Origin: Mycobacterium florentinum | GTDB taxonomy: Bacteria; Actinomycetota; Actinomycetes; Mycobacteriales; Mycobacteriaceae | Reading direction: 5' to 3' | Length of the DNA stretch: 64,000 nt | NCBI RefSeq assembly: GCF_010730355.1 | Contig: NZ_AP022576.1 | Span: forward strand, 4,402,001 to 4,466,000 | Part shown: positions 1-64,000 of the stretch, in pieces | Position numbering within the stretch: the first letter of the stretch is position 1 | Layout of the letters: each line of letters starts with the position of its first letter | The notes under the pieces: model-generated | What the model was told of the DNA's origin: nothing | Seen by the model: the letters and a program-made list of their open reading frames with translations, nothing else | Databases searched by the model: none | Position numbers and translations under genes: made by a program

Positions 1-260
1 AGATGCGCGAAATTCGACCACACCAACCGAGGCGTCGCGGTTTCGGCGTAGCCGAACAAGTGATGATGGTTGACCCAGACGATCGCGATGAACAGATAGC
101 TGACCACATAGCTCAGCCCGGTGGGCCACAGCGGTAGCAGAGCGCTAAAGGTATGAGCGCTGGGCGGTCTGAGCTCCAAAACCAAGATCGTGATGAGCAC
201 CGCGAATACCGCGTCTGAAAACGCCTGCAATCGCTCCGCACTGACTTTTCGCCCAGCCAC
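1..260 (-). CDS. TMEM175/DUF1211-type membrane protein, N-terminal part
   Basis: The gene runs off the left edge, so only about the first 86 codons are present. From a GTG at 260 the frame reads VAGRKVSAERLQAFSDAVFAV. This matches the FSDxVFAxxITxLVLEL signature of transmembrane helix 1 in the DUF1211/TMEM175 family, whose characterised members are potassium channels. A second hydrophobic stretch rich in aromatic residues (SYVVSYLFIAIVWVNHHH) follows, as in the family. The start lies about 50 bp downstream of the point where a neighbouring VOC gene loses its homology. Family assignment is good; the exact start and function in this organism are inferred. Confidence 0.7.
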   Translation of the reverse strand, partial: MAGRKVSAERLQAFSDAVFAVLITILVLELRPPSAHTFSALLPLWPTGLSYVVSYLFIAIVWVNHHHLFGYAETATPRLVWSNFAH

Positions 261-299
261 CACAACCTCCCGCCCCACCTGGTTGGCGTACCGTGTCGC

Positions 300-585
300 C
301 GGTGTCTTTGTGGCGAATCTCGCTGACGGCAACACCCCGATCGGCAAGTTCCTGACGGATCTCCGTGATATCCGTGACCACCAAATACAGGCCCCGCAGT
401 GAACCAGGAGGCGCATCGGTCAAGCCCGCGCCGAACTGGATGGACGCGCCGGATCCCTGAGGCGTCAGCTGGATAACCCGGAAATCGGGTGCGGGCGCGT
501 AGTCGACGTCGAGGTCGAAGCCGACCTGGTCGCGGTAGAACTGCAGCGACCGATCCGGATCCGAAACCGGCACAATGACAACCTC
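300..585 (-). pseudogene. truncated VOC (glyoxalase/bleomycin-resistance) domain protein
   Basis: The frame from a GTG at 573 reads VPVSDPDRSLQFYRDQVGFD and continues through LTPQGSGASIQFG. This is a clear N-terminal VOC fold of a common actinobacterial subfamily. Homology stops near position 309, after SEIRHK. The usual C-terminal strand with the FxDPDGNxW motif and metal ligand is missing, and the frame then runs out of register into the TMEM175-like gene. No good start in frame lies upstream: the ATG overlapping the DUF427 stop is in another frame. Deletion or frameshift is likely, and activity is doubtful. Confidence 0.55.
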
Positions 586-1467
586 TCATCGCGTGCTCCC
601 CGGCGGAGTTCTTCCGAGCACCTCATCGGTGTCCAGCCCGCGGTCCACGCCGTGCGGAACGACGGTCTGGCCGGGCTCGAGGTGCAACTGCCTGCCATCC
701 AGGTAGACATCGATCTTGTCGGGCTCAAACGACACCAGGTTGCTGACCCGCCCAACTTCCGTCCAGGCGTCGACGTATGACCACGCCGCGCGTTTGCGGT
801 CGCCGACGTCATAATAGGAGGCGATCCCCTTGTATGGGCAAAAGGTTTGTCCTTCAACGATTTTGAGTGCTGATTCGTCGATATCCTCGCGGGGCACGTA
901 CCAGCGTGCGGCAAACCCGGACTCGTACAGCGCCAATGGGTGCTGCGTTTCCGCTATCACCCGGCCACCGTCGCGGACGACGAGATGTCGTGACGTAGAA
1001 CGAATGTCGATGCGATGGTAGGCGTCGGCGGCATGCCCGACTATGCGCTCGTCCTCTTCGTAGAAGGCGTCCATCGCGCGCCAGGCGAACGCCAGTCGTC
1101 CGTCGAGCACCTCCGCATGCTGCGGCAGCGCGGTGTGCTGCCATGCGCCGTGGTTGGCCTGTCGTTCTCCAACGGCGACGGTGAACCACTGGGTGTCGCC
1201 CAGGTCCTGGTGCGGCGTCACCCGGTCCTCGGCGGTCAGAACCCCCTCTTCGATGTCCCCTGTTGGAAAATACGCCACCGGATAGCGTCCCGGCTCGTGC
1301 AGCAACACCACGTCTTCGCTGTCCGCGATCCACCGGTCGGCGAAGCGCACCCGCATCCGGCGGCGCAACGGTTCGGCGAACAGCAGCCGCGCCGGCAGCG
1401 TCTGCTCGGTGAGGAAGTGGCCGACCGACCCGGTCGCCAGCGGACCTTGTTGCCATGCCAAACCCAT
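586..1467 (-). CDS. DUF427 domain protein (two tandem modules)
   Basis: The product is 293 residues and starts at an ATG preceded by a purine-rich GAGGGGG. Two related DUF427 modules can be seen, roughly residues 35-125 and 150-265. The second contains the characteristic stretch with FCPYKGIASYYDVG followed by AWSYVDAW. DUF427 proteins are small beta-barrel proteins with no settled biochemical role. The gene is followed closely by the VOC remnant, suggesting a former two-gene unit. Family assignment is firm; function is unknown. Confidence 0.85.
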   Translation of the reverse strand: MGLAWQQGPLATGSVGHFLTEQTLPARLLFAEPLRRRMRVRFADRWIADSEDVVLLHEPGRYPVAYFPTGDIEEGVLTAEDRVTPHQDLGDTQWFTVAVGERQANHGAWQHTALPQHAEVLDGRLAFAWRAMDAFYEEDERIVGHAADAYHRIDIRSTSRHLVVRDGGRVIAETQHPLALYESGFAARWYVPREDIDESALKIVEGQTFCPYKGIASYYDVGDRKRAAWSYVDAWTEVGRVSNLVSFEPDKIDVYLDGRQLHLEPGQTVVPHGVDRGLDTDEVLGRTPPGSTR

Positions 1468-1525
1468 CGCTATGCCCCCTCCTGCGTCGAAAACGATTGA
1501 CAGGCCGTGCTTTTACCGGCGGACG

Positions 1526-2569
1526 TCAGTCCACCACCACGACGATCTTGCCGCCTGCTTCTCCGGATTCCGCCACTCGGTGAGCCTCGCGAATCTCGTC
1601 GAACGAGAAGACACGCGCGGGCTTGGCGTCGAGCTTGCCGTCGGCCACCTCCTGTGCGATGTCGCTCAGCGGTATGTCGGACACCTCGAAGCCCGGGTTC
1701 CCGAAGACCGGACTGGCGAAGAAGCTAAAGTTCACGCCGCTGGGCATACGCGCCAACGGGTTGAAATCCCCGATGGGGGCAAGGCCGCCCAGCCAGCCCG
1801 CGAGGCAGGCCGTGCCGTCACGGCGCAGCATGTCCAGGGAGTCGAGGATGGTGCTGTTGCCGACGAGGTCGAGCACCGCGTCGATCCGCTTGGCTTCGGC
1901 GATGTGCGCCGCAAGGTCTGGCCGTTCCACCTCGACACGAGCGGCGCCGAGCTGCGCTAGCAAAGGAAAACGCTTCTCGCTGCGCGCGGTGGCGATGACG
2001 TTGGCTCCCGTGATGACCGCCATCTTCAGCGCGGCCTGGCCCAACGCCGACGTCGCACCGCGGATCACCAGCGTCTGTCCCGCGGTCAGCTTGAGATTGC
2101 GGAACAGGCAAGTCCACGACGTCGCATACGATTCCGGCAACGCCGCCAGTTGGGACCACGGTAGATCGGATTCCATGAGGGCGACGTTGGCCGCGCGTAC
2201 CCGCGTGTATTCCGCGTAGCTGCCGTTGATCGTTCGGCCCAGACCGCCCATCAGGGCGGCGACCTTGGCGCCGACCGGGAACTCGCCGCCCGGGCACGAG
2301 TCGACGATGCCGACGCATTCGATGCCGCTGACCTCCGCGGCTTCGGCCCACTCGCCGCGGCGCATGTGTATCTCGGCGTGGTTGATGCCGAAGCCCTTGA
2401 CCTCGATGACCACTTCCCCGGCTTTGGGCAGCGGCTTGGGGATCTCGGTGTGCACCAGCCGGTCGAGGCCCCCGAACCCCGTCAGGATGATCGCCCGCAT
2501 CGTGTCGCCGCCGGGTTGCTCGCGTACCACGGCCGGGGCGGTTGGCAGTGCGCTGACGCTACTAGTCAT
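1526..2569 (-). CDS. zinc-type/quinone oxidoreductase (MDR family)
   Basis: This is an MDR-superfamily NAD(P)H-dependent reductase of about 347 residues. It has the GroES-like N-domain (INHAEIHMRRGEW) and a Rossmann domain with an AxxxxLGQAALKMA nucleotide site. The catalytic-zinc cysteine and histidine of true alcohol dehydrogenases are absent, so it resembles quinone or enoyl reductases. The ATG at 2569 was chosen; an ATG at 2500 (MRAIILTGFGG) is the classical family start and also possible. Two copies of the 16-bp TGGG-N8-CCCA operator lie 65-102 bp upstream, so the gene probably belongs to the TetR regulon next door. Confidence 0.85.
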   Translation of the reverse strand: MTSSVSALPTAPAVVREQPGGDTMRAIILTGFGGLDRLVHTEIPKPLPKAGEVVIEVKGFGINHAEIHMRRGEWAEAAEVSGIECVGIVDSCPGGEFPVGAKVAALMGGLGRTINGSYAEYTRVRAANVALMESDLPWSQLAALPESYATSWTCLFRNLKLTAGQTLVIRGATSALGQAALKMAVITGANVIATARSEKRFPLLAQLGAARVEVERPDLAAHIAEAKRIDAVLDLVGNSTILDSLDMLRRDGTACLAGWLGGLAPIGDFNPLARMPSGVNFSFFASPVFGNPGFEVSDIPLSDIAQEVADGKLDAKPARVFSFDEIREAHRVAESGEAGGKIVVVVD

Positions 2570-2633
2570 GGCGATGACCTGCCTCTTTCCCAATCGTCAG
2601 CCAGACTTTGAATATCGACGCACCCGATAATAT

Positions 2634-2649
2634 TGGGCCGTTCGACCCA
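2634..2649. promoter_or_regulatory. candidate TetR operator, copy 1 (MDR promoter)
   Basis: TGGGCCGTTCGACCCA fits a 6-4-6 interrupted palindrome with fixed TGGG and CCCA ends, the pattern found at four other places in this module. It lies upstream of the MDR gene. Confidence 0.6.
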
Positions 2650-2655
2650 TTATTA

Positions 2656-2671
2656 TGGGCTGATCAGCCCA
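2656..2671. promoter_or_regulatory. candidate TetR operator, copy 2 (MDR promoter)
   Basis: TGGGCTGATCAGCCCA is a perfect 16-bp palindrome, the most symmetrical of the five copies. It starts 22 bp after copy 1 starts, about two helical turns, so two dimers could bind on the same face. Confidence 0.65.
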
Positions 2672-2710
2672 AAATTGTCCAGCCTGAGCGACACGCTGAT
2701 CGATCCGCGC

Positions 2711-3367
2711 TCACGATTTGCGCTTGCGCGATGCGGCCTTTCGCCGCTGCGCATCGACCGCGAAGGAGCGCACGTAGTCGACCGCGGCATTGACGGCGAC
2801 TTGCAGGGGTGCGGCTTCACCGGTGGCGTGCGTGATCATCGCACCGCCCTGATGCGCGATGACCAGCGAGACGGCCAGGTGGCGGGGGTCGGCGTCGGCG
2901 CGCAGGTCGCCGCGCCGGCGCATCGCCTCGAGGCCGGTCTGGAACAGCTCGATCCATTGGTCGTAACCGCGCGCAAGGTCGTCGCGCACTTCGTCGTCGG
3001 CCTCGATCAGTTCACCGGCCAGCGAGCCGTAGACGCATCCGCCCAGCCGGTACACGGTGTCGATGTCGGCGATGCAGGCGTCGGCCCAGGCTTGTAGCGC
3101 CTCCATGCTGTCGAGGGTGCCGAGTCGCGGTTGGGTGTGAAACTCGATGACGTCGTCACGGCGTGCGGCGATGACCTCTCGGGTCAGATCGCGCTTGTCG
3201 CGGAAGTAGTGCGAGATCTGCGATCCGCCCACCCCGGCGGTGCTGCGCACCTCGTCGATGCTGGTGTTGGCCACGCCGCGCTCGAACATCAGCCGGGCCG
3301 CGACTTCGATGATGCGGGCCCGCGTCGCCTGCCCTTTGCGGGTGAACCGCGGCTTATCGTCAGTCAC
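2711..3367 (-). CDS. TetR/AcrR family transcriptional regulator (second gene of pair)
   Basis: The product is 218 residues. The N-terminal helix-turn-helix region reads RARIIEVAARLMFERGVANTS and continues with GVGGSQISHYFRDKRDL. The GTG start at 3367 overlaps the stop of the preceding TetR gene in a GTGA junction, so the two are translationally coupled. The C-terminal ligand domain is similar in length and layout to that of its neighbour, including a shared IxAHQGGAxxT segment, which suggests tandem duplication. It likely recognises the TGGG-N8-CCCA sites and represses the module; that link is inferred from proximity. Confidence 0.88.
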   Translation of the reverse strand: MTDDKPRFTRKGQATRARIIEVAARLMFERGVANTSIDEVRSTAGVGGSQISHYFRDKRDLTREVIAARRDDVIEFHTQPRLGTLDSMEALQAWADACIADIDTVYRLGGCVYGSLAGELIEADDEVRDDLARGYDQWIELFQTGLEAMRRRGDLRADADPRHLAVSLVIAHQGGAMITHATGEAAPLQVAVNAAVDYVRSFAVDAQRRKAASRKRKS

Positions 3368-4065
3368 GTTGTCGCCCTGGGCTTCACGCGCCGTCCGCGA
3401 GGACGTCGTGCGGGCCTCGGCGTGCGTTCGTCGGGATCGGTGGCAAACATCCGCAGGTAGTTGACCGCGAACCGGGTGCCATCGGCGTGCGGCCACTGCG
3501 CCCGATAGGTGAAAGTCAGCGTGGCACCGCCCTGGTGGGCGCTGATGATCGCGAGCGCCAATTGTCGTGGATCGGCGCTCGCGACCAGGACTCGCTTGTC
3601 CTTCATCCGCTGGATCGCGGGCTCGAGCAACTCCACCCAGTGCCAGTAGCCCGCAGCCAATGTGGCGCGAGTCGCTTCGTCGGACTTGGCCAGCTGCGCG
3701 GTCAGCGCGTGGTACGTCGGTATGCCACCAGAGGTTCCGATGCGCCGGAGATAGCGCAGGTTCAGATCGATCCAACGCTCGAAGTCGTCGAACGTGTCCA
3801 GGTCGCCAAGTGTGGGCTGGCGGTGGAAGTCAAGTACCACGCCGACCTGTCGCCTGATCACGGCGCGGATCAGGGTGCCCTTGTCCGCGAAATAGTGGGC
3901 GAGCTGAGAGCCGCTGACCGAGGCGGCCTTGCGCACGTTCTCCATGTTGGAGGCCGACAGACCTTCGGTCACGATCAGCTGGGCGGCGGACTGCACGATC
4001 CTGTCGCGGGTGGCACGCCCCTTGGCGGTCAACCGTTGTTCGTCCTGAACATCGGGATGGGCCAT
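3364..4065 (-). CDS. TetR/AcrR family transcriptional regulator (first gene of pair)
   Basis: The product is 233 residues, with an N-terminal HTH (TRDRIVQSAAQLIVTEG, then SVSGSQLAHYFADKGTL) and an effector domain carrying IISAHQGGATLTF near the C-terminus. The tail is arginine- and proline-rich. One TGGG-N8-CCCA site lies 34 bp upstream of the ATG, so the pair is probably autoregulated. Having two coupled homologous TetR proteins raises the possibility of heterodimers. Ligand unknown. Confidence 0.88.
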   Translation of the reverse strand: MAHPDVQDEQRLTAKGRATRDRIVQSAAQLIVTEGLSASNMENVRKAASVSGSQLAHYFADKGTLIRAVIRRQVGVVLDFHRQPTLGDLDTFDDFERWIDLNLRYLRRIGTSGGIPTYHALTAQLAKSDEATRATLAAGYWHWVELLEPAIQRMKDKRVLVASADPRQLALAIISAHQGGATLTFTYRAQWPHADGTRFAVNYLRMFATDPDERTPRPARRPRGRRVKPRATT

Positions 4066-4098
4066 CGCGTCAGGCTAACCCGCGAGCGGCGCCGATTA

Positions 4099-4114
4099 TG
4101 GGATATGCAGCCCA
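4099..4114. promoter_or_regulatory. candidate TetR operator, copy 3 (TetR-pair promoter)
   Basis: TGGGATATGCAGCCCA matches the 6-4-6 operator with one asymmetric arm position. It sits between the end of the hydrolase gene and the start of the first TetR gene, as expected for autoregulation. Confidence 0.6.
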
Positions 4115-4143
4115 TTGCGGTCCGCGCCGCGCGCGGGCCCCGG

Positions 4144-5013
4144 TCAGGCGGGCACGCGTTCCTCGAGGAAGGTGCGGATCAGCCCGGCGACATCGTCGAG
4201 TGCGGACTCCAGCAGGAAATGCCCACCGTCGAGCAGATGAATCTGAGCGTCGGGAAGGTCGTCGGCGAAGGCCTCGGCGCCGGCGGGTCCGAAGATCTCG
4301 TCGCCGCGGCCCCACACCGCGAGCAGTGGCACCCGGTTGGCACGAAAGTACTCGTGCACGGCCGGGTACATCGGAGCGTTGGTGGCGTAGTCGTGGAACA
4401 GCTTCAGTTGCACCAGGTCATTGCCGGGCCGCGACAGCAACGTGTAGTCGTGATGCCAGCACTCGGGATCGACCAGCGTCTCGTCGACCACCCCGGTGAC
4501 GTATTGCCACCGGGTGGCGTCCAGGGTGAGGAATTGACGCAGCGGAGCCTCGGTCTCGGCGTTCGGGTCAGACTGGTAGGCCCACACGGCTTTCCAGAAG
4601 CTCTCCACGAAGCCGGCGTCGTAGGCGTTGCCGTTCTGGCTGACGATTGCCGTGATGGCGGACGGGTCGCGCAGCGCCAGCCGCCAACCGATCGGCGCGC
4701 CGTAGTCCTGCACGTACATCGCGTACCGATCGACCCCAAGGCCGCCGAGCAGGCCGGCGGTCAGGTCGGTCAGCGCATCGAAGGTGTAGTCGAACTCGGT
4801 GACGGCCGGGGCGTCGGAGAGGCCAAAGCCCAGGTGGTCGGGCGCGATCACGTGGTAACGGTCGGCGAGCGCGGGAATCAGATGCCGGAACATGTGGGAG
4901 CTGGTCGGAAATCCGTGCAGGAGAATCAACGCCGGCTTGCTTGCGTCTCCGGCCTCCCGATAGAACAGCCGATGGCCGTCGACGGTCGCGTAACGATGAT
5001 GAACAGCCGGCAT
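4144..5013 (-). CDS. alpha/beta hydrolase (epoxide hydrolase / dehalogenase-like)
   Basis: The product is 289 residues. The start is an ATG with an excellent AGGAGG site 5 bp upstream. Visible family features are the oxyanion motif LHGFPTSSHMF, a nucleophile elbow VQDYGAPIGW with aspartate in place of serine, and a C-terminal GGHFLLES histidine. An aspartate nucleophile is typical of epoxide hydrolases and haloalkane dehalogenases, not esterases. It is transcribed divergently from the SDR gene across a region with two copies of the module operator. A role in detoxifying a reactive organic compound is inferred. Confidence 0.88.
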   Translation of the reverse strand: MPAVHHRYATVDGHRLFYREAGDASKPALILLHGFPTSSHMFRHLIPALADRYHVIAPDHLGFGLSDAPAVTEFDYTFDALTDLTAGLLGGLGVDRYAMYVQDYGAPIGWRLALRDPSAITAIVSQNGNAYDAGFVESFWKAVWAYQSDPNAETEAPLRQFLTLDATRWQYVTGVVDETLVDPECWHHDYTLLSRPGNDLVQLKLFHDYATNAPMYPAVHEYFRANRVPLLAVWGRGDEIFGPAGAEAFADDLPDAQIHLLDGGHFLLESALDDVAGLIRTFLEERVPA

Positions 5014-5052
5014 GGAATTCCTCCTGCGCCACATGGCCTGGAGCCGCATTTT

Positions 5053-5068
5053 TGGGATGTGTATCCCA
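5053..5068. promoter_or_regulatory. candidate TetR operator, copy 4 (hydrolase/SDR divergent promoter)
   Basis: TGGGATGTGTATCCCA has perfect 6-bp arms around a 4-bp centre. It lies 40 bp upstream of the hydrolase start. Confidence 0.65.
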
Positions 5069-5137
5069 GTATGCCTCAAATTCATCGACTCGCAATAGTC
5101 CCGGCGGAGTTGACCGCTCTGTCGCCCCGGAATATTC

Positions 5138-5153
5138 TGGGTCGGCTATCCCA
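5138..5153. promoter_or_regulatory. candidate TetR operator, copy 5 (hydrolase/SDR divergent promoter)
   Basis: TGGGTCGGCTATCCCA fits the same 16-bp pattern. It ends 23 bp before the SDR start codon, a position where a bound repressor would block RNA polymerase. Confidence 0.6.
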
Positions 5154-5176
5154 ATCTGGCCGCGTGAGGAGCATCC

Positions 5177-5893
5177 GTGGGTAACACGTTGCGGGACAAG
5201 ACCGTCGTGGTGGTCGGCCGCGGCAGCGGCATCGCGCGTGCCGTGGCGCTGCTGGCACACGACGAGGGCGCGCGCGTCATCGTGGCCGGACGCGATCAGG
5301 GCAAACTCGCCACCGCATACCGCGACAGTGACATCAGCGCCGAGGTCGTCGATCTCACCGACGACGCGTCGATCGCGGCGCTTGCCGATCGGGTGGGCGC
5401 CGTGGATCACGTGGTGTCGACGGCTTCCGCGAGAGCGCGGGGTGAGCTGGCGTCGCTGGAACGCCGCAACCTTGCGCTGTCGTTTGACACCAAAGTCATC
5501 GGGCCCACGATGCTGGCCAAATATTTTGCACCGCAGATCAACCCGGGTGGGTCGTTCGTATTGTTCTCGGGCGTTCACGCCTTCAAGCTGAACGTCGGGT
5601 ACCTCGGGGTGGGCATCACCAATGGGGCAGTCGATTTCCTGGCCCGCTGGCTGGCCGTCGAGCTCGCACCGACGCGGGTCAACGCGATTTCGCCGGGAGT
5701 CATCGATACGGGGGCATGGGACGCCCTCGGCGACGAGGGGAAGCGCGAGTACTTCGCGCGCATCGCGGCGGGCAACCCGGTGGGACGAATCGGCACCACG
5801 GAGGACGTCGCCAACGCGGTTCTCTTCGCCATGAGCAACACCTTCATGACCGGAATGACGCTGAAAGTCGACGGCGGCGAGCCTCTGATTTAG
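5177..5893 (+). CDS. SDR-family protein with altered catalytic residues
   Basis: The product is 238 residues from a GTG. The Rossmann fold is evident, with VVVVGRGSGIARA at the N-terminus, VELAPTRVNAISPG and the terminal GMTLKVDGG. The canonical YxxxK active site is not present: where Tyr and Lys are expected the sequence reads VGITN before GAVDFL. The glycine motif is also altered to GRGSGIA. Either the enzyme uses other residues or it has a binding role. It is followed 29 bp later by the MOSC-reductase gene, with which it probably forms an operon. Confidence 0.85.
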   Translation: MGNTLRDKTVVVVGRGSGIARAVALLAHDEGARVIVAGRDQGKLATAYRDSDISAEVVDLTDDASIAALADRVGAVDHVVSTASARARGELASLERRNLALSFDTKVIGPTMLAKYFAPQINPGGSFVLFSGVHAFKLNVGYLGVGITNGAVDFLARWLAVELAPTRVNAISPGVIDTGAWDALGDEGKREYFARIAAGNPVGRIGTTEDVANAVLFAMSNTFMTGMTLKVDGGEPLI

Positions 5894-5922
5894 GCTCTCT
5901 CGCAAAGCCAAAGGAGACGGCA

Positions 5923-7623
5923 GTGGGCAGGCTTGTGTCGGTGAATGTGGGCATGCCCAAGAATGTGCAGTGGCGGGACAAGACGGTCTATACCGGGATA
6001 TGGAAGAGTCCGGTCGGCGGGCCGGTCATGGTGCGACGCCTCAACATCGACGGCGACGGCCAGGGCGATCTGGGTGGCCACGGTGGCGAACAACGCGCCG
6101 TCATGGTCTACCAGGCCGAGTCGTACGACTTCTGGATGCACTACCTGAATCGCGGCGATCTGGTACCGGGCCACTTCGGCGAAAATTTCACCGTCACCGG
6201 GCTATCCGACCAGGATGTGTGCATCGGCGATCGCTACCGAATCGGCGACGCCGAGTTCGAGGTCACCCAGCCGCGCGTCACCTGCTTCCGGGTCGGGATG
6301 CGTCTCGACGAACCGGAGATGCCCAATCTTCTTGTCGCCCAGCACCGTCCAGGATTCTACTTGCGCGTCATCACCGAGGGCCAGGTCCAAGCCGGTGACG
6401 ACATCGTGCTGACCCGTCGCGGCCGACACGAGCTCAGTGTCGCCGAGGTCGACGCGCTGTTGTATCTGCCGAACCGCAACCCCGAAACGCTGCGTAAGGT
6501 CGTCGACGTTCCGGCGCTGAGCCCAGGGTGGCAGCAATCGTTCAACGACATGCTCGCCTCGGGCGAGGAGACGGCGCCGGCCATCGGGGTTGAACCGGGG
6601 TGGAACGGATTTCGGCCGTTGCGGGTGACCGCACTACGCCGGGAGAGTCCGTCGGTGCTGTCGATCCGTCTCGAGGCCGACGACGGTGCCGCATTGCCGC
6701 CGCCGCTGCCGGGGCAATACCTGACCGTCCGACTTCCCGGGGCCGGCGATCCGGCGCCGTTGCGCAGCTATTCGCTCTCCGGTGATCCCGCCGCGGGCGA
6801 TTACCGCATCAGCGTGAAACGCGAAGAATGCGGCGTGGCCAGTCGATGGTTGCATGCGCACATCGAACCGGGATCGGTCATCGAAGCCGCCGCCCCGCGC
6901 GGCGATTTCTACCTCGCCGACGACGACCGGCCGGTGGTGCTGATGTCGGCGGGAATCGGCATCACTCCCGTGCTGGCGATGCTGCATGCCCTGGCGGCGG
7001 CGCGCAGTACCCGCGGCATCTGGTGGCTGCATACCAGCCGCAATCGCGAGACCCAGCCCTTTGCAGAGGAAGTCACGACCCTGGTCGAGTCGTTGCCGCA
7101 TGCGCGGCAGCAGGTGTGCTACACGCAGGTGCAGGGGCGTCTGGACCAACAGGCCATCGCGGCGCTCGGACTGCCGGCCGATGCGGCGGCGTATCTGTGC
7201 GGCCCAACCCAATTCATGGCCGACATGCGCGACGTCCTGACCGCCGCCGGACTCGACGGCACGCGCATCCACAGTGAATTGTTCGGTGCGCTGCCGGCGA
7301 TCAATCCCGGCATCGTCGACGGCGCCCCGCGGGTGCCGCCGCATGCGCCGGACGGGCCGCCGGGGACCGGGCCGTCAATTACCTTCGCCCGCAGCGGACT
7401 TAGTGTGAATTGGTCCTCGGACTACGGCAGTATCCTGGACTTCGCGGAGGCCTGCGATGTGCCGACGCGCTACTCGTGCCGAAGCGGCGTCTGCCACTTG
7501 TGCGAGACGGGCGTCGTCGCCGGTACCACCAAGTATGTCCAGGCCCCGCTGGACCCGCCCGGACCGGGGACCGTGCTCATCTGCTCGGCGGCTCCGGACA
7601 GCGACCTGGTGCTCGATCTGTGA
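5923..7623 (+). CDS. MOSC domain / ferredoxin-reductase / 2Fe-2S ferredoxin fusion protein
   Basis: The product is 566 residues from a GTG with AAGGAG 6 bp upstream. Domain order is: a YiiM-like MOSC domain (about 1-210, with PRVTCFRVGMR holding the conserved cysteine), an FAD- and NAD(P)-binding reductase (about 220-450, with LRSYSLSG and MSAGIGITPVLAML), and a C-terminal plant-type 2Fe-2S domain with SCRSGVCHLCETG and a later cysteine. MOSC proteins carry molybdenum cofactor in N-hydroxylated substrate reduction. Here the electron supply chain is built into one polypeptide. A role in reducing an N-oxygenated or xenobiotic substrate is inferred from the domains. Confidence 0.9.
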   Translation: MGRLVSVNVGMPKNVQWRDKTVYTGIWKSPVGGPVMVRRLNIDGDGQGDLGGHGGEQRAVMVYQAESYDFWMHYLNRGDLVPGHFGENFTVTGLSDQDVCIGDRYRIGDAEFEVTQPRVTCFRVGMRLDEPEMPNLLVAQHRPGFYLRVITEGQVQAGDDIVLTRRGRHELSVAEVDALLYLPNRNPETLRKVVDVPALSPGWQQSFNDMLASGEETAPAIGVEPGWNGFRPLRVTALRRESPSVLSIRLEADDGAALPPPLPGQYLTVRLPGAGDPAPLRSYSLSGDPAAGDYRISVKREECGVASRWLHAHIEPGSVIEAAAPRGDFYLADDDRPVVLMSAGIGITPVLAMLHALAAARSTRGIWWLHTSRNRETQPFAEEVTTLVESLPHARQQVCYTQVQGRLDQQAIAALGLPADAAAYLCGPTQFMADMRDVLTAAGLDGTRIHSELFGALPAINPGIVDGAPRVPPHAPDGPPGTGPSITFARSGLSVNWSSDYGSILDFAEACDVPTRYSCRSGVCHLCETGVVAGTTKYVQAPLDPPGPGTVLICSAAPDSDLVLDL

Positions 7624-7655
7624 TCGCACGAAAGATGGTGCGGTAAGCCGACTTC

Positions 7656-8456
7656 CTAAGAGCCCAGTGCTACCGACGCTTCGGCGGTGTAGCACAGGAA
7701 CGTCAGGGTCTCCTGCAGATACAACTGCACGGTGTCGGCGTCGTGGCTGCTGTAGCCGATGGAGACGTCGGTGCCCAGCTGCAGATCGAAGTCACCGCCC
7801 CGGGTGGTCAGCACGAAGGCACCGTCGATGGCGGGCGCCCAGATGATGTCGCCGTTCACCAGGCGGTTGATGTGCTCGAGGATCGGATACCCGTGTTCGG
7901 TGGTTTCGCTCACCTTGGTGTAAGTATCTGCACACAGCAGAACCGAATACGGGCCGTCGACGCCGGCCAGCCGCAGCTCGGACAGCGCCTGCGAGATGAC
8001 GTCGGGGATCGCGCGAGGGTCGTCGGGCAACATCAGCGCGGGGTTCGAGCTGCAGTGGCGGATGCCGTCGATCGACGCGGCGGGGTAGCCCTCGAAAATG
8101 GCGCGGTCCTCGACGAAGGCCAGCTTCTTGGCCGCGGCCTTGACCGGATCCCAGTCGGCGTCCTGCGCGCCGCGCTCGACGTCGTCGATCTCGTCACGCG
8201 ACAGGCTGAACGGAACCCGCAGGCGGACAAGCGGTTTGCTGGCCCGCAGCTGCGCGACCACACCGTCGGTGGGAGCCTGCACGTCGACCAGCCGTCCCGT
8301 GCTGACCGCCGCGGTGATCGGACCGCCGGGCTCGCTCACGTCGACCACCCGGCGTCCCGCGATGTGCCGTTTGAACGTCCGCGACGCCTCCAATTCGATC
8401 TCGGCCCAGGCGGCGTCGGTGATCGGCGCTAGATCGCGGTACAGGTTGTTCTTCAT
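7656..8456 (-). CDS. enc: encapsulin nanocompartment shell protein
   Basis: The product is 266 residues, beginning [20 protein letters not shown], the family 1 encapsulin (linocin M18/Cfp29) start. It has the HK97-like fold and ends in the conserved FLCYTAEASVALGS region. The protein self-assembles into an icosahedral shell. Its start codon overlaps the stop of the upstream DyP peroxidase gene (ATGA), the classical cargo-shell operon. It is equivalent to Rv0798c, known as the secreted antigen Cfp29. Confidence 0.97.
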   Translation of the reverse strand: MKNNLYRDLAPITDAAWAEIELEASRTFKRHIAGRRVVDVSEPGGPITAAVSTGRLVDVQAPTDGVVAQLRASKPLVRLRVPFSLSRDEIDDVERGAQDADWDPVKAAAKKLAFVEDRAIFEGYPAASIDGIRHCSSNPALMLPDDPRAIPDVISQALSELRLAGVDGPYSVLLCADTYTKVSETTEHGYPILEHINRLVNGDIIWAPAIDGAFVLTTRGGDFDLQLGTDVSIGYSSHDADTVQLYLQETLTFLCYTAEASVALGS

Positions 8457-9514
8457 TGAGCGGTTCCTTTCAGGCTGCCGATCGATAGCGTGCCGTCATC
8501 AGTGGGGGACGTTTCCGGCCGCCCTGTCTGAAGCGGTGCGGGAAGGGGCGGTGGATCGTCGAGGAAGTCGATGGTGGGGGAGAAGAACAGCGCACCGGTC
8601 AGCGCGGTCGAGAAGTCCAGCACGCGATCGGTGTTGCCCGGCGGATCGCCGAGAAACATGTTACGCAGCATGCGTTCGGTGACCGCGGGCGTGCGGGAGT
8701 AACCGATGAAATAGGTGCCGTACTCGCCCTTGCCGACTTCACCGAACGGCATGTTGGCGCGCACGATCTTCAATTCGTTGCCGTCGTCATCTTCGATGAC
8801 GTTGAGCGCGATGTGGGCGTTGGACGGCTTGACGTCGTCGTCCATCTCGATGTCTTCGAGCTTGGTGCGGCCGAACACCATTTCCTGTTCCGTGACCGAC
8901 AGCGAATCCCACGCCGACATGTCGTGCACGTACTTCTGCACGTGCACGTAGCACCCGCCGGTGAAGTCGGGATCCTCGTCGCCGATCGCGGTGGCGTTGA
9001 GAGCGATTGGGCCGTCTGGATTTTCGGTGCCGTCGACAAAGCCGAGCAGATCGCGGTTGTCGAAGAACCGGAAGCCGTGCACTTCGTCGACGACACTGAC
9101 CGCGCCGGCCATCGCCTTGAGGATGCGGCCCGCCAGCTCGAAACAGACGTCCATCGTCTCGGCCCGAATATGGAACAGCAGGTCGCCGGGGGTGGCCGGC
9201 GCGCTATGCCGCGGTCCGCTCAGCTCGACGAAGGGATGCAGTTCGGCGGGGCGTGGTCCGCCGAACAACCGATCCCACGCGTCCGACCCGATCGACGTGA
9301 TCACCGACAGGTGCTTGCTCGGGTCGCGAAAGCCGATGGCGCGCACCAGGCCCGAGATGTCGGGCAGCGCGCCGTTCACGGTTGCCTCGCCGCCGTCGTC
9401 GATCGTGACGACCAAAAAGATCGCGGCAGGTGTCAGCGGCGTGAGGATGGGTTGGGGCTGAACCGGAGGCACCCTGCTGACCCTAGCGTCAACTGCGTGG
9501 TGGCGGACAGCCAT
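8453..9514 (-). CDS. DyP-type haem peroxidase, encapsulin cargo
   Basis: The product is about 353 residues. It has the DyP signature GFVDGTENP (catalytic aspartate region) and the later proximal-haem segment. The C-terminus carries LSIGSLKG, the encapsulation targeting peptide that docks cargo inside encapsulin shells. The ATG at 9514 gives [15 protein letters not shown]; upstream in-frame ATGs would intrude on the divergent aminopeptidase promoter. Peroxide detoxification within the compartment is established for this family in mycobacteria. Confidence 0.95.
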
Positions 9515-9524
9515 GATGTTGGAC

Positions 9525-10793
9525 ATGTCGGCCAGCGCCGCAGGCCTCTGCGAATTCATCGACGCCTCCCCGTCCCCGTTCCATGTCTGCGCCACGGTGG
9601 CGGGGCGGCTCCGGGCCGCCGGCTACACCGAACTGCGCGAAGCCGAGCCCTGGCCCGGGGAACCGGGACGCTTCTTCACCGTCCGCGCCGGGTCACTGGT
9701 CGCCTGGAACACGACCGGCCCCGACGGCCCGTTCCGGATCGTCGGCGGGCACACCGACAGCCCTAACCTGCGGGTCAAGCAGCATCCGGACCGCGTGGTG
9801 GCGGGCTGGCAGGTGGTGGCGCTGGAGCCCTACGGCGGGGCGTGGCTCAACTCCTGGCTCGACCGCGATTTGGGCATCAGCGGGCGGCTGTCGGTGCGGG
9901 ACGGCTCCGGGCTGGACCATCGGCTGGTCCGGATCGACGATCCGATCCTGCGGGTGCCGCAGCTGGCCATTCACCTCGCCGAGGACCGCAAGTCGGTGAC
10001 GCTGGACCCGCAGCGGCACGTCAACGCGGTCTGGGGCTCGAATGCACAAGGCGACCCTGCGCGTGCATTCGTGGACTACGTGGCCGGCCGCGCCGGGGTG
10101 GCGCCGGCCGACGTGCTGGCCGCCGACCTGATGACGCACGACCTGACCCCGTCGACGGTGCTCGGCGCCGACGGCAGTCTGCTCAGCGCGCCCCGGCTGG
10201 ACAACCAGGCCAGTTGCTATGCGGGGCTGGAGGCATTGCTTGCGGCCGAACCGCGCGCCAAGGTGCCGGTGTTGGTGCTGTTCGACCACGAGGAGGTCGG
10301 CTCGTCGTCGGACCACGGGGCGCAGTCCAACCTGCTGAGCACCGTCCTGGAGCGCATCGTGCTGGCGGCCGGCGGCAACCGGGAAGACTTCCTGCGGCGG
10401 CTGCCGGCATCGCTACTGGCCTCGGCCGACATGGCGCACGCCACCCATCCGAACTACCCGGAGCGCCACGAGCCCGGCCACCTGATCGCGATCAACGCCG
10501 GGCCGGTACTCAAGGTGCACCCCAATTTGCGGTACGCCACCGACGGGCGTACGGCGGCGGCGTTCGCGCTGGCGTGCGAGCAGGCCGGGGTGGGACTGCA
10601 GCGCTACGAGCATCGCGCCGACCTGCCCTGCGGTTCCACAATCGGGCCGATGGCCTCGGCGCAAACCGGCATCCCCACCGTCGACGTCGGCGCCGCCCAG
10701 CTCGCGATGCACTCCGCGCGCGAAATGATGGGTGCGCACGATGTGGCCGCCTATTCCGCTGCGCTGCAAGCGTTTTTGTCGCCCGAGGCATAG
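9525..10793 (+). CDS. pepC: M18 family aminopeptidase
   Basis: The product is 422 residues. It is a metallo-aminopeptidase with [12 protein letters not shown] (first metal histidine and aspartate), [16 protein letters not shown] (catalytic glutamate pair) and [10 protein letters not shown] (last metal histidine). The ATG at 9525 starts [20 protein letters not shown], as in other mycobacteria; in-frame ATGs at 9513 and 9516 are also present. Transcription is divergent from the DyP gene with almost no intergenic DNA, so at least one mRNA is likely leaderless. Cytoplasmic peptide turnover. Confidence 0.95.
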
Positions 10794-10804
10794 GGTTTGG
10801 CGGT

Positions 10805-11152
10805 ATGGCGCTCCACGTGGAAATGGTCACGATCGATTGCAGCGATCCGGCGACGTTGGCCGGGTGGTGGGCGCGGCAATTCGGTGGCACGACGCATGAT
10901 CTGCTCGCCGACGAATTCACGGTGGTGACCTTGCCCGACGGGCTACAGCTCGGATTCCAGAAGGTGCCGGATCCCACTCCCGGGAAAAACCGCGTGCACC
11001 TGGATTTCGGTGCCCAGGACGTGGACGAAGAAGTGTCGCGGCTGACGGCCGCGGGAGCCACCGAAGTGGGTAGGCACAGCTTCGGGGACGATTTTCGCTG
11101 GGTGGTACTGGCCGATCCCGAGGGCAATGTGTTCTGCGTGACCCGTCAGTAA
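10805..11152 (+). CDS. VOC family protein (Rv0801-like)
   Basis: The product is 115 residues, a single VOC fold: MALHVEMVTIDCSDPATLAG at the start and VVLADPEGNVFCVTRQ at the end, including the terminal glutamate region. It starts 11 bp after pepC and is probably co-transcribed with it. Metal-dependent dioxygenase, isomerase or binding activities are all possible in this fold. Its stop overlaps the convergent TetR gene by 7 bp. Confidence 0.88.
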   Translation: MALHVEMVTIDCSDPATLAGWWARQFGGTTHDLLADEFTVVTLPDGLQLGFQKVPDPTPGKNRVHLDFGAQDVDEEVSRLTAAGATEVGRHSFGDDFRWVVLADPEGNVFCVTRQ

Positions 11153-11763
11153 CTCGCTACCCCGTCGAGCAGCGCGTCGACGAGCCCGTCGAATCCGGGG
11201 CCGGCGCTGCCGCTGGTGAGCGCGTGGAACAGCAGGGCGCCGACCAACGCGTGCGCGACGGCGTCGACGTCCGCCCCGGCCCGCAGCTCGCCGTCGTCGA
11301 CGGCCCGGCGGAGTCTGGTCGTCAACCCGGCCAGCTGCGGGGCGCTCAACTGCCGATAGAGATCCTCGCCGTCACCCGCGCGCGCGGCGGCCGCCGCCAC
11401 CAGAGCCCGCACCAACGCGGCGTTGGGCGGCTCGGCCAGAAAATCGGCGTGTTCGTTCAGCCAGCTGCGCAGGTCCGCGCGGATGTCGCCGGTCTGGGCG
11501 ACCGGGAACGACCCCGATCGTCCGTAGGCCTCCAGCACCGCTTCGGCGACCAACGGGGCCTTCGACGACCACCGCCGGTACAGGGTTTTCTTCCCCACCC
11601 CCGCGCGGGCGGCGACGCTTTCCATCGACAATTCGGCGTAACTGCCCGCCGTCAGCAGCTCGCGGGTGGCGTCCAGAATCGCGTGATCCAGCCGGGCGTC
11701 ACGCGGTCGGCCGATCCGTTCGTCGGGCACTGGCGGTTGACTGCCGGGTTGGGTTACCTTCAT
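11146..11763 (-). CDS. TetR family transcriptional regulator
   Basis: The product is 205 residues with a textbook TetR HTH (LDHAILDATRELLTAGSYAEL, then RAGVGKKTLYRRWSSK) and a C-terminal all-helical ligand domain. It is divergent from the phosphotransferase gene, and a strong inverted repeat lies 15 bp upstream of its ATG. Autorepression and control of the phosphotransferase are the simplest reading. The inducer is unknown. Confidence 0.9.
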   Translation of the reverse strand: MKVTQPGSQPPVPDERIGRPRDARLDHAILDATRELLTAGSYAELSMESVAARAGVGKKTLYRRWSSKAPLVAEAVLEAYGRSGSFPVAQTGDIRADLRSWLNEHADFLAEPPNAALVRALVAAAAARAGDGEDLYRQLSAPQLAGLTTRLRRAVDDGELRAGADVDAVAHALVGALLFHALTSGSAGPGFDGLVDALLDGVASY

Positions 11764-11777
11764 CGTGCACAGTTTAG

Positions 11778-11797
11778 GAAACGATACGTGTCGTTTC
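11778..11797. promoter_or_regulatory. inverted-repeat operator between TetR and phosphotransferase genes
   Basis: GAAACGATACGTGTCGTTTC has perfect 7-bp arms (GAAACGA/TCGTTTC) around a 6-bp centre. Location and form are typical of a TetR-dimer site controlling both divergent genes. Confidence 0.65.
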
Positions 11798-11814
11798 TAG
11801 GAAAGGACTCGCCG

Positions 11815-12885
11815 GTGAGTGCTCCCTCGTTGTCGGTGCCGAAGACCTGGGACGAGATGACGCCGGAGTGGATGTCGGCGGCGCTGGCCGCGGACTTTCC
11901 CGGCGCCGAAGTCGATACGGTCACCGTGGAGCTGCGCGATGACGGCACCAACCGACGCGCCCGGTTGGGCGTGACCTATCGGGCCGGCCAGGGTCCCGCG
12001 ACGGTCTTCGTCAAGGCCGCCGATCCCGCGCACAAGGCGTTGATCCGGTTGACCAGCGGGATGTTCCACGAGCCTCGGCTCTTCACCTGCGGGGTGGAGT
12101 TGCCGCTCGAACATCCCGCCGTCCACACCGCGCTGATCGACGAGCCCGACTACGACTTCGTCCTGGTGATGGAGGATCTCCGGGCCCGCGGGGCCGATCC
12201 GCGCGACGGCACCCGGCCTTACACCGTCGAGCAGGCCGCCACCGGCGTGCGTGGTCTGGCTCGGATGCACGGCCGTTTTTGGGGGGAACGCGTGCTGCGC
12301 GAGCCGGCCCTGGGTTGGCTGGAACCCTTCCTGACCTGGGAAGGCATGCAGGCGGCGCCGCTGCCCGTCGCCCTCGAACGCCTCGGTGCCGATGCGCCCA
12401 CCGAGGTGACGTCGCTGAGCATCGACCAACTGATCGAATCGATCTGGAAGCCCTACATCAGGACGCTGACCACCTCGCCGCAGACCCTGCTGCACGGCGA
12501 TCCGCACATCGGGAACACCTACCTGCTGCCCAGCGGCGAGGTCGGGTTCCTCGACTGGCAGGTGGCCCGCCGGGGCAACTGGTCGCTGGATCTCGGCTAT
12601 TTCCTGCAGGGCGCGCTGACCGTCGAAGATCGCCGCCGCAGCGAACGTGATCTGCTTGCCGAGTACCGGGACTCGCTGGGGCTACCGGCCGACGAGGTGC
12701 CCAGCGCCGAGGAGATCTGGCAGCGCTACCGGGCTTCGGTCGCACACGGACTGACCCTGTGGCTGGTGACGGCCAGCGCCGGCGAGTGGCAACGGACGGA
12801 CGTCTCTGTCGCTCTGGCGCAACGATATTCGTTCGCCTACGCCGACCTCGACGCGGCGGCGGCACTGGCCGAGATCGCGGGCTGA
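11815..12885 (+). CDS. aminoglycoside-phosphotransferase-like (APH/ChoK) kinase family protein
   Basis: The product is 356 residues. The kinase-like fold shows the catalytic loop LLHGDPHIGNTYLL (Brenner motif HGDxHxxN) and the metal-binding GFLDWQVARRGNWSLDLGYF. The GTG at 11815 follows an AGGAAAGGA site; an in-frame GTG at 11788 falls inside the operator and is less likely. Members near TetR genes in mycobacteria are often linked to lipid or acyl-CoA pathways, but no substrate can be assigned. It is probably controlled by the divergent TetR protein. Confidence 0.87.
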   Translation: MSAPSLSVPKTWDEMTPEWMSAALAADFPGAEVDTVTVELRDDGTNRRARLGVTYRAGQGPATVFVKAADPAHKALIRLTSGMFHEPRLFTCGVELPLEHPAVHTALIDEPDYDFVLVMEDLRARGADPRDGTRPYTVEQAATGVRGLARMHGRFWGERVLREPALGWLEPFLTWEGMQAAPLPVALERLGADAPTEVTSLSIDQLIESIWKPYIRTLTTSPQTLLHGDPHIGNTYLLPSGEVGFLDWQVARRGNWSLDLGYFLQGALTVEDRRRSERDLLAEYRDSLGLPADEVPSAEEIWQRYRASVAHGLTLWLVTASAGEWQRTDVSVALAQRYSFAYADLDAAAALAEIAG

Positions 12886-12887
12886 GT

Positions 12888-13286
12888 TCAGCCCCGCTCC
12901 AGGATGGGTGGGTCGTAGCGGATGACGTTCTCCACGACCATCCCGTCGCGCGTGCGGACCCGGTCCAGGCCCCGGATCTGGAACGGGCCGTCCGGCCCGG
13001 TGCCCCGCCCGATGTAGTGCACGAACACCAGCTGCTCATCGGCGGCGGCACCGGATACCGTCGCGCTGTCGACGACCTCGAGCTGCAAATCCGGTGCGGC
13101 ATCCAGTATTTCGGCCAGCTTCGCCGTGTACGCGTCGATCCCGCGAACCGGCTCCGGGTCGCCCGGCCAGTAGCCGACGATGTCGTCGGCCAGGATGTCC
13201 AGCCCGCGCGACAGGTCGGGAGCCGCCCAGAACGCCGCGAACAGTTCGGCGCTGAACTTCGGTCCAGCAGAAGCGATGTCGGTCAT
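12888..13286 (-). CDS. SnoaL/NTF2-like protein
   Basis: The product is 132 residues with an ATG preceded by GGAGGG. The cone-shaped NTF2 fold is suggested by FSAELFAAFWAAPDLSRGLD, then DIVGYWPGDPEPVRGIDAY, and the strand pairs ending in RYDPPILERG. Such proteins are small isomerases, hydrolases or binding proteins. It converges on the phosphotransferase gene with a 2-bp gap and diverges from an XRE regulator, its probable controller. Confidence 0.82.
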   Translation of the reverse strand: MTDIASAGPKFSAELFAAFWAAPDLSRGLDILADDIVGYWPGDPEPVRGIDAYTAKLAEILDAAPDLQLEVVDSATVSGAAADEQLVFVHYIGRGTGPDGPFQIRGLDRVRTRDGMVVENVIRYDPPILERG

Positions 13287-13413
13287 GATTCCCTCCAGGG
13301 GCAGACGCTCGGATTGAGCGCGTTCGTCAGCAAGCGTGTCCCGGCGCGCTGCGGCAGCACAATTACCTCCAAGGTCATCGCCGTGACTACGCAAACGTGG
13401 TTACCGTGAGTGG

Positions 13414-14202
13414 GTGAGCCACGCGCCGGTCGGTGTCCTGTTGCGCGAATGGCGCACGCGCCGACGGGTCAGCCAGCTCGACCTGTCGCTGAGTGTCGGT
13501 GTGTCGGCACGGCATCTGAGCTTCATCGAGACCGGGCGCTCGCGACCGAGTCCGGAGATGGTGCTCACCCTGGCCGAGGGCCTCGACATTCCGTTGCGGG
13601 AGCGCAATGCGCTGCTGCTCGCCGCCGGGTTTGCCCCGCGCTACCAGGCGCGTCCGCTCGACGACGCGGCCCTGTCCCCGGCCCGGGACGCGGTGCAGCG
13701 CCTGCTCGACGCGCACGACCCTTACCCCGGCGTGGTCATCGACCGGTGCTGGAACATCGTGGGGGCCAACGCCGCCGCGTCCGCGCTCACCGCCGGCCTG
13801 TCCGAGGAACTGCTCGGCCCGCCGACCAACATCTACCGGCTGTGCCTGAATCCCGACGGCCTGGCGGCGCGGACCCTGAACTTCGGAGAATGGGCGGGCT
13901 ACCTGCTGCACCAGTTGCAGCGCACGATCGCACTGACCGGCGACCCGGCACTGCGGGCCCTGGGCGAAGAGGTGCGCTCCTACCCCGGTGTCGCGACGGC
14001 CGCGAAACCCTGGGGCACCCCGTCAGACGGCGCGTCGTTGCTGGTTCCGTTCGTGCTCGATGCCGGCGGCGGCCGGCGGCTGTCGATGTTCACCACCCTG
14101 ACGACGTTCGGCACTCCGCTCGACGTCACACTCGCCGAATTGGCCGTCGAATTGTTCTATCCGGCCGACGCCGAAAGCGCCCGCCTGCTGCGCGGCGAGT
14201 AG
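13414..14202 (+). CDS. XRE family regulator with MmyB-like ligand domain
   Basis: The product is 262 residues. It has an N-terminal Cro/CI HTH (residues 5-65: LREWRTRRRVSQLDLSLSV, SARHLSFIETGRSRPS) and a PAS-like MmyB domain (about 100-255, with DRCWNIVGANAAA and VDVTLAEL-type elements). In actinobacteria this family usually sits divergent to the small redox or hydrolase gene it controls, here the SnoaL-like gene 127 bp away. The GTG start gives the exact HTH spacing of the family. Confidence 0.9.
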   Translation: MSHAPVGVLLREWRTRRRVSQLDLSLSVGVSARHLSFIETGRSRPSPEMVLTLAEGLDIPLRERNALLLAAGFAPRYQARPLDDAALSPARDAVQRLLDAHDPYPGVVIDRCWNIVGANAAASALTAGLSEELLGPPTNIYRLCLNPDGLAARTLNFGEWAGYLLHQLQRTIALTGDPALRALGEEVRSYPGVATAAKPWGTPSDGASLLVPFVLDAGGGRRLSMFTTLTTFGTPLDVTLAELAVELFYPADAESARLLRGE

Positions 14203-14210
14203 CTCTTTAG

Positions 14211-16529
<2,319 letters not shown>

Positions 16530-16559
16530 GCGCCCCGGTTGGCGTGCGCGGCAACCGAT

Positions 16560-17846
16560 TTACCCGGTGTGCACCCGGTCCTGTTGGTCGGGGACGACGC
16601 TGCCGTCGGGACGGAGCAGCGGTGCCCGGCCGCCGTCAGGCGCGTCGAAACCCTGTGTCGCGCAGGGGTAGGGCGGGCTCACGCCCACGGGGCCGATGAA
16701 CATCGGGTTGACCAGCCATCGTCCGTCCAGATCGGCGTAGGCCCGGCACATCAACTCGATCTGGTTGCGATTGATCACCAGGTGCAGCGCGGTGGCGTCG
16801 GTGACGAAGGTGACGTCTCCATCGGAGTCGCCGGACCCGAGGACCTGGCGCCGCTGCTCGGGTAGCTGGTCGAAGGCGCCCGCCCCCTGGACGCCGAAGA
16901 CTTGCTCGTTGATCCGACAGCGCTTGCCCTCGTTATACGGAACCGACGGTTCCCCACCGCACAGCGCCAACCGCGTAGTCAGGACGTCGCCGTCGTGTTC
17001 GGTGCGGGTGCCCATCGCATGGTCGGCGGAGATTCCGAGATCGGCGGCCCAGACTCGCACCACCGGCTCGGGCGAGGCGGAGATGATTCGGACGTCAAAT
17101 CCGTTGGCCTGCAGCGTGGCAACGAGATCTCGCATCTGAGCGTAGTAGCGCACCCACCCGGTTTGGCGGGTGCTGCCCACCGGTTGTTCGGTGCCCTCGG
17201 GCGCGTCCAGGCTTTCCCGCCGGGCCGCTTCGGCGAAGCCGGTGATATCGGTCTCGGTCCAGCCGGCCAGCAGTTGCGAGCCCCAGGCGGCGGCGGGGTT
17301 GATGCGTCGATGGTTGTAACCGGTGAATGCCGGTGCGCCCGTGCGGGTCTGGCGATCGCCGGCTATCGAGACCAGTTCGTCGGCACACCCGGGGTTGGCT
17401 CCCGTCGGCAGCGGCTGGCCCGGGGGCGCCAGCGCGCCACAGGCAGCGGCCAATTCCGCGGCCGCCGCCGTGGTGAGGTATTGGCTTGTCGTGCTCCAAT
17501 TTCCGCCGGCGGGCTGACGCAGCTTCGAGTTGCGCACCATCCACCAGAAGGTCGCGGAGCCGATGTCGTTCTTCACCATGGTGCCGTCCCAGTCGAAGAG
17601 CGCCACCGGCGCGTCGTTCGTCTCGGGCTCCAGCTTGCCGCAGCTGCCCAGCTTGGCGATCATCGCGTTGAGCCGGTCCCGGTTGTCGCCAAACCAGCCG
17701 GGATCGGCGGCCAGGGTGCGGCAGCCGTTGTCGCTGGCGTCGCCTTCGCGATGGTCGCCCGAATCGCCGCAGCCCGACAGTGACGCCACGGTGATTGCCA
17801 ACGCCATGAGTCGACGAGCGACGGCCGCGCTCCGGTAAGAAGTCAT
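16560..17846 (-). CDS. HAD-family phosphatase-like lipoprotein
   Basis: The product is 428 residues. It begins with a lipoprotein signal peptide (ARRLMALAITVASLSGCGDS, lipobox LSGC), so it is anchored outside the membrane. HAD motif I is FDWDGTMVKND and motif IV is GSGDSDGDVTFV, both with the required aspartates, so phosphatase activity is plausible. It starts 8 bp after the Mce-like gene and is certainly in its operon. Exported HAD lipoproteins are uncommon; an extracytoplasmic phospholipid-headgroup or sugar-phosphate phosphatase is a guess. Confidence 0.85.
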   Translation of the reverse strand: MTSYRSAAVARRLMALAITVASLSGCGDSGDHREGDASDNGCRTLAADPGWFGDNRDRLNAMIAKLGSCGKLEPETNDAPVALFDWDGTMVKNDIGSATFWWMVRNSKLRQPAGGNWSTTSQYLTTAAAAELAAACGALAPPGQPLPTGANPGCADELVSIAGDRQTRTGAPAFTGYNHRRINPAAAWGSQLLAGWTETDITGFAEAARRESLDAPEGTEQPVGSTRQTGWVRYYAQMRDLVATLQANGFDVRIISASPEPVVRVWAADLGISADHAMGTRTEHDGDVLTTRLALCGGEPSVPYNEGKRCRINEQVFGVQGAGAFDQLPEQRRQVLGSGDSDGDVTFVTDATALHLVINRNQIELMCRAYADLDGRWLVNPMFIGPVGVSPPYPCATQGFDAPDGGRAPLLRPDGSVVPDQQDRVHTG

Positions 17847-17854
17847 CGTCTCTT

Positions 17855-19060
17855 TCAGGGGTTGATGGTGTTGTCGCCCAGCTGGCGGCCCCACACGTAT
17901 TCCACGGCGAGTGGTGAACCGACCTCAAAGTGGTTGTACGGGGCTACGCTCGCGCCGGTGTCCATGACGAGATAGGGGGCCGGCCACAGTTCGCGGGTGA
18001 TCGATTTCCAGCAGCCTGGCCGCCCGCCGGGGCCACCCCTGGCGTTGGTCCGCGGCAGGTTCTCGGGGTAGGTGTACGGATTCGGCGCTCCCGCGATCGA
18101 GCCCGAGGAGTGCGCCCCCAGCGCATAGCCGTTGTCGCCGAGCGCGACGTGCAGCTTGGGCGCGACTTCGTTGAAATTGCGGATGGTGCAAAAGATTTCG
18201 GGGCTGTATTCGTCCAGCAGCTGGGCGGTGGGAACGAGATCGGTGGCCCCTCGCGAAAAGTACGGCCCACTGCGCCCGAACACGTCGGCGCCGCTGTTGC
18301 CCAATCCCGCCGCCGCGAGCAACGCCGCATCCAGATCGCCCTGCTGCCGGTTGAGCGTCCGCGCGGTCGTCACCGCGTGCTCGAGCGCATCCCACAGGTC
18401 CGGGGTGGCATCGGCGTACGTGTCGCCCAGCGCCGCCAGCTGCGCAATATCGAAGCGGAGCCGCGGCAGCTGCGGATTCACGTCGTCGAGGATCGCGTTG
18501 CCGTTGAGCAGTGAGGCGCCGAATTTCTCCCCCAGCCCGGCCAGCGCCTGCGCCGTCGCGGACAACGTCAGGTTCACCTTCACCGGATCGATCTTCTCGG
18601 TGATCGATGTCAGTGTCTCGAACAACGTGTTGAACTCGGTCGTCACCGTCGTCGCATCGATTACCATCGACGGTGTAATCGATTGTGGTGCAGGGTTTTT
18701 CGGTGAACTCAAGGCGACGTATTTGTTGCCGAACACCGTGCTCGCCTTCACTTCGGCCGCCACATTGGCCGGAATCATGTTGACGTACCTCGGAGTCACG
18801 TCCAGCACCACTTCGGCGGCCGGCTGGCCGGCCCGGGTGATCTCGGAAATGCCGGCCACCCGGCCGATCTCGACACCGTTGTAGGTGACCTTGGAACCGG
18901 GATCCATCACCAGACCCGCGCGGGCGACCACCATCGTCAACTTCGTTTTCGGTGTGAAGTCTCCGCGGAACTGCGCGTACAAGACAAACCCAACGAGCCC
19001 CATGACCACGATCGTCACGAGGCCGACGGTTTTATACGGTGGCCCGCGGCGCGGATCCAT
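17855..19060 (-). CDS. orphan Mce-family (MlaD-like) protein
   Basis: The product is 401 residues. It has one N-terminal transmembrane helix (TVGLVTIVVMGLVGFVLYAQF), then the MlaD/MCE domain (about 35-120, with VMDPGSKVTYNGVEIGRVAG) and the long helical Mce region ending in a YVWGRQLGDN tail. Mce proteins form periplasmic lipid-transport channels, normally encoded as six in a row after two YrbE permeases. Here a single MceA-like gene stands alone with a HAD lipoprotein. It may pair with a Mce complex encoded elsewhere. Confidence 0.9.
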   Translation of the reverse strand: MDPRRGPPYKTVGLVTIVVMGLVGFVLYAQFRGDFTPKTKLTMVVARAGLVMDPGSKVTYNGVEIGRVAGISEITRAGQPAAEVVLDVTPRYVNMIPANVAAEVKASTVFGNKYVALSSPKNPAPQSITPSMVIDATTVTTEFNTLFETLTSITEKIDPVKVNLTLSATAQALAGLGEKFGASLLNGNAILDDVNPQLPRLRFDIAQLAALGDTYADATPDLWDALEHAVTTARTLNRQQGDLDAALLAAAGLGNSGADVFGRSGPYFSRGATDLVPTAQLLDEYSPEIFCTIRNFNEVAPKLHVALGDNGYALGAHSSGSIAGAPNPYTYPENLPRTNARGGPGGRPGCWKSITRELWPAPYLVMDTGASVAPYNHFEVGSPLAVEYVWGRQLGDNTINP

Positions 19061-19079
19061 GATTCTGAGACCCTAAGGT

Positions 19080-19469
19080 ATGGCCGCCCGCGATAGTGCC
19101 GATCCGGCCAAGACACGTCAGGTCCTAATGACCGTGGCGGACTGGCTGCGCGACGAAACGCGTCCGGCGCCGGATCGCGCCACACTGGCGACGGCGGTTC
19201 GGCTCACCGCACGCACGCTGGCCGCGCTGGCACCCGGCGCCAGCGTCGAGGTCCGGGTCCCGCCGTTCGTCGCGGTGCAGTGCCTGGCCGGGCCGAAACA
19301 CACCCGCGGCACGCCACCCAATGTGGTGGAAGCCGACCCGCGGACATGGTTGCTCCTGGCCACCGGAATCGTGACGCTCGCCGACGCGAAGGCCGCCGGA
19401 TCGCTGACGTTATCGGGGGCTCGAGCGGGTGAAATTGACCACTGGTTGCCCCTGTTCGATATGGGATGA
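19080..19469 (+). CDS. SCP2-like sterol carrier family protein (Rv0807-like)
   Basis: The product is 129 residues with a bacterial SCP-x/SCP2-like domain. Recognisable segments are VRVPPFVAVQCLAGPKHTRG and WLLLATGIVTLADAKAAGSL, then a short hydrophobic end. It is predicted to be cytoplasmic and to bind a lipid or small hydrophobic ligand. Its ATG lies only 19 bp from the divergent Mce gene start, leaving no room for leaders. It precedes purF, as in M. tuberculosis. Confidence 0.85.
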   Translation: MAARDSADPAKTRQVLMTVADWLRDETRPAPDRATLATAVRLTARTLAALAPGASVEVRVPPFVAVQCLAGPKHTRGTPPNVVEADPRTWLLLATGIVTLADAKAAGSLTLSGARAGEIDHWLPLFDMG

Positions 19470-19602
19470 ATATAACTCTGAACTGCAGGTTTAGGGTGAC
19501 ACGCCGAGAACATTTGGGTTCAACACGCCCAACAGATTCGCCCCGTGGGCTTACGTGCCCGTAAACTTCGTGACGTCACCACTCTCTAGGGAGCCGCCCA
19601 CC

Positions 19603-21129
19603 GTGACCGTCCAGGAATCCGAGCAGGACCTGAACTCGCCCCGCGAAGAGTGCGGTGTATTCGGGGTTTGGGCCCCAGGCGAGGAAGTCGCCAAACTCAC
19701 CTACTACGGCCTTTACGCGCTGCAGCATCGCGGCCAGGAAGCCGCCGGTATCGCCGTCGCCGATGGATCTCAGGTACTGGTCTTCAAAGACCTCGGGCTG
19801 GTCAGCCAGGTGTTCGACGAGCAAACGCTGGCGGCCATGCAGGGCCACGTCGCGATCGGGCACTGCCGGTACTCCACCACGGGCGACACCACCTGGGAAA
19901 ACGCCCAGCCGGTGTTCCGCAACACCGCGGCCGGCACCGGGGTTGCCTTGGGACACAACGGGAATCTGGTCAACACCGCTGAACTTGCCACCCGCGCTCG
20001 CGACGCGGGTTTGATCTCGAAGCGCTACCCGGCCCCGGCGACGACGGACTCCGACATCCTGGGCGCGCTGCTGGCCCACGGCGCGGCCGACTCCACCCTG
20101 GAGCAGGCGGCGCTCGACCTGCTGCCGACCGTGCGCGGCGCCTTCTGCCTGACCTTCATGGACGAGAACACGCTGTATGCCTGCCGCGATCCCCACGGGG
20201 TCCGGCCGCTTTCGCTCGGACGCCTGGATCGCGGTTGGGTGGTGGCCTCCGAAACGGCGGCGCTCGACATCGTCGGTGCCTCGTTCGTCCGCGACATCGA
20301 GCCGGGTGAATTGCTGGCGATCGACGCGGACGGGGTGCGGTCCACCCGCTTCGCCAACCCGACTCCCAAGGGTTGCGTCTTCGAATATGTCTACCTGGCC
20401 CGGCCGGACAGCACGATCGGCGGCCGGTCGGTGCACGGTGCCCGGTTGGAGATCGGCCGCCGGCTGGCCCGCGAGCGGCCGGTGGACGCCGACCTGGTGA
20501 TTGGTGTGCCGGAATCGGGCACACCCGCGGCGGTGGGATACGCGCAGGAGGCCGGCATTCCGTACGGGCAGGGCCTGATGAAGAACGCCTACGTCGGGCG
20601 GACCTTCATCCAGCCGTCCCAGACGATCCGGCAGCTGGGCATCCGGCTGAAGCTCAACCCGCTCAAAGAGGTGATCCGCGGCAAGCGGCTCATCGTCGTT
20701 GACGACTCGATCGTGCGCGGCAACACCCAGCGTGCGTTGTTGCGCATGCTGCGCGAGGCCGGCGCCGTCGAGGTACACGTGCGGATTGCCTCGCCGCCGG
20801 TGAAGTGGCCGTGCTTCTACGGCATCGACTTCCCGTCTCCGGCCGAATTGATCGCCAACGCCGTCGAAGACGAGGAAGAGATGCTCGAGGCGGTGCGGCA
20901 TGCCATCGGCGCCGACACCCTGGGCTACATCTCGCTGCGCGGCATGATCGCGGCGACCGAACAGCCGGCCTCCCGGCTATGTACCGCCTGCTTCGACGGC
21001 AAGTATCCGATCGAGCTGCCCAGCGAGACCGCGCTGGGCAAGAACGTCATCGAGCACATGCTCTCCACTGCGGCGCGCGGCGCGGAGCTCGGTGATCTTG
21101 CGGCCGACGAGGTTCCCGTCAACCACTGA
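19603..21129 (+). CDS. purF: amidophosphoribosyltransferase
   Basis: The product is 508 residues from a GTG with AGGGAG 9 bp upstream. It catalyses the first committed step of purine synthesis, PRPP plus glutamine to phosphoribosylamine. A short propeptide precedes EECGVFGVW; the cysteine near residue 17 becomes the N-terminal nucleophile after cleavage. The PRPP-binding loop VVDDSIVRGNT and the C-terminal cysteines (LCTACFDGKYPIELP), likely iron-sulfur ligands, are present. An alternative start at 19555 has no ribosome site. Confidence 0.98.
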   Translation: MTVQESEQDLNSPREECGVFGVWAPGEEVAKLTYYGLYALQHRGQEAAGIAVADGSQVLVFKDLGLVSQVFDEQTLAAMQGHVAIGHCRYSTTGDTTWENAQPVFRNTAAGTGVALGHNGNLVNTAELATRARDAGLISKRYPAPATTDSDILGALLAHGAADSTLEQAALDLLPTVRGAFCLTFMDENTLYACRDPHGVRPLSLGRLDRGWVVASETAALDIVGASFVRDIEPGELLAIDADGVRSTRFANPTPKGCVFEYVYLARPDSTIGGRSVHGARLEIGRRLARERPVDADLVIGVPESGTPAAVGYAQEAGIPYGQGLMKNAYVGRTFIQPSQTIRQLGIRLKLNPLKEVIRGKRLIVVDDSIVRGNTQRALLRMLREAGAVEVHVRIASPPVKWPCFYGIDFPSPAELIANAVEDEEEMLEAVRHAIGADTLGYISLRGMIAATEQPASRLCTACFDGKYPIELPSETALGKNVIEHMLSTAARGAELGDLAADEVPVNH

Positions 21130-21200
21130 CGGAATTCACACCAGATCCTTCAAAGACGTTTGATTCCGGCGAGAAGCGCCTACCGGTAGCCTTTATCGCG

Positions 21201-22295
21201 ATGACGGATCCCGCAAAAAGCCCCGGCGAAGAACCGGGCAGCCAGGGCATTACTTACGCGTCGGCCGGGGTGGATATTGAAGCCGGTGACCGCGCGGTCG
21301 ATCTGTTCAAGCCGCTGGCGGCAAAAGCCACCAGACCCGAGGTGCTCGGCGGGCTGGGCGGATTCGCCGGCTTGTTCGCGCTGCGTGGCGACTACCGCGA
21401 GCCGGTGCTGGCGGCCTCCAGCGACGGCGTCGGCACCAAGCTGGCGGTAGCGCAGGCGATGGACAAGCACGACACCGTCGGCCTCGACCTGGTGGCGATG
21501 GTGGTCGACGACCTCGTCGTGTGCGGCGCCGAACCACTGTTCCTGCAGGACTACATCGCCGTCGGCCGCACCGTGCCCGAACGGGTGGCAGCGATCGTCG
21601 GCGGCATCGCCGAGGGATGCATGCGGGCCGGTTGTGCGCTGTTGGGCGGCGAGACGGCCGAGCACCCCGGTTTGATGGAACCGGACCACTACGACATCTC
21701 CGCGACGGGGATCGGCGTGGTCGAGGCCGACGACATCCTGGGGCCCGACCGGGTCAAACCCGGCGACGTCATCATCGCCATGGGGTCCTCGGGCCTGCAT
21801 TCCAACGGATACTCACTGGCACGCAGCGTTCTGCTCGAGATCGACCGGATGGACCTGGCCGGCTACGTGGAGGAATTCGGCCGCACGCTGGGCGAAGAGT
21901 TGCTGGAGCCCACCCGGATCTACGCCAAGGACTGCCTGGCGCTGGCCGCCGAAACCCATGTCCGCACGTTCTGCCACGTCACCGGTGGTGGACTGGCGGG
22001 CAACCTGCAGCGCGTCATCCCGCACGGGTTGACCGCCGAGGTCGACCGGGGCACCTGGACGCCCGCGCCGGTGTTCGCGATGATCGCCCAGCGCGGCCGG
22101 GTCAGCCGCGGGGAGATGGAGAAGACCTTCAATATGGGCGTCGGCATGATCGCCGTCGTCGCACCCGAAGACACCGACCGTGCCCTGGCGATTTTGACCG
22201 CACGCCATCTGGACTGCTGGGTGTTGGGGACGATCTGCAAGGGCGGCAAAGACGGCCCGCGCGCCAAACTGGTGGGGCAGCACCCGAGGTTTTAA
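21201..22295 (+). CDS. purM: phosphoribosylformylglycinamidine cyclo-ligase
   Basis: The product is 364 residues, AIR synthetase, which closes FGAM to AIR with ATP. Family signatures include ITYASAGVDIEAGD, SSDGVGTKLAVA, GGETAEHPGLM and the late FNMGVGMIAVV. It lies 71 bp after purF and is probably in the same operon. It converges on a small DUF3073 gene. Confidence 0.98.
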   Translation: MTDPAKSPGEEPGSQGITYASAGVDIEAGDRAVDLFKPLAAKATRPEVLGGLGGFAGLFALRGDYREPVLAASSDGVGTKLAVAQAMDKHDTVGLDLVAMVVDDLVVCGAEPLFLQDYIAVGRTVPERVAAIVGGIAEGCMRAGCALLGGETAEHPGLMEPDHYDISATGIGVVEADDILGPDRVKPGDVIIAMGSSGLHSNGYSLARSVLLEIDRMDLAGYVEEFGRTLGEELLEPTRIYAKDCLALAAETHVRTFCHVTGGGLAGNLQRVIPHGLTAEVDRGTWTPAPVFAMIAQRGRVSRGEMEKTFNMGVGMIAVVAPEDTDRALAILTARHLDCWVLGTICKGGKDGPRAKLVGQHPRF

Positions 22296-22358
22296 GGGCC
22301 TGCGCCTAACTGGGACCAACACTGTGCCGATGCACGCGGCATCGGCACGGAGCAAGTT

Positions 22359-22538
22359 CTAGCGACGCCAGTCGTCTTCGCGATCCCAAGATTCGTCGGC
22401 GCCATCCAGCTCGCCGGATGGGTCCGACTCGGACCCCGCCAGCTCGCGCTGAAGCCGATCGAAGTCGGTCTGCGGGGAGCTGTATTTAAGTTCTCGAGCA
22501 ACCTTGGTCTGCTTTGCCTTAGCCCGGCCGCGGCCCAT
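22359..22538 (-). CDS. DUF3073 small basic-acidic protein (Rv0810c-like)
   Basis: The product is 59 residues. The start at MGRGRAKAKQTKVARELKYS matches the actinobacterial family and is preferred over an ATG 13 codons upstream. It has a strongly basic N-terminal third followed by an acidic tail (ELDGADESWDREDDWRR). It is a conserved actinobacterial protein of unknown role. A GGGGGTTCCCCC hairpin overlaps the ribosome-binding region and could limit initiation. Confidence 0.88.
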   Translation of the reverse strand: MGRGRAKAKQTKVARELKYSSPQTDFDRLQRELAGSESDPSGELDGADESWDREDDWRR

Positions 22539-22684
22539 GGGGGAACCCCCTCGCGCAATAACGGAGCGGCCTAACAAGTAGGCGGCTCCGATCTCTGGTG
22601 TCGTTATTGTCCTGCCGACAGCTTACCGTGCCTCGCGGATGAGCGTCGGTGCCCCCTGCTCGCCGTGTTGGACTTCACCGGACA

Positions 22685-23779
22685 TTATCTCGCACCGCCT
22701 CGCAACCGCTCTACGGCCAGCCGTCCTGCGCCGATCTGCTCGCTGGGCGGCAGCGAATCGGCGTCGATGACGGCCGCGACCGAGGCCTCCGGGCCGGTCG
22801 TGAGTTCGGTGTCGGCGGGCAGCCCACGCTTGAGCAGGGCGAGCGCGATCGGCCCCAGATCCACGTGGTCGACGACCGTGCCCAGCCGTCCCAGCGCACG
22901 CCCGCCCGCGAGCACCGCATCGCCGGTCGACGGCCGGTCCACCGAGCCGTCGAGGTGCAACAGCACCAGCATCCGCGGCGGTTTGCCCAGGTTATGGACC
23001 CGGGCGACGGTTTCTTGCCCGCGGTAGCAGCCCTTGTCCAGGTGGACGGCCCCGGTGCCGGGACCGCCGATCCAGCGCACCTCATGCGGAATCGTGCGTT
23101 CGTCGGTGTCGACGCCGAGGCGCGGGCGCACCGCCGCGACCCGGTGGGCCTCGTAGGCCCACACCCCGGCCGGTCGCACGCCGGCCTGCGCGAAGCGGCC
23201 TTGCCACTCGGCCGAATCGGCGCGCGGCACCAGCAGGTCGAGCTCGATCTGGCCGGCGGAGGCGGCGGGCATCCGCCGCACGAAGCCGCCTCCGGCTAGT
23301 GGAATTGCGACCAGCTCGTCGGGCAGGGCGTCGAGGCCAAGCACGTCGAGAACCGCCCGGTCGGCCAGCCGGGGGCCGATCAGCGACAACACCGCCAGGT
23401 CGGCGGCCGCCGGCGTGACGTCCGACCAGAACACCATCTTCGTCAGGTAGCCCAGCAACGGCTCGCCGCGCCAGGGTTCGGTGTCGAGGTAGGTGACGCT
23501 GCCGAGTTCGGTCTGCAGCCAGTGGTCCTCGACCCGGCCCTGTCCGTCCAGGCTGAGATTCTGGGTGCTGGCCCCGTCGGGAAGCTCGCTGACGTGCTGG
23601 GTCGAGATGTTGTGCAGCCAGCTCTGCCGGTCCGCGCCGGTCAGCGTCAGAACCGCGCGGTGCGAGCGGTCCACCAGCACCGCGTCGGTCTCGGCCGCGC
23701 GCTGCTCGCCGAGCGGATCGCCGAAGTGCCAGACCGCGCCGGCGTCGGGTCCGGAATCGGGTGCGGGGACTGCAGTCAT
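22685..23779 (-). CDS. folate-binding YgfZ-type protein (GcvT-like, Rv0811c)
   Basis: The product is 364 residues with an aminomethyltransferase-like fold. The hallmark is LDKGCYRGQETVARV (K-G-C-Y-x-G-Q-E), the YgfZ/IBA57 signature containing the redox-active cysteine. It binds folate and supports iron-sulfur cluster enzymes. It is divergent from the aminodeoxychorismate lyase gene, which fits a shared folate theme. Confidence 0.93.
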   Translation of the reverse strand: MTAVPAPDSGPDAGAVWHFGDPLGEQRAAETDAVLVDRSHRAVLTLTGADRQSWLHNISTQHVSELPDGASTQNLSLDGQGRVEDHWLQTELGSVTYLDTEPWRGEPLLGYLTKMVFWSDVTPAAADLAVLSLIGPRLADRAVLDVLGLDALPDELVAIPLAGGGFVRRMPAASAGQIELDLLVPRADSAEWQGRFAQAGVRPAGVWAYEAHRVAAVRPRLGVDTDERTIPHEVRWIGGPGTGAVHLDKGCYRGQETVARVHNLGKPPRMLVLLHLDGSVDRPSTGDAVLAGGRALGRLGTVVDHVDLGPIALALLKRGLPADTELTTGPEASVAAVIDADSLPPSEQIGAGRLAVERLRGGAR

Positions 23780-23899
23780 GTGCGCCGCTCCTCCTCATCG
23801 TTTCGCCCTGCATCGTCGACGGCGCGGGTCACACGTCAACTCTACGGACCGGCGTCCGCCCGGCTGCGCTTGTCGCCGCGGCGGCTAGGCTCTGTCGGC

Positions 23900-24790
23900 A
23901 TGGCAGCCCAGACGGGTGTGATCGTCACCCTCGACGGCGAAATACATCCGCCCGGCACCCCGCTCCTGCACGCCGACGACCTCGCGGCCGTCCGCGGTGA
24001 CGGTGCCTTCGAGACCCTGCTGGTCCGCGACGGCGGGGCCTGTCTGGTCGGGCCCCATTTGCAGCGCCTGACCCAGTCGGCCAAATTCCTGGATCTGCCC
24101 GAGCCGGACCTGCCGAATTGGCGGCGCGCGATCGACATCGCCACCCGGGAGTGGGTGGCCGGCTCGTCGGGCGAGGGCGCGTTGCGGTTGATCTACAGCC
24201 GGGGTCGCGAGAGCGGTTCGGAGCCCACCGCGTACGTGATGGTCACCGCCGTCCCGGAACGGGTGGAGGTCGTTCGCCGCAATGGGGTAGCGGCGATCAC
24301 GCTGGACCGGGGACTACCCGCGATCGGTGCCGGCGAGATGCCGTGGTTGTTGGCCGGCGCGAAAACCCTGTCGTACGCGGTGAATATGGCCGCGTTGCGG
24401 CACGCCTCCCGACACGGGGCCGGCGACGTGATTTTCGTCAGCTCGGACGGCTACATCCTGGAAGGGCCGCGTTCGACGGTCGTGATCGTCACGGATTCCC
24501 ATGCGGGCCCGGACAGTAACCTCTGCCTGCTGACGCCGCCGCCCTGGTATCCGATCTTGCGCGGCACCACGCAGCAGGCGCTGTTCGAGGTGGCGCGCAG
24601 CAAGGGCTACGACTGCGATTATCGCGCGCTGCGTATCGCGGATTTGCATGCCGCCCAAGGGATCTGGCTGGTATCCAGCATGACCCTGGCCGCGCGCGTG
24701 CATACCCTGGATGGTCGTTCGTTGGGTCGCTCACCGATGACCGAGGACTTCGCCCAACTGGTAGACGCGGCGATCGTCAGCGATCGCTGA
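23900..24790 (+). CDS. pabC: aminodeoxychorismate lyase-like PLP enzyme (Rv0812)
   Basis: The product is 296 residues, a class IV PLP aminotransferase fold. The PLP lysine is in LLAGAKTLSYAVNMAALRHA, and the DVIFVSSDGYILEGPRSTVV segment corresponds to the cofactor-phosphate region. Members are 4-amino-4-deoxychorismate lyases (folate synthesis) or D-amino acid / branched-chain transaminases. The neighbouring folate-binding gene favours PabC, but transaminase activity has been reported for this mycobacterial lineage. Confidence 0.85.
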   Translation: MAAQTGVIVTLDGEIHPPGTPLLHADDLAAVRGDGAFETLLVRDGGACLVGPHLQRLTQSAKFLDLPEPDLPNWRRAIDIATREWVAGSSGEGALRLIYSRGRESGSEPTAYVMVTAVPERVEVVRRNGVAAITLDRGLPAIGAGEMPWLLAGAKTLSYAVNMAALRHASRHGAGDVIFVSSDGYILEGPRSTVVIVTDSHAGPDSNLCLLTPPPWYPILRGTTQQALFEVARSKGYDCDYRALRIADLHAAQGIWLVSSMTLAARVHTLDGRSLGRSPMTEDFAQLVDAAIVSDR

Positions 24791-24846
24791 GCGCTGAATT
24801 GTGTTGTCGGCTCGCGCAGCGGCGGGTACGGTCGGCCGTACACAGG

Positions 24847-24905
24847 AAGGGAGGTGGTCCGCGAAATTGATAGCTTCATGGACATGTGAGGTGGCTACGC
24901 GCTAG
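24847..24905 (+). other. candidate mini-ORF with strong Shine-Dalgarno
   Basis: AAGGGAGG at 24847-24854 precedes a TTG at 24867 that opens a 12-codon frame reading (M)IASWTCEVATR before TAG. The very strong ribosome site stands in otherwise gene-free DNA after pabC. An alternative GTG at 24854 gives VVREIDSFMDM. Translation is not proven. I could not assign the peptide to a known leader family. Confidence 0.3.
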
Positions 24906-24965
24906 CTGCATTGGCTTCCGAAGAGCTAGCGATCTACGCGCGCTGGCGAATTCCCCGTAGCCACC

Positions 24966-25016
24966 CGGCCCCCGAGCTTCCCGGTCTGTCCAACCAGGAA
25001 CACGGCTCGGGGGCCG
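24966..25016. terminator. 12-bp perfect stem-loop downstream of TIR gene
   Basis: CGGCCCCCGAGC at 24966-24977 pairs perfectly with GCTCGGGGGCCG at 25005-25016. An overlapping smaller hairpin can form at 24997-25020 (GGAAC/GTTCC arms). It lies 18 bp past the TIR stop on the minus strand and about 175 bp past pabC on the plus strand, so a bidirectional terminator without a U-tract is likely. Confidence 0.6.
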
Positions 25017-25033
25017 TTCCATGTCTTGGGCTG

Positions 25034-26542
25034 CTATTGATTGGATTTCGCGGCGATCTGCTCGGCGATCTTGCCCGCCTGGCCGGGTGCGGCATTCGGG
25101 CCGCACACCGTCACGTCGATGACCCTGGCGCCGTCGGCGTGCAGCACGTGGTGGCAGATTTTGCCGTTGTCTCCCCGGGTGCGCTGCTGGGCGATCTTCG
25201 GGACGGTGCCGGTCACGTCCGCGAAGGCCCAGTCAAAGCTGTTGCCGTTGAGCGTCTCGGTCACCGTCTTACCGGCACACGACTTCCACTTGTCCGCGGA
25301 CTCCTGAACGAAAGCGCTGGCCTTGTCGGGCGACGAGAATTCCGCGACCGTCTCGATGATCCGGTTCGGCGGGTCCTGCCCGGCGGTGTGCACGATGAGT
25401 CCGCCCACCGCACCGACGCCGGCGCCCTCATACGCCGCCGCCACGGCGGGTTCGTAGGTTCCCGCGCACGCCGGGTCGGTCAGGGTCCACTTGGGGTTTC
25501 GCAGCTGGCTGATCTTTTCGCCGGCCACCACGGTCGGGTCACCCACGATGGCGCCGACTTCGGGTGCACCGACCAAATAGGATTCCAGCTTGCTCGCGTT
25601 CGCCGACGGACCCGAATTCGGCGCCGTCGGAGCCGAATTCGAGTTCGACGCCCGGGGAGCCGGCTTGGTCTTGCCGCTCTGCGTGGTCATCACCACCACG
25701 ATCGCGATCGCGGCGATGACCGCGACTGCGGCACCGCCGATGATGAGCAGCCGCTTGTTCGATCCGCCGGTTGTCGTACCGCCGCTCGCCGCGGCCGGGG
25801 CGGTGGCCGCGGTCGCGGCGCTCGCTGCCGGCGCGGGGGCCGACGCGGCGGCCGGGGCCTTCGCGGCGCCGCCCGGCGAACCGTCCTTGGCCTCGATTTC
25901 GGCCAGCACATTGTCGATTTCGCTGCGGGTGCGGTATGTGACGTCGTGCCGCAGGCGCAACATGCGCAGCAGTTGCGCGATGTCGCCGCGGGCGCTGGGG
26001 TCATCGCCGTCCTCGTCGAGCCCGGACCGCAGCTCGACCAACAGCTGGAGCTGCTGCTGCGGGCTGAGCTCCTTTTCGGCCATCTGGTTGCCCAGCCGGG
26101 TGATGTATCCGAACGGCACCGGAGGCTCTTCGGGCAGCGGGTCGGGCAACGGCACGGGCTTGCTGCGCAGCGCGTGCACGGCGGTGACCAACTGGATGCC
26201 GGCATCGACCGTCGGCTCCCGGTAGTCGATGATCTGCAATGCGGCAAGGGGATTCACGCGCATGCTGTCGACTTCACCGATGCGCACGGGCAGGATCGGG
26301 CGGCCCAGGGCCTGGGCGTAGCGCAGCTCGGCCTGACTCGGCTTGGATTGCAGCCAGTTGCTGGACAGCGCGACGATGAACACCTCGCAGTCGCGGATCT
26401 GCTCGAGAATTTTGGCCCACCACGAGTCGCCGCCGCCGAGCTCCTGGTCGAACCACACCTGGTTCTGACCGCGCCGCAGCGCGGTGGTCAGCGCGTCGAC
26501 CGTCGACCGATCTTGGCTCGAGTAGCTGATGAACAAAGCCAT
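25034..26542 (-). CDS. membrane TIR-domain protein with PknH-like extracellular sensor domain
   Basis: The product is 502 residues; the ATG has AGGAG 6 bp upstream. Residues 1-125 are a TIR domain (FISYSSQD at the start). Glu72 in AELRYA lies where NADase TIRs keep their catalytic glutamate. Residues 145-215 are helical, 222-262 an Ala-rich linker, about 265-287 one transmembrane helix. Residues 300-502 resemble the sensor domain of mycobacterial PknH, with four cysteines able to form two disulfides. The topology is cytoplasmic TIR with an exported sensor. It follows the RyR-domain gene on the same strand. NAD-consuming signalling or defence is inferred. Confidence 0.85.
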   Translation of the reverse strand: MALFISYSSQDRSTVDALTTALRRGQNQVWFDQELGGGDSWWAKILEQIRDCEVFIVALSSNWLQSKPSQAELRYAQALGRPILPVRIGEVDSMRVNPLAALQIIDYREPTVDAGIQLVTAVHALRSKPVPLPDPLPEEPPVPFGYITRLGNQMAEKELSPQQQLQLLVELRSGLDEDGDDPSARGDIAQLLRMLRLRHDVTYRTRSEIDNVLAEIEAKDGSPGGAAKAPAAASAPAPAASAATAATAPAAASGGTTTGGSNKRLLIIGGAAVAVIAAIAIVVVMTTQSGKTKPAPRASNSNSAPTAPNSGPSANASKLESYLVGAPEVGAIVGDPTVVAGEKISQLRNPKWTLTDPACAGTYEPAVAAAYEGAGVGAVGGLIVHTAGQDPPNRIIETVAEFSSPDKASAFVQESADKWKSCAGKTVTETLNGNSFDWAFADVTGTVPKIAQQRTRGDNGKICHHVLHADGARVIDVTVCGPNAAPGQAGKIAEQIAAKSNQ

Positions 26543-26650
26543 CGCAGTCTCCTAGGGTGAAGCGAAGCGAACGAACTGGGGCGAACGCCTGCCTGCGCGA
26601 CCCATACGCACATGCGCCGATACCGTATCAGTGTTGGGCCGCTTCAGGAT

Positions 26651-26665
26651 GCGCAAATTTTGCGC
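26651..26665. promoter_or_regulatory. palindrome between RyR and TIR genes
   Basis: GCGCAAATTTTGCGC is a perfect 7-1-7 palindrome in the 151-bp gap, about 110 bp upstream of the TIR start. A second short palindrome, GATACCGTATC, lies at 26619-26629. Either could be an operator for an independent TIR promoter, or the first a weak terminator. Confidence 0.4.
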
Positions 26666-26693
26666 GTATTTCCGCGTCGACAATGCCGACCGG

Positions 26694-29069
26694 TTACCCG
26701 TGTCCGCCGTCCTGGGCATGGGCCTCTTCGGGCGGCCGGTATTCGACGTAGCGGCGCGCGAACTCGTCGCCGGGAACCGGCCACTGCTCACCGCCGGATC
26801 CCCGCACCACCCAGTCGCCCTCGGCGGCGTTCGTCGGCCCCTCCAGGGTATTGATGGTCTCGCCCGGATAGGCCGGGCGAGCTTGTACCCGCCCCTTGCG
26901 TTGCCAGCGCCCATCGCCCGCGGGCTCGTAGGTGTCCCGGAAGATGTCGTCGCGCACCGACCAGACCTTTCCGTCCTCGGAGATCGCCCAGTCGCCGGCA
27001 TCGGCGCGCATCGTGTGTCCCGAGTCCGACACCCATGTCCATGGCGTGCTGCGTTGTTCGGCGGTCACCGTCCCCACCCGGGTGAAGGACTGCCACAGCG
27101 GACGCGACCGGAAGCCCAGCTGGCGCAGGCTCCACAGCGTGCCCGCCAGACTGCGCACCGCCGCGTTGAGCAGATCCGGGTCGCTTTCGACCACCGACCA
27201 GTCGACGAGCTTGTTGTGGATCTTGCGCGAGTCGTCGCGCACAGAGCCGTATTTCCAGCCGTTGCGCCGGTAGTAGCGGCACCAGTCCTCGTGCTCTGCC
27301 TGGGCCATCTGCAGCGCGGAGTCGTGGTCGAAGCCCATCAGCGCAAGCTGTTCCAGCGGCGCCAACTCTCCCATCTCGCTGCCCGACAGCTGCTGTGGCG
27401 GGCTGCCCCAGGTGTTCCAGGTGTGGCCCGCGATCTGCTCGACCATCCACAACGCGTTGCGGACCTGGCGCCGGTTGGAGCCCCGGTAGAACTCGTCGAG
27501 CTCGGTCCACGGCACCGATGCGGGCCCCCGCGTCCAAGTTGGGTCGATCGTGGCGACGTAGCGCTCGTGGATCAGCCGCGCCGCGCGCTCCCACGCGTCC
27601 TGAACCTGACCCTCCTGGGTGTCGAGCACCAGCGAGTAGGACTGCAGTCGGCCGACGACCTGGATGGAGTCGTCGGTGAGGCTGGTGTTGAGGTCCGAGG
27701 CGTAGATCGGCATGTCGGGGAAGCGGGCGGCCAGCCTCGCCGCCGTTGTTCCGGCATGTGCATCGACGAAGATGACCGCGGCGGTGGCGGGGTCGACGTC
27801 GCCGATCAGCTTCAGCATGGTCGGTATCGTCGGGGCCTCGGCGACCGCGTCGATCGTCGGCCCCTCGGAGGCGAATCCGGCTTGCTGACGGTGGAACTCG
27901 TGGTCGCGCAAGTACTCCTCGGCGTCTCGTTCGACCAGGGTCAGCGCGGGCAGCTCGACCGCGCCGGGCGGAGTGTAGAAGTCGCGTTCCAGCGCGCGTT
28001 GGGTCAGGTCCGCACACAGTGCCAGCGTCAATTGTGAAGTGCCACAGACGAACACATGTTTGGTCCGCCCGGTCGCCATGATGCTGTTGAGCAGCCGGCC
28101 CGCGGTCACCTCGTATTTGCCGACTACGTCGGCCGCCCATCGGGTGTCGGATCCGCCGAACTGCTGGGCGCGCCACGCCTGGGCCAGCCAGGGATCGTCC
28201 ATCCGCACGATGAGCGGTAGCCGCCGTTTGTGCGCGATTTCGGCGAGCCGGCGACTGATCAGGTCCAGCCACATCAGGTTGAGCGCCGGGTCGGGTGCCA
28301 TCAGGTAGAGCCGAGAAAGGCGGCGCCACAGCCGAAGTGACACCCAGGTCGATGGGGTGTTGAAGTCCACCAGCACCACCCGGGCGCCCTGCCGGCGGGC
28401 CCGCTGCACGCGATCGTCGCTGGCGCCGGTGAGGACGACCAGGGTGCTGCGCCGGTCCAAGGTGCGCGACACGGCGCTCAGCATCGACTGGGTGTCGCCG
28501 TCGATACCGACGACGGCCGTGACGGATTCGGCCCAGTTGGCCCGCATCCGGTCCACCTGGGACCGGAAGACCCCGACCACGGCACCGCCCAATCCGGTGA
28601 AGATCGCCGACAGCGCGGCGATCCGGGCCAGTTCCAGGCCCACCGGTGTCGGGTTCGGGCAGGTCTTTCCGCCGACGGAGAAGTCGCCGGTGCCGCCCTT
28701 GACCAGGCTGGCCGTCGCCATCAGAGGAGTGAAGAACGCCGGATGGTTGGCGTCGTGACATCCCCAATAGGAGGTCAGCCCGAGAATCGCCGTCATCGGG
28801 ACCAGGGCTGCGATCAGGGTGAACGAAATACCCACCACCCGGTGGCTGCTGCCCGAGCGGAAGTTCAGCACGGACGCCCAGATGAGCACGGAGACAACGA
28901 CCAACAGCGTCGGCATCGATCCCGGCCGGCCGAACCAACTCAGCCAGGGTGGGTACGAGTCGTCGATGGAGGGACGCAGATCCAGCACGGCCAGGTAGCC
29001 GATCAACAGCACACCGACCGCGGTTACGGCCCAACGCAATATGGGCGAGGGTGTCCTCGGGGGACGCAT
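26694..29069 (-). CDS. membrane protein with channel-like N-terminus, TrkA-N/RCK domain and RyR domain
   Basis: The product is 791 residues from an ATG with GGGAG upstream. Helices lie near residues 10-30, 52-70, 78-100 and 148-168. A pore-like TASLVKGGTGD segment sits between the last two. Residues about 180-480 form two Rossmann-like TrkA-N halves (VVGIDGDTQSML, later HVFVCGTSQLTLALC). A RyR domain follows near 590-640 (AQAEHEDWCRYYRRNGWKYG), then a tail with repeated GDW elements. RyR domains occur in prokaryotic conflict and nucleotide-signalling systems. Ligand-gated ion flux is a reasonable inference; it is transcribed ahead of the TIR gene. Confidence 0.8.
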   Translation of the reverse strand: MRPPRTPSPILRWAVTAVGVLLIGYLAVLDLRPSIDDSYPPWLSWFGRPGSMPTLLVVVSVLIWASVLNFRSGSSHRVVGISFTLIAALVPMTAILGLTSYWGCHDANHPAFFTPLMATASLVKGGTGDFSVGGKTCPNPTPVGLELARIAALSAIFTGLGGAVVGVFRSQVDRMRANWAESVTAVVGIDGDTQSMLSAVSRTLDRRSTLVVLTGASDDRVQRARRQGARVVLVDFNTPSTWVSLRLWRRLSRLYLMAPDPALNLMWLDLISRRLAEIAHKRRLPLIVRMDDPWLAQAWRAQQFGGSDTRWAADVVGKYEVTAGRLLNSIMATGRTKHVFVCGTSQLTLALCADLTQRALERDFYTPPGAVELPALTLVERDAEEYLRDHEFHRQQAGFASEGPTIDAVAEAPTIPTMLKLIGDVDPATAAVIFVDAHAGTTAARLAARFPDMPIYASDLNTSLTDDSIQVVGRLQSYSLVLDTQEGQVQDAWERAARLIHERYVATIDPTWTRGPASVPWTELDEFYRGSNRRQVRNALWMVEQIAGHTWNTWGSPPQQLSGSEMGELAPLEQLALMGFDHDSALQMAQAEHEDWCRYYRRNGWKYGSVRDDSRKIHNKLVDWSVVESDPDLLNAAVRSLAGTLWSLRQLGFRSRPLWQSFTRVGTVTAEQRSTPWTWVSDSGHTMRADAGDWAISEDGKVWSVRDDIFRDTYEPAGDGRWQRKGRVQARPAYPGETINTLEGPTNAAEGDWVVRGSGGEQWPVPGDEFARRYVEYRPPEEAHAQDGGHG

Positions 29070-29192
29070 CCGCCGATCTCCCTTCGCGCGGCGGCACGGA
29101 CGTCGAACAGTACACGCAAAAGATCGGCCGAAGGCAATGGTTTGGTGCGAGCGCCCAAACACCTACGCGGGCAACAGCACCGGTCAGTACCG

Positions 29193-29858
29193 CTAGCCGA
29201 CGAATCGTGACAGCCGCGCCGACAGGTGCGGGACCAGTCCGCCGTCGGCGTCCACCCGCTCCTCGACGTAGGCGAGATCGCCGCCCTCGACGATGCCGTA
29301 GAGGCGCTTGGCACCGCCCACCAGAACGCCCGACCGGCTACGCGCCAGGGCATCGGTCACCAGCTCCCACGACGACTGGTTGCGCGGGCGCCCGTAGAAG
29401 AGTTCGACGTAGCCGGACGAGTGCGCGAGCAACAGCTCAATGGCCTGGGATTCGCTCGGGTCGTCGGGATCGAGGACAAAACGCCAGAAGCCGGTCTCGC
29501 GCAGCCCGGGCTCCTGGTAGTTGCCGTCGGTGTCGAGCCGCCAGGATCTGGCTTCCCAGTTCAGATAATCGCCGCCGTCGTGGGAGACGACGATCTGCTG
29601 GCCGAATCGGTAGTCGCCGTCGGGCCCGCGACCCTCGCCCTCGCCGCGCCACACGCCGACCAGCGGCAGCAAGGCCAGCAGCGCGTCGTTGAGGTTGGCG
29701 CCTTCGCGCAGGTTCGCGGTGTCGGCCGGGACCGGCAGGTCGTCGAAGGCGGGGATGTTGCGGGCCGCGGTCACCTTGGCGCGCTCGGCGGCGGCAGCAA
29801 CTGCGCGGTCGCCAGAAGCCGCAGAGCCGGCCGGCCCCTCAGGTTCCTCGTAAGTCAC
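29193..29858 (-). CDS. nitrobindin-type haem-binding beta-barrel protein (Rv0813c-like)
   Basis: The product is 221 residues from a GTG. The C-terminal 165 residues form a fatty-acid-binding-protein-like barrel with the family motif GVWRGEGEG. It contains a typical [13 protein letters not shown] segment and ends [11 protein letters not shown], where the haem histidine lies in nitrobindins. It is linked to nitric-oxide or peroxynitrite chemistry in the family. The start GTG overlaps the stop of the small membrane ORF upstream (GTGA), so translation is coupled. Confidence 0.92.
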
Positions 29859-29953
29859 GACTCGTCGGTGATGAGCCGGTAGAGGGTGTACAACGCAAAC
29901 CAGGAAATGACCACGACTGCCGCGACCAGCATGATCTCGAAGAAGAGCACCAC
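29855..29953 (-). CDS. small membrane protein of 32 residues
   Basis: The frame from GTG at 29953 (or 29950) encodes (M)[18 protein letters not shown] then [13 protein letters not shown]. This is a single hydrophobic helix of about 23 residues with a short cationic-acidic tail. Its TGA stop overlaps the GTG of the nitrobindin gene in a 4-base junction, strong evidence that it is translated. No clear Shine-Dalgarno site is visible. The function is unknown; a membrane partner for nitrobindin is possible. Confidence 0.6.
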
Positions 29954-30021
29954 GCTAGCGAGTCTATTCGTCTCGCGCCGTCAACCGCGCCTCCGGGGGA
30001 TCCCGGCCACGGCATCAGCGG

Positions 30022-30324
30022 TCAGGCGATCTTGACGTCCACTTCGTGGATACCGGCGCCCGACGGCGCGACGACGGCGTCACCGTTGCCGGCCTTGGAC
30101 AGGGCACGCAGCGTCCACGCGCCCGGTGCAGCGAAGAACCGGAAGTCACCGGTGGCCGACGCGACGACCTCCGCCGTGAACTCGTCGGACGAGTCCAGCA
30201 AGCGGACGAACGCGCCACCGACGGCCTGGCCGTCGCGGTCCACGACGCGGCCGGTGATCACGGTTTCCTTCTCCAGGTCGACGCTGGCCGGCAACGTCTG
30301 TCCTTGCCTAGGTGCAGAGCACAT
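30022..30324 (-). CDS. sseC2: DUF1416 protein SseC2-like
   Basis: The product is 100 residues with the ATG one base after the cysA2 stop. The sequence MCSAPRQGQTLPASVDLEKE continues with ITGRVVDRDGQAVGGAFVRL, a single carboxypeptidase-regulatory-like beta-sandwich. It is always found after the thiosulfate sulfurtransferase CysA in mycobacteria and is presumed to assist sulfur transfer. The biochemical role is not established. Confidence 0.93.
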   Translation of the reverse strand: MCSAPRQGQTLPASVDLEKETVITGRVVDRDGQAVGGAFVRLLDSSDEFTAEVVASATGDFRFFAAPGAWTLRALSKAGNGDAVVAPSGAGIHEVDVKIA

Positions 30325-30325
30325 A

Positions 30326-31159
30326 TCAGCTTCCCAACTCGATCGGGGCGCCCACCAGGGAGCCGTATTCCGTCCAACTGCCGTCGTAGTTCTTGACGTT
30401 CTTGTGCCCGAGTAATTCCTGCAGAACGAACCAGGTGTGCGACGAACGCTCCCCGATTCGGCAGTACGCAATCGTTTCCTTCGTGCCGTCCAGACCGGCG
30501 TCGGCGTACAGCTTGGCCAACTCCTCGTCCGACTTGAAGGTGCCGTCCTCATTTGCGGTCCGGCTCCAGGGCACGTTGATCGCTCCCGGAATGTGTCCGG
30601 GTCGCTGGCTCTGCTCCTGCGGCAGGTGCGCAGGCGCCAGGATCTTGCCGGAGAACTCGTCGGGGGAGCGCACGTCGACGAGGTTCTTGACGTTGATGGC
30701 CGCGATCACCTCGTCCCGGAACGCCCGGATCGTGTTGTCCGGTGGCGCCGCGGTGTACGAGGTGGCCGGCCTGCTGACGGTGTCGGCGGTCAGCGGGCGC
30801 CCGTCGAGCTCCCACTTCTTGCGGCCGCCGTCGAGCAGCTTGACGTTGTCGTGGCCGTAGAGCTTGAAGTACCAGTAGGCGTAGGCGGCGAACCAGTTGT
30901 TGTTGCCGCCGTAGAGGATCACGGTGTCGTCGTTGGAGATGCCGCGGTCGGACAGCAGTTTGGAGAACTGCTGGGCGTCGACGAAATCGCGCTTGACCTG
31001 GTCCTGCAGGTCGGTGCGCCAGTCGAGCCTGACCGCGCCGGCGATGTGGCCTCCGTCGTACGCACTGGTGTCCTCGTCGACCTCGACGAACACGACGTTC
31101 GCGGTGTCGAGATTTTTTTCAGCCCACTCGGCGGAGACCAGGACGTCGGAGCGTGCCAT
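30326..31159 (-). CDS. cysA2: thiosulfate sulfurtransferase (rhodanese)
   Basis: The product is 277 residues with two rhodanese domains. The first (about 1-130) is inactive; the second carries the active cysteine in AYCRIGERSSHTWFVL. It transfers sulfane sulfur from thiosulfate to acceptors such as cyanide or thioredoxin. It belongs to the operon DUF4395 - cysA2 - sseC2, preceded by a poly-cysteine leader, so expression probably responds to cysteine supply. Equivalent to Rv0815c. Confidence 0.97.
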   Translation of the reverse strand: MARSDVLVSAEWAEKNLDTANVVFVEVDEDTSAYDGGHIAGAVRLDWRTDLQDQVKRDFVDAQQFSKLLSDRGISNDDTVILYGGNNNWFAAYAYWYFKLYGHDNVKLLDGGRKKWELDGRPLTADTVSRPATSYTAAPPDNTIRAFRDEVIAAINVKNLVDVRSPDEFSGKILAPAHLPQEQSQRPGHIPGAINVPWSRTANEDGTFKSDEELAKLYADAGLDGTKETIAYCRIGERSSHTWFVLQELLGHKNVKNYDGSWTEYGSLVGAPIELGS

Positions 31160-31197
31160 GGTTGGGGATCCTTTCGATTACTTGCGATGAACTGCGG

Positions 31198-31668
31198 TTA
31201 CGCCGGACCGGCGGTCGGTCGTAAGCGAACCACGAGCGGATAAAGCTGGCAGCCTAGGCAGATGCCGAAGGCCGCATTCAGGAACGCCGCCACCAGAGCG
31301 AACGCCGTCGCGACGACGCCCACCAGGGGCGCGCCGACGGCGAATCCGGCAGTACCGACGATCGCGAAGATCAGCCCGACCAGTTGGGCGAATTTCAGGG
31401 AAGCCACCGGCTCGCGCTCTTTGACCGGGCCCAGCCGGGGGGCCACCAGGGTGGCGAACAGCCGGCCGTAGGGGTGCCGGCGCGGGCCGCCGAGAGCACC
31501 GATCGCGAAAACCACGGCCTGCAGCCCCAGGATGATCGCGGCCGCCAGTGGGCTCGGCGCCGAGACGATCAGCGTCGCGACCAGCACCGCAGTGGTGACC
31601 CACGCGGCGAACCGGGGTCCACGAACGTCGACACGGTCCAGCTGGGCGGTGGGATTACTGCTTGACAC
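31198..31668 (-). CDS. DUF4395 four-helix membrane protein
   Basis: The product is 156 residues from a GTG with AGGAG 7 bp upstream. Four hydrophobic helices are seen (around 22-40, 45-60, 92-110 and 113-132) and a conserved cytosol-edge GICLGCQLYPL motif with two cysteines. DUF4395 proteins are repeatedly coupled to thioredoxin-like and rhodanese genes, suggesting membrane handling of thiol or sulfane sulfur. It is the first structural gene after the poly-cysteine leader peptide. Confidence 0.9.
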   Translation of the reverse strand: MSSSNPTAQLDRVDVRGPRFAAWVTTAVLVATLIVSAPSPLAAAIILGLQAVVFAIGALGGPRRHPYGRLFATLVAPRLGPVKEREPVASLKFAQLVGLIFAIVGTAGFAVGAPLVGVVATAFALVAAFLNAAFGICLGCQLYPLVVRLRPTAGPA

Positions 31669-31700
31669 GAAGGACTCCTAATTGCCTGTTGCACGGAAAA

Positions 31701-31715
31701 GTGGAGACATGCCAC
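31701..31715 (-). promoter_or_regulatory. hairpin between poly-cysteine leader and DUF4395 gene
   Basis: GTGG/CCAC arms around AGACATG, extendable outward by GGAA/TTCC with mismatches, lie in the leader-to-gene interval. It may contribute to hiding the DUF4395 ribosome site when ribosomes do not stall on the cysteine codons. Modest support. Confidence 0.35.
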
Positions 31716-31761
31716 GGTGGGTTCCGGGCTGTCCGAGTGCTGCGCGGGCGGGCGCGGCTAC

Positions 31762-31857
31762 TCAGCAGCTACAGCAACAGCGACAACAACAACCCGCGAT
31801 GCGGCACAGATCGACTGCGCGACGCCTGGTGAGCATGGGCTCCATGCGGGATGACAC
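31762..31857 (-). CDS. poly-cysteine leaderless leader peptide (cysteine attenuator)
   Basis: From GTG at 31857 the frame encodes 31 residues: VSSRMEPMLTRRRAVDLC, then RIAGCCCRCCCSC and TGA. It holds eight cysteines, seven of them in the last nine residues. A TAAGCT -10 hexamer ends 7 bp before the GTG, the spacing of leaderless mycobacterial promoters. Poly-cysteine leaderless ORFs acting as cysteine-responsive attenuators of sulfur operons have been described in mycobacteria. The DUF4395-cysA2-sseC2 genes start 93 bp later. Internal ATGs at 31845 and 31836 are alternative starts. Confidence 0.85.
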   Translation of the reverse strand: MSSRMEPMLTRRRAVDLCRIAGCCCRCCCSC

Positions 31858-31864
31858 GTCGGTC

Positions 31865-31870
31865 AGCTTA
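31865..31870 (-). promoter_or_regulatory. -10 element of the sulfur-operon leaderless transcript
   Basis: TAAGCT (TANNNT type) lies 7 bp before the GTG of the poly-cysteine ORF, predicting a transcription start at base 31857, the first base of the start codon. No convincing -35 element is seen, which is normal in mycobacteria. Confidence 0.6.
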
Positions 31871-31886
31871 CCCAATGACATCGCGA

Positions 31887-32309
31887 TCAAGCCAACAGCG
31901 GTTCGAGCGCGGAGCGCAGATCGGCGGCCTTGGGGACGCCCGATGCCCGGTAACGCTGGCGTCCGTCGACGTCGAAAATCAAGGTCGTCGGCAACGACAG
32001 CACCGAAAAGCGGCGTGCGGCTGCGGGGTTGGCGTCGATGTCGACCTCAACATGTGCCACATCGCCCATGTTGTCGCACACCTGATCGACGACCCGGCGC
32101 ACCCGATCGCAGGGTCCGCACCACGGTGCGCTGAAATGCACCACGGTCGGCCCGGTGCTGGACAGACCCAGGTCCGCGGTGTCGGCGCCGGCGCCTTGGG
32201 CGGGCTCGGAGTCAACTTGTTTGATGCTTCCGGAGCGCCGGGTCATCAACCAGCCGACGACTGCCGCCAGCGCTAAAGCCGCAACGATCGCGACGACCAC
32301 GGTTGTCAT
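31887..32309 (-). CDS. thiX: thioredoxin-like protein ThiX
   Basis: The product is 140 residues. It has an N-terminal helix (VVVAIVAALALAAVVGWLM), anchoring it to the membrane, then a thioredoxin fold with APWCGPCDRVRRVV as active site and the cis-proline LPTTL. The orientation of the fold relative to the membrane is not certain. It lies upstream of the cysteine-leader operon and shares its sulfur/thiol theme; its ATG overlaps the lmeA stop (ATGA). Confidence 0.92.
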   Translation of the reverse strand: MTTVVVAIVAALALAAVVGWLMTRRSGSIKQVDSEPAQGAGADTADLGLSSTGPTVVHFSAPWCGPCDRVRRVVDQVCDNMGDVAHVEVDIDANPAAARRFSVLSLPTTLIFDVDGRQRYRASGVPKAADLRSALEPLLA

Positions 32310-33187
32310 AGTTGGTTAAACCCTTCGAGGGTCACGGTTACTCCCGTGGTGATGCCTTCGATGATCACGTCCGAGCCGCGTGCCCCCACGGTGCGCGGCG
32401 CCACGCCGAACGGAAGCCGCTGATTGGGCATTCTGGCCGTGAAGACGCGCAGCACGGCGTCGCGCTTGTCGTCCGGAACCGTTTGGTTGGCGGTGTCGGG
32501 TCCGGTGAGGACGCCGGTCGGGGTGAACACGAGTGTCGCCGGGTCATCGGGCGCAATCGAAAGATCCACCGAGACGCTCACCCGGTGGTCGAAGTTGGCC
32601 GATTTCGGGGTGCCGCTGAACACCAGCCCGCGGTTCCCGGAGATGCCCGATTCGGTGGTGCCCCCGGTGGCGTCGTTGGTCTCGGCGGGTGGCGCCTCCA
32701 CCATCAGGTCGTCCATGCCGAGGTATCGGCCCAAGTGCGTCGAGTCGAGGATGATGCGGCTCTCCAGCTTGCCCACCGGCAGCTTCGCATCGGGTCTGAT
32801 CAGCCACGACGCGTAGGTCAGGTCGATCGAGTGCATGGTGGCTTCGAGGGTGGCCTTGCCCGTCGGTGCGTGATCGATGCCGTTTGCCTTGATTTCCAGC
32901 TCGTTGTAATGGCGGCGCAGTGCCTCCGGGACAAAGGGAAAGGCCAGGATGGCCACGAACGGATCCGACCCCAGATTTGCCGCCTGGCGCACGCTGCGGG
33001 AGAGGTGGTATTCGGCGTAGATGCTGGCCCCGTAGTCCACACCGACGGCGCCGACGGCGATCACCGCCACGGCCGACACCGTGGCGATCACACTGATCAG
33101 CACCCTGCGCATCCGCATATTGTGGCGCAGTTCGGCGTGGCGCGCGGCAGGGGATTCGGGTCCGGATAACCTCGTGGCGGGGCTCAC
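32306..33187 (-). CDS. lmeA: LmeA-like DUF2993 protein (mannan elongation)
   Basis: The product is about 293 residues. It has an N-terminal membrane helix (VLISVIATVSAVAVIAVGAVG) and an exported DUF2993 lipid-binding domain containing YASWLIRPDAKLPVGKLESR and ending GVTVTLEGFNQL. In M. tuberculosis/M. smegmatis LmeA supports mannan chain elongation of lipomannan and lipoarabinomannan. The start is uncertain: GTG 33187 is chosen; TTG 33211 and GTG 33205 are in frame, and no clear ribosome site is seen. The stop overlaps the thiX start. Confidence 0.88.
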   Translation of the reverse strand: MSPATRLSGPESPAARHAELRHNMRMRRVLISVIATVSAVAVIAVGAVGVDYGASIYAEYHLSRSVRQAANLGSDPFVAILAFPFVPEALRRHYNELEIKANGIDHAPTGKATLEATMHSIDLTYASWLIRPDAKLPVGKLESRIILDSTHLGRYLGMDDLMVEAPPAETNDATGGTTESGISGNRGLVFSGTPKSANFDHRVSVSVDLSIAPDDPATLVFTPTGVLTGPDTANQTVPDDKRDAVLRVFTARMPNQRLPFGVAPRTVGARGSDVIIEGITTGVTVTLEGFNQL

Positions 33188-33230
33188 AGTAGCTACCAAG
33201 GACACGCACAAAGGCCAGGTAGCACGTTAT

Positions 33231-33254
33231 CGTTAGGTGGCCTGGCCACTAACG
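33231..33254. repeat. 24-bp imperfect palindrome in lmeA-glnR divergent region
   Basis: Arms CGTTAGGTGGCC and TGGCCACTAACG are complementary except for one offset base near the middle. The position between divergent promoters suggests an operator, possibly for GlnR or another regulator; the regulator is not identified. Confidence 0.5.
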
Positions 33255-33305
33255 CGACGTGGCTTTGTGAATTTGGGAGATGCCTTTCCCACGAGCTGAA
33301 GGGGC

Positions 33306-35020
<1,715 letters not shown>

Positions 35021-35058
35021 GGAGAAAGCGCAGGCAGAAGCGGCGTGCCAGCTGACAA

Positions 35059-35095
35059 TTCACCGCACGTTCACCACTTAGGCACTCTTGTGAAC
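35059..35095 (+). promoter_or_regulatory. candidate PHO box upstream of pstS
   Basis: TTCACC occurs at 35059-35064 and again at 35070-35075, an 11-bp direct repeat matching the GTTCACC units of actinobacterial PHO boxes. A degenerate third unit follows near 35080, and an inverted GTGAAC is at 35090-35095. It lies about 70-100 bp upstream of the pstS start. RegX3 control is expected. Confidence 0.6.
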
Positions 35096-35161
35096 GGGGC
35101 GTCAGCGCATAGTTTCGAGCGGCGGCCGCATGCGTCGAAACTGCGTCAGAAAGCGAGATCG

Positions 35162-36286
35162 GTGAGGTTCGACAACGTGGGCAAGTCGCTGGCGGCGGCG
35201 GTGTTCGCGATCACGATGACCGGTGCGGGACTGACGGCCTGCGGCAGCGATGACAACCACCACGGCCCGGCCTCGGGAGCGTCGTCGGGACCCGCCGGGA
35301 CGCCGGCCTGTGGCGGGAAAAACGAACTGACGGCGGAAGGGTCGACCGCCCAACAGAATGCGATGGCGGTGTTGGGCCACGTCTGGGGTCAGTACTGCCC
35401 GCGCAAGTCGGTGTCGTACAGCCCGACGGGGTCGGGAGCGGGCCGCGAGCAATTCATCGCCGGCCATGTCGACTTCGCCGGGTCGGACTCGCCGCTGATC
35501 GCCGACCAGATCCTGCCGGCCACCAAGCGCTGCAACGGGAACTCCGCCTGGGACTTGCCATTGGTGTTCGGCCCGGTGGCCCTCGTCTTCAACCTGCCCG
35601 AGATCAAGACATTGACGCTCAACAGCGATGCGCTGGCGCGGATTCTGACCGGACGGATCGCGGTCTGGAACGACCCGATCCTGACGGCGCTGAATCCCGG
35701 CATCGCGATGCCCGACACCAGGATCACGCCGATTTACCGGGTGGACTCGTCGGGTACCACCGACAGCGTGCAGAAGTTTCTGACGGCATCCGCGCCGGAG
35801 AGCTGGTCCAAGGGAGTCGGCACCGAATTTCAGGGCGGCGTCGGCGAGGGAGCGACGAAATCGTCCGGTGTCATCCAGGCGGTGCGGGCCACCCACGGCG
35901 GCATCGGCTATGTCGAAAAGGGCTTCGCCGACCAGGCGGGCCTTCCTTACGCACAACTCGCCACGGCCAGCGGCGTGGTCGCGCTGACCACCGAGACGGC
36001 CAGCAACGCCATCAATACGGCAACCTTCTTGTCGAGCGGCAACGACCTGGTACTGAACCTGAATCCGATGTACGGCGCCCAGCAGGCGGGTGCCTATCCG
36101 TTGGTGCTGGCCACCTACGAGATCGTCTGCTCGAAGGGCTACGATACGGAGACCGCGAGGGCGATCAAGTCCTTCCTGACCGTGGCGGCGGAGACCGGTC
36201 AGGCCAACCTTTCATCGGCCGGCTACATCCCGTTGACCGATAAGGTCAAGGAACGACTGGTCACCGCGATCAATGCGATGCAGTAG
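35162..36286 (+). CDS. pstS: phosphate ABC transporter substrate-binding lipoprotein
   Basis: The product is 374 residues from a GTG. The signal peptide ends at the lipobox LTAC (AVFAITMTGAGLTACGSDD), so the protein is a surface lipoprotein. Phosphate-site segments are TAEGSTAQQNAM, SPTGSGAGREQF, GSDSPL and RVDSSGTTDSVQKF. It delivers phosphate to PstC/PstA, encoded next, and a PHO box precedes it. It resembles PstS3 most closely by eye. Confidence 0.95.
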   Translation: MRFDNVGKSLAAAVFAITMTGAGLTACGSDDNHHGPASGASSGPAGTPACGGKNELTAEGSTAQQNAMAVLGHVWGQYCPRKSVSYSPTGSGAGREQFIAGHVDFAGSDSPLIADQILPATKRCNGNSAWDLPLVFGPVALVFNLPEIKTLTLNSDALARILTGRIAVWNDPILTALNPGIAMPDTRITPIYRVDSSGTTDSVQKFLTASAPESWSKGVGTEFQGGVGEGATKSSGVIQAVRATHGGIGYVEKGFADQAGLPYAQLATASGVVALTTETASNAINTATFLSSGNDLVLNLNPMYGAQQAGAYPLVLATYEIVCSKGYDTETARAIKSFLTVAAETGQANLSSAGYIPLTDKVKERLVTAINAMQ

Positions 36287-36334
36287 CCCTCGGGTCCAAG
36301 GAGCGACACCAAAACCGGCAGTGACGGATTCACA

Positions 36335-37360
36335 ATGACTACGCCAGATCCAGCCCAGGCGGGTTCGGGTGCGGTCGCGTCCTTTCCGGAGGCGCCAGTC
36401 GTACCCATCCGCCCATGGAAGGACGTCCAATCCCGCTTCGGCGACCGGATCTTTCGCAAGTTCGCGGAGGCTTCGGCGGTCCTGATCGCCGTCGTTGTGA
36501 CGGCGATCGGCGGGTTCCTACTGGTGCGCGCGATACCGGCGTTCAAGCGCAACCAAGAGGACTTCTTCACCTACCGCGGCAACTGGATCACCACCAACAC
36601 CTCGGCGATGCACTTCGGCATCCTCGATCTGCTACAGGTGACGGTGTTCATCTCGGTGTTCGCGCTGATCCTGGCCATGCCGGTCGCACTGGGTGTCGCC
36701 ATCTTCCTCACCCAGTACGCACCGCGGCGGCTTGCCGGGCCGCTGGCCTACATGGTTGATCTGCTGGCTGCGGTGCCCTCGATCATCTACGGCGTGTGGG
36801 GTCTTTATGTGCTGGCTCCGCAACTGAGCCCGGTCGCGGCCTGGCTGAATAAATCGCTGGGCTGGTGCTTCCTGTTCGCCGATGGCACCGCGTCGGCGTC
36901 CGGCGGCGGCACCATCTTCACCGGCGGGATCGTGCTGGCGGTGATGATCCTGCCGCTGATCACCGCGGTCACCCGCGAGGTGTTCGTGCAGACGCCGCAC
37001 GAGCAGATTGAGGCCGCGTTGGCGCTCGGTGCCACCCGCTGGGAGGTGGTCGCGACGACGGTGTTGCCGTTCGGGAGGTCCGGGTACATCAGCGGCGCGA
37101 TGCTGGGTCTTGGTCGCGCCCTGGGGGAGACGGTCGCGCTGCTGATCATCCTGCGCGGCACGCAAAAGGCGTTCGGCTGGTCGCTATTCGATGGTGGTTC
37201 GACCTTTGCAACCAAGATCGCCGCCACGGCATGGGAATTCAATGACCGGTACAAGGCCGGCGCCTATATCGCAGCGGGACTGGTGCTTTTCGTGCTGACC
37301 TTTGTGATCGATGCCGTGGCGCGTGGCGCCCTTGCCGGGACCAGGAAGCGGGGCCGATGA
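36335..37360 (+). CDS. pstC: phosphate ABC transporter permease PstC
   Basis: The product is 341 residues with six predicted membrane helices. The long cytosolic N-terminus is Pro/Ala-rich. The coupling segment EAALALGATRWEVVATTVLPFGRSG (the EAA motif) contacts PstB. It starts 48 bp after pstS, and its stop overlaps the pstA start (ATGA). Confidence 0.95.
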   Translation: MTTPDPAQAGSGAVASFPEAPVVPIRPWKDVQSRFGDRIFRKFAEASAVLIAVVVTAIGGFLLVRAIPAFKRNQEDFFTYRGNWITTNTSAMHFGILDLLQVTVFISVFALILAMPVALGVAIFLTQYAPRRLAGPLAYMVDLLAAVPSIIYGVWGLYVLAPQLSPVAAWLNKSLGWCFLFADGTASASGGGTIFTGGIVLAVMILPLITAVTREVFVQTPHEQIEAALALGATRWEVVATTVLPFGRSGYISGAMLGLGRALGETVALLIILRGTQKAFGWSLFDGGSTFATKIAATAWEFNDRYKAGAYIAAGLVLFVLTFVIDAVARGALAGTRKRGR

Positions 37361-38271
37361 CCTCGATCTTCGACCGGCCCCTCAAGGCGCGCACGCTATC
37401 CCGACTCAGTCGGCGCCGCCGTGCCTCGAACATCGTTGCGACGGTGTTGGTTTCGCTGTCGATGCTGATTGCGCTGGCGCCGCTGCTGTGGGTGCTGTGC
37501 GCGGTGATCGTCAAGGGCTTCAAGGCGGTCGCGTCCGCGTCGTGGTGGACACATTCGCAAGCGGGTACCACGCCGTTTCTGGCCGGGGGTGGCGCCTATC
37601 ACGCGATCGTCGGCACCCTGCTACAGGGATTGGTGTCCGCCGCGATTTCGGTCCCGATCGGTGTGATGCTCGCCATCTATTTGGTCGAGTACGGGGGTGG
37701 GACCAGACTCGGCAGGCTCGCGACATTCATGGTCGACATCCTGTCCGGTGTGCCATCAATTATTGCCGCATTGTTCATCTACGCGTCGTGTGTGGCCACG
37801 CTCGGCCTTGGCCGTTCGGGGTTCGCGGTGTCGTTGTCGCTGGTCCTGTTGATGCTGCCGGTGATTGAGCGGTCGACGGAGGAGATGCTGCGGATCGTTC
37901 CGGTTGATCTCCGCGAGGCCAGCTATGCGTTGGGCGTGCAGAAGTGGAAAACCATTGTCAGGGTGGTGATTCCGACCGGATTGTCGGGCATCGTCACCGG
38001 TATCATGCTGGCGCTGGCCAGAGTGATGGGCGAAACGGCTCCGCTGCTGATCCTGGTCGGCTATTCGCAGGCGATGAACTTCGACATCTTCAAGGGGTTC
38101 ATGGGGACGCTGCCTGGCATGATGTTCAACGAGACAGCGTCAGGCGCCGGCGTGAACCCTATTCCCACGGATCGACTCTGGGGAGCGGGGCTGACGCTGA
38201 TCGTGATGATCGCCGTGATCAACGTCGGTGCAAGGGTGGTCTCGATGATGTTTGCGCCCAAGAAGTCCTAG
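37357..38271 (+). CDS. pstA: phosphate ABC transporter permease PstA
   Basis: The product is 304 residues with six membrane helices. It has the EAA coupling loop ([20 protein letters not shown]) and the conserved [17 protein letters not shown] segment. It pairs with PstC to form the channel. The ATGA overlap with pstC implies coupled translation and equal stoichiometry. Confidence 0.95.
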
Positions 38272-38284
38272 GGAGGAGTGCTGG

Positions 38285-39061
38285 GTGGCAAAGCGTTTGG
38301 ACTTGAAAGACGTCAACATCTACTACGGATCGTTTCAGGCGGTCACCGAGGTGACGCTGTCGATTCTGCCGCGCAGCGTGACGGCTTTCATCGGCGCGTC
38401 CGGCTGCGGCAAGACAACCGTGCTGCGGACCTTGAACCGGATGCACGAGGTCATCCCCGGTGCTCGCGTCGAGGGCACCGTGTTGCTCGACGACGAGAAC
38501 ATCTATGGCCCGGGTATCGACCCGGTGGGTGTTCGCCGGGCCATCGGCATGGTGTTCCAGCGGCCAAACCCGTTCCCCGCCATGTCTATTCGAGACAACG
38601 TGGTGGCGGGCCTGAAGCTGCAAGGGGTGCGTAATCGCAAGTTGCTGGACGAGATCGCCGAACACTCGCTGCGTGGCGCCAACCTGTGGGATGAGGTCAA
38701 GAACCGGCTGAACAGGCCCGGTGGAGGTCTATCCGGCGGACAGCAGCAGCGCTTGTGCATCGCCCGTGCGATCGCCGTGCAACCCGATGTGCTGCTGATG
38801 GACGAGCCGTGCTCCTCGCTGGACCCGATCTCGACGATGGCGATCGAGGAATTGATCAGCGAGTTGAAGCAGGACTACACGATCGTCATCGTCACGCACA
38901 ACATGCAGCAGGCCGCGCGCGTCAGCGATCACACGGCGTTCTTCAACCTGGAAGCCGCGGGAAAGCCCGGCCGGCTCATCGAGATCGACGACACCGAAAA
39001 GATCTTCTCCAATCCCTCGCAGAAGGCCACCGAGGACTACATTTCCGGTCGCTTCGGCTAA
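38285..39061 (+). CDS. phoT: phosphate ABC transporter ATPase
   Basis: The product is 258 residues from a GTG with GGGAGGAG upstream. It has Walker [13 protein letters not shown] signature LSGGQQQR and Walker [13 protein letters not shown], all intact, and ends EDYISGRFG. It is the PstB of the operon pstS-pstC-pstA-phoT. In M. tuberculosis phoT (Rv0820) has no adjacent permeases; here the complete set is present. It converges on phoY2. Confidence 0.97.
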
Positions 39062-39066
39062 GGCAT

Positions 39067-39735
39067 TTACGGCGTCGTGGTCGCCGTCTCGTCCTCGGGC
39101 AACTTGCCGGTCGCCTGGAAGATGACGCGCCTGGCCACCTCGACCGCGTGGTCGGCGAAGCGTTCGTAGAAACGGCCCAGCAGCGTCACGTCGACGGCCG
39201 CCGCGACGCCGTGCTTCCACTCGCGGTCCATCAGCACCGAGAACAAGTGCCGGTGCAGGTCGTCCATCGCGTCGTCTTCTTCGCGGATCCGGGCGGCCTT
39301 GTCCGGGTCGCGGGACAGCACTACCTCTTGCGCGCTGTTACCCAATTCGACTGCGACTCTGCCCATTTCAGCGAAATAGCCGTTGACCTCTTCTGGCAGC
39401 GCGTGCTGCGGATGGCGGCGGCGGGCAATCTTGGCGACGTGCAGCGCCAGCGCGCCCATCCGGTCGATGTCGGCCACCATCTGGATGGCGCTCACGATGG
39501 ACCGGAGGTCACCGGCCACCGGCGCCTGCAGCGCCAGTAGCACGAAGGCGCTCTCCTCGGCGCGAGCGCTCAGATCCGCGATCTCTTCGTGGCCAGAAAT
39601 CACCTGTTCGGCGAGGACGAGGTCGGCCTGCAGGAGTGCCTGGGTTGCCTTCTCCATGGCTACCCCTGCCAACCCGCACATCTCGCCCAGGCGCTCGGAC
39701 AAATCCGAGAGTTGCTCATGGTAGGCGGTCCGCAT
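39067..39735 (-). CDS. phoY2: PhoU-family phosphate signalling regulator
   Basis: The product is 222 residues, two three-helix PhoU repeats with the metal-binding E/DxxxD elements (for example [20 protein letters not shown]). PhoU proteins link Pst transport to the SenX3-RegX3 two-component system and influence persister formation in mycobacteria. It is convergent with phoT, 5 bp apart. Equivalent to Rv0821c. Confidence 0.95.
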
Positions 39736-39792
39736 GTCGCCAAGCCTACTGACTCGGCGTCGGAATCGGCGATCTACTGAAGCGAAATACGG

Positions 39793-41940
39793 TTATTCAC
39801 AGGTGGTATCGGCGGCGTTTGTCACCGTGAGGTCGTCCGGCAGTTTGGTGGGGGTACTGCCCGGGCTGCGGTCGATCTGGACGGACAGCGACGAGCCGCT
39901 GGGCGCCGGAGCGCCAACCGACTTGAAATCGGGGCCGAGCACCACCTGAACCACCTGCCCGTAGCCGGAGACCCGGGCGACCTTCGAATTGGCGAACGCC
40001 GACGCGACCGTCGCCGCCGCTTGCTCGTTGCCGGGAGAGAACAACACCGTCGTGGCGTTCACCGAACTCGGATAGTCGTCGGGTGACATGACGTTGAACC
40101 CGTTGTGCTTGAGCTGGCTGGTGGCGGTGGCGGCCAGCCCGCTCTGTGCCGTCGCATTGGAGACCCGCACGGTGACCTCGTCGGGCGAGGTCGTCGTCAC
40201 CTGTTCGCGCCGTGCCTCGGGTGCGGCGCTCGGCGGTGGTGCTGGTTTCTTGGTGGTGGGTGCGGTCGTCGGCCCCGACGTCGGCGTGGTCCCCAGGTTC
40301 TGCGCGTTCTGGTCGTTTTCCTCGGGCAGCGGATCGTCGTTGATGATCGCGTTGAAGAGCGCCTTCATGTCGGCCGTCCGCGGCGGCTCGTCGCCGTTCT
40401 GGTCGGTGACACCGGTGGGCACCGTGACGAACGTGAAGTGCCCGGCGGCCATCTTCTGCAGCGACTGGCCCAGCTGAACAAGGTCTTTGGTCTGGACGTT
40501 GTCCACGCGGCTGTTGCTGATGAACATGTTGACGACGTTGTTGAGCTTGTTGAGGTCGGTCAGCGTGTCCTCGGAGATCAGCGAACGCAGCAGCGACGAC
40601 AAGAACAATTGCTGGCGCTTGATGCGGCCGTAGTCGCCGTTGAACTCCGTCGTAACCTGGCGGGCCCGCACGTAGTTCAGCGCTGTTGGGCCATCGATGA
40701 CCTGGCGGCCCGAATGCTCGAGGACGGTGCCGAGTTCGTAGTCGTGCAGCGGTGTCTTGCTGCACACCTCGACACCGCCGAGCGCCTCGACCATCTTGGC
40801 GAATCCGGCGAAGTCGACGGCGATGAACCGGTTGATGCTCAAACCGGACAGCTTCTGGATTTCCTTCACCAGACATTTCGGGCCGCCGAAGGCGAACGCC
40901 GAGTTCAGTTTGGTCTCGGTGTAGACCATCTTAGAACCCCACGTCTTGGTCTTCTCGTCGTAGAGGGGTCCGTACTTTCCGGTATCGGGGTTCCAGGCTT
41001 CGCATTGCATGGGCGTGATCGCCAGATCGCGCGGGAACGAGACCGCCACCACGCGTTTGCGGTTCGCCGGAATGTTGACCAGCATCACGGTGTCCGACCG
41101 GGCGCCGCCGGCGTCCTCGGTGTCGCCGGCGCCCATGTCGGCGTTCTCGCCGGAGCGCGAGTCCATGCCTACGATCAGGAAGTCTTCATCGCCGTACTGC
41201 GCGCTGGGGTCGACGATGTCGCCGGAGTCCGGGTCGAGCGCGTTGACGACGTTGAGCCGGTGGTTTTTCGACGCGCTCCACTGCCACGCGCCACCGGTCA
41301 GGACCAGCGTCACCCCGGCACACAGCGCGGCCATCGAACGAACGGCCAGCAGGATCGGCCTACGCCGGGACGTGCGTTTCGGCGGCGAGTCCGCGGATTT
41401 CGGCCGGCGGGTGCGCTTCGGCTTGACCGGGCGCGACTCGGTCGGTTGCTCGACCGTCAGCTCGAGCTCGGGCTCGTCGCCGTTCGGGTAGTTCGTGAGC
41501 CCGAGATCGGGGACCTCGGAGACCACGTCAAGCGAGTAGGCCGGGGTATCGATGACCTGGGTGTCCTGCAGGTCGGCGAACATCTCCGGATCGGGTTCGG
41601 AGGGCTCGTCGTCGAGGGCCGCGCGGCGGTGACGGGTGCCGGTGCTGCTGGCGCCGACTTTGGCGATCAGATCGGCGACGCTGAGCGCGCCGGAGGCGTG
41701 GCTCCCGGCCCGCTCCGTGCCGCGGGCCGGCCGCTCGACAGGTTCGACGGGCCCGGCCCAGGCATCCTCGGGTGTCGGGGCGGGAGGCTCAATCTGCCAT
41801 CGGTGCACGCGGTCATCGCCGGGCGGTTCGGAGAATCGCTCCCACGGCGCGGCGCTGAGTGCGGCGGGCGAGGTCGTGGTGGCCGGATGGCGGTCGCGCT
41901 GGCCACGGCGAAGAGTGGCGTCTACCTCCCCGTCACCCAT
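39793..41940 (-). CDS. LytR-CpsA-Psr (LCP) family protein (Rv0822c-like)
   Basis: The product is 715 residues. A long disordered cytosolic region (about 1-195) ends in a basic stretch, one membrane helix lies near 200-225, the LCP domain follows (about 255-430, with SFPRDLAI, FGGPKCLVKEI and ALNYVRARQVTTEFNGDYGRI, then RQQLF), and a C-terminal LytR_C domain ends the protein. LCP enzymes ligate arabinogalactan to peptidoglycan. The Pro/Thr-rich stretch near residue 560-600 spans the two outer domains. Confidence 0.93.
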   Translation of the reverse strand: MGDGEVDATLRRGQRDRHPATTTSPAALSAAPWERFSEPPGDDRVHRWQIEPPAPTPEDAWAGPVEPVERPARGTERAGSHASGALSVADLIAKVGASSTGTRHRRAALDDEPSEPDPEMFADLQDTQVIDTPAYSLDVVSEVPDLGLTNYPNGDEPELELTVEQPTESRPVKPKRTRRPKSADSPPKRTSRRRPILLAVRSMAALCAGVTLVLTGGAWQWSASKNHRLNVVNALDPDSGDIVDPSAQYGDEDFLIVGMDSRSGENADMGAGDTEDAGGARSDTVMLVNIPANRKRVVAVSFPRDLAITPMQCEAWNPDTGKYGPLYDEKTKTWGSKMVYTETKLNSAFAFGGPKCLVKEIQKLSGLSINRFIAVDFAGFAKMVEALGGVEVCSKTPLHDYELGTVLEHSGRQVIDGPTALNYVRARQVTTEFNGDYGRIKRQQLFLSSLLRSLISEDTLTDLNKLNNVVNMFISNSRVDNVQTKDLVQLGQSLQKMAAGHFTFVTVPTGVTDQNGDEPPRTADMKALFNAIINDDPLPEENDQNAQNLGTTPTSGPTTAPTTKKPAPPPSAAPEARREQVTTTSPDEVTVRVSNATAQSGLAATATSQLKHNGFNVMSPDDYPSSVNATTVLFSPGNEQAAATVASAFANSKVARVSGYGQVVQVVLGPDFKSVGAPAPSGSSLSVQIDRSPGSTPTKLPDDLTVTNAADTTCE

Positions 41941-42165
41941 GTTCCATCCGCCTCCGAAGCTTCGATGCCGCCGTCAGTGATGTCCGTGCGCCACTTCAAC
42001 GCAACGCCGCGCTAACCGCGCTGCCACTTCGCTACCCGGTTGGGTCGCGCCGTAATCCATAGCCCCTGTGCAGCGGGTTAAACCAGCCGCCACCCAAGCG
42101 CAATCCAGCAAGTTCCACATGGTACTGACTTATCGCCGCCGACGCGATTTCGAGCGGGGTTCGGC

Positions 42166-43299
42166 TCAGCCGCCGGAGTGCATTACGTCGGCTCCGGCCG
42201 GAACCGTGCAGTCATCGGGGTCGTTGAGCCAACCTTCGGGCAGACAGACCCGGGCCGGTGAACCCTGCCGGCCTCGCGGCCCGGTCGCCGCCTCCGGGAA
42301 CTCGACGGTCCCGTCCAGCCGCTCCAGCAGGGCGTCGAGTTCGTCGAGCGTCTTGACCAGGGCCAGCTCGCGCCGCAAATCGGATCCGGCCGGGAAGCCG
42401 TGCAGATACCAGGCGACGTGTTTGCGGATGTCGCGCATGCCCTTGTCCTCGCCGAAATGCGCGGTGAGCAGCTCGCCGTGCCGGCGCACGATGTCGGTGA
42501 CCTCGCCGAGCGTCGGCGGGGTAGGGGCGGGGCCGCCGGTGAACGCGGCCGACAGTTCGGCGAACAGCCAGGGCCGGCCCAGGCAGCCGCGGCCGATGAC
42601 GACGCCGTCGCAGCCGGTGCTGGCCATCATGGTCAGCGCGTCGCTGGCGTCGTAGATGTCGCCGTTGCCGAGCACGGGGATCGTTTTCACGTGCTGCTTG
42701 AGCAGGGCGATCTGCTCCCAGTCGGCGGTGCCGGAGTAGCGCTGGGCGGCGGTGCGGGCGTGCAACGCGATCGCGGCCGCGCCTTCGGCTTCGGCGATGC
42801 GGCCGGCGTCCAGGTGCGTGTGGTGCTCGTCGTCGATGCCGATGCGGAATTTCACCGTCACCGGGATGTCGGTGCCTTCGGTCGCGCGCACCGCCGCGGC
42901 CACGATCTGGCCGAACAGCCTGCGCTTGAACGGCAGCGCCGCTCCACCGCCGCGCTTGGTGACCTTGGGCACCGGGCAGCCGAAGTTCATGTCGATGTGG
43001 TCGGCCAGGCCCTCGTCGGCGATCATCCTGGCCGCCGCGTAGGTGGTGGCCGGGTCGACGGTGTAGAGCTGCAGCGAGCGCGGCGATTCGTCCGGTGCGA
43101 ACGTCGTCATGTGCATCGTGACCGGATGCCGCTCGACGAGGGCGCGCGCGGTCACCATCTCGCAGACGTAGAGCCCGCTGACCGTGCCGACCTTCGACCG
43201 CTCGAGTTCACGGCACAGCGTCCGGAACGCAACGTTGGTCACGCCCGCCATAGGGGCCAGCACCACCGGGCTGGCGAGCGTGATGGGGCCGATGCGCAA
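42166..43299 (-). CDS. dus: tRNA-dihydrouridine synthase
   Basis: The product is 377 residues. It has an FMN-dependent TIM barrel starting IGPITLASPVVLAPMAGVTN. The catalytic cysteine is in MNFGCPVPKVTKRGGGAALP, and VIGRGCLGRPWLF binds the FMN phosphate. It reduces specific tRNA uridines. It starts 7 bp after desA1 and is likely co-transcribed. Which uridine it modifies is not determined. Confidence 0.95.
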   Translation of the reverse strand: MRIGPITLASPVVLAPMAGVTNVAFRTLCRELERSKVGTVSGLYVCEMVTARALVERHPVTMHMTTFAPDESPRSLQLYTVDPATTYAAARMIADEGLADHIDMNFGCPVPKVTKRGGGAALPFKRRLFGQIVAAAVRATEGTDIPVTVKFRIGIDDEHHTHLDAGRIAEAEGAAAIALHARTAAQRYSGTADWEQIALLKQHVKTIPVLGNGDIYDASDALTMMASTGCDGVVIGRGCLGRPWLFAELSAAFTGGPAPTPPTLGEVTDIVRRHGELLTAHFGEDKGMRDIRKHVAWYLHGFPAGSDLRRELALVKTLDELDALLERLDGTVEFPEAATGPRGRQGSPARVCLPEGWLNDPDDCTVPAGADVMHSGG

Positions 43300-43306
43300 G
43301 GCCGGG

Positions 43307-44329
43307 CTACCGGCGGCTCATCACGAGCTTGCCCGCGGTTTGGTGCAGCTCGTTCGCGGTGATCTTTTTGCCCGTACGCTCTTCTCGTTCGAGCTGGCGC
43401 CGCTTGGACACCTCGAACTTGTCGCAGGCCATCTCGAGTTCCTCGATCAGCAGCGCGAGGTCGTCGCGCAGCGCGGCGGCCTCGCCGGTGATGTCTTCAC
43501 GTTCGAAGAAGCGCCACTTCTTCAGCACCGGCAAGACGACCTCGTCGAGGTGGATGCGCGGGTCGTAGACGCCACCGACGGCGATGTACACGGCCTTGCG
43601 GCGGAACTCGGGTACCTGGAAACCGGGCATCTGGAAGTTGCGCAGGATCTTGTGCAGCGACCTCGTCGCCTGGTTGGGCGCGATCTCGAACCCGGCCTCG
43701 CTGACGTCGCGGTAGAAGATCATGTGCAGGTTCTCGTCGGCCGAGATCTTGCCCAGCAGCTGGTCAGCGATCGCCTCGTTGCAGGCCCGACCGGTATTGC
43801 GGTGCGAAATCCGGGTGGCCAGCTCCTGGAACGTGACGTAGATGACCGAATCGAACAGGCTCTCGGCGAACAGGTCATCGCGAACCTGGTGGTTCTGGCC
43901 CGGGCTGAAGCCCCGGTTGACCACCTCGATGCGCAGCTTCTCCAGCTCGACCGGGTCGACCGCGCGGGTCACCACCAGGTAGTCGCGCAGCGCGATGCCG
44001 TGCCGGTTCTCTTCGGCGGTCCAGCGGTTGACCCACGTGCCCCAGGGGCCGTCCAGGCCGAAGTTCATCGCGATCTCGCGGTGGTAGGAGGGCAGATTGT
44101 CTTCCGTCATCAGGTTCTGCACCATCGCCACCTGCGCGAGGTCGGAGAGCTGGCTCTGCTCGGGGTGCCAGTCCTGCCCACCGAGCGCGTAGAAGTTCTT
44201 GCCGTCCGACCACGGGATGTAGTCGTGCGGGTTCCAAGGCTTGTGCATGCTCAGGTGCCGGTTGAGGTACTTCTCAACGACCGGCTCGAGTTCGTGCAGC
44301 AGCTGCAGCTGGGTCAGCTCGCCTGACAT
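43307..44329 (-). CDS. desA1: acyl-ACP desaturase DesA1
   Basis: The product is 340 residues, a soluble diiron desaturase. Iron-ligand motifs are TAEENRHGIAL and SADENLHMIFY (ExxH twice). It introduces double bonds into meromycolic-acid precursors and is essential in mycobacteria. A perfect 8-4-8 inverted repeat lies about 81-100 bp upstream of the ATG and is a candidate regulator site. Equivalent to Rv0824c. Confidence 0.96.
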   Translation of the reverse strand: MSGELTQLQLLHELEPVVEKYLNRHLSMHKPWNPHDYIPWSDGKNFYALGGQDWHPEQSQLSDLAQVAMVQNLMTEDNLPSYHREIAMNFGLDGPWGTWVNRWTAEENRHGIALRDYLVVTRAVDPVELEKLRIEVVNRGFSPGQNHQVRDDLFAESLFDSVIYVTFQELATRISHRNTGRACNEAIADQLLGKISADENLHMIFYRDVSEAGFEIAPNQATRSLHKILRNFQMPGFQVPEFRRKAVYIAVGGVYDPRIHLDEVVLPVLKKWRFFEREDITGEAAALRDDLALLIEELEMACDKFEVSKRRQLEREERTGKKITANELHQTAGKLVMSRR

Positions 44330-44409
44330 CGCACCCCCAGTTATCTGTGCCTAATGGTTGCAGTCAATATATCTGTGTCGGCCAGTAGCATCAAGTTCCG
44401 CCCTGGGCG

Positions 44410-44429
44410 CGCCAAGTCACAACTTGGCG
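44410..44429. promoter_or_regulatory. inverted repeat in desA1 promoter region
   Basis: CGCCAAGTCACAACTTGGCG has perfect 8-bp arms around CACA. It is placed between the TetR gene end and desA1. It could be the operator of a desaturase repressor of the MadR type known to act on desA1, or a terminator of the TetR gene. Confidence 0.5.
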
Positions 44430-44455
44430 AATTTGTGCAGGTACGGCAAAGGCCG

Positions 44456-45067
44456 TTACTCGGATACCCCGTCGAGCGGCGGTACATACGGGGCTGCCGT
44501 GTTGAAAAGCATGTTCACGCAGTAATCGATGAACTGCTTGCGGGTGGCGCCGAGCTGCCTGTTCAGGTAAGCGGTGAACAGGCTGGTCAGACCGCCGACC
44601 AGGCTGGTGGCGATCATCTTCTGCAGCACGGGATCGCCGATGTTGGACAGCTTTTTCTGCAGCAGGTCGATGAAGCTGGGCATCCACTCGGCGCCGGACT
44701 GGGTCAGGATCGGCTCGACGGCCGGCGCCAGGAGCAGCACCCGCCCGCGCACCGGGTCGTCGACCATCAGCTCGACGAACTGCTCGACCGCTTCCCGCGG
44801 GGTGTCCGCCGAGGTGAGGGTCGTCATGGCCCGCGCGCACACATCGTCGTACACCGCCCGCACGAATTCGTCGCGGTCGGAAAAGCTCTCGTAGAAATAC
44901 CGTTCGGTGAGCGCGGCCTTGCGGCAAACGGCCCGGACGGTCAGCGCGGGCCCGCGCTCGCTGCCCAGCAATTGCACGCCGGCGGCGATGAGATTGTCGC
45001 GTCGGAGGGCGTGGCGACTCTCCAGGGGGACCCCTGACCAACGGCCCCGTCGTTGACCGGACTGCAC
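44456..45067 (-). CDS. TetR family transcriptional regulator (Rv0825c-like)
   Basis: The product is 203 residues from GTG 45067 (AGGAG just upstream). An in-frame TTG at 45106 would add 13 residues but has no ribosome site. The HTH is RRDNLIAAGVQLLGSERGPA followed by RKAALTERYFYESFSDRDEF. It is divergent from the DUF2236 oxygenase gene 68 bp away and upstream of desA1, so it may regulate either. Confidence 0.88.
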   Translation of the reverse strand: MQSGQRRGRWSGVPLESRHALRRDNLIAAGVQLLGSERGPALTVRAVCRKAALTERYFYESFSDRDEFVRAVYDDVCARAMTTLTSADTPREAVEQFVELMVDDPVRGRVLLLAPAVEPILTQSGAEWMPSFIDLLQKKLSNIGDPVLQKMIATSLVGGLTSLFTAYLNRQLGATRKQFIDYCVNMLFNTAAPYVPPLDGVSE

Positions 45068-45135
45068 ATCGCTCCTAAGCTTTGAAATGACAACGCACGT
45101 AGTCAAAATTTCGGCTAGCTACAGGAAACCCAACA

Positions 45136-46200
45136 GTGACCAAACATACGTCCGCAGCCTGCCCCCTGACCAGCGCCGAAGCTGGTAGCGACGCGACCAC
45201 TTTCGGCGAGTTGGCAATTTCTGATCATGCTACCGATGGGGTCGCCGGCGGGTGTCCCGCCTCTCCGTTGGGGTATCAGGCACCGCCGATGCCGCTCGGT
45301 CCGGATTCGCTGACGTGGCGCTACTTCGGGGATTGGCGTGGCATGTTGCAGGGGCCCTGGGCGGGTTCCATGCAGAACATGCATCCGCAGCTGGGCGCGG
45401 CGGTGATGGACCACTCGACGTTCTTCCGGGAGCGCTGGCCGCGGCTGCTGCGGTCGTTGTATCCGATCGGTGGGGTTGTTTTCGACGGGGACCGGGCTCC
45501 GGTCACCGGCGCCGAGGTGCGCGACTATCACGTCGAAATCAAGGGTGTTGACGAGCAGGGCCGCCGCTACCACGCGCTGAATCCCGATGTCTTCTACTGG
45601 GCGCACGCCACCTTCTTCGTCGGGACTATCCATGTGGCAGAACGGTTTTGCGGCGGGCTGACCGAGGCGCAGAAGCGCCAGCTGTTCGACGAACACATCG
45701 ACTGGTACCGGATGTACGGCATGAGCATGCGGCCAGTGCCGGCGTCCTGGGAGGAATTCCAAGTTTATTGGGATCACATGTGCCGCAACGTGTTAGAGAA
45801 CAACGAGGCGGCGCGTGCGGTGCTGGATCTGACCGAGCTGCCCAAACCGCCGTTTGCCCGAAAGGCTCCGGACTGGCTGTGGGCGGCACAACGCAAACTG
45901 CTGGCCCCGTTCTTCGTCTGGTTCACCGTCGGCCTCTACGATCCGCCGGTACGCCGGCTGATGGGTTACCAGTGGTCGCGCCGCGACGAATGGCTGCATC
46001 GGCGCCTCGGAGACCTGGTACGCCTCGTATTCGCCTGTGTGCCAGCGCGATTCCGCAAACATCCGCGGGCCAGGGCCGGTTTGGATCGTGCGTCTGGACG
46101 GATTCCCGCCGACGCGCCACTCGTGCACACGCCGGCGCGTAACCTGCCGCCGATGGACGAGCGCGAGAACCCAATGCATTACTGCCCCAAGGTTTCCTAG
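45136..46200 (+). CDS. DUF2236 / MpaB-type oxygenase family protein (Rv0826-like)
   Basis: The product is 354 residues. It carries the ER-bound oxygenase MpaB/DUF2236 fold with conserved segments YFGDWRGMLQGPWAGSMQNM, FYWAHATFFVGTIH and HIDWYRMYGMSMRPVP. Related proteins (latex-clearing protein type) use a haem. Whether this one binds haem is inferred. The GTG start is used. It is probably controlled by the divergent TetR protein. Confidence 0.87.
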   Translation: MTKHTSAACPLTSAEAGSDATTFGELAISDHATDGVAGGCPASPLGYQAPPMPLGPDSLTWRYFGDWRGMLQGPWAGSMQNMHPQLGAAVMDHSTFFRERWPRLLRSLYPIGGVVFDGDRAPVTGAEVRDYHVEIKGVDEQGRRYHALNPDVFYWAHATFFVGTIHVAERFCGGLTEAQKRQLFDEHIDWYRMYGMSMRPVPASWEEFQVYWDHMCRNVLENNEAARAVLDLTELPKPPFARKAPDWLWAAQRKLLAPFFVWFTVGLYDPPVRRLMGYQWSRRDEWLHRRLGDLVRLVFACVPARFRKHPRARAGLDRASGRIPADAPLVHTPARNLPPMDERENPMHYCPKVS

Positions 46201-46314
46201 CTCGCAATCTCGGCGCGGTCGATCGCCTGGGGTAGTCCCGACAGGCCCGGGTGCCGGGGCTGTGGTAATAACTAGCTAGTCTATGTTTGTTTGTGATTGG
46301 GACTAGGGAGCAAT

Positions 46315-46581
46315 ATGGCGCGCGCCGATAGTGATCGCTGGGATCTCGCGACGAGCGTCGGGGCGACGGCAACGATGGTTGCCGCTCAGCGGGCTTTCAA
46401 CGATCTCGTGTACCACGGCCAACGCAGCCACCTCATCGACCACATCAAGGCCCGCGGCTGGAGCGTTTCGTCGCACACCGTCAAGGAGCTGAACGCGGCC
46501 AACGGATTTCAGTATCCCGACGACGAGGTCGCGCAGGCCTTCGCGGATGTGACCTACAGCAGCGCGGTGCTCACCCGATAG
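46315..46581 (+). pseudogene. internally deleted SAM-dependent methyltransferase (Rv0830-like)
   Basis: The 88-codon frame joins the two ends of the mycobacterial TIGR00027 methyltransferase family. The first 23 residues ([20 protein letters not shown]) are the family start. From [20 protein letters not shown] to [11 protein letters not shown] the sequence is the family C-terminus. About 200 residues including the SAM-binding core are missing, with the frame kept. The start and stop are intact. Catalysis is impossible without the core, though a stable fragment might still be made. Confidence 0.7.
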
Positions 46582-46584
46582 GGC

Positions 46585-47391
46585 TCAGCCGAGCAGGTCG
46601 TCCCGCAGGCGGCTGGTGAGCATCTCCTGAAACAGCGCATGAGCCGGCTCGTAAAGGTTGTGAAAGGTCGCACGGACGGCGTCCCGGTTGTATTCGGGGA
46701 TCGAGGCGGCCGGGGTCCAGAAGCTGTCGATGTCCAGCTGGAAAAACGGTCCGGGCTGGGCCGGCAGGGTCCGGCGCAGGTAGTAGTTCGGGTCGAGGGC
46801 CTGGCCCATGCCCGGCCCGTAGCGCACGATCATCGATTTGCCCGGCTGCTGCTCGCGGTAGACGGCGGCGCCCTGCCATTCGGTCAGGGTCAGCCCGCCG
46901 GGAGCGATGCGTTGCGGCCCGAGGAGGGGCTCGGCGATCCACTCGGCCCAGTCGATGCGACCGTCGGAGCCCAGCGGGACGCGGATCTCCAGCAGGTAGC
47001 GCAGACCGATGCGTTCCACCCCGACGATCGACGACACCTGTGCGCAAGCCTCCACGACGCGCATCGCGACGTCCGACAACGCCTCGAAGGTGGAGTAGGC
47101 GGTGGTTTCGATGACGATCGCCTGCGCCTTGATCGAGGCGGCCAGCGTGCCGTCGCGGTTGACGTAGCGGACGAATTGCTCAGCCGCCGGTGCCGGACTT
47201 CCCCCCGGGCCCATCGCCCACGCCACGTCCTGAGCCTGACGTTCGATGGGCAGGTCGTCGGCGAGGAGGCTCTTGAGCTCTCGGCTCGACGATTCGGTGA
47301 GGGAATCCGTTGCGGGGTGACGGATTTCCATCGTTACCAGGGCTGCGGGCGCGTTTTGCCAGGCCGGATCGACACTCACGTGGCGAAGCAT
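46585..47391 (-). CDS. TIGR04255 family protein (Rv0831c-like)
   Basis: The product is 268 residues. The family is characterised by paired beta-hairpin segments such as PAALVTMEIRHPATDSL, SSIVGVERIGLRYLLEIR and FFQLDIDSFWTPA. Function unknown; family members occur in bacteria and phages. The ATG at 47391 is preferred to a TTG two codons upstream. Convergent with the methyltransferase remnant. Confidence 0.88.
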   Translation of the reverse strand: MLRHVSVDPAWQNAPAALVTMEIRHPATDSLTESSSRELKSLLADDLPIERQAQDVAWAMGPGGSPAPAAEQFVRYVNRDGTLAASIKAQAIVIETTAYSTFEALSDVAMRVVEACAQVSSIVGVERIGLRYLLEIRVPLGSDGRIDWAEWIAEPLLGPQRIAPGGLTLTEWQGAAVYREQQPGKSMIVRYGPGMGQALDPNYYLRRTLPAQPGPFFQLDIDSFWTPAASIPEYNRDAVRATFHNLYEPAHALFQEMLTSRLRDDLLG

Positions 47392-47496
47392 AACCAAGTC
47401 GCGCGGCGGTCAAACGGGGGCCGTGCTGCGGGAATCGCCCGGTTGTTAGCTGCCCCACAACGGGGGTGGGTTCAGCGACAAACTCCGGCCGGGTCT

Positions 47497-47572
47497 TGGT
47501 GCCCCCACTAGGACTCGAACCTAGGACCTGCGGATTAAAAGTCCGTAGCTCTACCAACTGAGCTATAGGGGC
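47497..47572 (-). tRNA. tRNA-Lys (UUU), CCA encoded
   Basis: The minus strand folds as a cloverleaf with acceptor GCCCCTA pairing TGGGGGC and anticodon loop CTTTTAA (anticodon TTT). It ends in encoded ACCA at 47500-47497. It heads a cluster of four tRNAs and is the only one on this strand. Confidence 0.97.
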
Positions 47573-47684
47573 GGGCGAACGTTCAGGATACTTGGGCGCC
47601 AAAAGCGGCTCGAACGGCGCTCGTTTGAGGATTGGGCCTGCGGTGACCTAAGCTGGTGCGGCTCCCAACGGTAGTTGGACTTTG

Positions 47685-47757
47685 GCCCCCATCGTCTAGT
47701 GGCCTAGGACGCCGCCCTTTCACGGCGGTAGCACGGGTTCGAATCCCGTTGGGGGTA
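47685..47757 (+). tRNA. tRNA-Glu (UUC)
   Basis: The 73-nt cloverleaf has acceptor GCCCCCA/TGGGGGT, anticodon loop CTTTCAC (TTC) and T-arm GGTTCGAATCC. It ends at discriminator A; the CCA is not encoded (CCC follows). Confidence 0.97.
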
Positions 47758-47804
47758 CCCGCAACGGCGGTAACGTCGGAGCGAGCAGTACAGCAGGAAA
47801 GCAA

Positions 47805-47878
47805 GGCCCTGTGGCGCAGTTGGTTAGCGCGCCGCCCTGTCACGGCGGAGGTCGCGGGTTCGAGTCCCGTCAGGGTCG
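47805..47878 (+). tRNA. tRNA-Asp (GUC)
   Basis: The 74-nt cloverleaf has acceptor GGCCCTG/CAGGGTC, anticodon loop CTGTCAC (GTC) and discriminator G, which is the AspRS identity base. No encoded CCA. Confidence 0.97.
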
Positions 47879-47914
47879 CCCATAGAAGGCGAGGCACGTT
47901 ATCGGTGCCTTCCG

Positions 47915-47988
47915 GGCCAGGTAGCTCAGTTGGTACGAGCGTCCGCCTGAAAAGCGGAAGGTCGGCGGTTCGATCCCGCCCCTGGCCA
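47915..47988 (+). tRNA. tRNA-Phe (GAA)
   Basis: The 74-nt cloverleaf has acceptor GGCCAGG/CCTGGCC, anticodon loop CTGAAAA (GAA) and discriminator A. It lies 36 bp after tRNA-Asp and probably shares its transcript. Confidence 0.97.
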
Positions 47989-48094
47989 CCCAGAATGTTG
48001 TAATCGCGGTCCTCCAACGTCAGGCGCGCATGGTTGGACGCAATTAGGTTATGAGGCGTCGTTGGCAACTCCGCCGCTTGACCTAGGAGAACCC

Positions 48095-49048
48095 GTGGAT
48101 CCACGGATCAGCAGGCGTTCGCTGCTGAGCTTGTCGGTGGCGGGCGCCCTGGCGGCGGCATTGCCCTCGTGCAGCAGCGGGCACGATCAAGCCGCAAATC
48201 AAAGCCAAAATCAGAGCGAAGAGCCGGCCGACCTCTCGTTCTATGGGTACGACCCCGACACCGCGGAGCCCGGGGAAACCGAACGACCCAGGCACTCGGG
48301 CGAAGTGCCGCGGGCCGCGTCGGTCCCGGAAGAGTGGTTACCCCCGGTGGGGCGGCAGACCATGCCGAATTGCTTCGTGTGGGCCTCTGTATACGGCCTC
48401 GCGACGTTCTACGCGGCCCGCAAAAGCCGTATCCCACCAACCAGTCCCGACCGGCTGGCTGGACCCGATTACGCCTACATTCGGTACGAAATCGCGCACG
48501 AAACCCCCGAAAACACCTGTCACGGCGGCCAAATCACCAAATGCCTGGATTGGCTTCGATCTAACGGCGGCACGCCGTCCTTGGCTGCCGCGCCCAACCG
48601 CAAGCCGGGATCCAAGGCGACGTGCGGAGTGGAGTGGTCGCAGTATGGCTCGCAGCCGATCCCGCCGGATCCCGGCTTTCGCATCCCCGAGTACAAGTTG
48701 ACACATATCACCGGGGCGGACGGTTTGAACAACCTTCGTACCATCATCGCATCCGGGATGCCAATCGCTTTCGGCACCTCGCTCTACACCGACTTTCCTC
48801 GCTATCGTGGCCAGCCGTCGCCCTACGTCGGGAATGGGAAGCTGAGCCGCGACAAAAACGGCAAGAAATCCGGCCACGTGATGCTAATCGTCGGCTACGA
48901 CGACGCATACACGAAGTCGACCGGCGCGGTCCGGATCCAGAACAGCTGGGGAAGACGCTGGGGCGAAAAGGGATTCGTCTGGATGGCGTACGACACGCTG
49001 GAAAAATTAGCCCAGGGACAAGGCGTCTACGTACCCGAGTCGGCTTGA
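48095..49048 (+). CDS. exported papain-like (C1) cysteine peptidase lipoprotein
   Basis: The product is 317 residues from a GTG with AGGAGA 5 bp upstream. The N-terminus ISRRSLLSLSVAGALAAALP combines an RR (Tat-like) motif with lipobox LPSC (Cys26). The papain catalytic set is visible: Gln88 and Cys93 (GRQTMPNCFVWASVYG), His261 (GHVMLIVGYDD) and Asn283 (IQNSWGRRWGEKGFVWM). No inhibitory propeptide is present between lipobox and core. Papain-type peptidases are rare in mycobacteria, so this gene, next to the tRNA cluster, looks acquired. Confidence 0.88.
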   Translation: MDPRISRRSLLSLSVAGALAAALPSCSSGHDQAANQSQNQSEEPADLSFYGYDPDTAEPGETERPRHSGEVPRAASVPEEWLPPVGRQTMPNCFVWASVYGLATFYAARKSRIPPTSPDRLAGPDYAYIRYEIAHETPENTCHGGQITKCLDWLRSNGGTPSLAAAPNRKPGSKATCGVEWSQYGSQPIPPDPGFRIPEYKLTHITGADGLNNLRTIIASGMPIAFGTSLYTDFPRYRGQPSPYVGNGKLSRDKNGKKSGHVMLIVGYDDAYTKSTGAVRIQNSWGRRWGEKGFVWMAYDTLEKLAQGQGVYVPESA

Positions 49049-49052
49049 GGGC

Positions 49053-49508
49053 CTACTTCGGCGGGAAGCCGCCGGTGGCCACCGGGCCCCAGCGGCGTGG
49101 CGTGACGCGAATCAAACACTTGCCTTGATCGACCATGGCGCGGCGGTACTCGTCCCAGTCCGGGTGCTCACCGGCGATCACCCGGAAGTAGTCGACGAGC
49201 AGTTCCACCGCCTCGGGTAGGTCGATTACTTCCGCGTCCCCATCGACTTGCACGTAGGGCCCGTTGAAATCATCGGAGAGAACGACCACGCTCGCCGACG
49301 GGGTGCGGCGGATGTTCGCACTCTTGGCGCGCTGCGGATAGGTCGCAATCACGATGCGGCCCTGCTCGTCGACGCCACCGCTAACCGGTGAGCTGTGCAG
49401 CGACCCGTCCGACCGGAACGTCGTCAGCAGCATCTTGTGCCTGGGCCGGATGAACTCGAGAAGTTCGGGAAGACTGACCGCGTCCGCGGTCGCCACTTTG
49501 GGAGCCAT
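49053..49508 (-). CDS. F420-dependent PPOX-class oxidoreductase-like protein
   Basis: The product is 151 residues with a split-barrel flavin/F420 fold (LLTTFRSDGSLHSSPVSGGV, KSANIRRTPSASVVVLSDDF) of the TIGR03618 type. It converges on the papain-like gene, 4 bp apart. Substrate unknown. Members in mycobacteria reduce or bind F420. Confidence 0.87.
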   Translation of the reverse strand: MAPKVATADAVSLPELLEFIRPRHKMLLTTFRSDGSLHSSPVSGGVDEQGRIVIATYPQRAKSANIRRTPSASVVVLSDDFNGPYVQVDGDAEVIDLPEAVELLVDYFRVIAGEHPDWDEYRRAMVDQGKCLIRVTPRRWGPVATGGFPPK

Positions 49509-49561
49509 GAAGTCCAGGGTAGCGACCGTGGATCCGATCGCTTAGATGCGTTGTAGCGCAA

Positions 49562-50059
49562 CTAGATCGGGGTGATGATTTCCGACGTGTAGAAGTCGAT
49601 CGGTGTCTGCGAGTGCGGCGATGGGCGGTCGACGAAAACCCAGACTCCGGTGGAATTCGCGGCGATCGGGCCGTCCAGCGTCACCGTGCCCGCGCCGCTG
49701 CCGTCGGTGTCGATTCCGCCGGCGGTGACGCCGGCATCTCCGGCTCCGCACCCTGCCGAAGTTCTGGGCGACTGAATCAGCCTGACGTTGTAGTGCGCTG
49801 CCGGTTCGGCGGCGATCAATTGCACCTGCGCGACGACCTTGTTGGATGTCGCCCTGCTGATGACGGCCTGGCCGCTGCCCTTACCCATTGTCGGCACATT
49901 CACCGCCCAGGTGAAGTCGCACGCCCGGAATTTCGGCGTCAACGGCACCAGCGAGCCACTAGAACTTGCATCCGCGGCCGCGACGCCCGTCGCACCGCAA
50001 AACGCGGCCGTTCCGAGAATATTGGCGCCAATGAACAACAGCGCGGGGATTTTTCGCAT
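49562..50059 (-). CDS. secreted protein of unknown function
   Basis: The product is 165 residues. ATG 50059 is preceded by AGGAA; the frame is open further upstream but without a ribosome site. The signal peptide (MRKIPALLFIGANILGTAAF) has a likely AxA site before ADASSSG. The mature part is a beta-rich domain with two cysteines (RACDF and SAGCGAGD) and a FYTSEIITPI end. I do not recognise a named family. Upstream DNA is relatively AT-rich. Confidence 0.75.
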   Translation of the reverse strand: MRKIPALLFIGANILGTAAFCGATGVAAADASSSGSLVPLTPKFRACDFTWAVNVPTMGKGSGQAVISRATSNKVVAQVQLIAAEPAAHYNVRLIQSPRTSAGCGAGDAGVTAGGIDTDGSGAGTVTLDGPIAANSTGVWVFVDRPSPHSQTPIDFYTSEIITPI

Positions 50060-50187
50060 TTGTTTCCTAGCGATAGATTTCGCTGAAACGTACCAAAGTA
50101 GTGAACGAAGATGGCTATAAAAGAGCCGACAGTTAGACAAATCACACGGCACGGTATTGTGCTATCCAGCTCACACAACCGCCAGTA

Positions 50188-50616
50188 CTACTCGGCGACA
50201 AGGCCTTTCACTTGCTGGTAGTAAATGATGTTGCCGCCGCCGCCCCAATTTCCTTCGGGGATTTCGTGAATTAGCGTCCACACCTGAAACGCTCGCGGGC
50301 CTAGCGGCTCGATACCGGCCGCGGCACAAACCGCCGCGTGCACGTCGGCAGCGAGCTGTTCTTTACGAGCCTTGTCGAGTGCGCCCGCGAACACCGTCAG
50401 GTCCACCCGGAAACGGGGTTCGCCCGGACCGCGACCACCGACCGAGAGCTCGGCCGGCGCTATCGCGTGCAGATACACCAAGGTGTTATCGCGCAGAAAT
50501 GGGGTGTCGGGCACGCGTTCGGCGCGCAGCAGCGCGGTGACCAATTCGTCGGTGAGCCGGCTCAACGCCGCATCGTCTATGGAGCCCCGCACAAATATCA
50601 GGTCGATCATCGGCAT
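50188..50616 (-). CDS. tautomerase-superfamily protein
   Basis: The product is 142 residues. It begins MPMIDLIFVRGSIDDAALSR; after Met removal Pro1 would be the tautomerase general base. It has a double beta-alpha-beta layout (second unit from RFRVDLTVFAGALD). The length suggests a 4-OT fused-monomer type. A GGAGG site precedes the ATG. It follows the luciferase-like gene, 17 bp apart, as a two-gene operon. Confidence 0.85.
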   Translation of the reverse strand: MPMIDLIFVRGSIDDAALSRLTDELVTALLRAERVPDTPFLRDNTLVYLHAIAPAELSVGGRGPGEPRFRVDLTVFAGALDKARKEQLAADVHAAVCAAAGIEPLGPRAFQVWTLIHEIPEGNWGGGGNIIYYQQVKGLVAE

Positions 50617-50633
50617 TGCATTCGCCTCCTTGC

Positions 50634-51773
50634 CTACAGCTTTCGCAGACCGCGCACGACCTTGACGTAGGGCGTGGTCGCGGACGCGCTTTTGCGCAAA
50701 CTCGGTTGAATCGCACCGGCATTGCCCACGACGAGGTAGCGCAGGCCATGGTCGCGGAACTCCGCGATTTGTTCGATGACCTCATCGGGTGTCCCCACCG
50801 CAAATAGTTCCTGGACGAGGGATCGTGGCACCTTCGCCGCGTAAGACAGGGCCGTCTCTTCGTCGATCAATTGCGGAATCAGATCCTGGACTCCGGTGAA
50901 GTCCGCGCCGAGCGGATGCTGCGCGCCGTGGCGTTCCCAGTCTTTGGCGGGGGAGTTGAGGGTGAACACCTTGGCGATATCGGAATCGACGACCTCGTCG
51001 ATTTCGTCGCGGGACCGTCCGGTCACAATGAACCGGATCAGCGCGGGGGTAATGGCCTGCGGATCGCGGCCCGCATTCGACGCCGCGGTACGCACGATCT
51101 CGAGCTGCTCGCCGTATTCGCCCGCCCGCGTCGTTCCGGGGAACCAGCCATCGGCGTATTTGCCGGTAGCGCGCATCATGCGCGGCCCGTGGGCGGCGAT
51201 CCAGATCTCCGGCCACTTACCCCGGTACGGCGGAAGCGCGAACGTCGCGTTGTGGAGCGGGAAGAACTCCGAGTCGCGGGTGACTAACTCGCCGTTGGAA
51301 TTCCACAGCGCGCGGATGGTGGCCACGGCTTCCTCGAAGCGTCCCACCGGCTTCGACCAGTCAACCCCATAGGGCGCATTGCTTTCCCGCTCGCCGGTTC
51401 CGATGCCCAGTACCGCGCGACCCTTGGTCAACAGGTGCAGCGAGGCCACGGCCTGCGCCGTGACGGCGGGATTGCGGCGGCCGGTGTCGGTGACCGCCAC
51501 GCCCAGCCGCATCCGGGCCTTGTTGCGCCCGGCGAGGTAGCCAAGCATCGTCCACGGCTCCAGATGCGCGTCCATCTTCGGGATGATGCGGGCGGCGCCC
51601 ACGTGCTTGGTGTTCCACATCGACGGCGGCAGAACCGAATTCAGATGGTCGGCGACCCAGAACGAGTCGGCTCCGCACGCCAGTCCGGTCATGTAGTCGG
51701 CGTGGATCAACGGCTTGGGGCCGAAGCGCGAATTGATCGTGTTGTGCATGACACCCACGCCGAACTTCGCCAT
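50634..51773 (-). CDS. LLM-class F420-dependent oxidoreductase (Rv2951c-like)
   Basis: The product is 379 residues with a luciferase-like TIM barrel. [20 protein letters not shown], the WVADHLNS segment and [18 protein letters not shown] resemble phthiodiolone dimycocerosate ketoreductase. The ATG follows AGGAG. A perfect 14-bp palindrome lies 34 bp upstream of the start. F420H2-dependent ketone reduction is plausible. Confidence 0.88.
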
Positions 51774-51806
51774 CGCCAGTGCTCCTTTGGGCCGCCGGCC
51801 ATAGAC

Positions 51807-51820
51807 TAGCCGATCGGCTA
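51807..51820. promoter_or_regulatory. 14-bp palindromic operator upstream of LLM gene
   Basis: TAGCCGATCGGCTA is perfectly symmetrical and close to the LLM start codon, as expected for a repressor site. Confidence 0.5.
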
Positions 51821-51851
51821 CCCTGGACCATAAGTGATCGGCCGCGGTTCA

Positions 51852-51990
51852 TCAATGGGGGTTCAACAGCCGAGGCTTCAGCAGCGCCTGGCCAACCGCG
51901 TTGCGGAGCCACTCTTCGGCTTTGGCGCGGCTCCATCCGTTGTCGTCGACGAGGGTGAAAAGGCCGGCCGGGCGGAGCGCGTCGACGCCG
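51852..51990 (-). pseudogene. possible remnant of a TetR-type regulator (C-terminal end only)
   Basis: The minus frame ends ALRPAGLFTLVDDNGWSRAK, AEEWLRNAVGQALLKPRLL. This resembles the last helices of some TetR ligand domains. No HTH is found upstream; the frame before it looks non-coding and overlaps the dipeptidase start. The stretch 51774-52099 holds otherwise only the palindrome. Weak call. Confidence 0.25.
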
Positions 51991-52099
51991 ATTTCGCGCC
52001 GCACGCCTGCGTGCCGCAAAGGAGCGGATCGACCCCGAGGGCGTATTTTCCGCCGTCGGCCTACCGGGTTAATCGACGAACACCCGCCACAATGGCGGG

Positions 52100-52789
52100 A
52101 TGCGTTGTGTGCGCCTGGTTCTCTCGCTGGTACTGGTCGCGGTGTCGCAAGCGGCAACCGCGCAGGCCGGCCCGGACGTGCCGCCCGTCAGCGAGGCGGC
52201 GCACGCGGCCGGTTTCGTCGACGTTCGCACCGTCGTCCCCGACGCGATCATCGACCTGCGCTACGCCACGACGAACAACTTCACCGGCACGCAGTTGTAT
52301 CCCTCCGACGCCCGTTGCCTGGTGCACCAATCCATGTCTGGCGGCCTCGCCACCGCCGCGTCGGCGCTGCGTCCCCGGGGGCACCTGCTGGTGTTCTGGG
52401 ATTGTTATCGGCCGCACGATGTTCAGGTCAGGATGTACAACGTGGTCCCCAACCCGGCCTGGGTGGCGCGGCCGGGCCCGTATGCGAACAGCCACGAGTC
52501 GGGGCGTTCGGTGGACGTGACCTTCACCGGTGTGGAACCGCAGTGTCCGCCCGAACGTCATGCGGGCGGTCTGTGCCTGGCTGACATGGGCACCGACTTC
52601 GACGATTTCACCCCGCGCGCAACGGCATTCGCGACTCAGGGGGTCAGCGCGACTGCTCAGGCGAATCGTGCCACCTTGCGCGATGCGATGAAGTACGGCG
52701 GGCTGTCCCCGTACTCCGGTGAATGGTGGCACTTCGACGGTCCCGGGGCCGGCGTCAACCGCCCGATTCTCAATGTCCCCGTAAACTAG
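52100..52789 (+). CDS. exported D-Ala-D-Ala dipeptidase-like (VanX/DdpX, M15D)
   Basis: The product is 229 residues with a signal peptide (RCVRLVLSLVLVAVSQAATA). Zinc ligands are in SHESGRSVDVTF (SxHxxGxxxD) and the EWWHFDG motif with the catalytic glutamate. It cleaves D-Ala-D-Ala or related peptides outside the membrane, so a cell-wall recycling role is more likely than vancomycin resistance, since no vanH/vanA-type genes are nearby. Confidence 0.9.
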   Translation: MRCVRLVLSLVLVAVSQAATAQAGPDVPPVSEAAHAAGFVDVRTVVPDAIIDLRYATTNNFTGTQLYPSDARCLVHQSMSGGLATAASALRPRGHLLVFWDCYRPHDVQVRMYNVVPNPAWVARPGPYANSHESGRSVDVTFTGVEPQCPPERHAGGLCLADMGTDFDDFTPRATAFATQGVSATAQANRATLRDAMKYGGLSPYSGEWWHFDGPGAGVNRPILNVPVN

Positions 52790-52815
52790 CGTCTCATATA
52801 ATGAGACGCTAGTTT
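52783..52815. terminator. 15-bp perfect inverted repeat at end of dipeptidase gene
   Basis: AAACTAGCGTCTCAT and ATGAGACGCTAGTTT are perfect complements separated by only ATA. The left arm covers the dipeptidase stop codon. It could be an intrinsic terminator without a T-run, or an operator for the methyltransferase gene that starts 35 bp later. Confidence 0.55.
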
Positions 52816-52849
52816 CATATTGTGGCCAATGGCCGGTAAGCTTTGCGTC

Positions 52850-53656
52850 ATGAAGGACCAGGCCAGCTATACGCACGGACATCACGAATCGGTGCTGCGC
52901 AGTCACCAGCGGCGCACCGCGGCGGACTCCGCGGGCTACCTGCTGCCGTACCTGAGGCCGGGGCTGTCGCTGCTCGACGTGGGCTGCGGCCCCGGGACGA
53001 TCACCGCGGACTTCGCGGAGATCGTGGCGCCCGGATCGGTCACTGCCGTCGATCAATTCGCCGATGTCCTCGACGTGGCCCGCGCCGAGGCTCAGCAGCG
53101 CAACCTGTCCAATGTCTCGTTCGCCACCGCCGACGTGGATCGGCTCGACGTTGCCGACGGCACGTTCGACGTCGTGCACGCACACCAGGTGTTGCAGCAC
53201 GTCGGGGATCCGGTGCGGGCGCTGCGCGAGATGCGCAGGGTCTGTGCGCCCGGCGGCATCGTGGCGGCTCGCGATGCCGACTACGCGGGGTTCGTCTGGT
53301 TCCCACGCCTTGCGGCACTGGACTTTTGGCGCGACATCTACCAACAGGCCGCGCGTGCCAACGGCGGCGAGCCGGACGCCGGTCGGCAGCTGCTGTCGTG
53401 GGCGCTAGAAGCCGGCTTTGACGACGTGACACCGACCGGAAGCCTCTGGTGCTATGCCTCGGCCGAGACCCGGGAATGGTGGGGCAAAATGTGGGCCGAC
53501 CGAATTCTGCACTCCGGCATAGCCCGCGATATTCTGCGGTTCGGTCTGGCCACCACCGCGCAGCTCGAGGAGATCTCGCAGGCATGGCGGGAGTGGGCCG
53601 CGGCGAAAGACGGTTGGCTCGCGATCCCGCACGGCGAAATCATTTGCCGCGCCTAG
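52850..53656 (+). CDS. class I SAM-dependent methyltransferase (UbiE-like)
   Basis: The product is 268 residues. SAM motif I is LLDVGCGPGTITADFAE, motif II SVTAVDQFADVLDVAR, post-II FDVVHAHQVLQHVGDP. The ATG at 52850 (MKDQASYTHGHHESVLRSH) is the family start; in-frame ATGs upstream lie next to the inverted repeat. Substrate unknown; similar proteins methylate small hydrophobic molecules. Confidence 0.87.
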   Translation: MKDQASYTHGHHESVLRSHQRRTAADSAGYLLPYLRPGLSLLDVGCGPGTITADFAEIVAPGSVTAVDQFADVLDVARAEAQQRNLSNVSFATADVDRLDVADGTFDVVHAHQVLQHVGDPVRALREMRRVCAPGGIVAARDADYAGFVWFPRLAALDFWRDIYQQAARANGGEPDAGRQLLSWALEAGFDDVTPTGSLWCYASAETREWWGKMWADRILHSGIARDILRFGLATTAQLEEISQAWREWAAAKDGWLAIPHGEIICRA

Positions 53657-53660
53657 GTAT

Positions 53661-54497
53661 TCAGTCCAGGAATAGGTCGGGAATGGGATGGGATCCGCCC
53701 CCGTAGCGGGACAGGTCCGCGACCCCGGCCGATTGCAGAACCTCGGAATCGATGTAGCAGTTGCCGGTGGCGTCGCGCGCGGGCCGGGAGATGATTTCGA
53801 CGGCGGCATCGGCCATGATCTCCGGGCTGCGCGACGACTGGGCCAGCTTCTCGCCGTCGGCCATGTTCGTCACGGCAGCGGTGGCGATATATGTTTCGGG
53901 CCAAAGGCAATTCACGCCGATCCCGGCTTTGCCGTCTTGGAAGGCGAATTCCGCGGCCCAGCCCAGCGACAGCAGCGTCATGCCGTACTTGGACAGCGTG
54001 TAGGCCGGGTGGGCGCCCAGCCAGCGCGGGTTCAGGTTGATCGGTGGCGAGATGGTGAGCACGTGCGGGTTGGCCGATTTTTCCAGATGCGGCACGCAGG
54101 CCTTGGTGAGCAGGAAGGTTCCGCGCAGGTTGATCTCCTGCATCAGGTCGTATTTCTTGGCCGAGAGCACGGCGGTCGGGTCCGTCGCGATGGCACTGGC
54201 GTTGTTCACGCAGACGTCGATGCCGCCGAACCGCTGCACCGCGGCGTCGATCACGCGCTGCACGTCCTCTTCGCGGCGCACATCGCCGACGACCGCGAGC
54301 GCCTTGCCGCCGGCCGCTTCGACCTCGGCGGCCGCGGTGTGCACCGTTCCGGGCAGCCGGGGGTGCGGGGTGTCGGTCTTGGCCAGCAGCACCACGTTGG
54401 CGCCGTGGCGGGCGGCGCCGATTCCGATCGCGAGTCCGATGCCCCGGCTGCCGCCGGAGATCACGACGGTGCGGTCGGCGAGCTTGTTCTCAGCCAT
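53661..54497 (-). CDS. SDR-family oxidoreductase (HSDL2-like)
   Basis: The product is 278 residues from an ATG with AAAGGAGA upstream. It has the nucleotide motif SGGSRGIGLAIG, NNAS, and active site YTLSK; the long PETYIATAAV loop and SGGxRGIG pattern suggest the HSDL2 group linked to fatty-acyl metabolism. It is divergent from the B12-mutase operon and probably part of that cluster. Confidence 0.9.
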   Translation of the reverse strand: MAENKLADRTVVISGGSRGIGLAIGIGAARHGANVVLLAKTDTPHPRLPGTVHTAAAEVEAAGGKALAVVGDVRREEDVQRVIDAAVQRFGGIDVCVNNASAIATDPTAVLSAKKYDLMQEINLRGTFLLTKACVPHLEKSANPHVLTISPPINLNPRWLGAHPAYTLSKYGMTLLSLGWAAEFAFQDGKAGIGVNCLWPETYIATAAVTNMADGEKLAQSSRSPEIMADAAVEIISRPARDATGNCYIDSEVLQSAGVADLSRYGGGSHPIPDLFLD

Positions 54498-54521
54498 TGG
54501 AGTCTCCTTTTGCCAGGTCTT

Positions 54522-54549
54522 CCACACGTTTGACCAGGTCAACGCGTGG
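54522..54549. promoter_or_regulatory. imperfect palindrome between SDR and mutase genes
   Basis: The region holds TTGACC and GGTCAA arms separated by A, extended outward by CGT/ACG and CCAC/GTGG with mismatches. It lies in the 91-bp divergent region and is a candidate operator for both. A smaller palindrome overlaps the mutase start (54579-54596). Confidence 0.45.
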
Positions 54550-54588
54550 TATTGGCATTCTCTTTTTTTGCAAGTACGTTATTCATCG

Positions 54589-56166
54589 ATGGATAATACG
54601 GCCCACACTCCCTCCGGCATCCCGCTGCAGCCCGTATACGGGCCGGCGGATAGGCGCGCGGAGCCTCCGGCGCCCGGAGAGTTCCCCTTCACGCGGGGCA
54701 ACTTCGCGTCCGGCTATCGCGGCAAGCTGTGGACTTTCCGGCAGTATTCCGGCTTCGGCACCGCCGAGGAGTCCAACCGCCGCTACCGGTACCTGCTCGA
54801 TCAGGGTGGAACCGGGCTGTCGGTGGCGCTCGACCTGCCCACCCAATGCGGATACGACTCCGACGACCCCGAGTTCGGCGAGGAAGTCGGCCGCGTCGGC
54901 GTCGCGGTGGATACCCTGGCCGACTTCGAGATCCTGTTCGACGGCATTCCGCTGGACAAGCTCAGCACGAGCATGACGATCAACGGGACCGCGGCGATCC
55001 TGCTCGCCTTCTATGTCGCGGCCGCCGAGAAGAAGGGGATTCCGAGGGCCAAGCTCACCGGGACCATCCAGAACGACATCCTCAAGGAGTACGCCTCGCG
55101 CGGAACCTGGATCTGGCCGCCGGAACCGTCACTGCGGTTGATCGCCGACACCATCGAGTTCTGCGCGGCCGAGGTTCCGAGGTTCAACGCCATTTCGGTG
55201 GCCGGTGCGCATTTCCGCGACGCCGGCGCCAACGCGGTGCAGGAGATGGCGTTCACCTTGGCCGACGGGGTCACCTATTGCGACACCGTGGTGGAGCGCG
55301 GCCGCATGACGATCGACCAATTCGCACCGCAGATCTCGTTCTTCTTCTATACCCACGGAGACTTCTTCGAGGAGATCGCCAAATACCGTGCGGGGCGTCG
55401 GCGTTGGGCGACGATCGTGCAGGAGCGCTACGGGGCGACGACGGCCAAGGCGGCGATGTTCCGCTTCGGCTGCGTCTGCGGGGGCGCATCGCTGTACGCG
55501 CCGCAGGCGCACAACAACATCGTCCGGGTGGCCTACGAGGCGATGGCCGCGGTCCTGGGTGGCGTGCAGTCGATGTTCACCGCGGCCTGGGACGAGCCCT
55601 TCGCACTGCCCACCGAGGAAACCACGACGCTGGCGCTGCGCACCCAGCAGATCCTGGCGCACGAAACCGGTGTGGGCAGCGTCGCCGATCCGCTGGGCGG
55701 CTCGTATTTCGTGGAGGCGCTGACCGATGCCACCGAGGCCCGCATCATCGAGATCATGTCCGACCTCGAGCGGCACGGCGGCATGGTCCATGCCATCGAG
55801 GACGGTTACCTGCAGGGCCTGATCGCCGACGAAGCCTTCAAGATGCATCAGGACGTCGAGGCCGGTACTCGCCCGGTGGTCGGGGTCAACCGGTTCGTGA
55901 CGGAGGAGCCCGAACACGACGTCGTCACCTACGAGCTCGACGCCGAAGGACGTGATCTGCAGCTCAAGCGGCTGTCCAAGGTGAAGGCCGAAAGAGATTC
56001 GGCCGCAGTAGAATCCACCCTTGCGGCCCTGTCGCGTGCCGCGGAGGGGGATGACAACCTGATGCACAAGTTGATCGACTGCGCCAACGCCTACTGCACG
56101 GTCGGGGAAATGGTCTCCGCGCTCAAGGCAGTATGGGGCGAGTTCCAGCAACCGGTGGTGTTCTAA
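54589..56166 (+). CDS. B12-dependent acyl-CoA mutase, large (catalytic) subunit
   Basis: The product is 525 residues. It has the methylmalonyl-CoA mutase-type TIM barrel (LWTFRQYSGFGTAEESNRRY, GLSVALDLPTQCGYDSDDPE, LSTSMTINGTAAILLAFYVA) but ends before a B12 domain, like IcmA and HcmA. The tyrosine before the catalytic histidine in GYH is alanine here (SVAGAHFRDAGANAV), suggesting a different acyl group from methylmalonyl. The small subunit begins right after the stop. Substrate may be a branched or hydroxylated acyl-CoA. Confidence 0.9.
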   Translation: MDNTAHTPSGIPLQPVYGPADRRAEPPAPGEFPFTRGNFASGYRGKLWTFRQYSGFGTAEESNRRYRYLLDQGGTGLSVALDLPTQCGYDSDDPEFGEEVGRVGVAVDTLADFEILFDGIPLDKLSTSMTINGTAAILLAFYVAAAEKKGIPRAKLTGTIQNDILKEYASRGTWIWPPEPSLRLIADTIEFCAAEVPRFNAISVAGAHFRDAGANAVQEMAFTLADGVTYCDTVVERGRMTIDQFAPQISFFFYTHGDFFEEIAKYRAGRRRWATIVQERYGATTAKAAMFRFGCVCGGASLYAPQAHNNIVRVAYEAMAAVLGGVQSMFTAAWDEPFALPTEETTTLALRTQQILAHETGVGSVADPLGGSYFVEALTDATEARIIEIMSDLERHGGMVHAIEDGYLQGLIADEAFKMHQDVEAGTRPVVGVNRFVTEEPEHDVVTYELDAEGRDLQLKRLSKVKAERDSAAVESTLAALSRAAEGDDNLMHKLIDCANAYCTVGEMVSALKAVWGEFQQPVVF

Positions 56167-56607
56167 ATGGCGGTGCGAGTTCTGGTCGCGAAACCCGGCC
56201 TCGACGGGCACGATCGGGGTGCCAAGATCGTCGCCCGCACCTTGCGTGACGCCGGATTCGAGGTTATCTACACCGGCATCCGTCAGCGAATCGAAGACAT
56301 CGCATCGATCGCGGTGCAGGAAGACGTCGCCGTCGTGGGCCTGAGCATCCTTTCCGGGGCGCATCTGGCGCTCACCGCCCGGACCGTCGAGGCGTTGCGC
56401 GCCGCCGACGCCGCGGACATCGCCGTCGTCGTCGGGGGAACCATTCCGCATGCCGACGTCCCCAAACTCGTCGCGGCCGGTGCCGCCGCGGTGTTTCCCA
56501 CCGGCACCCCGCTCGACACATTGGTGCGCGAAATCCGCGCGCTGACCGGCACTGCGGAAATTGAACCGAAGCAACCCGCCACGGAGGAACCATGCGCGTC
56601 GGAGTGA
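56167..56607 (+). CDS. B12-dependent acyl-CoA mutase, small (cobalamin-binding) subunit
   Basis: The product is 146 residues with the cobalamin motif KPGLDGHDRGAKI (DxHxxG) and the later VVGLSILSGAHLAL and VVVGGTIP segments that hold the B12 tail. Its ATG abuts the large-subunit stop (TAAATG). Two-subunit mutases of this layout include isobutyryl-CoA and 2-hydroxyisobutyryl-CoA mutases. It has an extended acidic C-terminus. Confidence 0.95.
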   Translation: MAVRVLVAKPGLDGHDRGAKIVARTLRDAGFEVIYTGIRQRIEDIASIAVQEDVAVVGLSILSGAHLALTARTVEALRAADAADIAVVVGGTIPHADVPKLVAAGAAAVFPTGTPLDTLVREIRALTGTAEIEPKQPATEEPCASE

Positions 56608-57548
56608 TGATCGGCGCCGAGCGTGGCGACATGGCCCGCAAGGTGGACAAGCTGGCCTCCGACATCGAATGGGCCGAATCCGCGGGGCTGGACACCGCGT
56701 GGATGCCGCAGGTGCCCAACGACTTCGACTGCCTCACCATGGTGTCGCTGATGGCCGCGCACAGCACGCGCATCGAGCTGGGTACCGCGGTGGTGCCGTT
56801 GCAGGCTCAGCATCCGATTGCCCTTGCCCGCCAAGCGCTCTCGACGCATGCGGTCGCCGGTGGCCGGTTGGCGCTGGGTGTCGGACCGTCGCACCACTGG
56901 ATCGTGCGGGACATGCTCGGCCTGCCGTATGAGAAGCCGGCCGCCTACACCCGCGACTACCTACAGGTGCTCAACGCCGCCATCGCCGGTCCGGGATCGG
57001 TCGACGTCGAGAACGACTCGTTCACGGTGCACAACCCGATGGCGATCGGGGCCGATACCCCGATGCCGGTCCTGGTCGCCGCGCTGGGGCCGGTGATGCT
57101 GCAGATCGCCGGTGAACTCGCCGACGGCACCGTGTTGTGGATGGCCGACGAGCGCGCGATCGCTGATCACATTGCGCCGAAGATCACCAAGGCCGCCGCG
57201 GACGCCGGTCGTCCCGCGCCACGGATCATCGCGGGCATCCCCGTATGCCTCTGTACCCCTGCACAAGTCGACGAGGCTAAGGAGCGGGCCAACCGCATCC
57301 TGGGTGAGGCCGAGGTGTCGCCCAACTATCAGCGCCTGCTCGACCGCGGCGATGCCCGCGATGTCGGCGATCTGTGTGCGGCGGGCGACGAGGAGCAAAT
57401 TCTGCGGCGATTCCGCGCTTTCGCCGACGCCGGTGTGACCGACTTGTCGGTGCGGCTGTTGCCGATCGGCGCCAACCGCGATGAGCTGGTCGCTTCCAAG
57501 CGCCGCACCCGCGAAGTGATCGCCTCGCTCGCAGCGGAATTGCGTTGA
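56592..57548 (+). CDS. LLM-class (F420-dependent) oxidoreductase, TIGR03564-like
   Basis: The product is 318 residues with GGAGG just upstream; it overlaps the B12-subunit gene by 16 bp. The luciferase-like barrel begins MRVGVMIGAERGDMARKVDK, with IELGTAVVPLQAQHPIALAR and GRLALGVGPSHHWIV. It probably uses F420 or FMN on an intermediate of the same pathway. The close overlap argues for a shared operon and pathway. Confidence 0.9.
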   Translation: MRVGVMIGAERGDMARKVDKLASDIEWAESAGLDTAWMPQVPNDFDCLTMVSLMAAHSTRIELGTAVVPLQAQHPIALARQALSTHAVAGGRLALGVGPSHHWIVRDMLGLPYEKPAAYTRDYLQVLNAAIAGPGSVDVENDSFTVHNPMAIGADTPMPVLVAALGPVMLQIAGELADGTVLWMADERAIADHIAPKITKAAADAGRPAPRIIAGIPVCLCTPAQVDEAKERANRILGEAEVSPNYQRLLDRGDARDVGDLCAAGDEEQILRRFRAFADAGVTDLSVRLLPIGANRDELVASKRRTREVIASLAAELR

Positions 57549-58585
57549 CTGGCAGCAATTCCGGGCCGCTGGCCGGGATACGAATCCTGGAAGTCGGCAC
57601 CATGCTGGCGGGTCCGTACGCCACCATGCTGCTCGCCGATCTCGGTGCCGAGGTCATCAAGATCGAACCACGCGGCGGCGAAATCTCGCGCAGCGTCGGC
57701 GCCACCTACTTCGCCAGCATCAACCGCAACAAGTCCAGCATCACGCTGGACCTGAATTCCGATGCGGGACAGCAACGGTTGGGTGAACTGGTCGCCGACT
57801 CACACGCCTTGCTGGTGAACCTGAAACCGTCGGCCATTCGGCGGCTCGGCCTCACCTATGACGAGCTGCGACGGCACAACGAGCGGATCGTCTGCGTCGC
57901 GATCACCGGGTTCGGGCTGTACGGCGGCGACGATCCGGCCTTCGATTACGTGGTGCAAGCCGGCGTCGGCACCGCGGCGTTGACCGGCGATCCGGACGGC
58001 CCGCCGACGCTGCCCGGTTACTCCTCGGCCGACAACTCCACCGGAATGACCGCGGCACTAGGGCTTTTGGCCAAGATCATCTCCGGAACCGGTGGGCAGG
58101 TCGATGTGTCGCTGCGCGACGTGATGCTGTCGCAGCTGAACTATCACGCGTCGGCCTACCTCAACAGCGGAGTCGAGCCGCAGCGCCGGCCGTATGGGGC
58201 GCACTCGTATTACGTTCCGGCCCAGCTATTTCCGACTGCCGACGGGTATCTGGCGCTGTTCATCACCCACGACGGCTTCTGGAAGTCGTTTGCCGCTGAG
58301 GCGGGCATCGGGGGCTTTGAGACGATGGCCGAGCGAGTCGCTCGCCGCGACGAAGTGCTGTCGGTCGTCACCGCGATGCTGGCCACCGACACCGCCGCTG
58401 GATGGGAAGGACGACTCCGCCCGCTGGGTGTTCCGGCGGCGGCCGTCAGGACCCTGCCCGAAGCGCTCGCGGCGACGCCGGAAGTCGTTGTCACGGCGGG
58501 GGATTTCCGCCTCGTCGGCAGTCCGATCCACATTTCGGGGTATCAGCCCGACTACCGCCCACCCCCGGAGCTTCCGGAAGCCTGA
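57545..58585 (+). CDS. CaiB/BaiF family (class III) CoA transferase
   Basis: The product is 346 residues starting with TTG in a TTGA overlap with the LLM gene. Family elements are LAGIRILEVGTMLAGPYATM, LLADLGAEVIKIEPR and GYSSADNSTGMTAALG, the last containing the conserved aspartate. It moves CoA between acids without free CoA release, so it could activate the pathway's acid. Confidence 0.92.
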   Translation: MTGSNSGPLAGIRILEVGTMLAGPYATMLLADLGAEVIKIEPRGGEISRSVGATYFASINRNKSSITLDLNSDAGQQRLGELVADSHALLVNLKPSAIRRLGLTYDELRRHNERIVCVAITGFGLYGGDDPAFDYVVQAGVGTAALTGDPDGPPTLPGYSSADNSTGMTAALGLLAKIISGTGGQVDVSLRDVMLSQLNYHASAYLNSGVEPQRRPYGAHSYYVPAQLFPTADGYLALFITHDGFWKSFAAEAGIGGFETMAERVARRDEVLSVVTAMLATDTAAGWEGRLRPLGVPAAAVRTLPEALAATPEVVVTAGDFRLVGSPIHISGYQPDYRPPPELPEA

Positions 58586-58651
58586 TCTCGCCGAGCGTCG
58601 AGTTGTCGGGCCCAAACGAGCGAAATCACCCTAACAAGTCGACGTTCGGCA

Positions 58652-59914
58652 TCAAAAGACGGCGGCTTGCTTTTCCTCGTAGAGTCGCGCCCACTCGGCG
58701 CGCGGCCGGATGGACACGTCCACGTCAGTCGCCTTGGCGCGCAGCGCTTTAACGGTCGCCTGATCGCGGGCGGTGCGGGCGAACGGGTCCCAGCTGAAGA
58801 ACCGGCAGGCGTTGCCCCAGGTGATCTTGTTGATGTCGGAGTCGTCGGCGCCGGCGGCATTCAGCTCGGCCAGCACCTGCTCGGGCGCATCGGGCCAGAA
58901 GCAGTCCGAGTGCGGGTAGTCGCACTCCCAGGCGATGATGTCGATGCCGATCTCGTGCCGCAGCTTCAACGACGTCTTGTCGGTGACGTAGCAGGCCAGC
59001 GAATGCTCACGGAACACGTCGCTGGGCAGTTGAGAGCCGAAGTCGCGGCGCAGCCACTTCTGGTTGGTGTAGTGGCGGTCGCTGCGGTCCAGGTAGAACG
59101 GAATCCAGCCGATGCCACCCTCGGAGAACGCGAACTTCAGGTCGGGATAGTTGCGCATCGCGGGGCCCCACAACAGATCCTGCGCGCACATCGCCGAGAC
59201 CTGCGTGGCCAGAATGATCATGTTGTCGATCGGCGCGTTGGGGGCCATGCTGATCGCCCCGAATCCGGTGCCGATGTGCAGACACATCACCACGTTCTCT
59301 TCGGACAGCGTGCGGAACACCGGGCCCCAGTAGTCGTCGTCGTGGTAGCTCGGAAGGCCTTCCAGATGCGGCAATTCCGGCATCGTCACCGCCCGGCAGC
59401 CCTTGGCCGCGACCCGGCGGATCTCGGCGCACATGGCCTCCGGATTCCAGGTCGGCAGAATCGCGATCGGGATGAACCGGTCCGGGTACGAGCCGGCCCA
59501 CTCGTCGATGTGCCAGTCGTTGTAGGCCGCCACCATCACCAGCGTCGCCTCCTCGCGGTGCATGTTGAGGTGCCGCGCGGAGAAGCCGGTGAACGTCGGG
59601 AAGCACATCGACGCGAGGATGCCGTTGCGGTTCATGTCCCGAACGCGCTCGTGGACGTCGTAGACGCCCGGGCGCATTTCGGCGAAACCGGCCGGATCGC
59701 GGCCCCATTCCTCGGCCGGCCATGACACCACGGCGTTCAGTCCGCTCACGCCCTGCGGCCTGCCCTGGTACATCCACTGGTCGACGCCGTTGTCGTCGAC
59801 CACGACGATCGGGGCCTCGGGCTTGTACTTGGCCGGCACGTGGCGCAGGAACATGTCCGGCGGCTCGACCACGTGGTCGTCAATGCTCACCAGGATCAGG
59901 TCGTCGACATCCAT
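58652..59914 (-). CDS. amidohydrolase family protein (TIM-barrel metal hydrolase)
   Basis: The product is 420 residues of the Amidohydro_2 superfamily. The first metal motif is VSIDDHVVEPPDMF, then LHIGTGFGA and the C-terminal WECDYPHSDCFWPDA holding metal and catalytic aspartates. Members decarboxylate or hydrolyse cyclic and aromatic acids. It is transcribed toward the CoA-transferase gene and follows the EthD-like and ferredoxin genes on the same strand. Confidence 0.9.
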   Translation of the reverse strand: MDVDDLILVSIDDHVVEPPDMFLRHVPAKYKPEAPIVVVDDNGVDQWMYQGRPQGVSGLNAVVSWPAEEWGRDPAGFAEMRPGVYDVHERVRDMNRNGILASMCFPTFTGFSARHLNMHREEATLVMVAAYNDWHIDEWAGSYPDRFIPIAILPTWNPEAMCAEIRRVAAKGCRAVTMPELPHLEGLPSYHDDDYWGPVFRTLSEENVVMCLHIGTGFGAISMAPNAPIDNMIILATQVSAMCAQDLLWGPAMRNYPDLKFAFSEGGIGWIPFYLDRSDRHYTNQKWLRRDFGSQLPSDVFREHSLACYVTDKTSLKLRHEIGIDIIAWECDYPHSDCFWPDAPEQVLAELNAAGADDSDINKITWGNACRFFSWDPFARTARDQATVKALRAKATDVDVSIRPRAEWARLYEEKQAAVF

Positions 59915-59954
59915 CAGGGTTTCCTCTCCCGTGCGGCGGCGCAGCCGACTGCGG

Positions 59955-60269
59955 CTAGCCGTCGCGTTCGGTCGTCGTCTCCAGCAGTCGTGGGATCGGC
60001 GCGGGATCCAGCAGCAGTGCGTCGGACATCGTCAGCTTGCCGGCATTGGCGATCATGTTGTCCAGCACGGCCTGCAGATCGTCACCCTCGATCTCGTAGA
60101 TGGCGACATAGGGGCCCTCGCCGTTGACCGGACGCAGCCGTCGCGCCGAGACGATTCCGTCCAGAGCCACTAGTTCGGGCAGATGGACTTCGTCGTACCA
60201 GGTGTTGTACTCCTGCTCGCGTTCGGGCGAACTTGGTCGACTCTCCACGAGCATGATGCCCTTGGCCAT
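59955..60269 (-). CDS. EthD-like dimeric alpha-beta barrel protein
   Basis: The product is 104 residues. MAKGIMLVESRPSSPEREQE leads into NTWYDEVHLPEL, the WYxxxHxPE motif of EthD-type proteins. It is a small ferredoxin-like fold that dimerises. Often placed beside cytochrome P450 or ring-modifying enzymes; here between a ferredoxin and an amidohydrolase gene. Confidence 0.8.
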   Translation of the reverse strand: MAKGIMLVESRPSSPEREQEYNTWYDEVHLPELVALDGIVSARRLRPVNGEGPYVAIYEIEGDDLQAVLDNMIANAGKLTMSDALLLDPAPIPRLLETTTERDG

Positions 60270-60289
60270 CGTCGCCACCTCTTTCGTGA

Positions 60290-60592
60290 CTATTCGTAGC
60301 GCACCGTGACGGAATCCGTGTCGGGTACACCCTGGCACGTCAAAATGTAGCCGTCTTCCACTTCGTCGTCGTCGAGAGCGTCATTAATCCGCATGGTCGC
60401 GTGACCGTCCTCCAGAAGCGCCATGCAGGTGCCGCAGTTGCCGGCCTCGCAGTTGAACGGCGGATCCAGGCCGGCCCGTCGTGCGCTTTCCAGCAGCGTC
60501 TCGCCGGGAACGAGCGGCACCGTCGCCTTCTTGCGTTCCAGGTAGATCGTCACCGTGCCGGGCTCGGCACCGTTTGTCGTGGGATCTGCCAC
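60290..60592 (-). CDS. 2Fe-2S plant-type ferredoxin
   Basis: The product is 100 residues from GTG 60592 with GAGGAGA upstream. An open frame extends to 60703 but covers the divergent promoter and operator, so it was not used. Cluster ligands are in FNCEAGNCGTCM (CxxxxCxxC) and ILTCQG. It is an electron carrier, likely for a ring- or chain-oxidising enzyme of the cluster. Confidence 0.9.
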   Translation of the reverse strand: MADPTTNGAEPGTVTIYLERKKATVPLVPGETLLESARRAGLDPPFNCEAGNCGTCMALLEDGHATMRINDALDDDEVEDGYILTCQGVPDTDSVTVRYE

Positions 60593-60673
60593 CCTTGGAG
60601 TCTCCTCGGTCGTCGCGGCGAGCGCCGCACGCTGGAACGGCCGCCCCCACCCGTACTTGCGTTCTTCAGTATA

Positions 60674-60688
60674 GAGAATACTATTCTC
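60674..60688. promoter_or_regulatory. 15-bp palindromic operator between ferredoxin and acyl-CoA synthetase genes
   Basis: GAGAATACTATTCTC is a perfect 7-1-7 palindrome 82 bp from the ferredoxin start and 68 bp from the synthetase start. The form is that of a TetR-family site. The regulator gene is not in the window. Confidence 0.7.
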
Positions 60689-60756
60689 ACTAACCGATAG
60701 CATCTTCTCTACTGCGCCGATGTCGGGTCAGCCTGGCCTGCGGGGAAGGACAGGAC

Positions 60757-62160
60757 GTGACCGAGCCGGCCGCGCTCGTGTTTGAGGAACGGCATTTCAG
60801 CCTGCCCCAGCTCGACACGATGGCCAACGGTCTGGCCGCGGCGCTGGGCAAGAACGGTGTCGCCGCGGGCCAGCGCGTTGCCGTCATGTCGTCGAACCGG
60901 CCGGAGTTCGTCGCCGTCCTGCTGGGGATCTGGCGGCTCGATGCGACTGCGGTGCTGATCAGTCCCGCATGGAAGCGCGACGAGGTCGACCACGCGCTGG
61001 CGTTGACCGACCCGGGGCATGCCGTCGGGGACCATCCGGTGCTGGCCGGGCTGATGCCGATGCTGCACCTCGATGAACCCGTCGCCCCCGCCGAGCCGAT
61101 ACCGATGTCGGCACCGCCGCGCGCCGATGCGGTGCTGGTGTTCAGTTCGGGCACCACGGGTCTACCGAAGGCGGTCCGGCACACCCACGCCGCGTTGACC
61201 GACGCGGCGCGGCACTGGCGCGACGCGTTGCAACTCACCCGGCAGGACCGAATCCAGGTAGCCACCCCGCCCTCGCACATCCTGGGTCTGCTCAACATCA
61301 TCACCGCGCTGCGGACCGGTGCCTGGCTGCGACTGCACCGTCGCTTCGATATCGACCGGATGCTCGACCACATCGAAAAAGACCGCATCACCATCGAAAT
61401 GGCGGTCGCGCCCATCGCCCTGGCCATCGCCGCGCATCCGACACTCGAGTCATACGATTTGTCGTCACTGCGCTACATCATGTGGGGCGCAACGCCGGTC
61501 AGCGCCAGCGTCGCCGAGACCGTCACGCGGCGCACCGGCGTCGGATGGCTTCCCGCCTACGGCACCACGGAACTGCCTGTCATCGCCTGCAATCCGCTCG
61601 ACGGTGCCCGGCTAGACACCGTCGGGCGCCCGGTACCGGGAGTCGAGCTACGGGTCGTCTCCCTCGAGACCGGTCAGCCGGTCGGCCCGGGCGAGGTCGG
61701 TGAGATCCAGGCGCGGTCCAGCTCGCTGATGGCGGGCTACCTGCCGGCCGACGCGACGGCCGAGGCGATGTGCGACGGCTGGTATCGCACCGGGGACGTC
61801 GGCTGGCTCGACGCCGATCGTTGGCTGCGCATCACCGACCGCCTCAAAGAGATGATCAAGGTGCGCGGCTTTCAGGTCGCACCGGCCGAAATCGAGACGG
61901 TGTTGCACGGGCATCCCGCCGTCAAAGACTGTGCGGTGTTTGGAATTCCGGACGGGATCAACGGGGAAGCCGTCGTTGCCGCGGTCGCCACGCACGCGCC
62001 GGTCGACGCTGCCGCCCTCACCGCCCGGGTGGATGAGAAGCTGGCGTCCTACAAGCATCTGAGCCGGGTCGTGTTCGTGCCTGATATCCCCCGCCTGCCT
62101 TCGGGCAAGGTGCTGCGCCGAGTGCTGAAGGAGCGCTATGGATGTACGTCTGACAGCTGA
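60757..62160 (+). CDS. AMP-forming acyl-CoA synthetase
   Basis: The product is 467 residues from a GTG, short for the family. The adenylate-forming motifs are all present: FSSGTTGLPKAVRHT, YGTTE, WYRTGDVGWLD, LKEMIKVRGFQVAPAEIE and the terminal PSGKVLRRVL with catalytic lysine. It converts a carboxylic acid to its CoA thioester. It overlaps the next gene by 23 bp. Confidence 0.94.
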   Translation: MTEPAALVFEERHFSLPQLDTMANGLAAALGKNGVAAGQRVAVMSSNRPEFVAVLLGIWRLDATAVLISPAWKRDEVDHALALTDPGHAVGDHPVLAGLMPMLHLDEPVAPAEPIPMSAPPRADAVLVFSSGTTGLPKAVRHTHAALTDAARHWRDALQLTRQDRIQVATPPSHILGLLNIITALRTGAWLRLHRRFDIDRMLDHIEKDRITIEMAVAPIALAIAAHPTLESYDLSSLRYIMWGATPVSASVAETVTRRTGVGWLPAYGTTELPVIACNPLDGARLDTVGRPVPGVELRVVSLETGQPVGPGEVGEIQARSSSLMAGYLPADATAEAMCDGWYRTGDVGWLDADRWLRITDRLKEMIKVRGFQVAPAEIETVLHGHPAVKDCAVFGIPDGINGEAVVAAVATHAPVDAAALTARVDEKLASYKHLSRVVFVPDIPRLPSGKVLRRVLKERYGCTSDS

Positions 62161-63043
62161 ACAGCAACAGTTGCGTGATGCCGCCGCGAAGCTGGCCGAT
62201 GATCTCGGGCCGGCCACCGTGGCGGACCTCGCCGACGACAGCCGAATTGCCAGGCTGGACAAGCAGATTGCGGCGACGGGCTGGAGATCGCTGCGCTCCG
62301 ACGGAGCCTCCGGCGTCGAGGTCGCCATTGTCGCTGAGGAATTCGGGCGCCGGTTGGTCGACACACCGTTCCTGGGTCCGGTGCTGGCCGACGACCTCGC
62401 ACATCGCGTCGGTGCCGACGCCGCCGACGCGACGGTGGCCTTCGACGATCGCGCGATCGACGCGCGCGGCGCCCGTCGCGCCTTGTCGCTCGGCGGCAAC
62501 ACGGTGCTGGCTGCGGACCTCGGCGCCGTGCGCGCCGGCGCCGACTTGACCAGAGCCGAAGCCGAATTGGCGGACTCCCCCGAGACACTGGGCGAGCTGG
62601 CCGACGACGCGGTGGCCCGCTGGTATGCGCTCGCGTTGGTCACCACTTCGGCGGACCTGGTCGGAATCGCCCGGGGCGCGCAGGCCGTCGCGTGCGACTA
62701 CGCGAAAATCCGCGAGCAGTACGGCAAGCAGATCGGCTCGTATCAGGCCGTCGCCCACCTGCTGGCCGAAAGCCTTGCCCTGATTGAAGGTTCGGTCAGC
62801 GTGCTGCGGCACGCCGCCTGGGGTGTCGACGAACTCGAGCCGGCGCAGGCCATCCGGGCCGCCCAGATCGCGAAGGTCTACTGCGCGCGTGCCACCAGAA
62901 CGGTCTGCGAGACCGCGGTTCAGGTGCACGGCGGCATCGGCAATACCTGGGAATGCATCGCGCACGTCTACCTGCGCCGCGCCCTGACCTCGACAGAGCT
63001 GTGGCCCGTCACGTTGAAGGAGATCGATCTTGGACTTTCGTGA
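62138..63043 (+). CDS. acyl-CoA dehydrogenase-like subunit A
   Basis: The product is 301 residues, shorter than the usual 380. It carries the C-terminal FAD-interaction segment (REQYGKQIGSYQAVAHLLAE, QVHGGIGNTWECIAH), but much of the middle domain is missing. This matches one chain of the heterotetrameric FadE-type enzymes seen in mycobacterial sterol degradation. The partner follows directly. Confidence 0.9.
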   Translation: MDVRLTAEQQQLRDAAAKLADDLGPATVADLADDSRIARLDKQIAATGWRSLRSDGASGVEVAIVAEEFGRRLVDTPFLGPVLADDLAHRVGADAADATVAFDDRAIDARGARRALSLGGNTVLAADLGAVRAGADLTRAEAELADSPETLGELADDAVARWYALALVTTSADLVGIARGAQAVACDYAKIREQYGKQIGSYQAVAHLLAESLALIEGSVSVLRHAAWGVDELEPAQAIRAAQIAKVYCARATRTVCETAVQVHGGIGNTWECIAHVYLRRALTSTELWPVTLKEIDLGLS

Positions 63044-64000
63044 CTCACCCGAAGAGGCGGCCTTCCGCGATCGACTGCGCACCTGGCTTTCGGCGCACGC
63101 CAAGGAATACTCCGGCTCCGGCGACGAGTACTGGGAGCGCATGGCCGACTGGCATCGCGCCCTGTACGAGAACGGCTTTTTCGGCCTGTCCTGGCCACGC
63201 GATTGGGGCGGGCAGGACCTGGCGCCGGTGTACGACGTCATCGTCGACGAGGAGCTGGTGCGCGCCGGTGCCCCGCCGCGCCCGAGTGTTGGCTACCTGG
63301 TGTACGGCATCGGCGAACACGCCAGCGATGAGGTCCGGAAACGCTTCCTGCCCGGCATCATCAACGGCACCGAGCGCTGGTGCCAAGGCTTTAGCGAACC
63401 GGGCGCCGGCTCGGACCTGGCATCGCTGACCACGACCGCCACCCGGGTCGGCGACAACTACGTCATCCACGGTCACAAGATCTGGACGAGCTACTCCGAC
63501 GTGGCCGACTGGTGTCTGCTGCTGGCCCGTACCGATCCCGAGGCGAAGCGACACCGGGGACTGTCTGCGTTCGTGATCGCGATGAAACAGCCTGGTGTGC
63601 AACAACGTCCGCTGCAGATGATGAACGGGGTCACCAACGAATTCGGTCAGGTGTTCTTCGACGGCGCCACGGTGCCGGCCGACCGGATGGTCGGTGCCCC
63701 CGGTGACGGCTGGGCGGTCGCGATGACCGTCGTCGGGCACGAGCGCGAACCGTCCACCCTCGGTTACGCCGCCCGATACGGCAAGCTCGTCCGACAACTG
63801 TTGGCGCACTGGATTGATCGCGAAAGCCCGGTTCCTGAGGAGCTCGCCTGGGCGGCGGTTCAGTCGGACATGCTGACGCATCACGTGCGGCGGCGGTTGT
63901 CCGAACAGCTGGATGGGGTGTCGCACGGGTCGGAAGGCTCGCTGGACAAGTTACTGATGACCTGGGTCGAGCAATCCGTTGGGCATGCCGCACTGGCGGT
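63030..64000 (+). CDS. acyl-CoA dehydrogenase-like subunit B, cut by window edge
   Basis: The frame opens at TTG 63030 with AAGGAG 7 bp upstream, overlapping the first gene by 14 bp, and stays open to the window end. It reads LDFRDSPEEAAFRDRLRTWL; CQGFSEPGAGSDLASLTT and GHKIWTSYSDVADWCLLLAR are the ACAD N-terminal and middle-domain signatures. It should form an alpha2beta2 enzyme with its neighbour. The C-terminus is not in the window. Confidence 0.93.
   Translation, partial: MDFRDSPEEAAFRDRLRTWLSAHAKEYSGSGDEYWERMADWHRALYENGFFGLSWPRDWGGQDLAPVYDVIVDEELVRAGAPPRPSVGYLVYGIGEHASDEVRKRFLPGIINGTERWCQGFSEPGAGSDLASLTTTATRVGDNYVIHGHKIWTSYSDVADWCLLLARTDPEAKRHRGLSAFVIAMKQPGVQQRPLQMMNGVTNEFGQVFFDGATVPADRMVGAPGDGWAVAMTVVGHEREPSTLGYAARYGKLVRQLLAHWIDRESPVPEELAWAAVQSDMLTHHVRRRLSEQLDGVSHGSEGSLDKLLMTWVEQSVGHAALA

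Follow-up and report, generated by a model that had tools for sequence, protein, structure and literature searches.

The window analysed here, the whole 64,000-nucleotide stretch, carries two neighbouring genes that encode a TIR-domain receptor (gene 1) and a membrane protein with RyR domains (gene 2). The gene pair is real and conserved. We propose, as a reading that we think rather probable if far from assured, that the two proteins form a nucleotide-signalling module in which the TIR receptor would produce an ADP-ribose-type messenger and the messenger would act on an RyR-gated membrane effector. A sequence-only reading of this DNA had already suggested a TIR and RyR signalling module, and the conserved pair, the linkage of the genes and their pockets all bear this out, but the TrkA-N domains and the NADase site that it included fit only partly.

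The gene pair, its site and its domains

As that reading had placed them, both open reading frames lie on the minus strand; they are separated by 151 bp. Gene 2 is taken here from the ATG at 29069 (791 aa), where the ORF list starts it from a GTG at 29162 (822 aa).

23894..24790, plus strand: gene flanking the insertion site, which we take to be pabC from synteny (ORF and flank comparison)
25034..26542, minus strand: gene 1, a receptor of 502 aa with TIR domain, linker, membrane helix and PknH_C domain (ORF, Pfam, hydropathy)
25046..25597, minus strand: PknH_C-type sensor of gene 1, residues 316-499, four Cys (Pfam E 6.2e-39; PDB 4esq, E 3.7e-30)
25691..25747, minus strand: membrane helix of gene 1, residues 266-284 (Kyte-Doolittle mean 3.02)
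26210..26533, minus strand: TIR_2 domain of gene 1, residues 4-111 (Pfam, Cat1 alignment)
26694..29069, minus strand: gene 2, a four-segment membrane protein of 791 aa with RCK-like, RyR and PGDYG parts (ORF, Pfam)
26706..27092, minus strand: PGDYG part of gene 2, residues 660-788, two stretches, the best at 744-788 (Pfam)
27105..27314, minus strand: RyR domain of gene 2, residues 586-655, with H593, W596 and H618 (Pfam, PDB sequence matches, pocket count)
27426..27617, minus strand: first, degenerate RyR repeat of gene 2, residues 485-548 (profile match to the first repeat of relatives)
27660..28532, minus strand: degenerate TrkA-N/RCK-like region of gene 2, about residues 180-470 (homology to a TrkA_N protein)
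28566..29033, minus strand: membrane part of gene 2, residues 13-168, with Cys104 and Cys137 flanking the loop before the last helix (hydropathy)
29193..29858, minus strand: nitrobindin-like gene, the other flank (ORF and flank comparison; name from the sequence-only reading)

Comparison of flanks agrees with the proposal that the pair occupies a site between pabC and nitrobindin: pabC lies within 1.5 kb beside nitrobindin at 8 of 10 loci from genomes without gene 2 there, and at the window's own locus, the eleventh compared, there is no pabC within that 1.5 kb, as expected. Gene 2 adjoins nitrobindin in 30 of the 53 genomes compared and lies elsewhere in 23, although 31 versus 22 is the fairer count, since one genome (G010), in which gene 2 is divided between contigs, was scored as "elsewhere" for that reason, and its other gene 2 fragment (C182) is beside nitrobindin. 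Gene 1 is the only TIR_2 match in the window's genome.

The TIR domain of gene 1 is recognised well above the curated Pfam cut-off (E 2.2e-21, 77 bits versus 28). In the alignment with the NADase Cat1, S6, D32, S66 and E72 correspond to Cat1 S7, D33, S68 and E74, so that Glu72 does stand at the NADase position, as had been claimed. These are four of the seven mapped Cat1 NADase-pocket residues, and all 32 aligned TIR rows keep them; the rows are not independent observations because they include close relatives. The remaining three differ, with Y7, S8 and S9 of gene 1 occupying the positions of Cat1 H8, N9 and N10, and the Ala mutant of N10 is defective in Cat1. At the sequence level, the predicted NADase site around Glu72 is thus upheld for four residues but not for the other three, and the domain is a candidate NADase/cyclase whose site residues fit in part.

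Hydropathy gives gene 1 one strong membrane segment, and the PknH_C match, this single helix and the four cysteines of the outer part (359, 422, 463 and 480) together support the outward PknH-like sensor with four cysteines that had been described. No protein kinase family matches gene 1 in Pfam at E<=10. In three pairs, dN is 0.11-0.33 for the sensor versus 0-0.02 for the TIR domain, and with dN/dS about 0.22-0.27 the sensor is fast-changing yet under constraint. A fast-changing outer domain on a TIR receptor is the pattern expected of immune receptors.

Gene 2 has hydrophobic segments at residues 13-31, 52-70, 78-96 and 150-168, matching the four membrane helices read earlier. C104 and C137 are conserved in 43 and 42 of the 44 rows of the gene 2 family, which, like the TIR rows, contain close relatives and are not independent. 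The hydrophobicity pattern and these two cysteines are consistent with a putative pore-like segment, but filter-like positions vary: a K+ selectivity-filter signature is absent from gene 2, which has LVKGGTGD in the window and is variable across the family. Of the TrkA-N domains claimed earlier, what stands is homology to a TrkA_N-bearing relative (gene 2 residues 128-647, 23%, E 1e-12; the relative's own TrkA_N match, 7.6e-16); against this, Pfam gives no TrkA_N match in the window's gene 2, and the Rossmann glycines are degenerate. Similarity between two putative RCK halves is not significant. The Pfam match to PGDYG at residues 744-788 had been overlooked.

RyR domains are used by animal calcium-release channels to bind adenine nucleotides. 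The one ascribed to gene 2 is confirmed by PF02026, which scores above its curated cut-off at residues 586-628 (34.4 bits versus 27.4). H593, W596 and H618 are spaced like H75, W78 and H100 of the phage protein RyDEP and are conserved in 43, 44 and 43 of 44 rows. At the position of RyDEP's catalytic Asp (dyad H75 and D117), 8 of the 44 rows have D, and the window has N. For each relative these counts use the RyR stretch that is listed first, and in some relatives with two repeats this is repeat 1. Because the H/W/H set is kept and the catalytic Asp is mostly lost, the pocket suggests a binder rather than a hydrolase, and its job could plausibly be to bind the product of the TIR domain. The case for putative tandem RyR repeats rests on relatives: residues 485-548 match their first RyR repeat in profile comparison (probability 99.1), and the relatives at L212 and L214 each have two RyR stretches. 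Comparison of repeat 1 with repeat 2 within the gene 2 family is not significant (P 0.06).

Linkage of TIR and RyR genes

Gene 2 was found in 110 of 297 mycobacterial genomes. TIR_2 is present in 105 of the 110 genomes with gene 2 versus 50 of the 187 without it (raw counts that ignore kinship). Across the 297 genomes, 68 of 90 receptor-like TIR places, taken as TIR matches down to E 2.3e-40, have gene 2 within 2.5 kb, the chance of this being about 0.001 per place. The sequence-only reading would have been refuted had the two genes not co-occurred in other genomes, and they do. At least 9 further TIR places (9 of 19 others examined) are beside a shorter, different RyR protein. No RyR is nearby at 9 of the 19 re-examined places, one place has a TIR gene alone at the pabC site, and in one genome gene 2 is alone at that site. 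TIR and RyR genes occur in five arrangements, including same-strand, divergent and convergent ones, with two RyR families. The TIR tree requires 11 arrangement changes versus a shuffled mean of 19.8, on a quick tree of 42 of the 80 TIR rows, with stars on 12 of its 39 inner branches, that scores one locus (L123) as having no RyR though its RyR frame is merely cut. A chance neighbourhood is ruled out by the linkage at 68 of 90 places and the several arrangements.

With a second TIR profile, from which one non-TIR seed was left out, a TIR domain was detected at 33 of 40 diverse RyR loci and at 71 of 80 named loci, several of the matches being weak. At other RyR loci TIR-WD40 proteins take the place of the receptor-like TIR, and TIR-nSTAND-WD40 and patatin genes, parts known from defence systems, also occur there; neighbour genes were picked mechanically, and some of the picks coincide in part with real genes of the opposite strand. 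With the second RyR family and the TIR-WD40 proteins, the RyR partner class is broader than gene 2.

Linkage as a general actinobacterial rule is not supported: of the 20 RyR loci L212-L231, 19 are outside the genus, and only three of these (L215, L226 and, weakly, L223) have a TIR domain at E<1e-4. The mycobacterial locus L229 has a TIR found by profile at the same threshold. By eye, L218 has a TIR-like neighbour, and caspase-amylase neighbours are seen at L216 (Pfam) and L214 (by eye). One RyR gene outside the genus, of 100 aa, has all four RyDEP residues and overlaps the end of a TIR gene. In the order-level sample, extra-genus matches cover little of gene 2.

Phage or prophage cargo is likewise unsupported, the viral contigs having no relatives of either protein; the three phage records that match gene 2 do so at the PGDYG end only. 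A gene 2 relative is present on one plasmid record, and at L241 a paralogue of gene 1 has on either side a gene that is kinase-like by its start, one of the two with a PknH_C match. Assignment to a defence system of PADLOC or NCBIfam is unsupported as well: gene 2 matches no PADLOC family at E<=1 and no Thoeris NCBIfam model, and gene 1 has TIR-level matches only, bar two to other residues (best 4e-8).

Proposed mechanism and alternative readings

From the anatomy of the two proteins, their pockets, their linkage and the evolution of the sensor, we infer a product, its binding, a gating step and a purpose. With its TIR domain in the cytosol and its PknH-type sensor outside the membrane, gene 1 would respond to an outside signal that engages the sensor and causes TIR domains to cluster. 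From NAD+ the clustered domains would make a messenger of the ADP-ribose type, an isomer of cyclic ADP-ribose being the likeliest candidate, and the RyR repeats of gene 2 would bind it. Messenger-bound RyR would then gate the four-helix membrane part via the RCK-like part, and the altered ion permeability may halt the cell.

Defence is our preferred purpose for such a module over envelope stress. The same TIR-to-RyR signalling could, however, serve envelope stress or ion homeostasis, with gene 1 as a PknH-like receptor in which TIR replaces the kinase. This is unlikely in our view, though not lightly set aside: the sensor belongs to the kinase-sensor family PknH_C, the L241 paralogue is flanked by kinase-like genes, and the site is among housekeeping genes, with gene 2 beside nitrobindin in 30 of 53 genomes. 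Yet gene 2 is present in only 110 of the 297 genomes of the genus, the sensor outpaces the TIR domain in evolution even under its constraint, and other RyR loci have TIR-nSTAND-WD40 and patatin genes.

The other alternatives change the signalling itself. Three Cat1 pocket residues are replaced in gene 1, and some TIR domains serve as scaffolds (PMC8494770), so a non-enzymatic TIR might recruit gene 2 by protein contact; we regard this as highly improbable, given that S6, D32, S66 and E72 are invariant in all 32 rows and that quite different TIR proteins adjoin RyR proteins, for which a shared small molecule is easier to envisage than a shared contact. An improbable reading has the TIR domain only depleting NAD+, with the RCK-like part of gene 2 sensing a drop in NAD(H) or ATP/ADP and shifting ion flux. 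The partly kept NADase residues would suit it, as would gating of channels by ADP/ATP in TrkA-type RCK proteins (PMC6987127), but gene 2 has lost the Rossmann glycines and kept the RyR pocket. Gene 2 could instead be an off-switch whose RyR domain removes the TIR product, by destroying or by sequestering it, in the manner of phage RyDEP, which hydrolyses 2'/3'cADPR while other phage homologues sequester it (PMC13232231). The catalytic Asp is found in only 8 of 44 rows, with N in the window, and a four-helix channel-like protein would be an odd sponge; a strict antidote is less likely because TIR places without a nearby RyR exist, and we give the off-switch very little credence.

If the preferred module is right, bacterial RyR domains gain a concrete candidate ligand and partner, and a ligand-gated effector is predicted for mycobacterial TIR proteins. 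A bolder version, possible but which we would sooner doubt than believe, is that a Toll-like TIR receptor making a cADPR messenger and a channel gated via ryanodine-receptor repeats are the counterpart of two animal schemes. If this were true, RyR repeats would be an ancient cADPR-family receptor for ion channels, mycobacterial TIR/RyR modules would be a distinct nucleotide-gated immune class, and there would be a suggestion of why a mycobacteriophage carries a messenger-destroying RyR protein.

Comparison with known systems

Our literature search, which did not extend to Burroughs et al. 2015, found no paper on such a pair of TIR receptor and RyR protein. That work is said to treat RyR domains of prokaryotes as parts of conflict systems centred on nucleotides, and the likeness to gene 2 is in this general idea. 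Like the receptor kinase PknH, gene 1 has an outer sensor of the same family (4esq, E 3.7e-30), but with TIR in place of the kinase domain. The likeness to RCK/TrkA-N channels and regulators is through relatives of gene 2, in which TrkA_N is present and whose sequences match structures of KefC and of TrkA-domain proteins, whereas gene 2 itself lacks detectable TrkA_N, Rossmann glycines and the K+-filter signature. As in animal ryanodine receptors (R12 repeats), RyR repeats are found in a channel-like membrane protein, with PDB sequence matches to RyR1-3; however, the pore part is unrelated in the searches run, the length is ~790 versus ~5000 aa, and the first repeat of gene 2 is degenerate.

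In phages, proteins with PF02026 act on 2'/3'cADPR by cleaving or binding it (2026 preprint, PMC13232231), which fits the proposed scheme. Gene 2 shares with the anti-Thoeris RyDEP family the PF02026 domain and the ligand residues H, W and H at the same spacing, but its RyR is in a large bacterial membrane protein of a family mostly without the catalytic Asp, and it is encoded beside a TIR gene rather than by a phage. The same preprint raises the question of whether cADPR-type signals act on the RyR repeats of channels, for which the gene pair offers a small system, and states that there are no tools for easy characterisation of Thoeris in mycobacteria (PMC13232231). In Thoeris, TIR makes cADPR isomers and an effector binds them (PMC13232231). 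The pair resembles this in having a TIR with NADase-site residues beside a putative nucleotide-binding effector, and differs in that its TIR belongs to a membrane receptor whose sensor lies outside and its effector is an RyR/RCK-like membrane protein that no PADLOC model matches. By analogy, this suggests the logic of Thoeris with a new receptor and a new effector.

Anatomy of the pair and its site

The pair comprises a membrane protein gene followed, after a gap of 151 bp, by a TIR receptor gene:

26694-29069, minus strand: gene 2, ORF of 791 aa, first of the pair on its strand
Gene 2 residues 13-31, 52-70, 78-96 and 150-168: four hydrophobic segments (hydropathy)
25034-26542, minus strand: gene 1, ORF of 502 aa, after gene 2
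Gene 1 residues 4-111: TIR_2 (Pfam, E 2.2e-21)
Gene 1 residues 266-284: single strong membrane segment (hydropathy)
Gene 1 residues 316-499: PknH_C (Pfam, E 6.2e-39)

The M. florentinum genome (6.22 Mb) has one TIR_2 match in all, and the nearest named relative for gene 2 is Mycobacterium triplex (98% identity). As the sequence-only reading had it, the pair is flanked by pabC and a nitrobindin gene. Since pabC lies within 1.5 kb of nitrobindin in 8/10 loci of genomes without gene 2 there, the site is empty in other mycobacteria. Among the 53 genomes with comparable places for gene 2 and nitrobindin, the two adjoin in 30 and gene 2 lies elsewhere in 23, the latter including G010, an artefact of a contig split. 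Two genomes of 3.3 Mb (G075 and G115) hold both genes as short remnants with stops, which in G115 adjoin the nitrobindin gene. The M. florentinum genome itself has, outside the window (L252, G000:C1:853536-854167), a further stretch, broken by stops, that is related to the gene 2 portion carrying RyR and PGDYG.

Aligned to Cat1, a structure-solved NADase with a TIR domain, gene 1 places S6, D32, S66 and E72 at Cat1 S7, D33, S68 and E74; all four are invariant (32/32 rows of the gene 1 alignment), and where Cat1 has H8, N9 and N10 the family mostly has Y, S and S. According to PMC12162218, one TIR domain lines the Cat1 NADase site with its residues S7, H8, N9, N10, D33, S68 and E74, and growth arrest is defective in Ala mutants of N10, D33, S68 and E74, as well as of two residues from the other domain. 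Across 31 gene 1 homologues, median identity to the window protein is 90% in the TIR domain, 90% in the linker and 52% in the sensor, and three rows are 94-98% identical in the TIR domain yet 37-38% in the sensor. In three pairwise comparisons, sensor dN was 0.11, 0.19 and 0.33 versus 0, 0.01 and 0.02 for the TIR domain; sensor dN/dS was about 0.22-0.27, and the sensor is therefore constrained, though less strongly.

The membrane protein and its RyR pocket

In gene 2, C104 and C137 are kept in 43/44 and 42/44 rows, and the loop between them precedes the last hydrophobic segment. Pfam recognizes RyR (34.4 bits, cut-off 27.4) and PGDYG. The TrkA-N domains proposed from the sequence have no Pfam TrkA_N match and are putative, by homology: residues 128-647 are homologous (23%, E 1e-12) to a 579-aa protein encoded next to a gene 2 relative in a different mycobacterium. 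Pfam finds TrkA_N (7.6e-16) and RyR in that protein, and its structure matches are to KefC and TrkA-domain proteins. Gene 2 does not keep the Rossmann glycines. In a single profile comparison (probability 99.1, E 1.3e-18), its residues 485-548 align with the part of such relatives that holds their first RyR repeat, and Pfam gives two RyR stretches in loci L212 and L214 and one in L215 and L221; H501, N532, R533 and R534 are invariant (44/44 rows). We read gene 2 as having putative tandem RyR repeats, the first degenerate, and a direct comparison of the two repeats within the gene 2 family was not significant.

The spacing of H593, W596 and H618 equals that of H75, W78 and H100 in RyDEP, a phage anti-Thoeris protein that cleaves 2'/3'cADPR (PMC13232231). 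These positions are H in 43, W in 44 and H in 43 of 44 gene 2 family rows, and at the place of RyDEP D117 eight rows carry D and 20 carry N (as does the window's gene 2), counts that are not independent, as the rows include close relatives; 12 more distant rows give H 10, W 12, H 10 and D 2. Of eight further phage RyDEP homologues, six bound 2'/3'cADPR-type signals and none cleaved them (PMC13232231); the terms 'bacterial RyR' and 'TrkA' do not occur in that text. Judged by its residues, the RyR part of gene 2 is likely to bind a ligand without hydrolysis.

Some relatives encode the PGDYG part as a gene of its own (loci L054, L079 and L055; places in G081, G193, G243 and G262), either immediately after the RyR gene or several kb off, past TIR-WD40 and patatin genes. 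Phage proteins of unknown function (MN096370.1, MZ501057.1, MZ501068.1) are similar to gene 2 at its PGDYG end (36-38 residues at about 53%, E ~0.006).

Linkage of TIR and RyR genes

Gene 2 is matched in 110/297 genomes of the genus, a few by fragments only. The refuting condition set for the pair, an absence of co-occurrence, was not found: TIR_2 is found in 105/110 genomes with gene 2 versus 50/187 without (Fisher P 1.4e-34, not corrected for kinship between genomes). Gene 2 lies within 2.5 kb of 68 of the 90 best-scoring receptor-like TIR places (chance about 0.001 per place), with 82-258 bp separating the matched stretches in 62 of these. Nineteen of the other 22 were inspected; the remaining three belong to G148 (two) and G261 (one). 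A shorter RyR protein adjoins nine (L233-L237, L239, L244-L246), being TrkA_N plus RyR in L239, and the L233 receptor is TIR_2 plus PknH_C (Pfam). One (L238) is a TIR without a partner at the pabC site, and RyR is absent from the inspected stretch in nine (L240-L243, L247-L251). G237 has gene 2 without a TIR partner at the pabC site. On a tree built by a quick method from 42 TIR rows, with same-strand, divergent and convergent arrangements of two RyR families plus 'none' as states, there are 11 arrangement changes versus a shuffled mean of 19.8. From tree and locus survey, therefore, linkage seems to persist through changes of gene order and RyR family. At L241:4310-9286, a gene 1 paralogue is flanked by two genes whose starts look like those of Ser/Thr kinases; one of the two has a PknH_C match.

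By profile (E<1e-4, fetched stretch; several weak), a TIR domain occurs in 33/40 diverse RyR loci; the stretches of L053, L067, L068, L072, L074, L080 and L081 have none at this threshold, L053 having one just beyond. Among named RyR loci, 71/80 have a TIR domain and 9 do not. L067 and L081, without TIR in the stretch, each pair gene 2-type and TrkA_N-type RyR membrane proteins on the same strand. One WD40-rich cluster is represented in 22/40 diverse loci (by Pfam, each of three long members has nSTAND1 plus WD40, and each of two members of ~980 aa has TIR_2 plus WD40) and a patatin-like gene in 9/40, confirmed by Pfam in L070. Pfam also identifies a TIR-DeoRC protein in L048 and a TIR-NHL protein at L066:10030-11787 with NHL repeats in its outer part, that is, another kinase-type sensor fused to TIR, presumably resembling PknD.

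Outside the genus, by contrast, an order-level sample of 249 genomes gave 13 matches, none of which spans more than a small part of gene 2: 12 fall in the RyR stretch and one in the first third of the protein. The profile found TIR in 3/19 extra-genus RyR loci, one weak. In a same-order actinomycete (L182:1474-3229), a TIR gene (TIR_2 plus a sub-threshold PNP_UDP_1 match) is overlapped at its 3' end by a 100-aa RyR gene that keeps the four RyDEP residues in full, and a 37% gene 2 relative lies near TIR, WD40 and DUF4062 genes on a plasmid of Rhodococcus qingshengii. A caspase-domain and alpha-amylase protein neighbours a TrkA_N-RyR gene at L216:5045-7666 and, by eye, in L214.

Proposed messenger, purpose and precedent

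The best-supported reading is of a TIR receptor making an ADP-ribose messenger and an RyR-gated membrane effector. Gene anatomy, conserved pockets, linkage and divergence of the sensor are observed, and we infer enzymatic product, ligand binding, gating and purpose: the receptor-type TIR would make the messenger, which would gate the effector through its RyR domain. Defence is favoured as the probable purpose because the distribution is patchy, the sensor diverges, there is exchange with genes for STAND and patatin proteins, and phages make use of RyR proteins. A serious rival is envelope signalling, since the sensor of gene 1 is a kinase sensor and the insertion site a housekeeping one.

A literature search, with Burroughs et al. 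2015 outside its coverage, found no report of bacterial TIR-RyR pairs. Burroughs et al. 2015 reportedly placed prokaryotic RyR domains in conflict systems.
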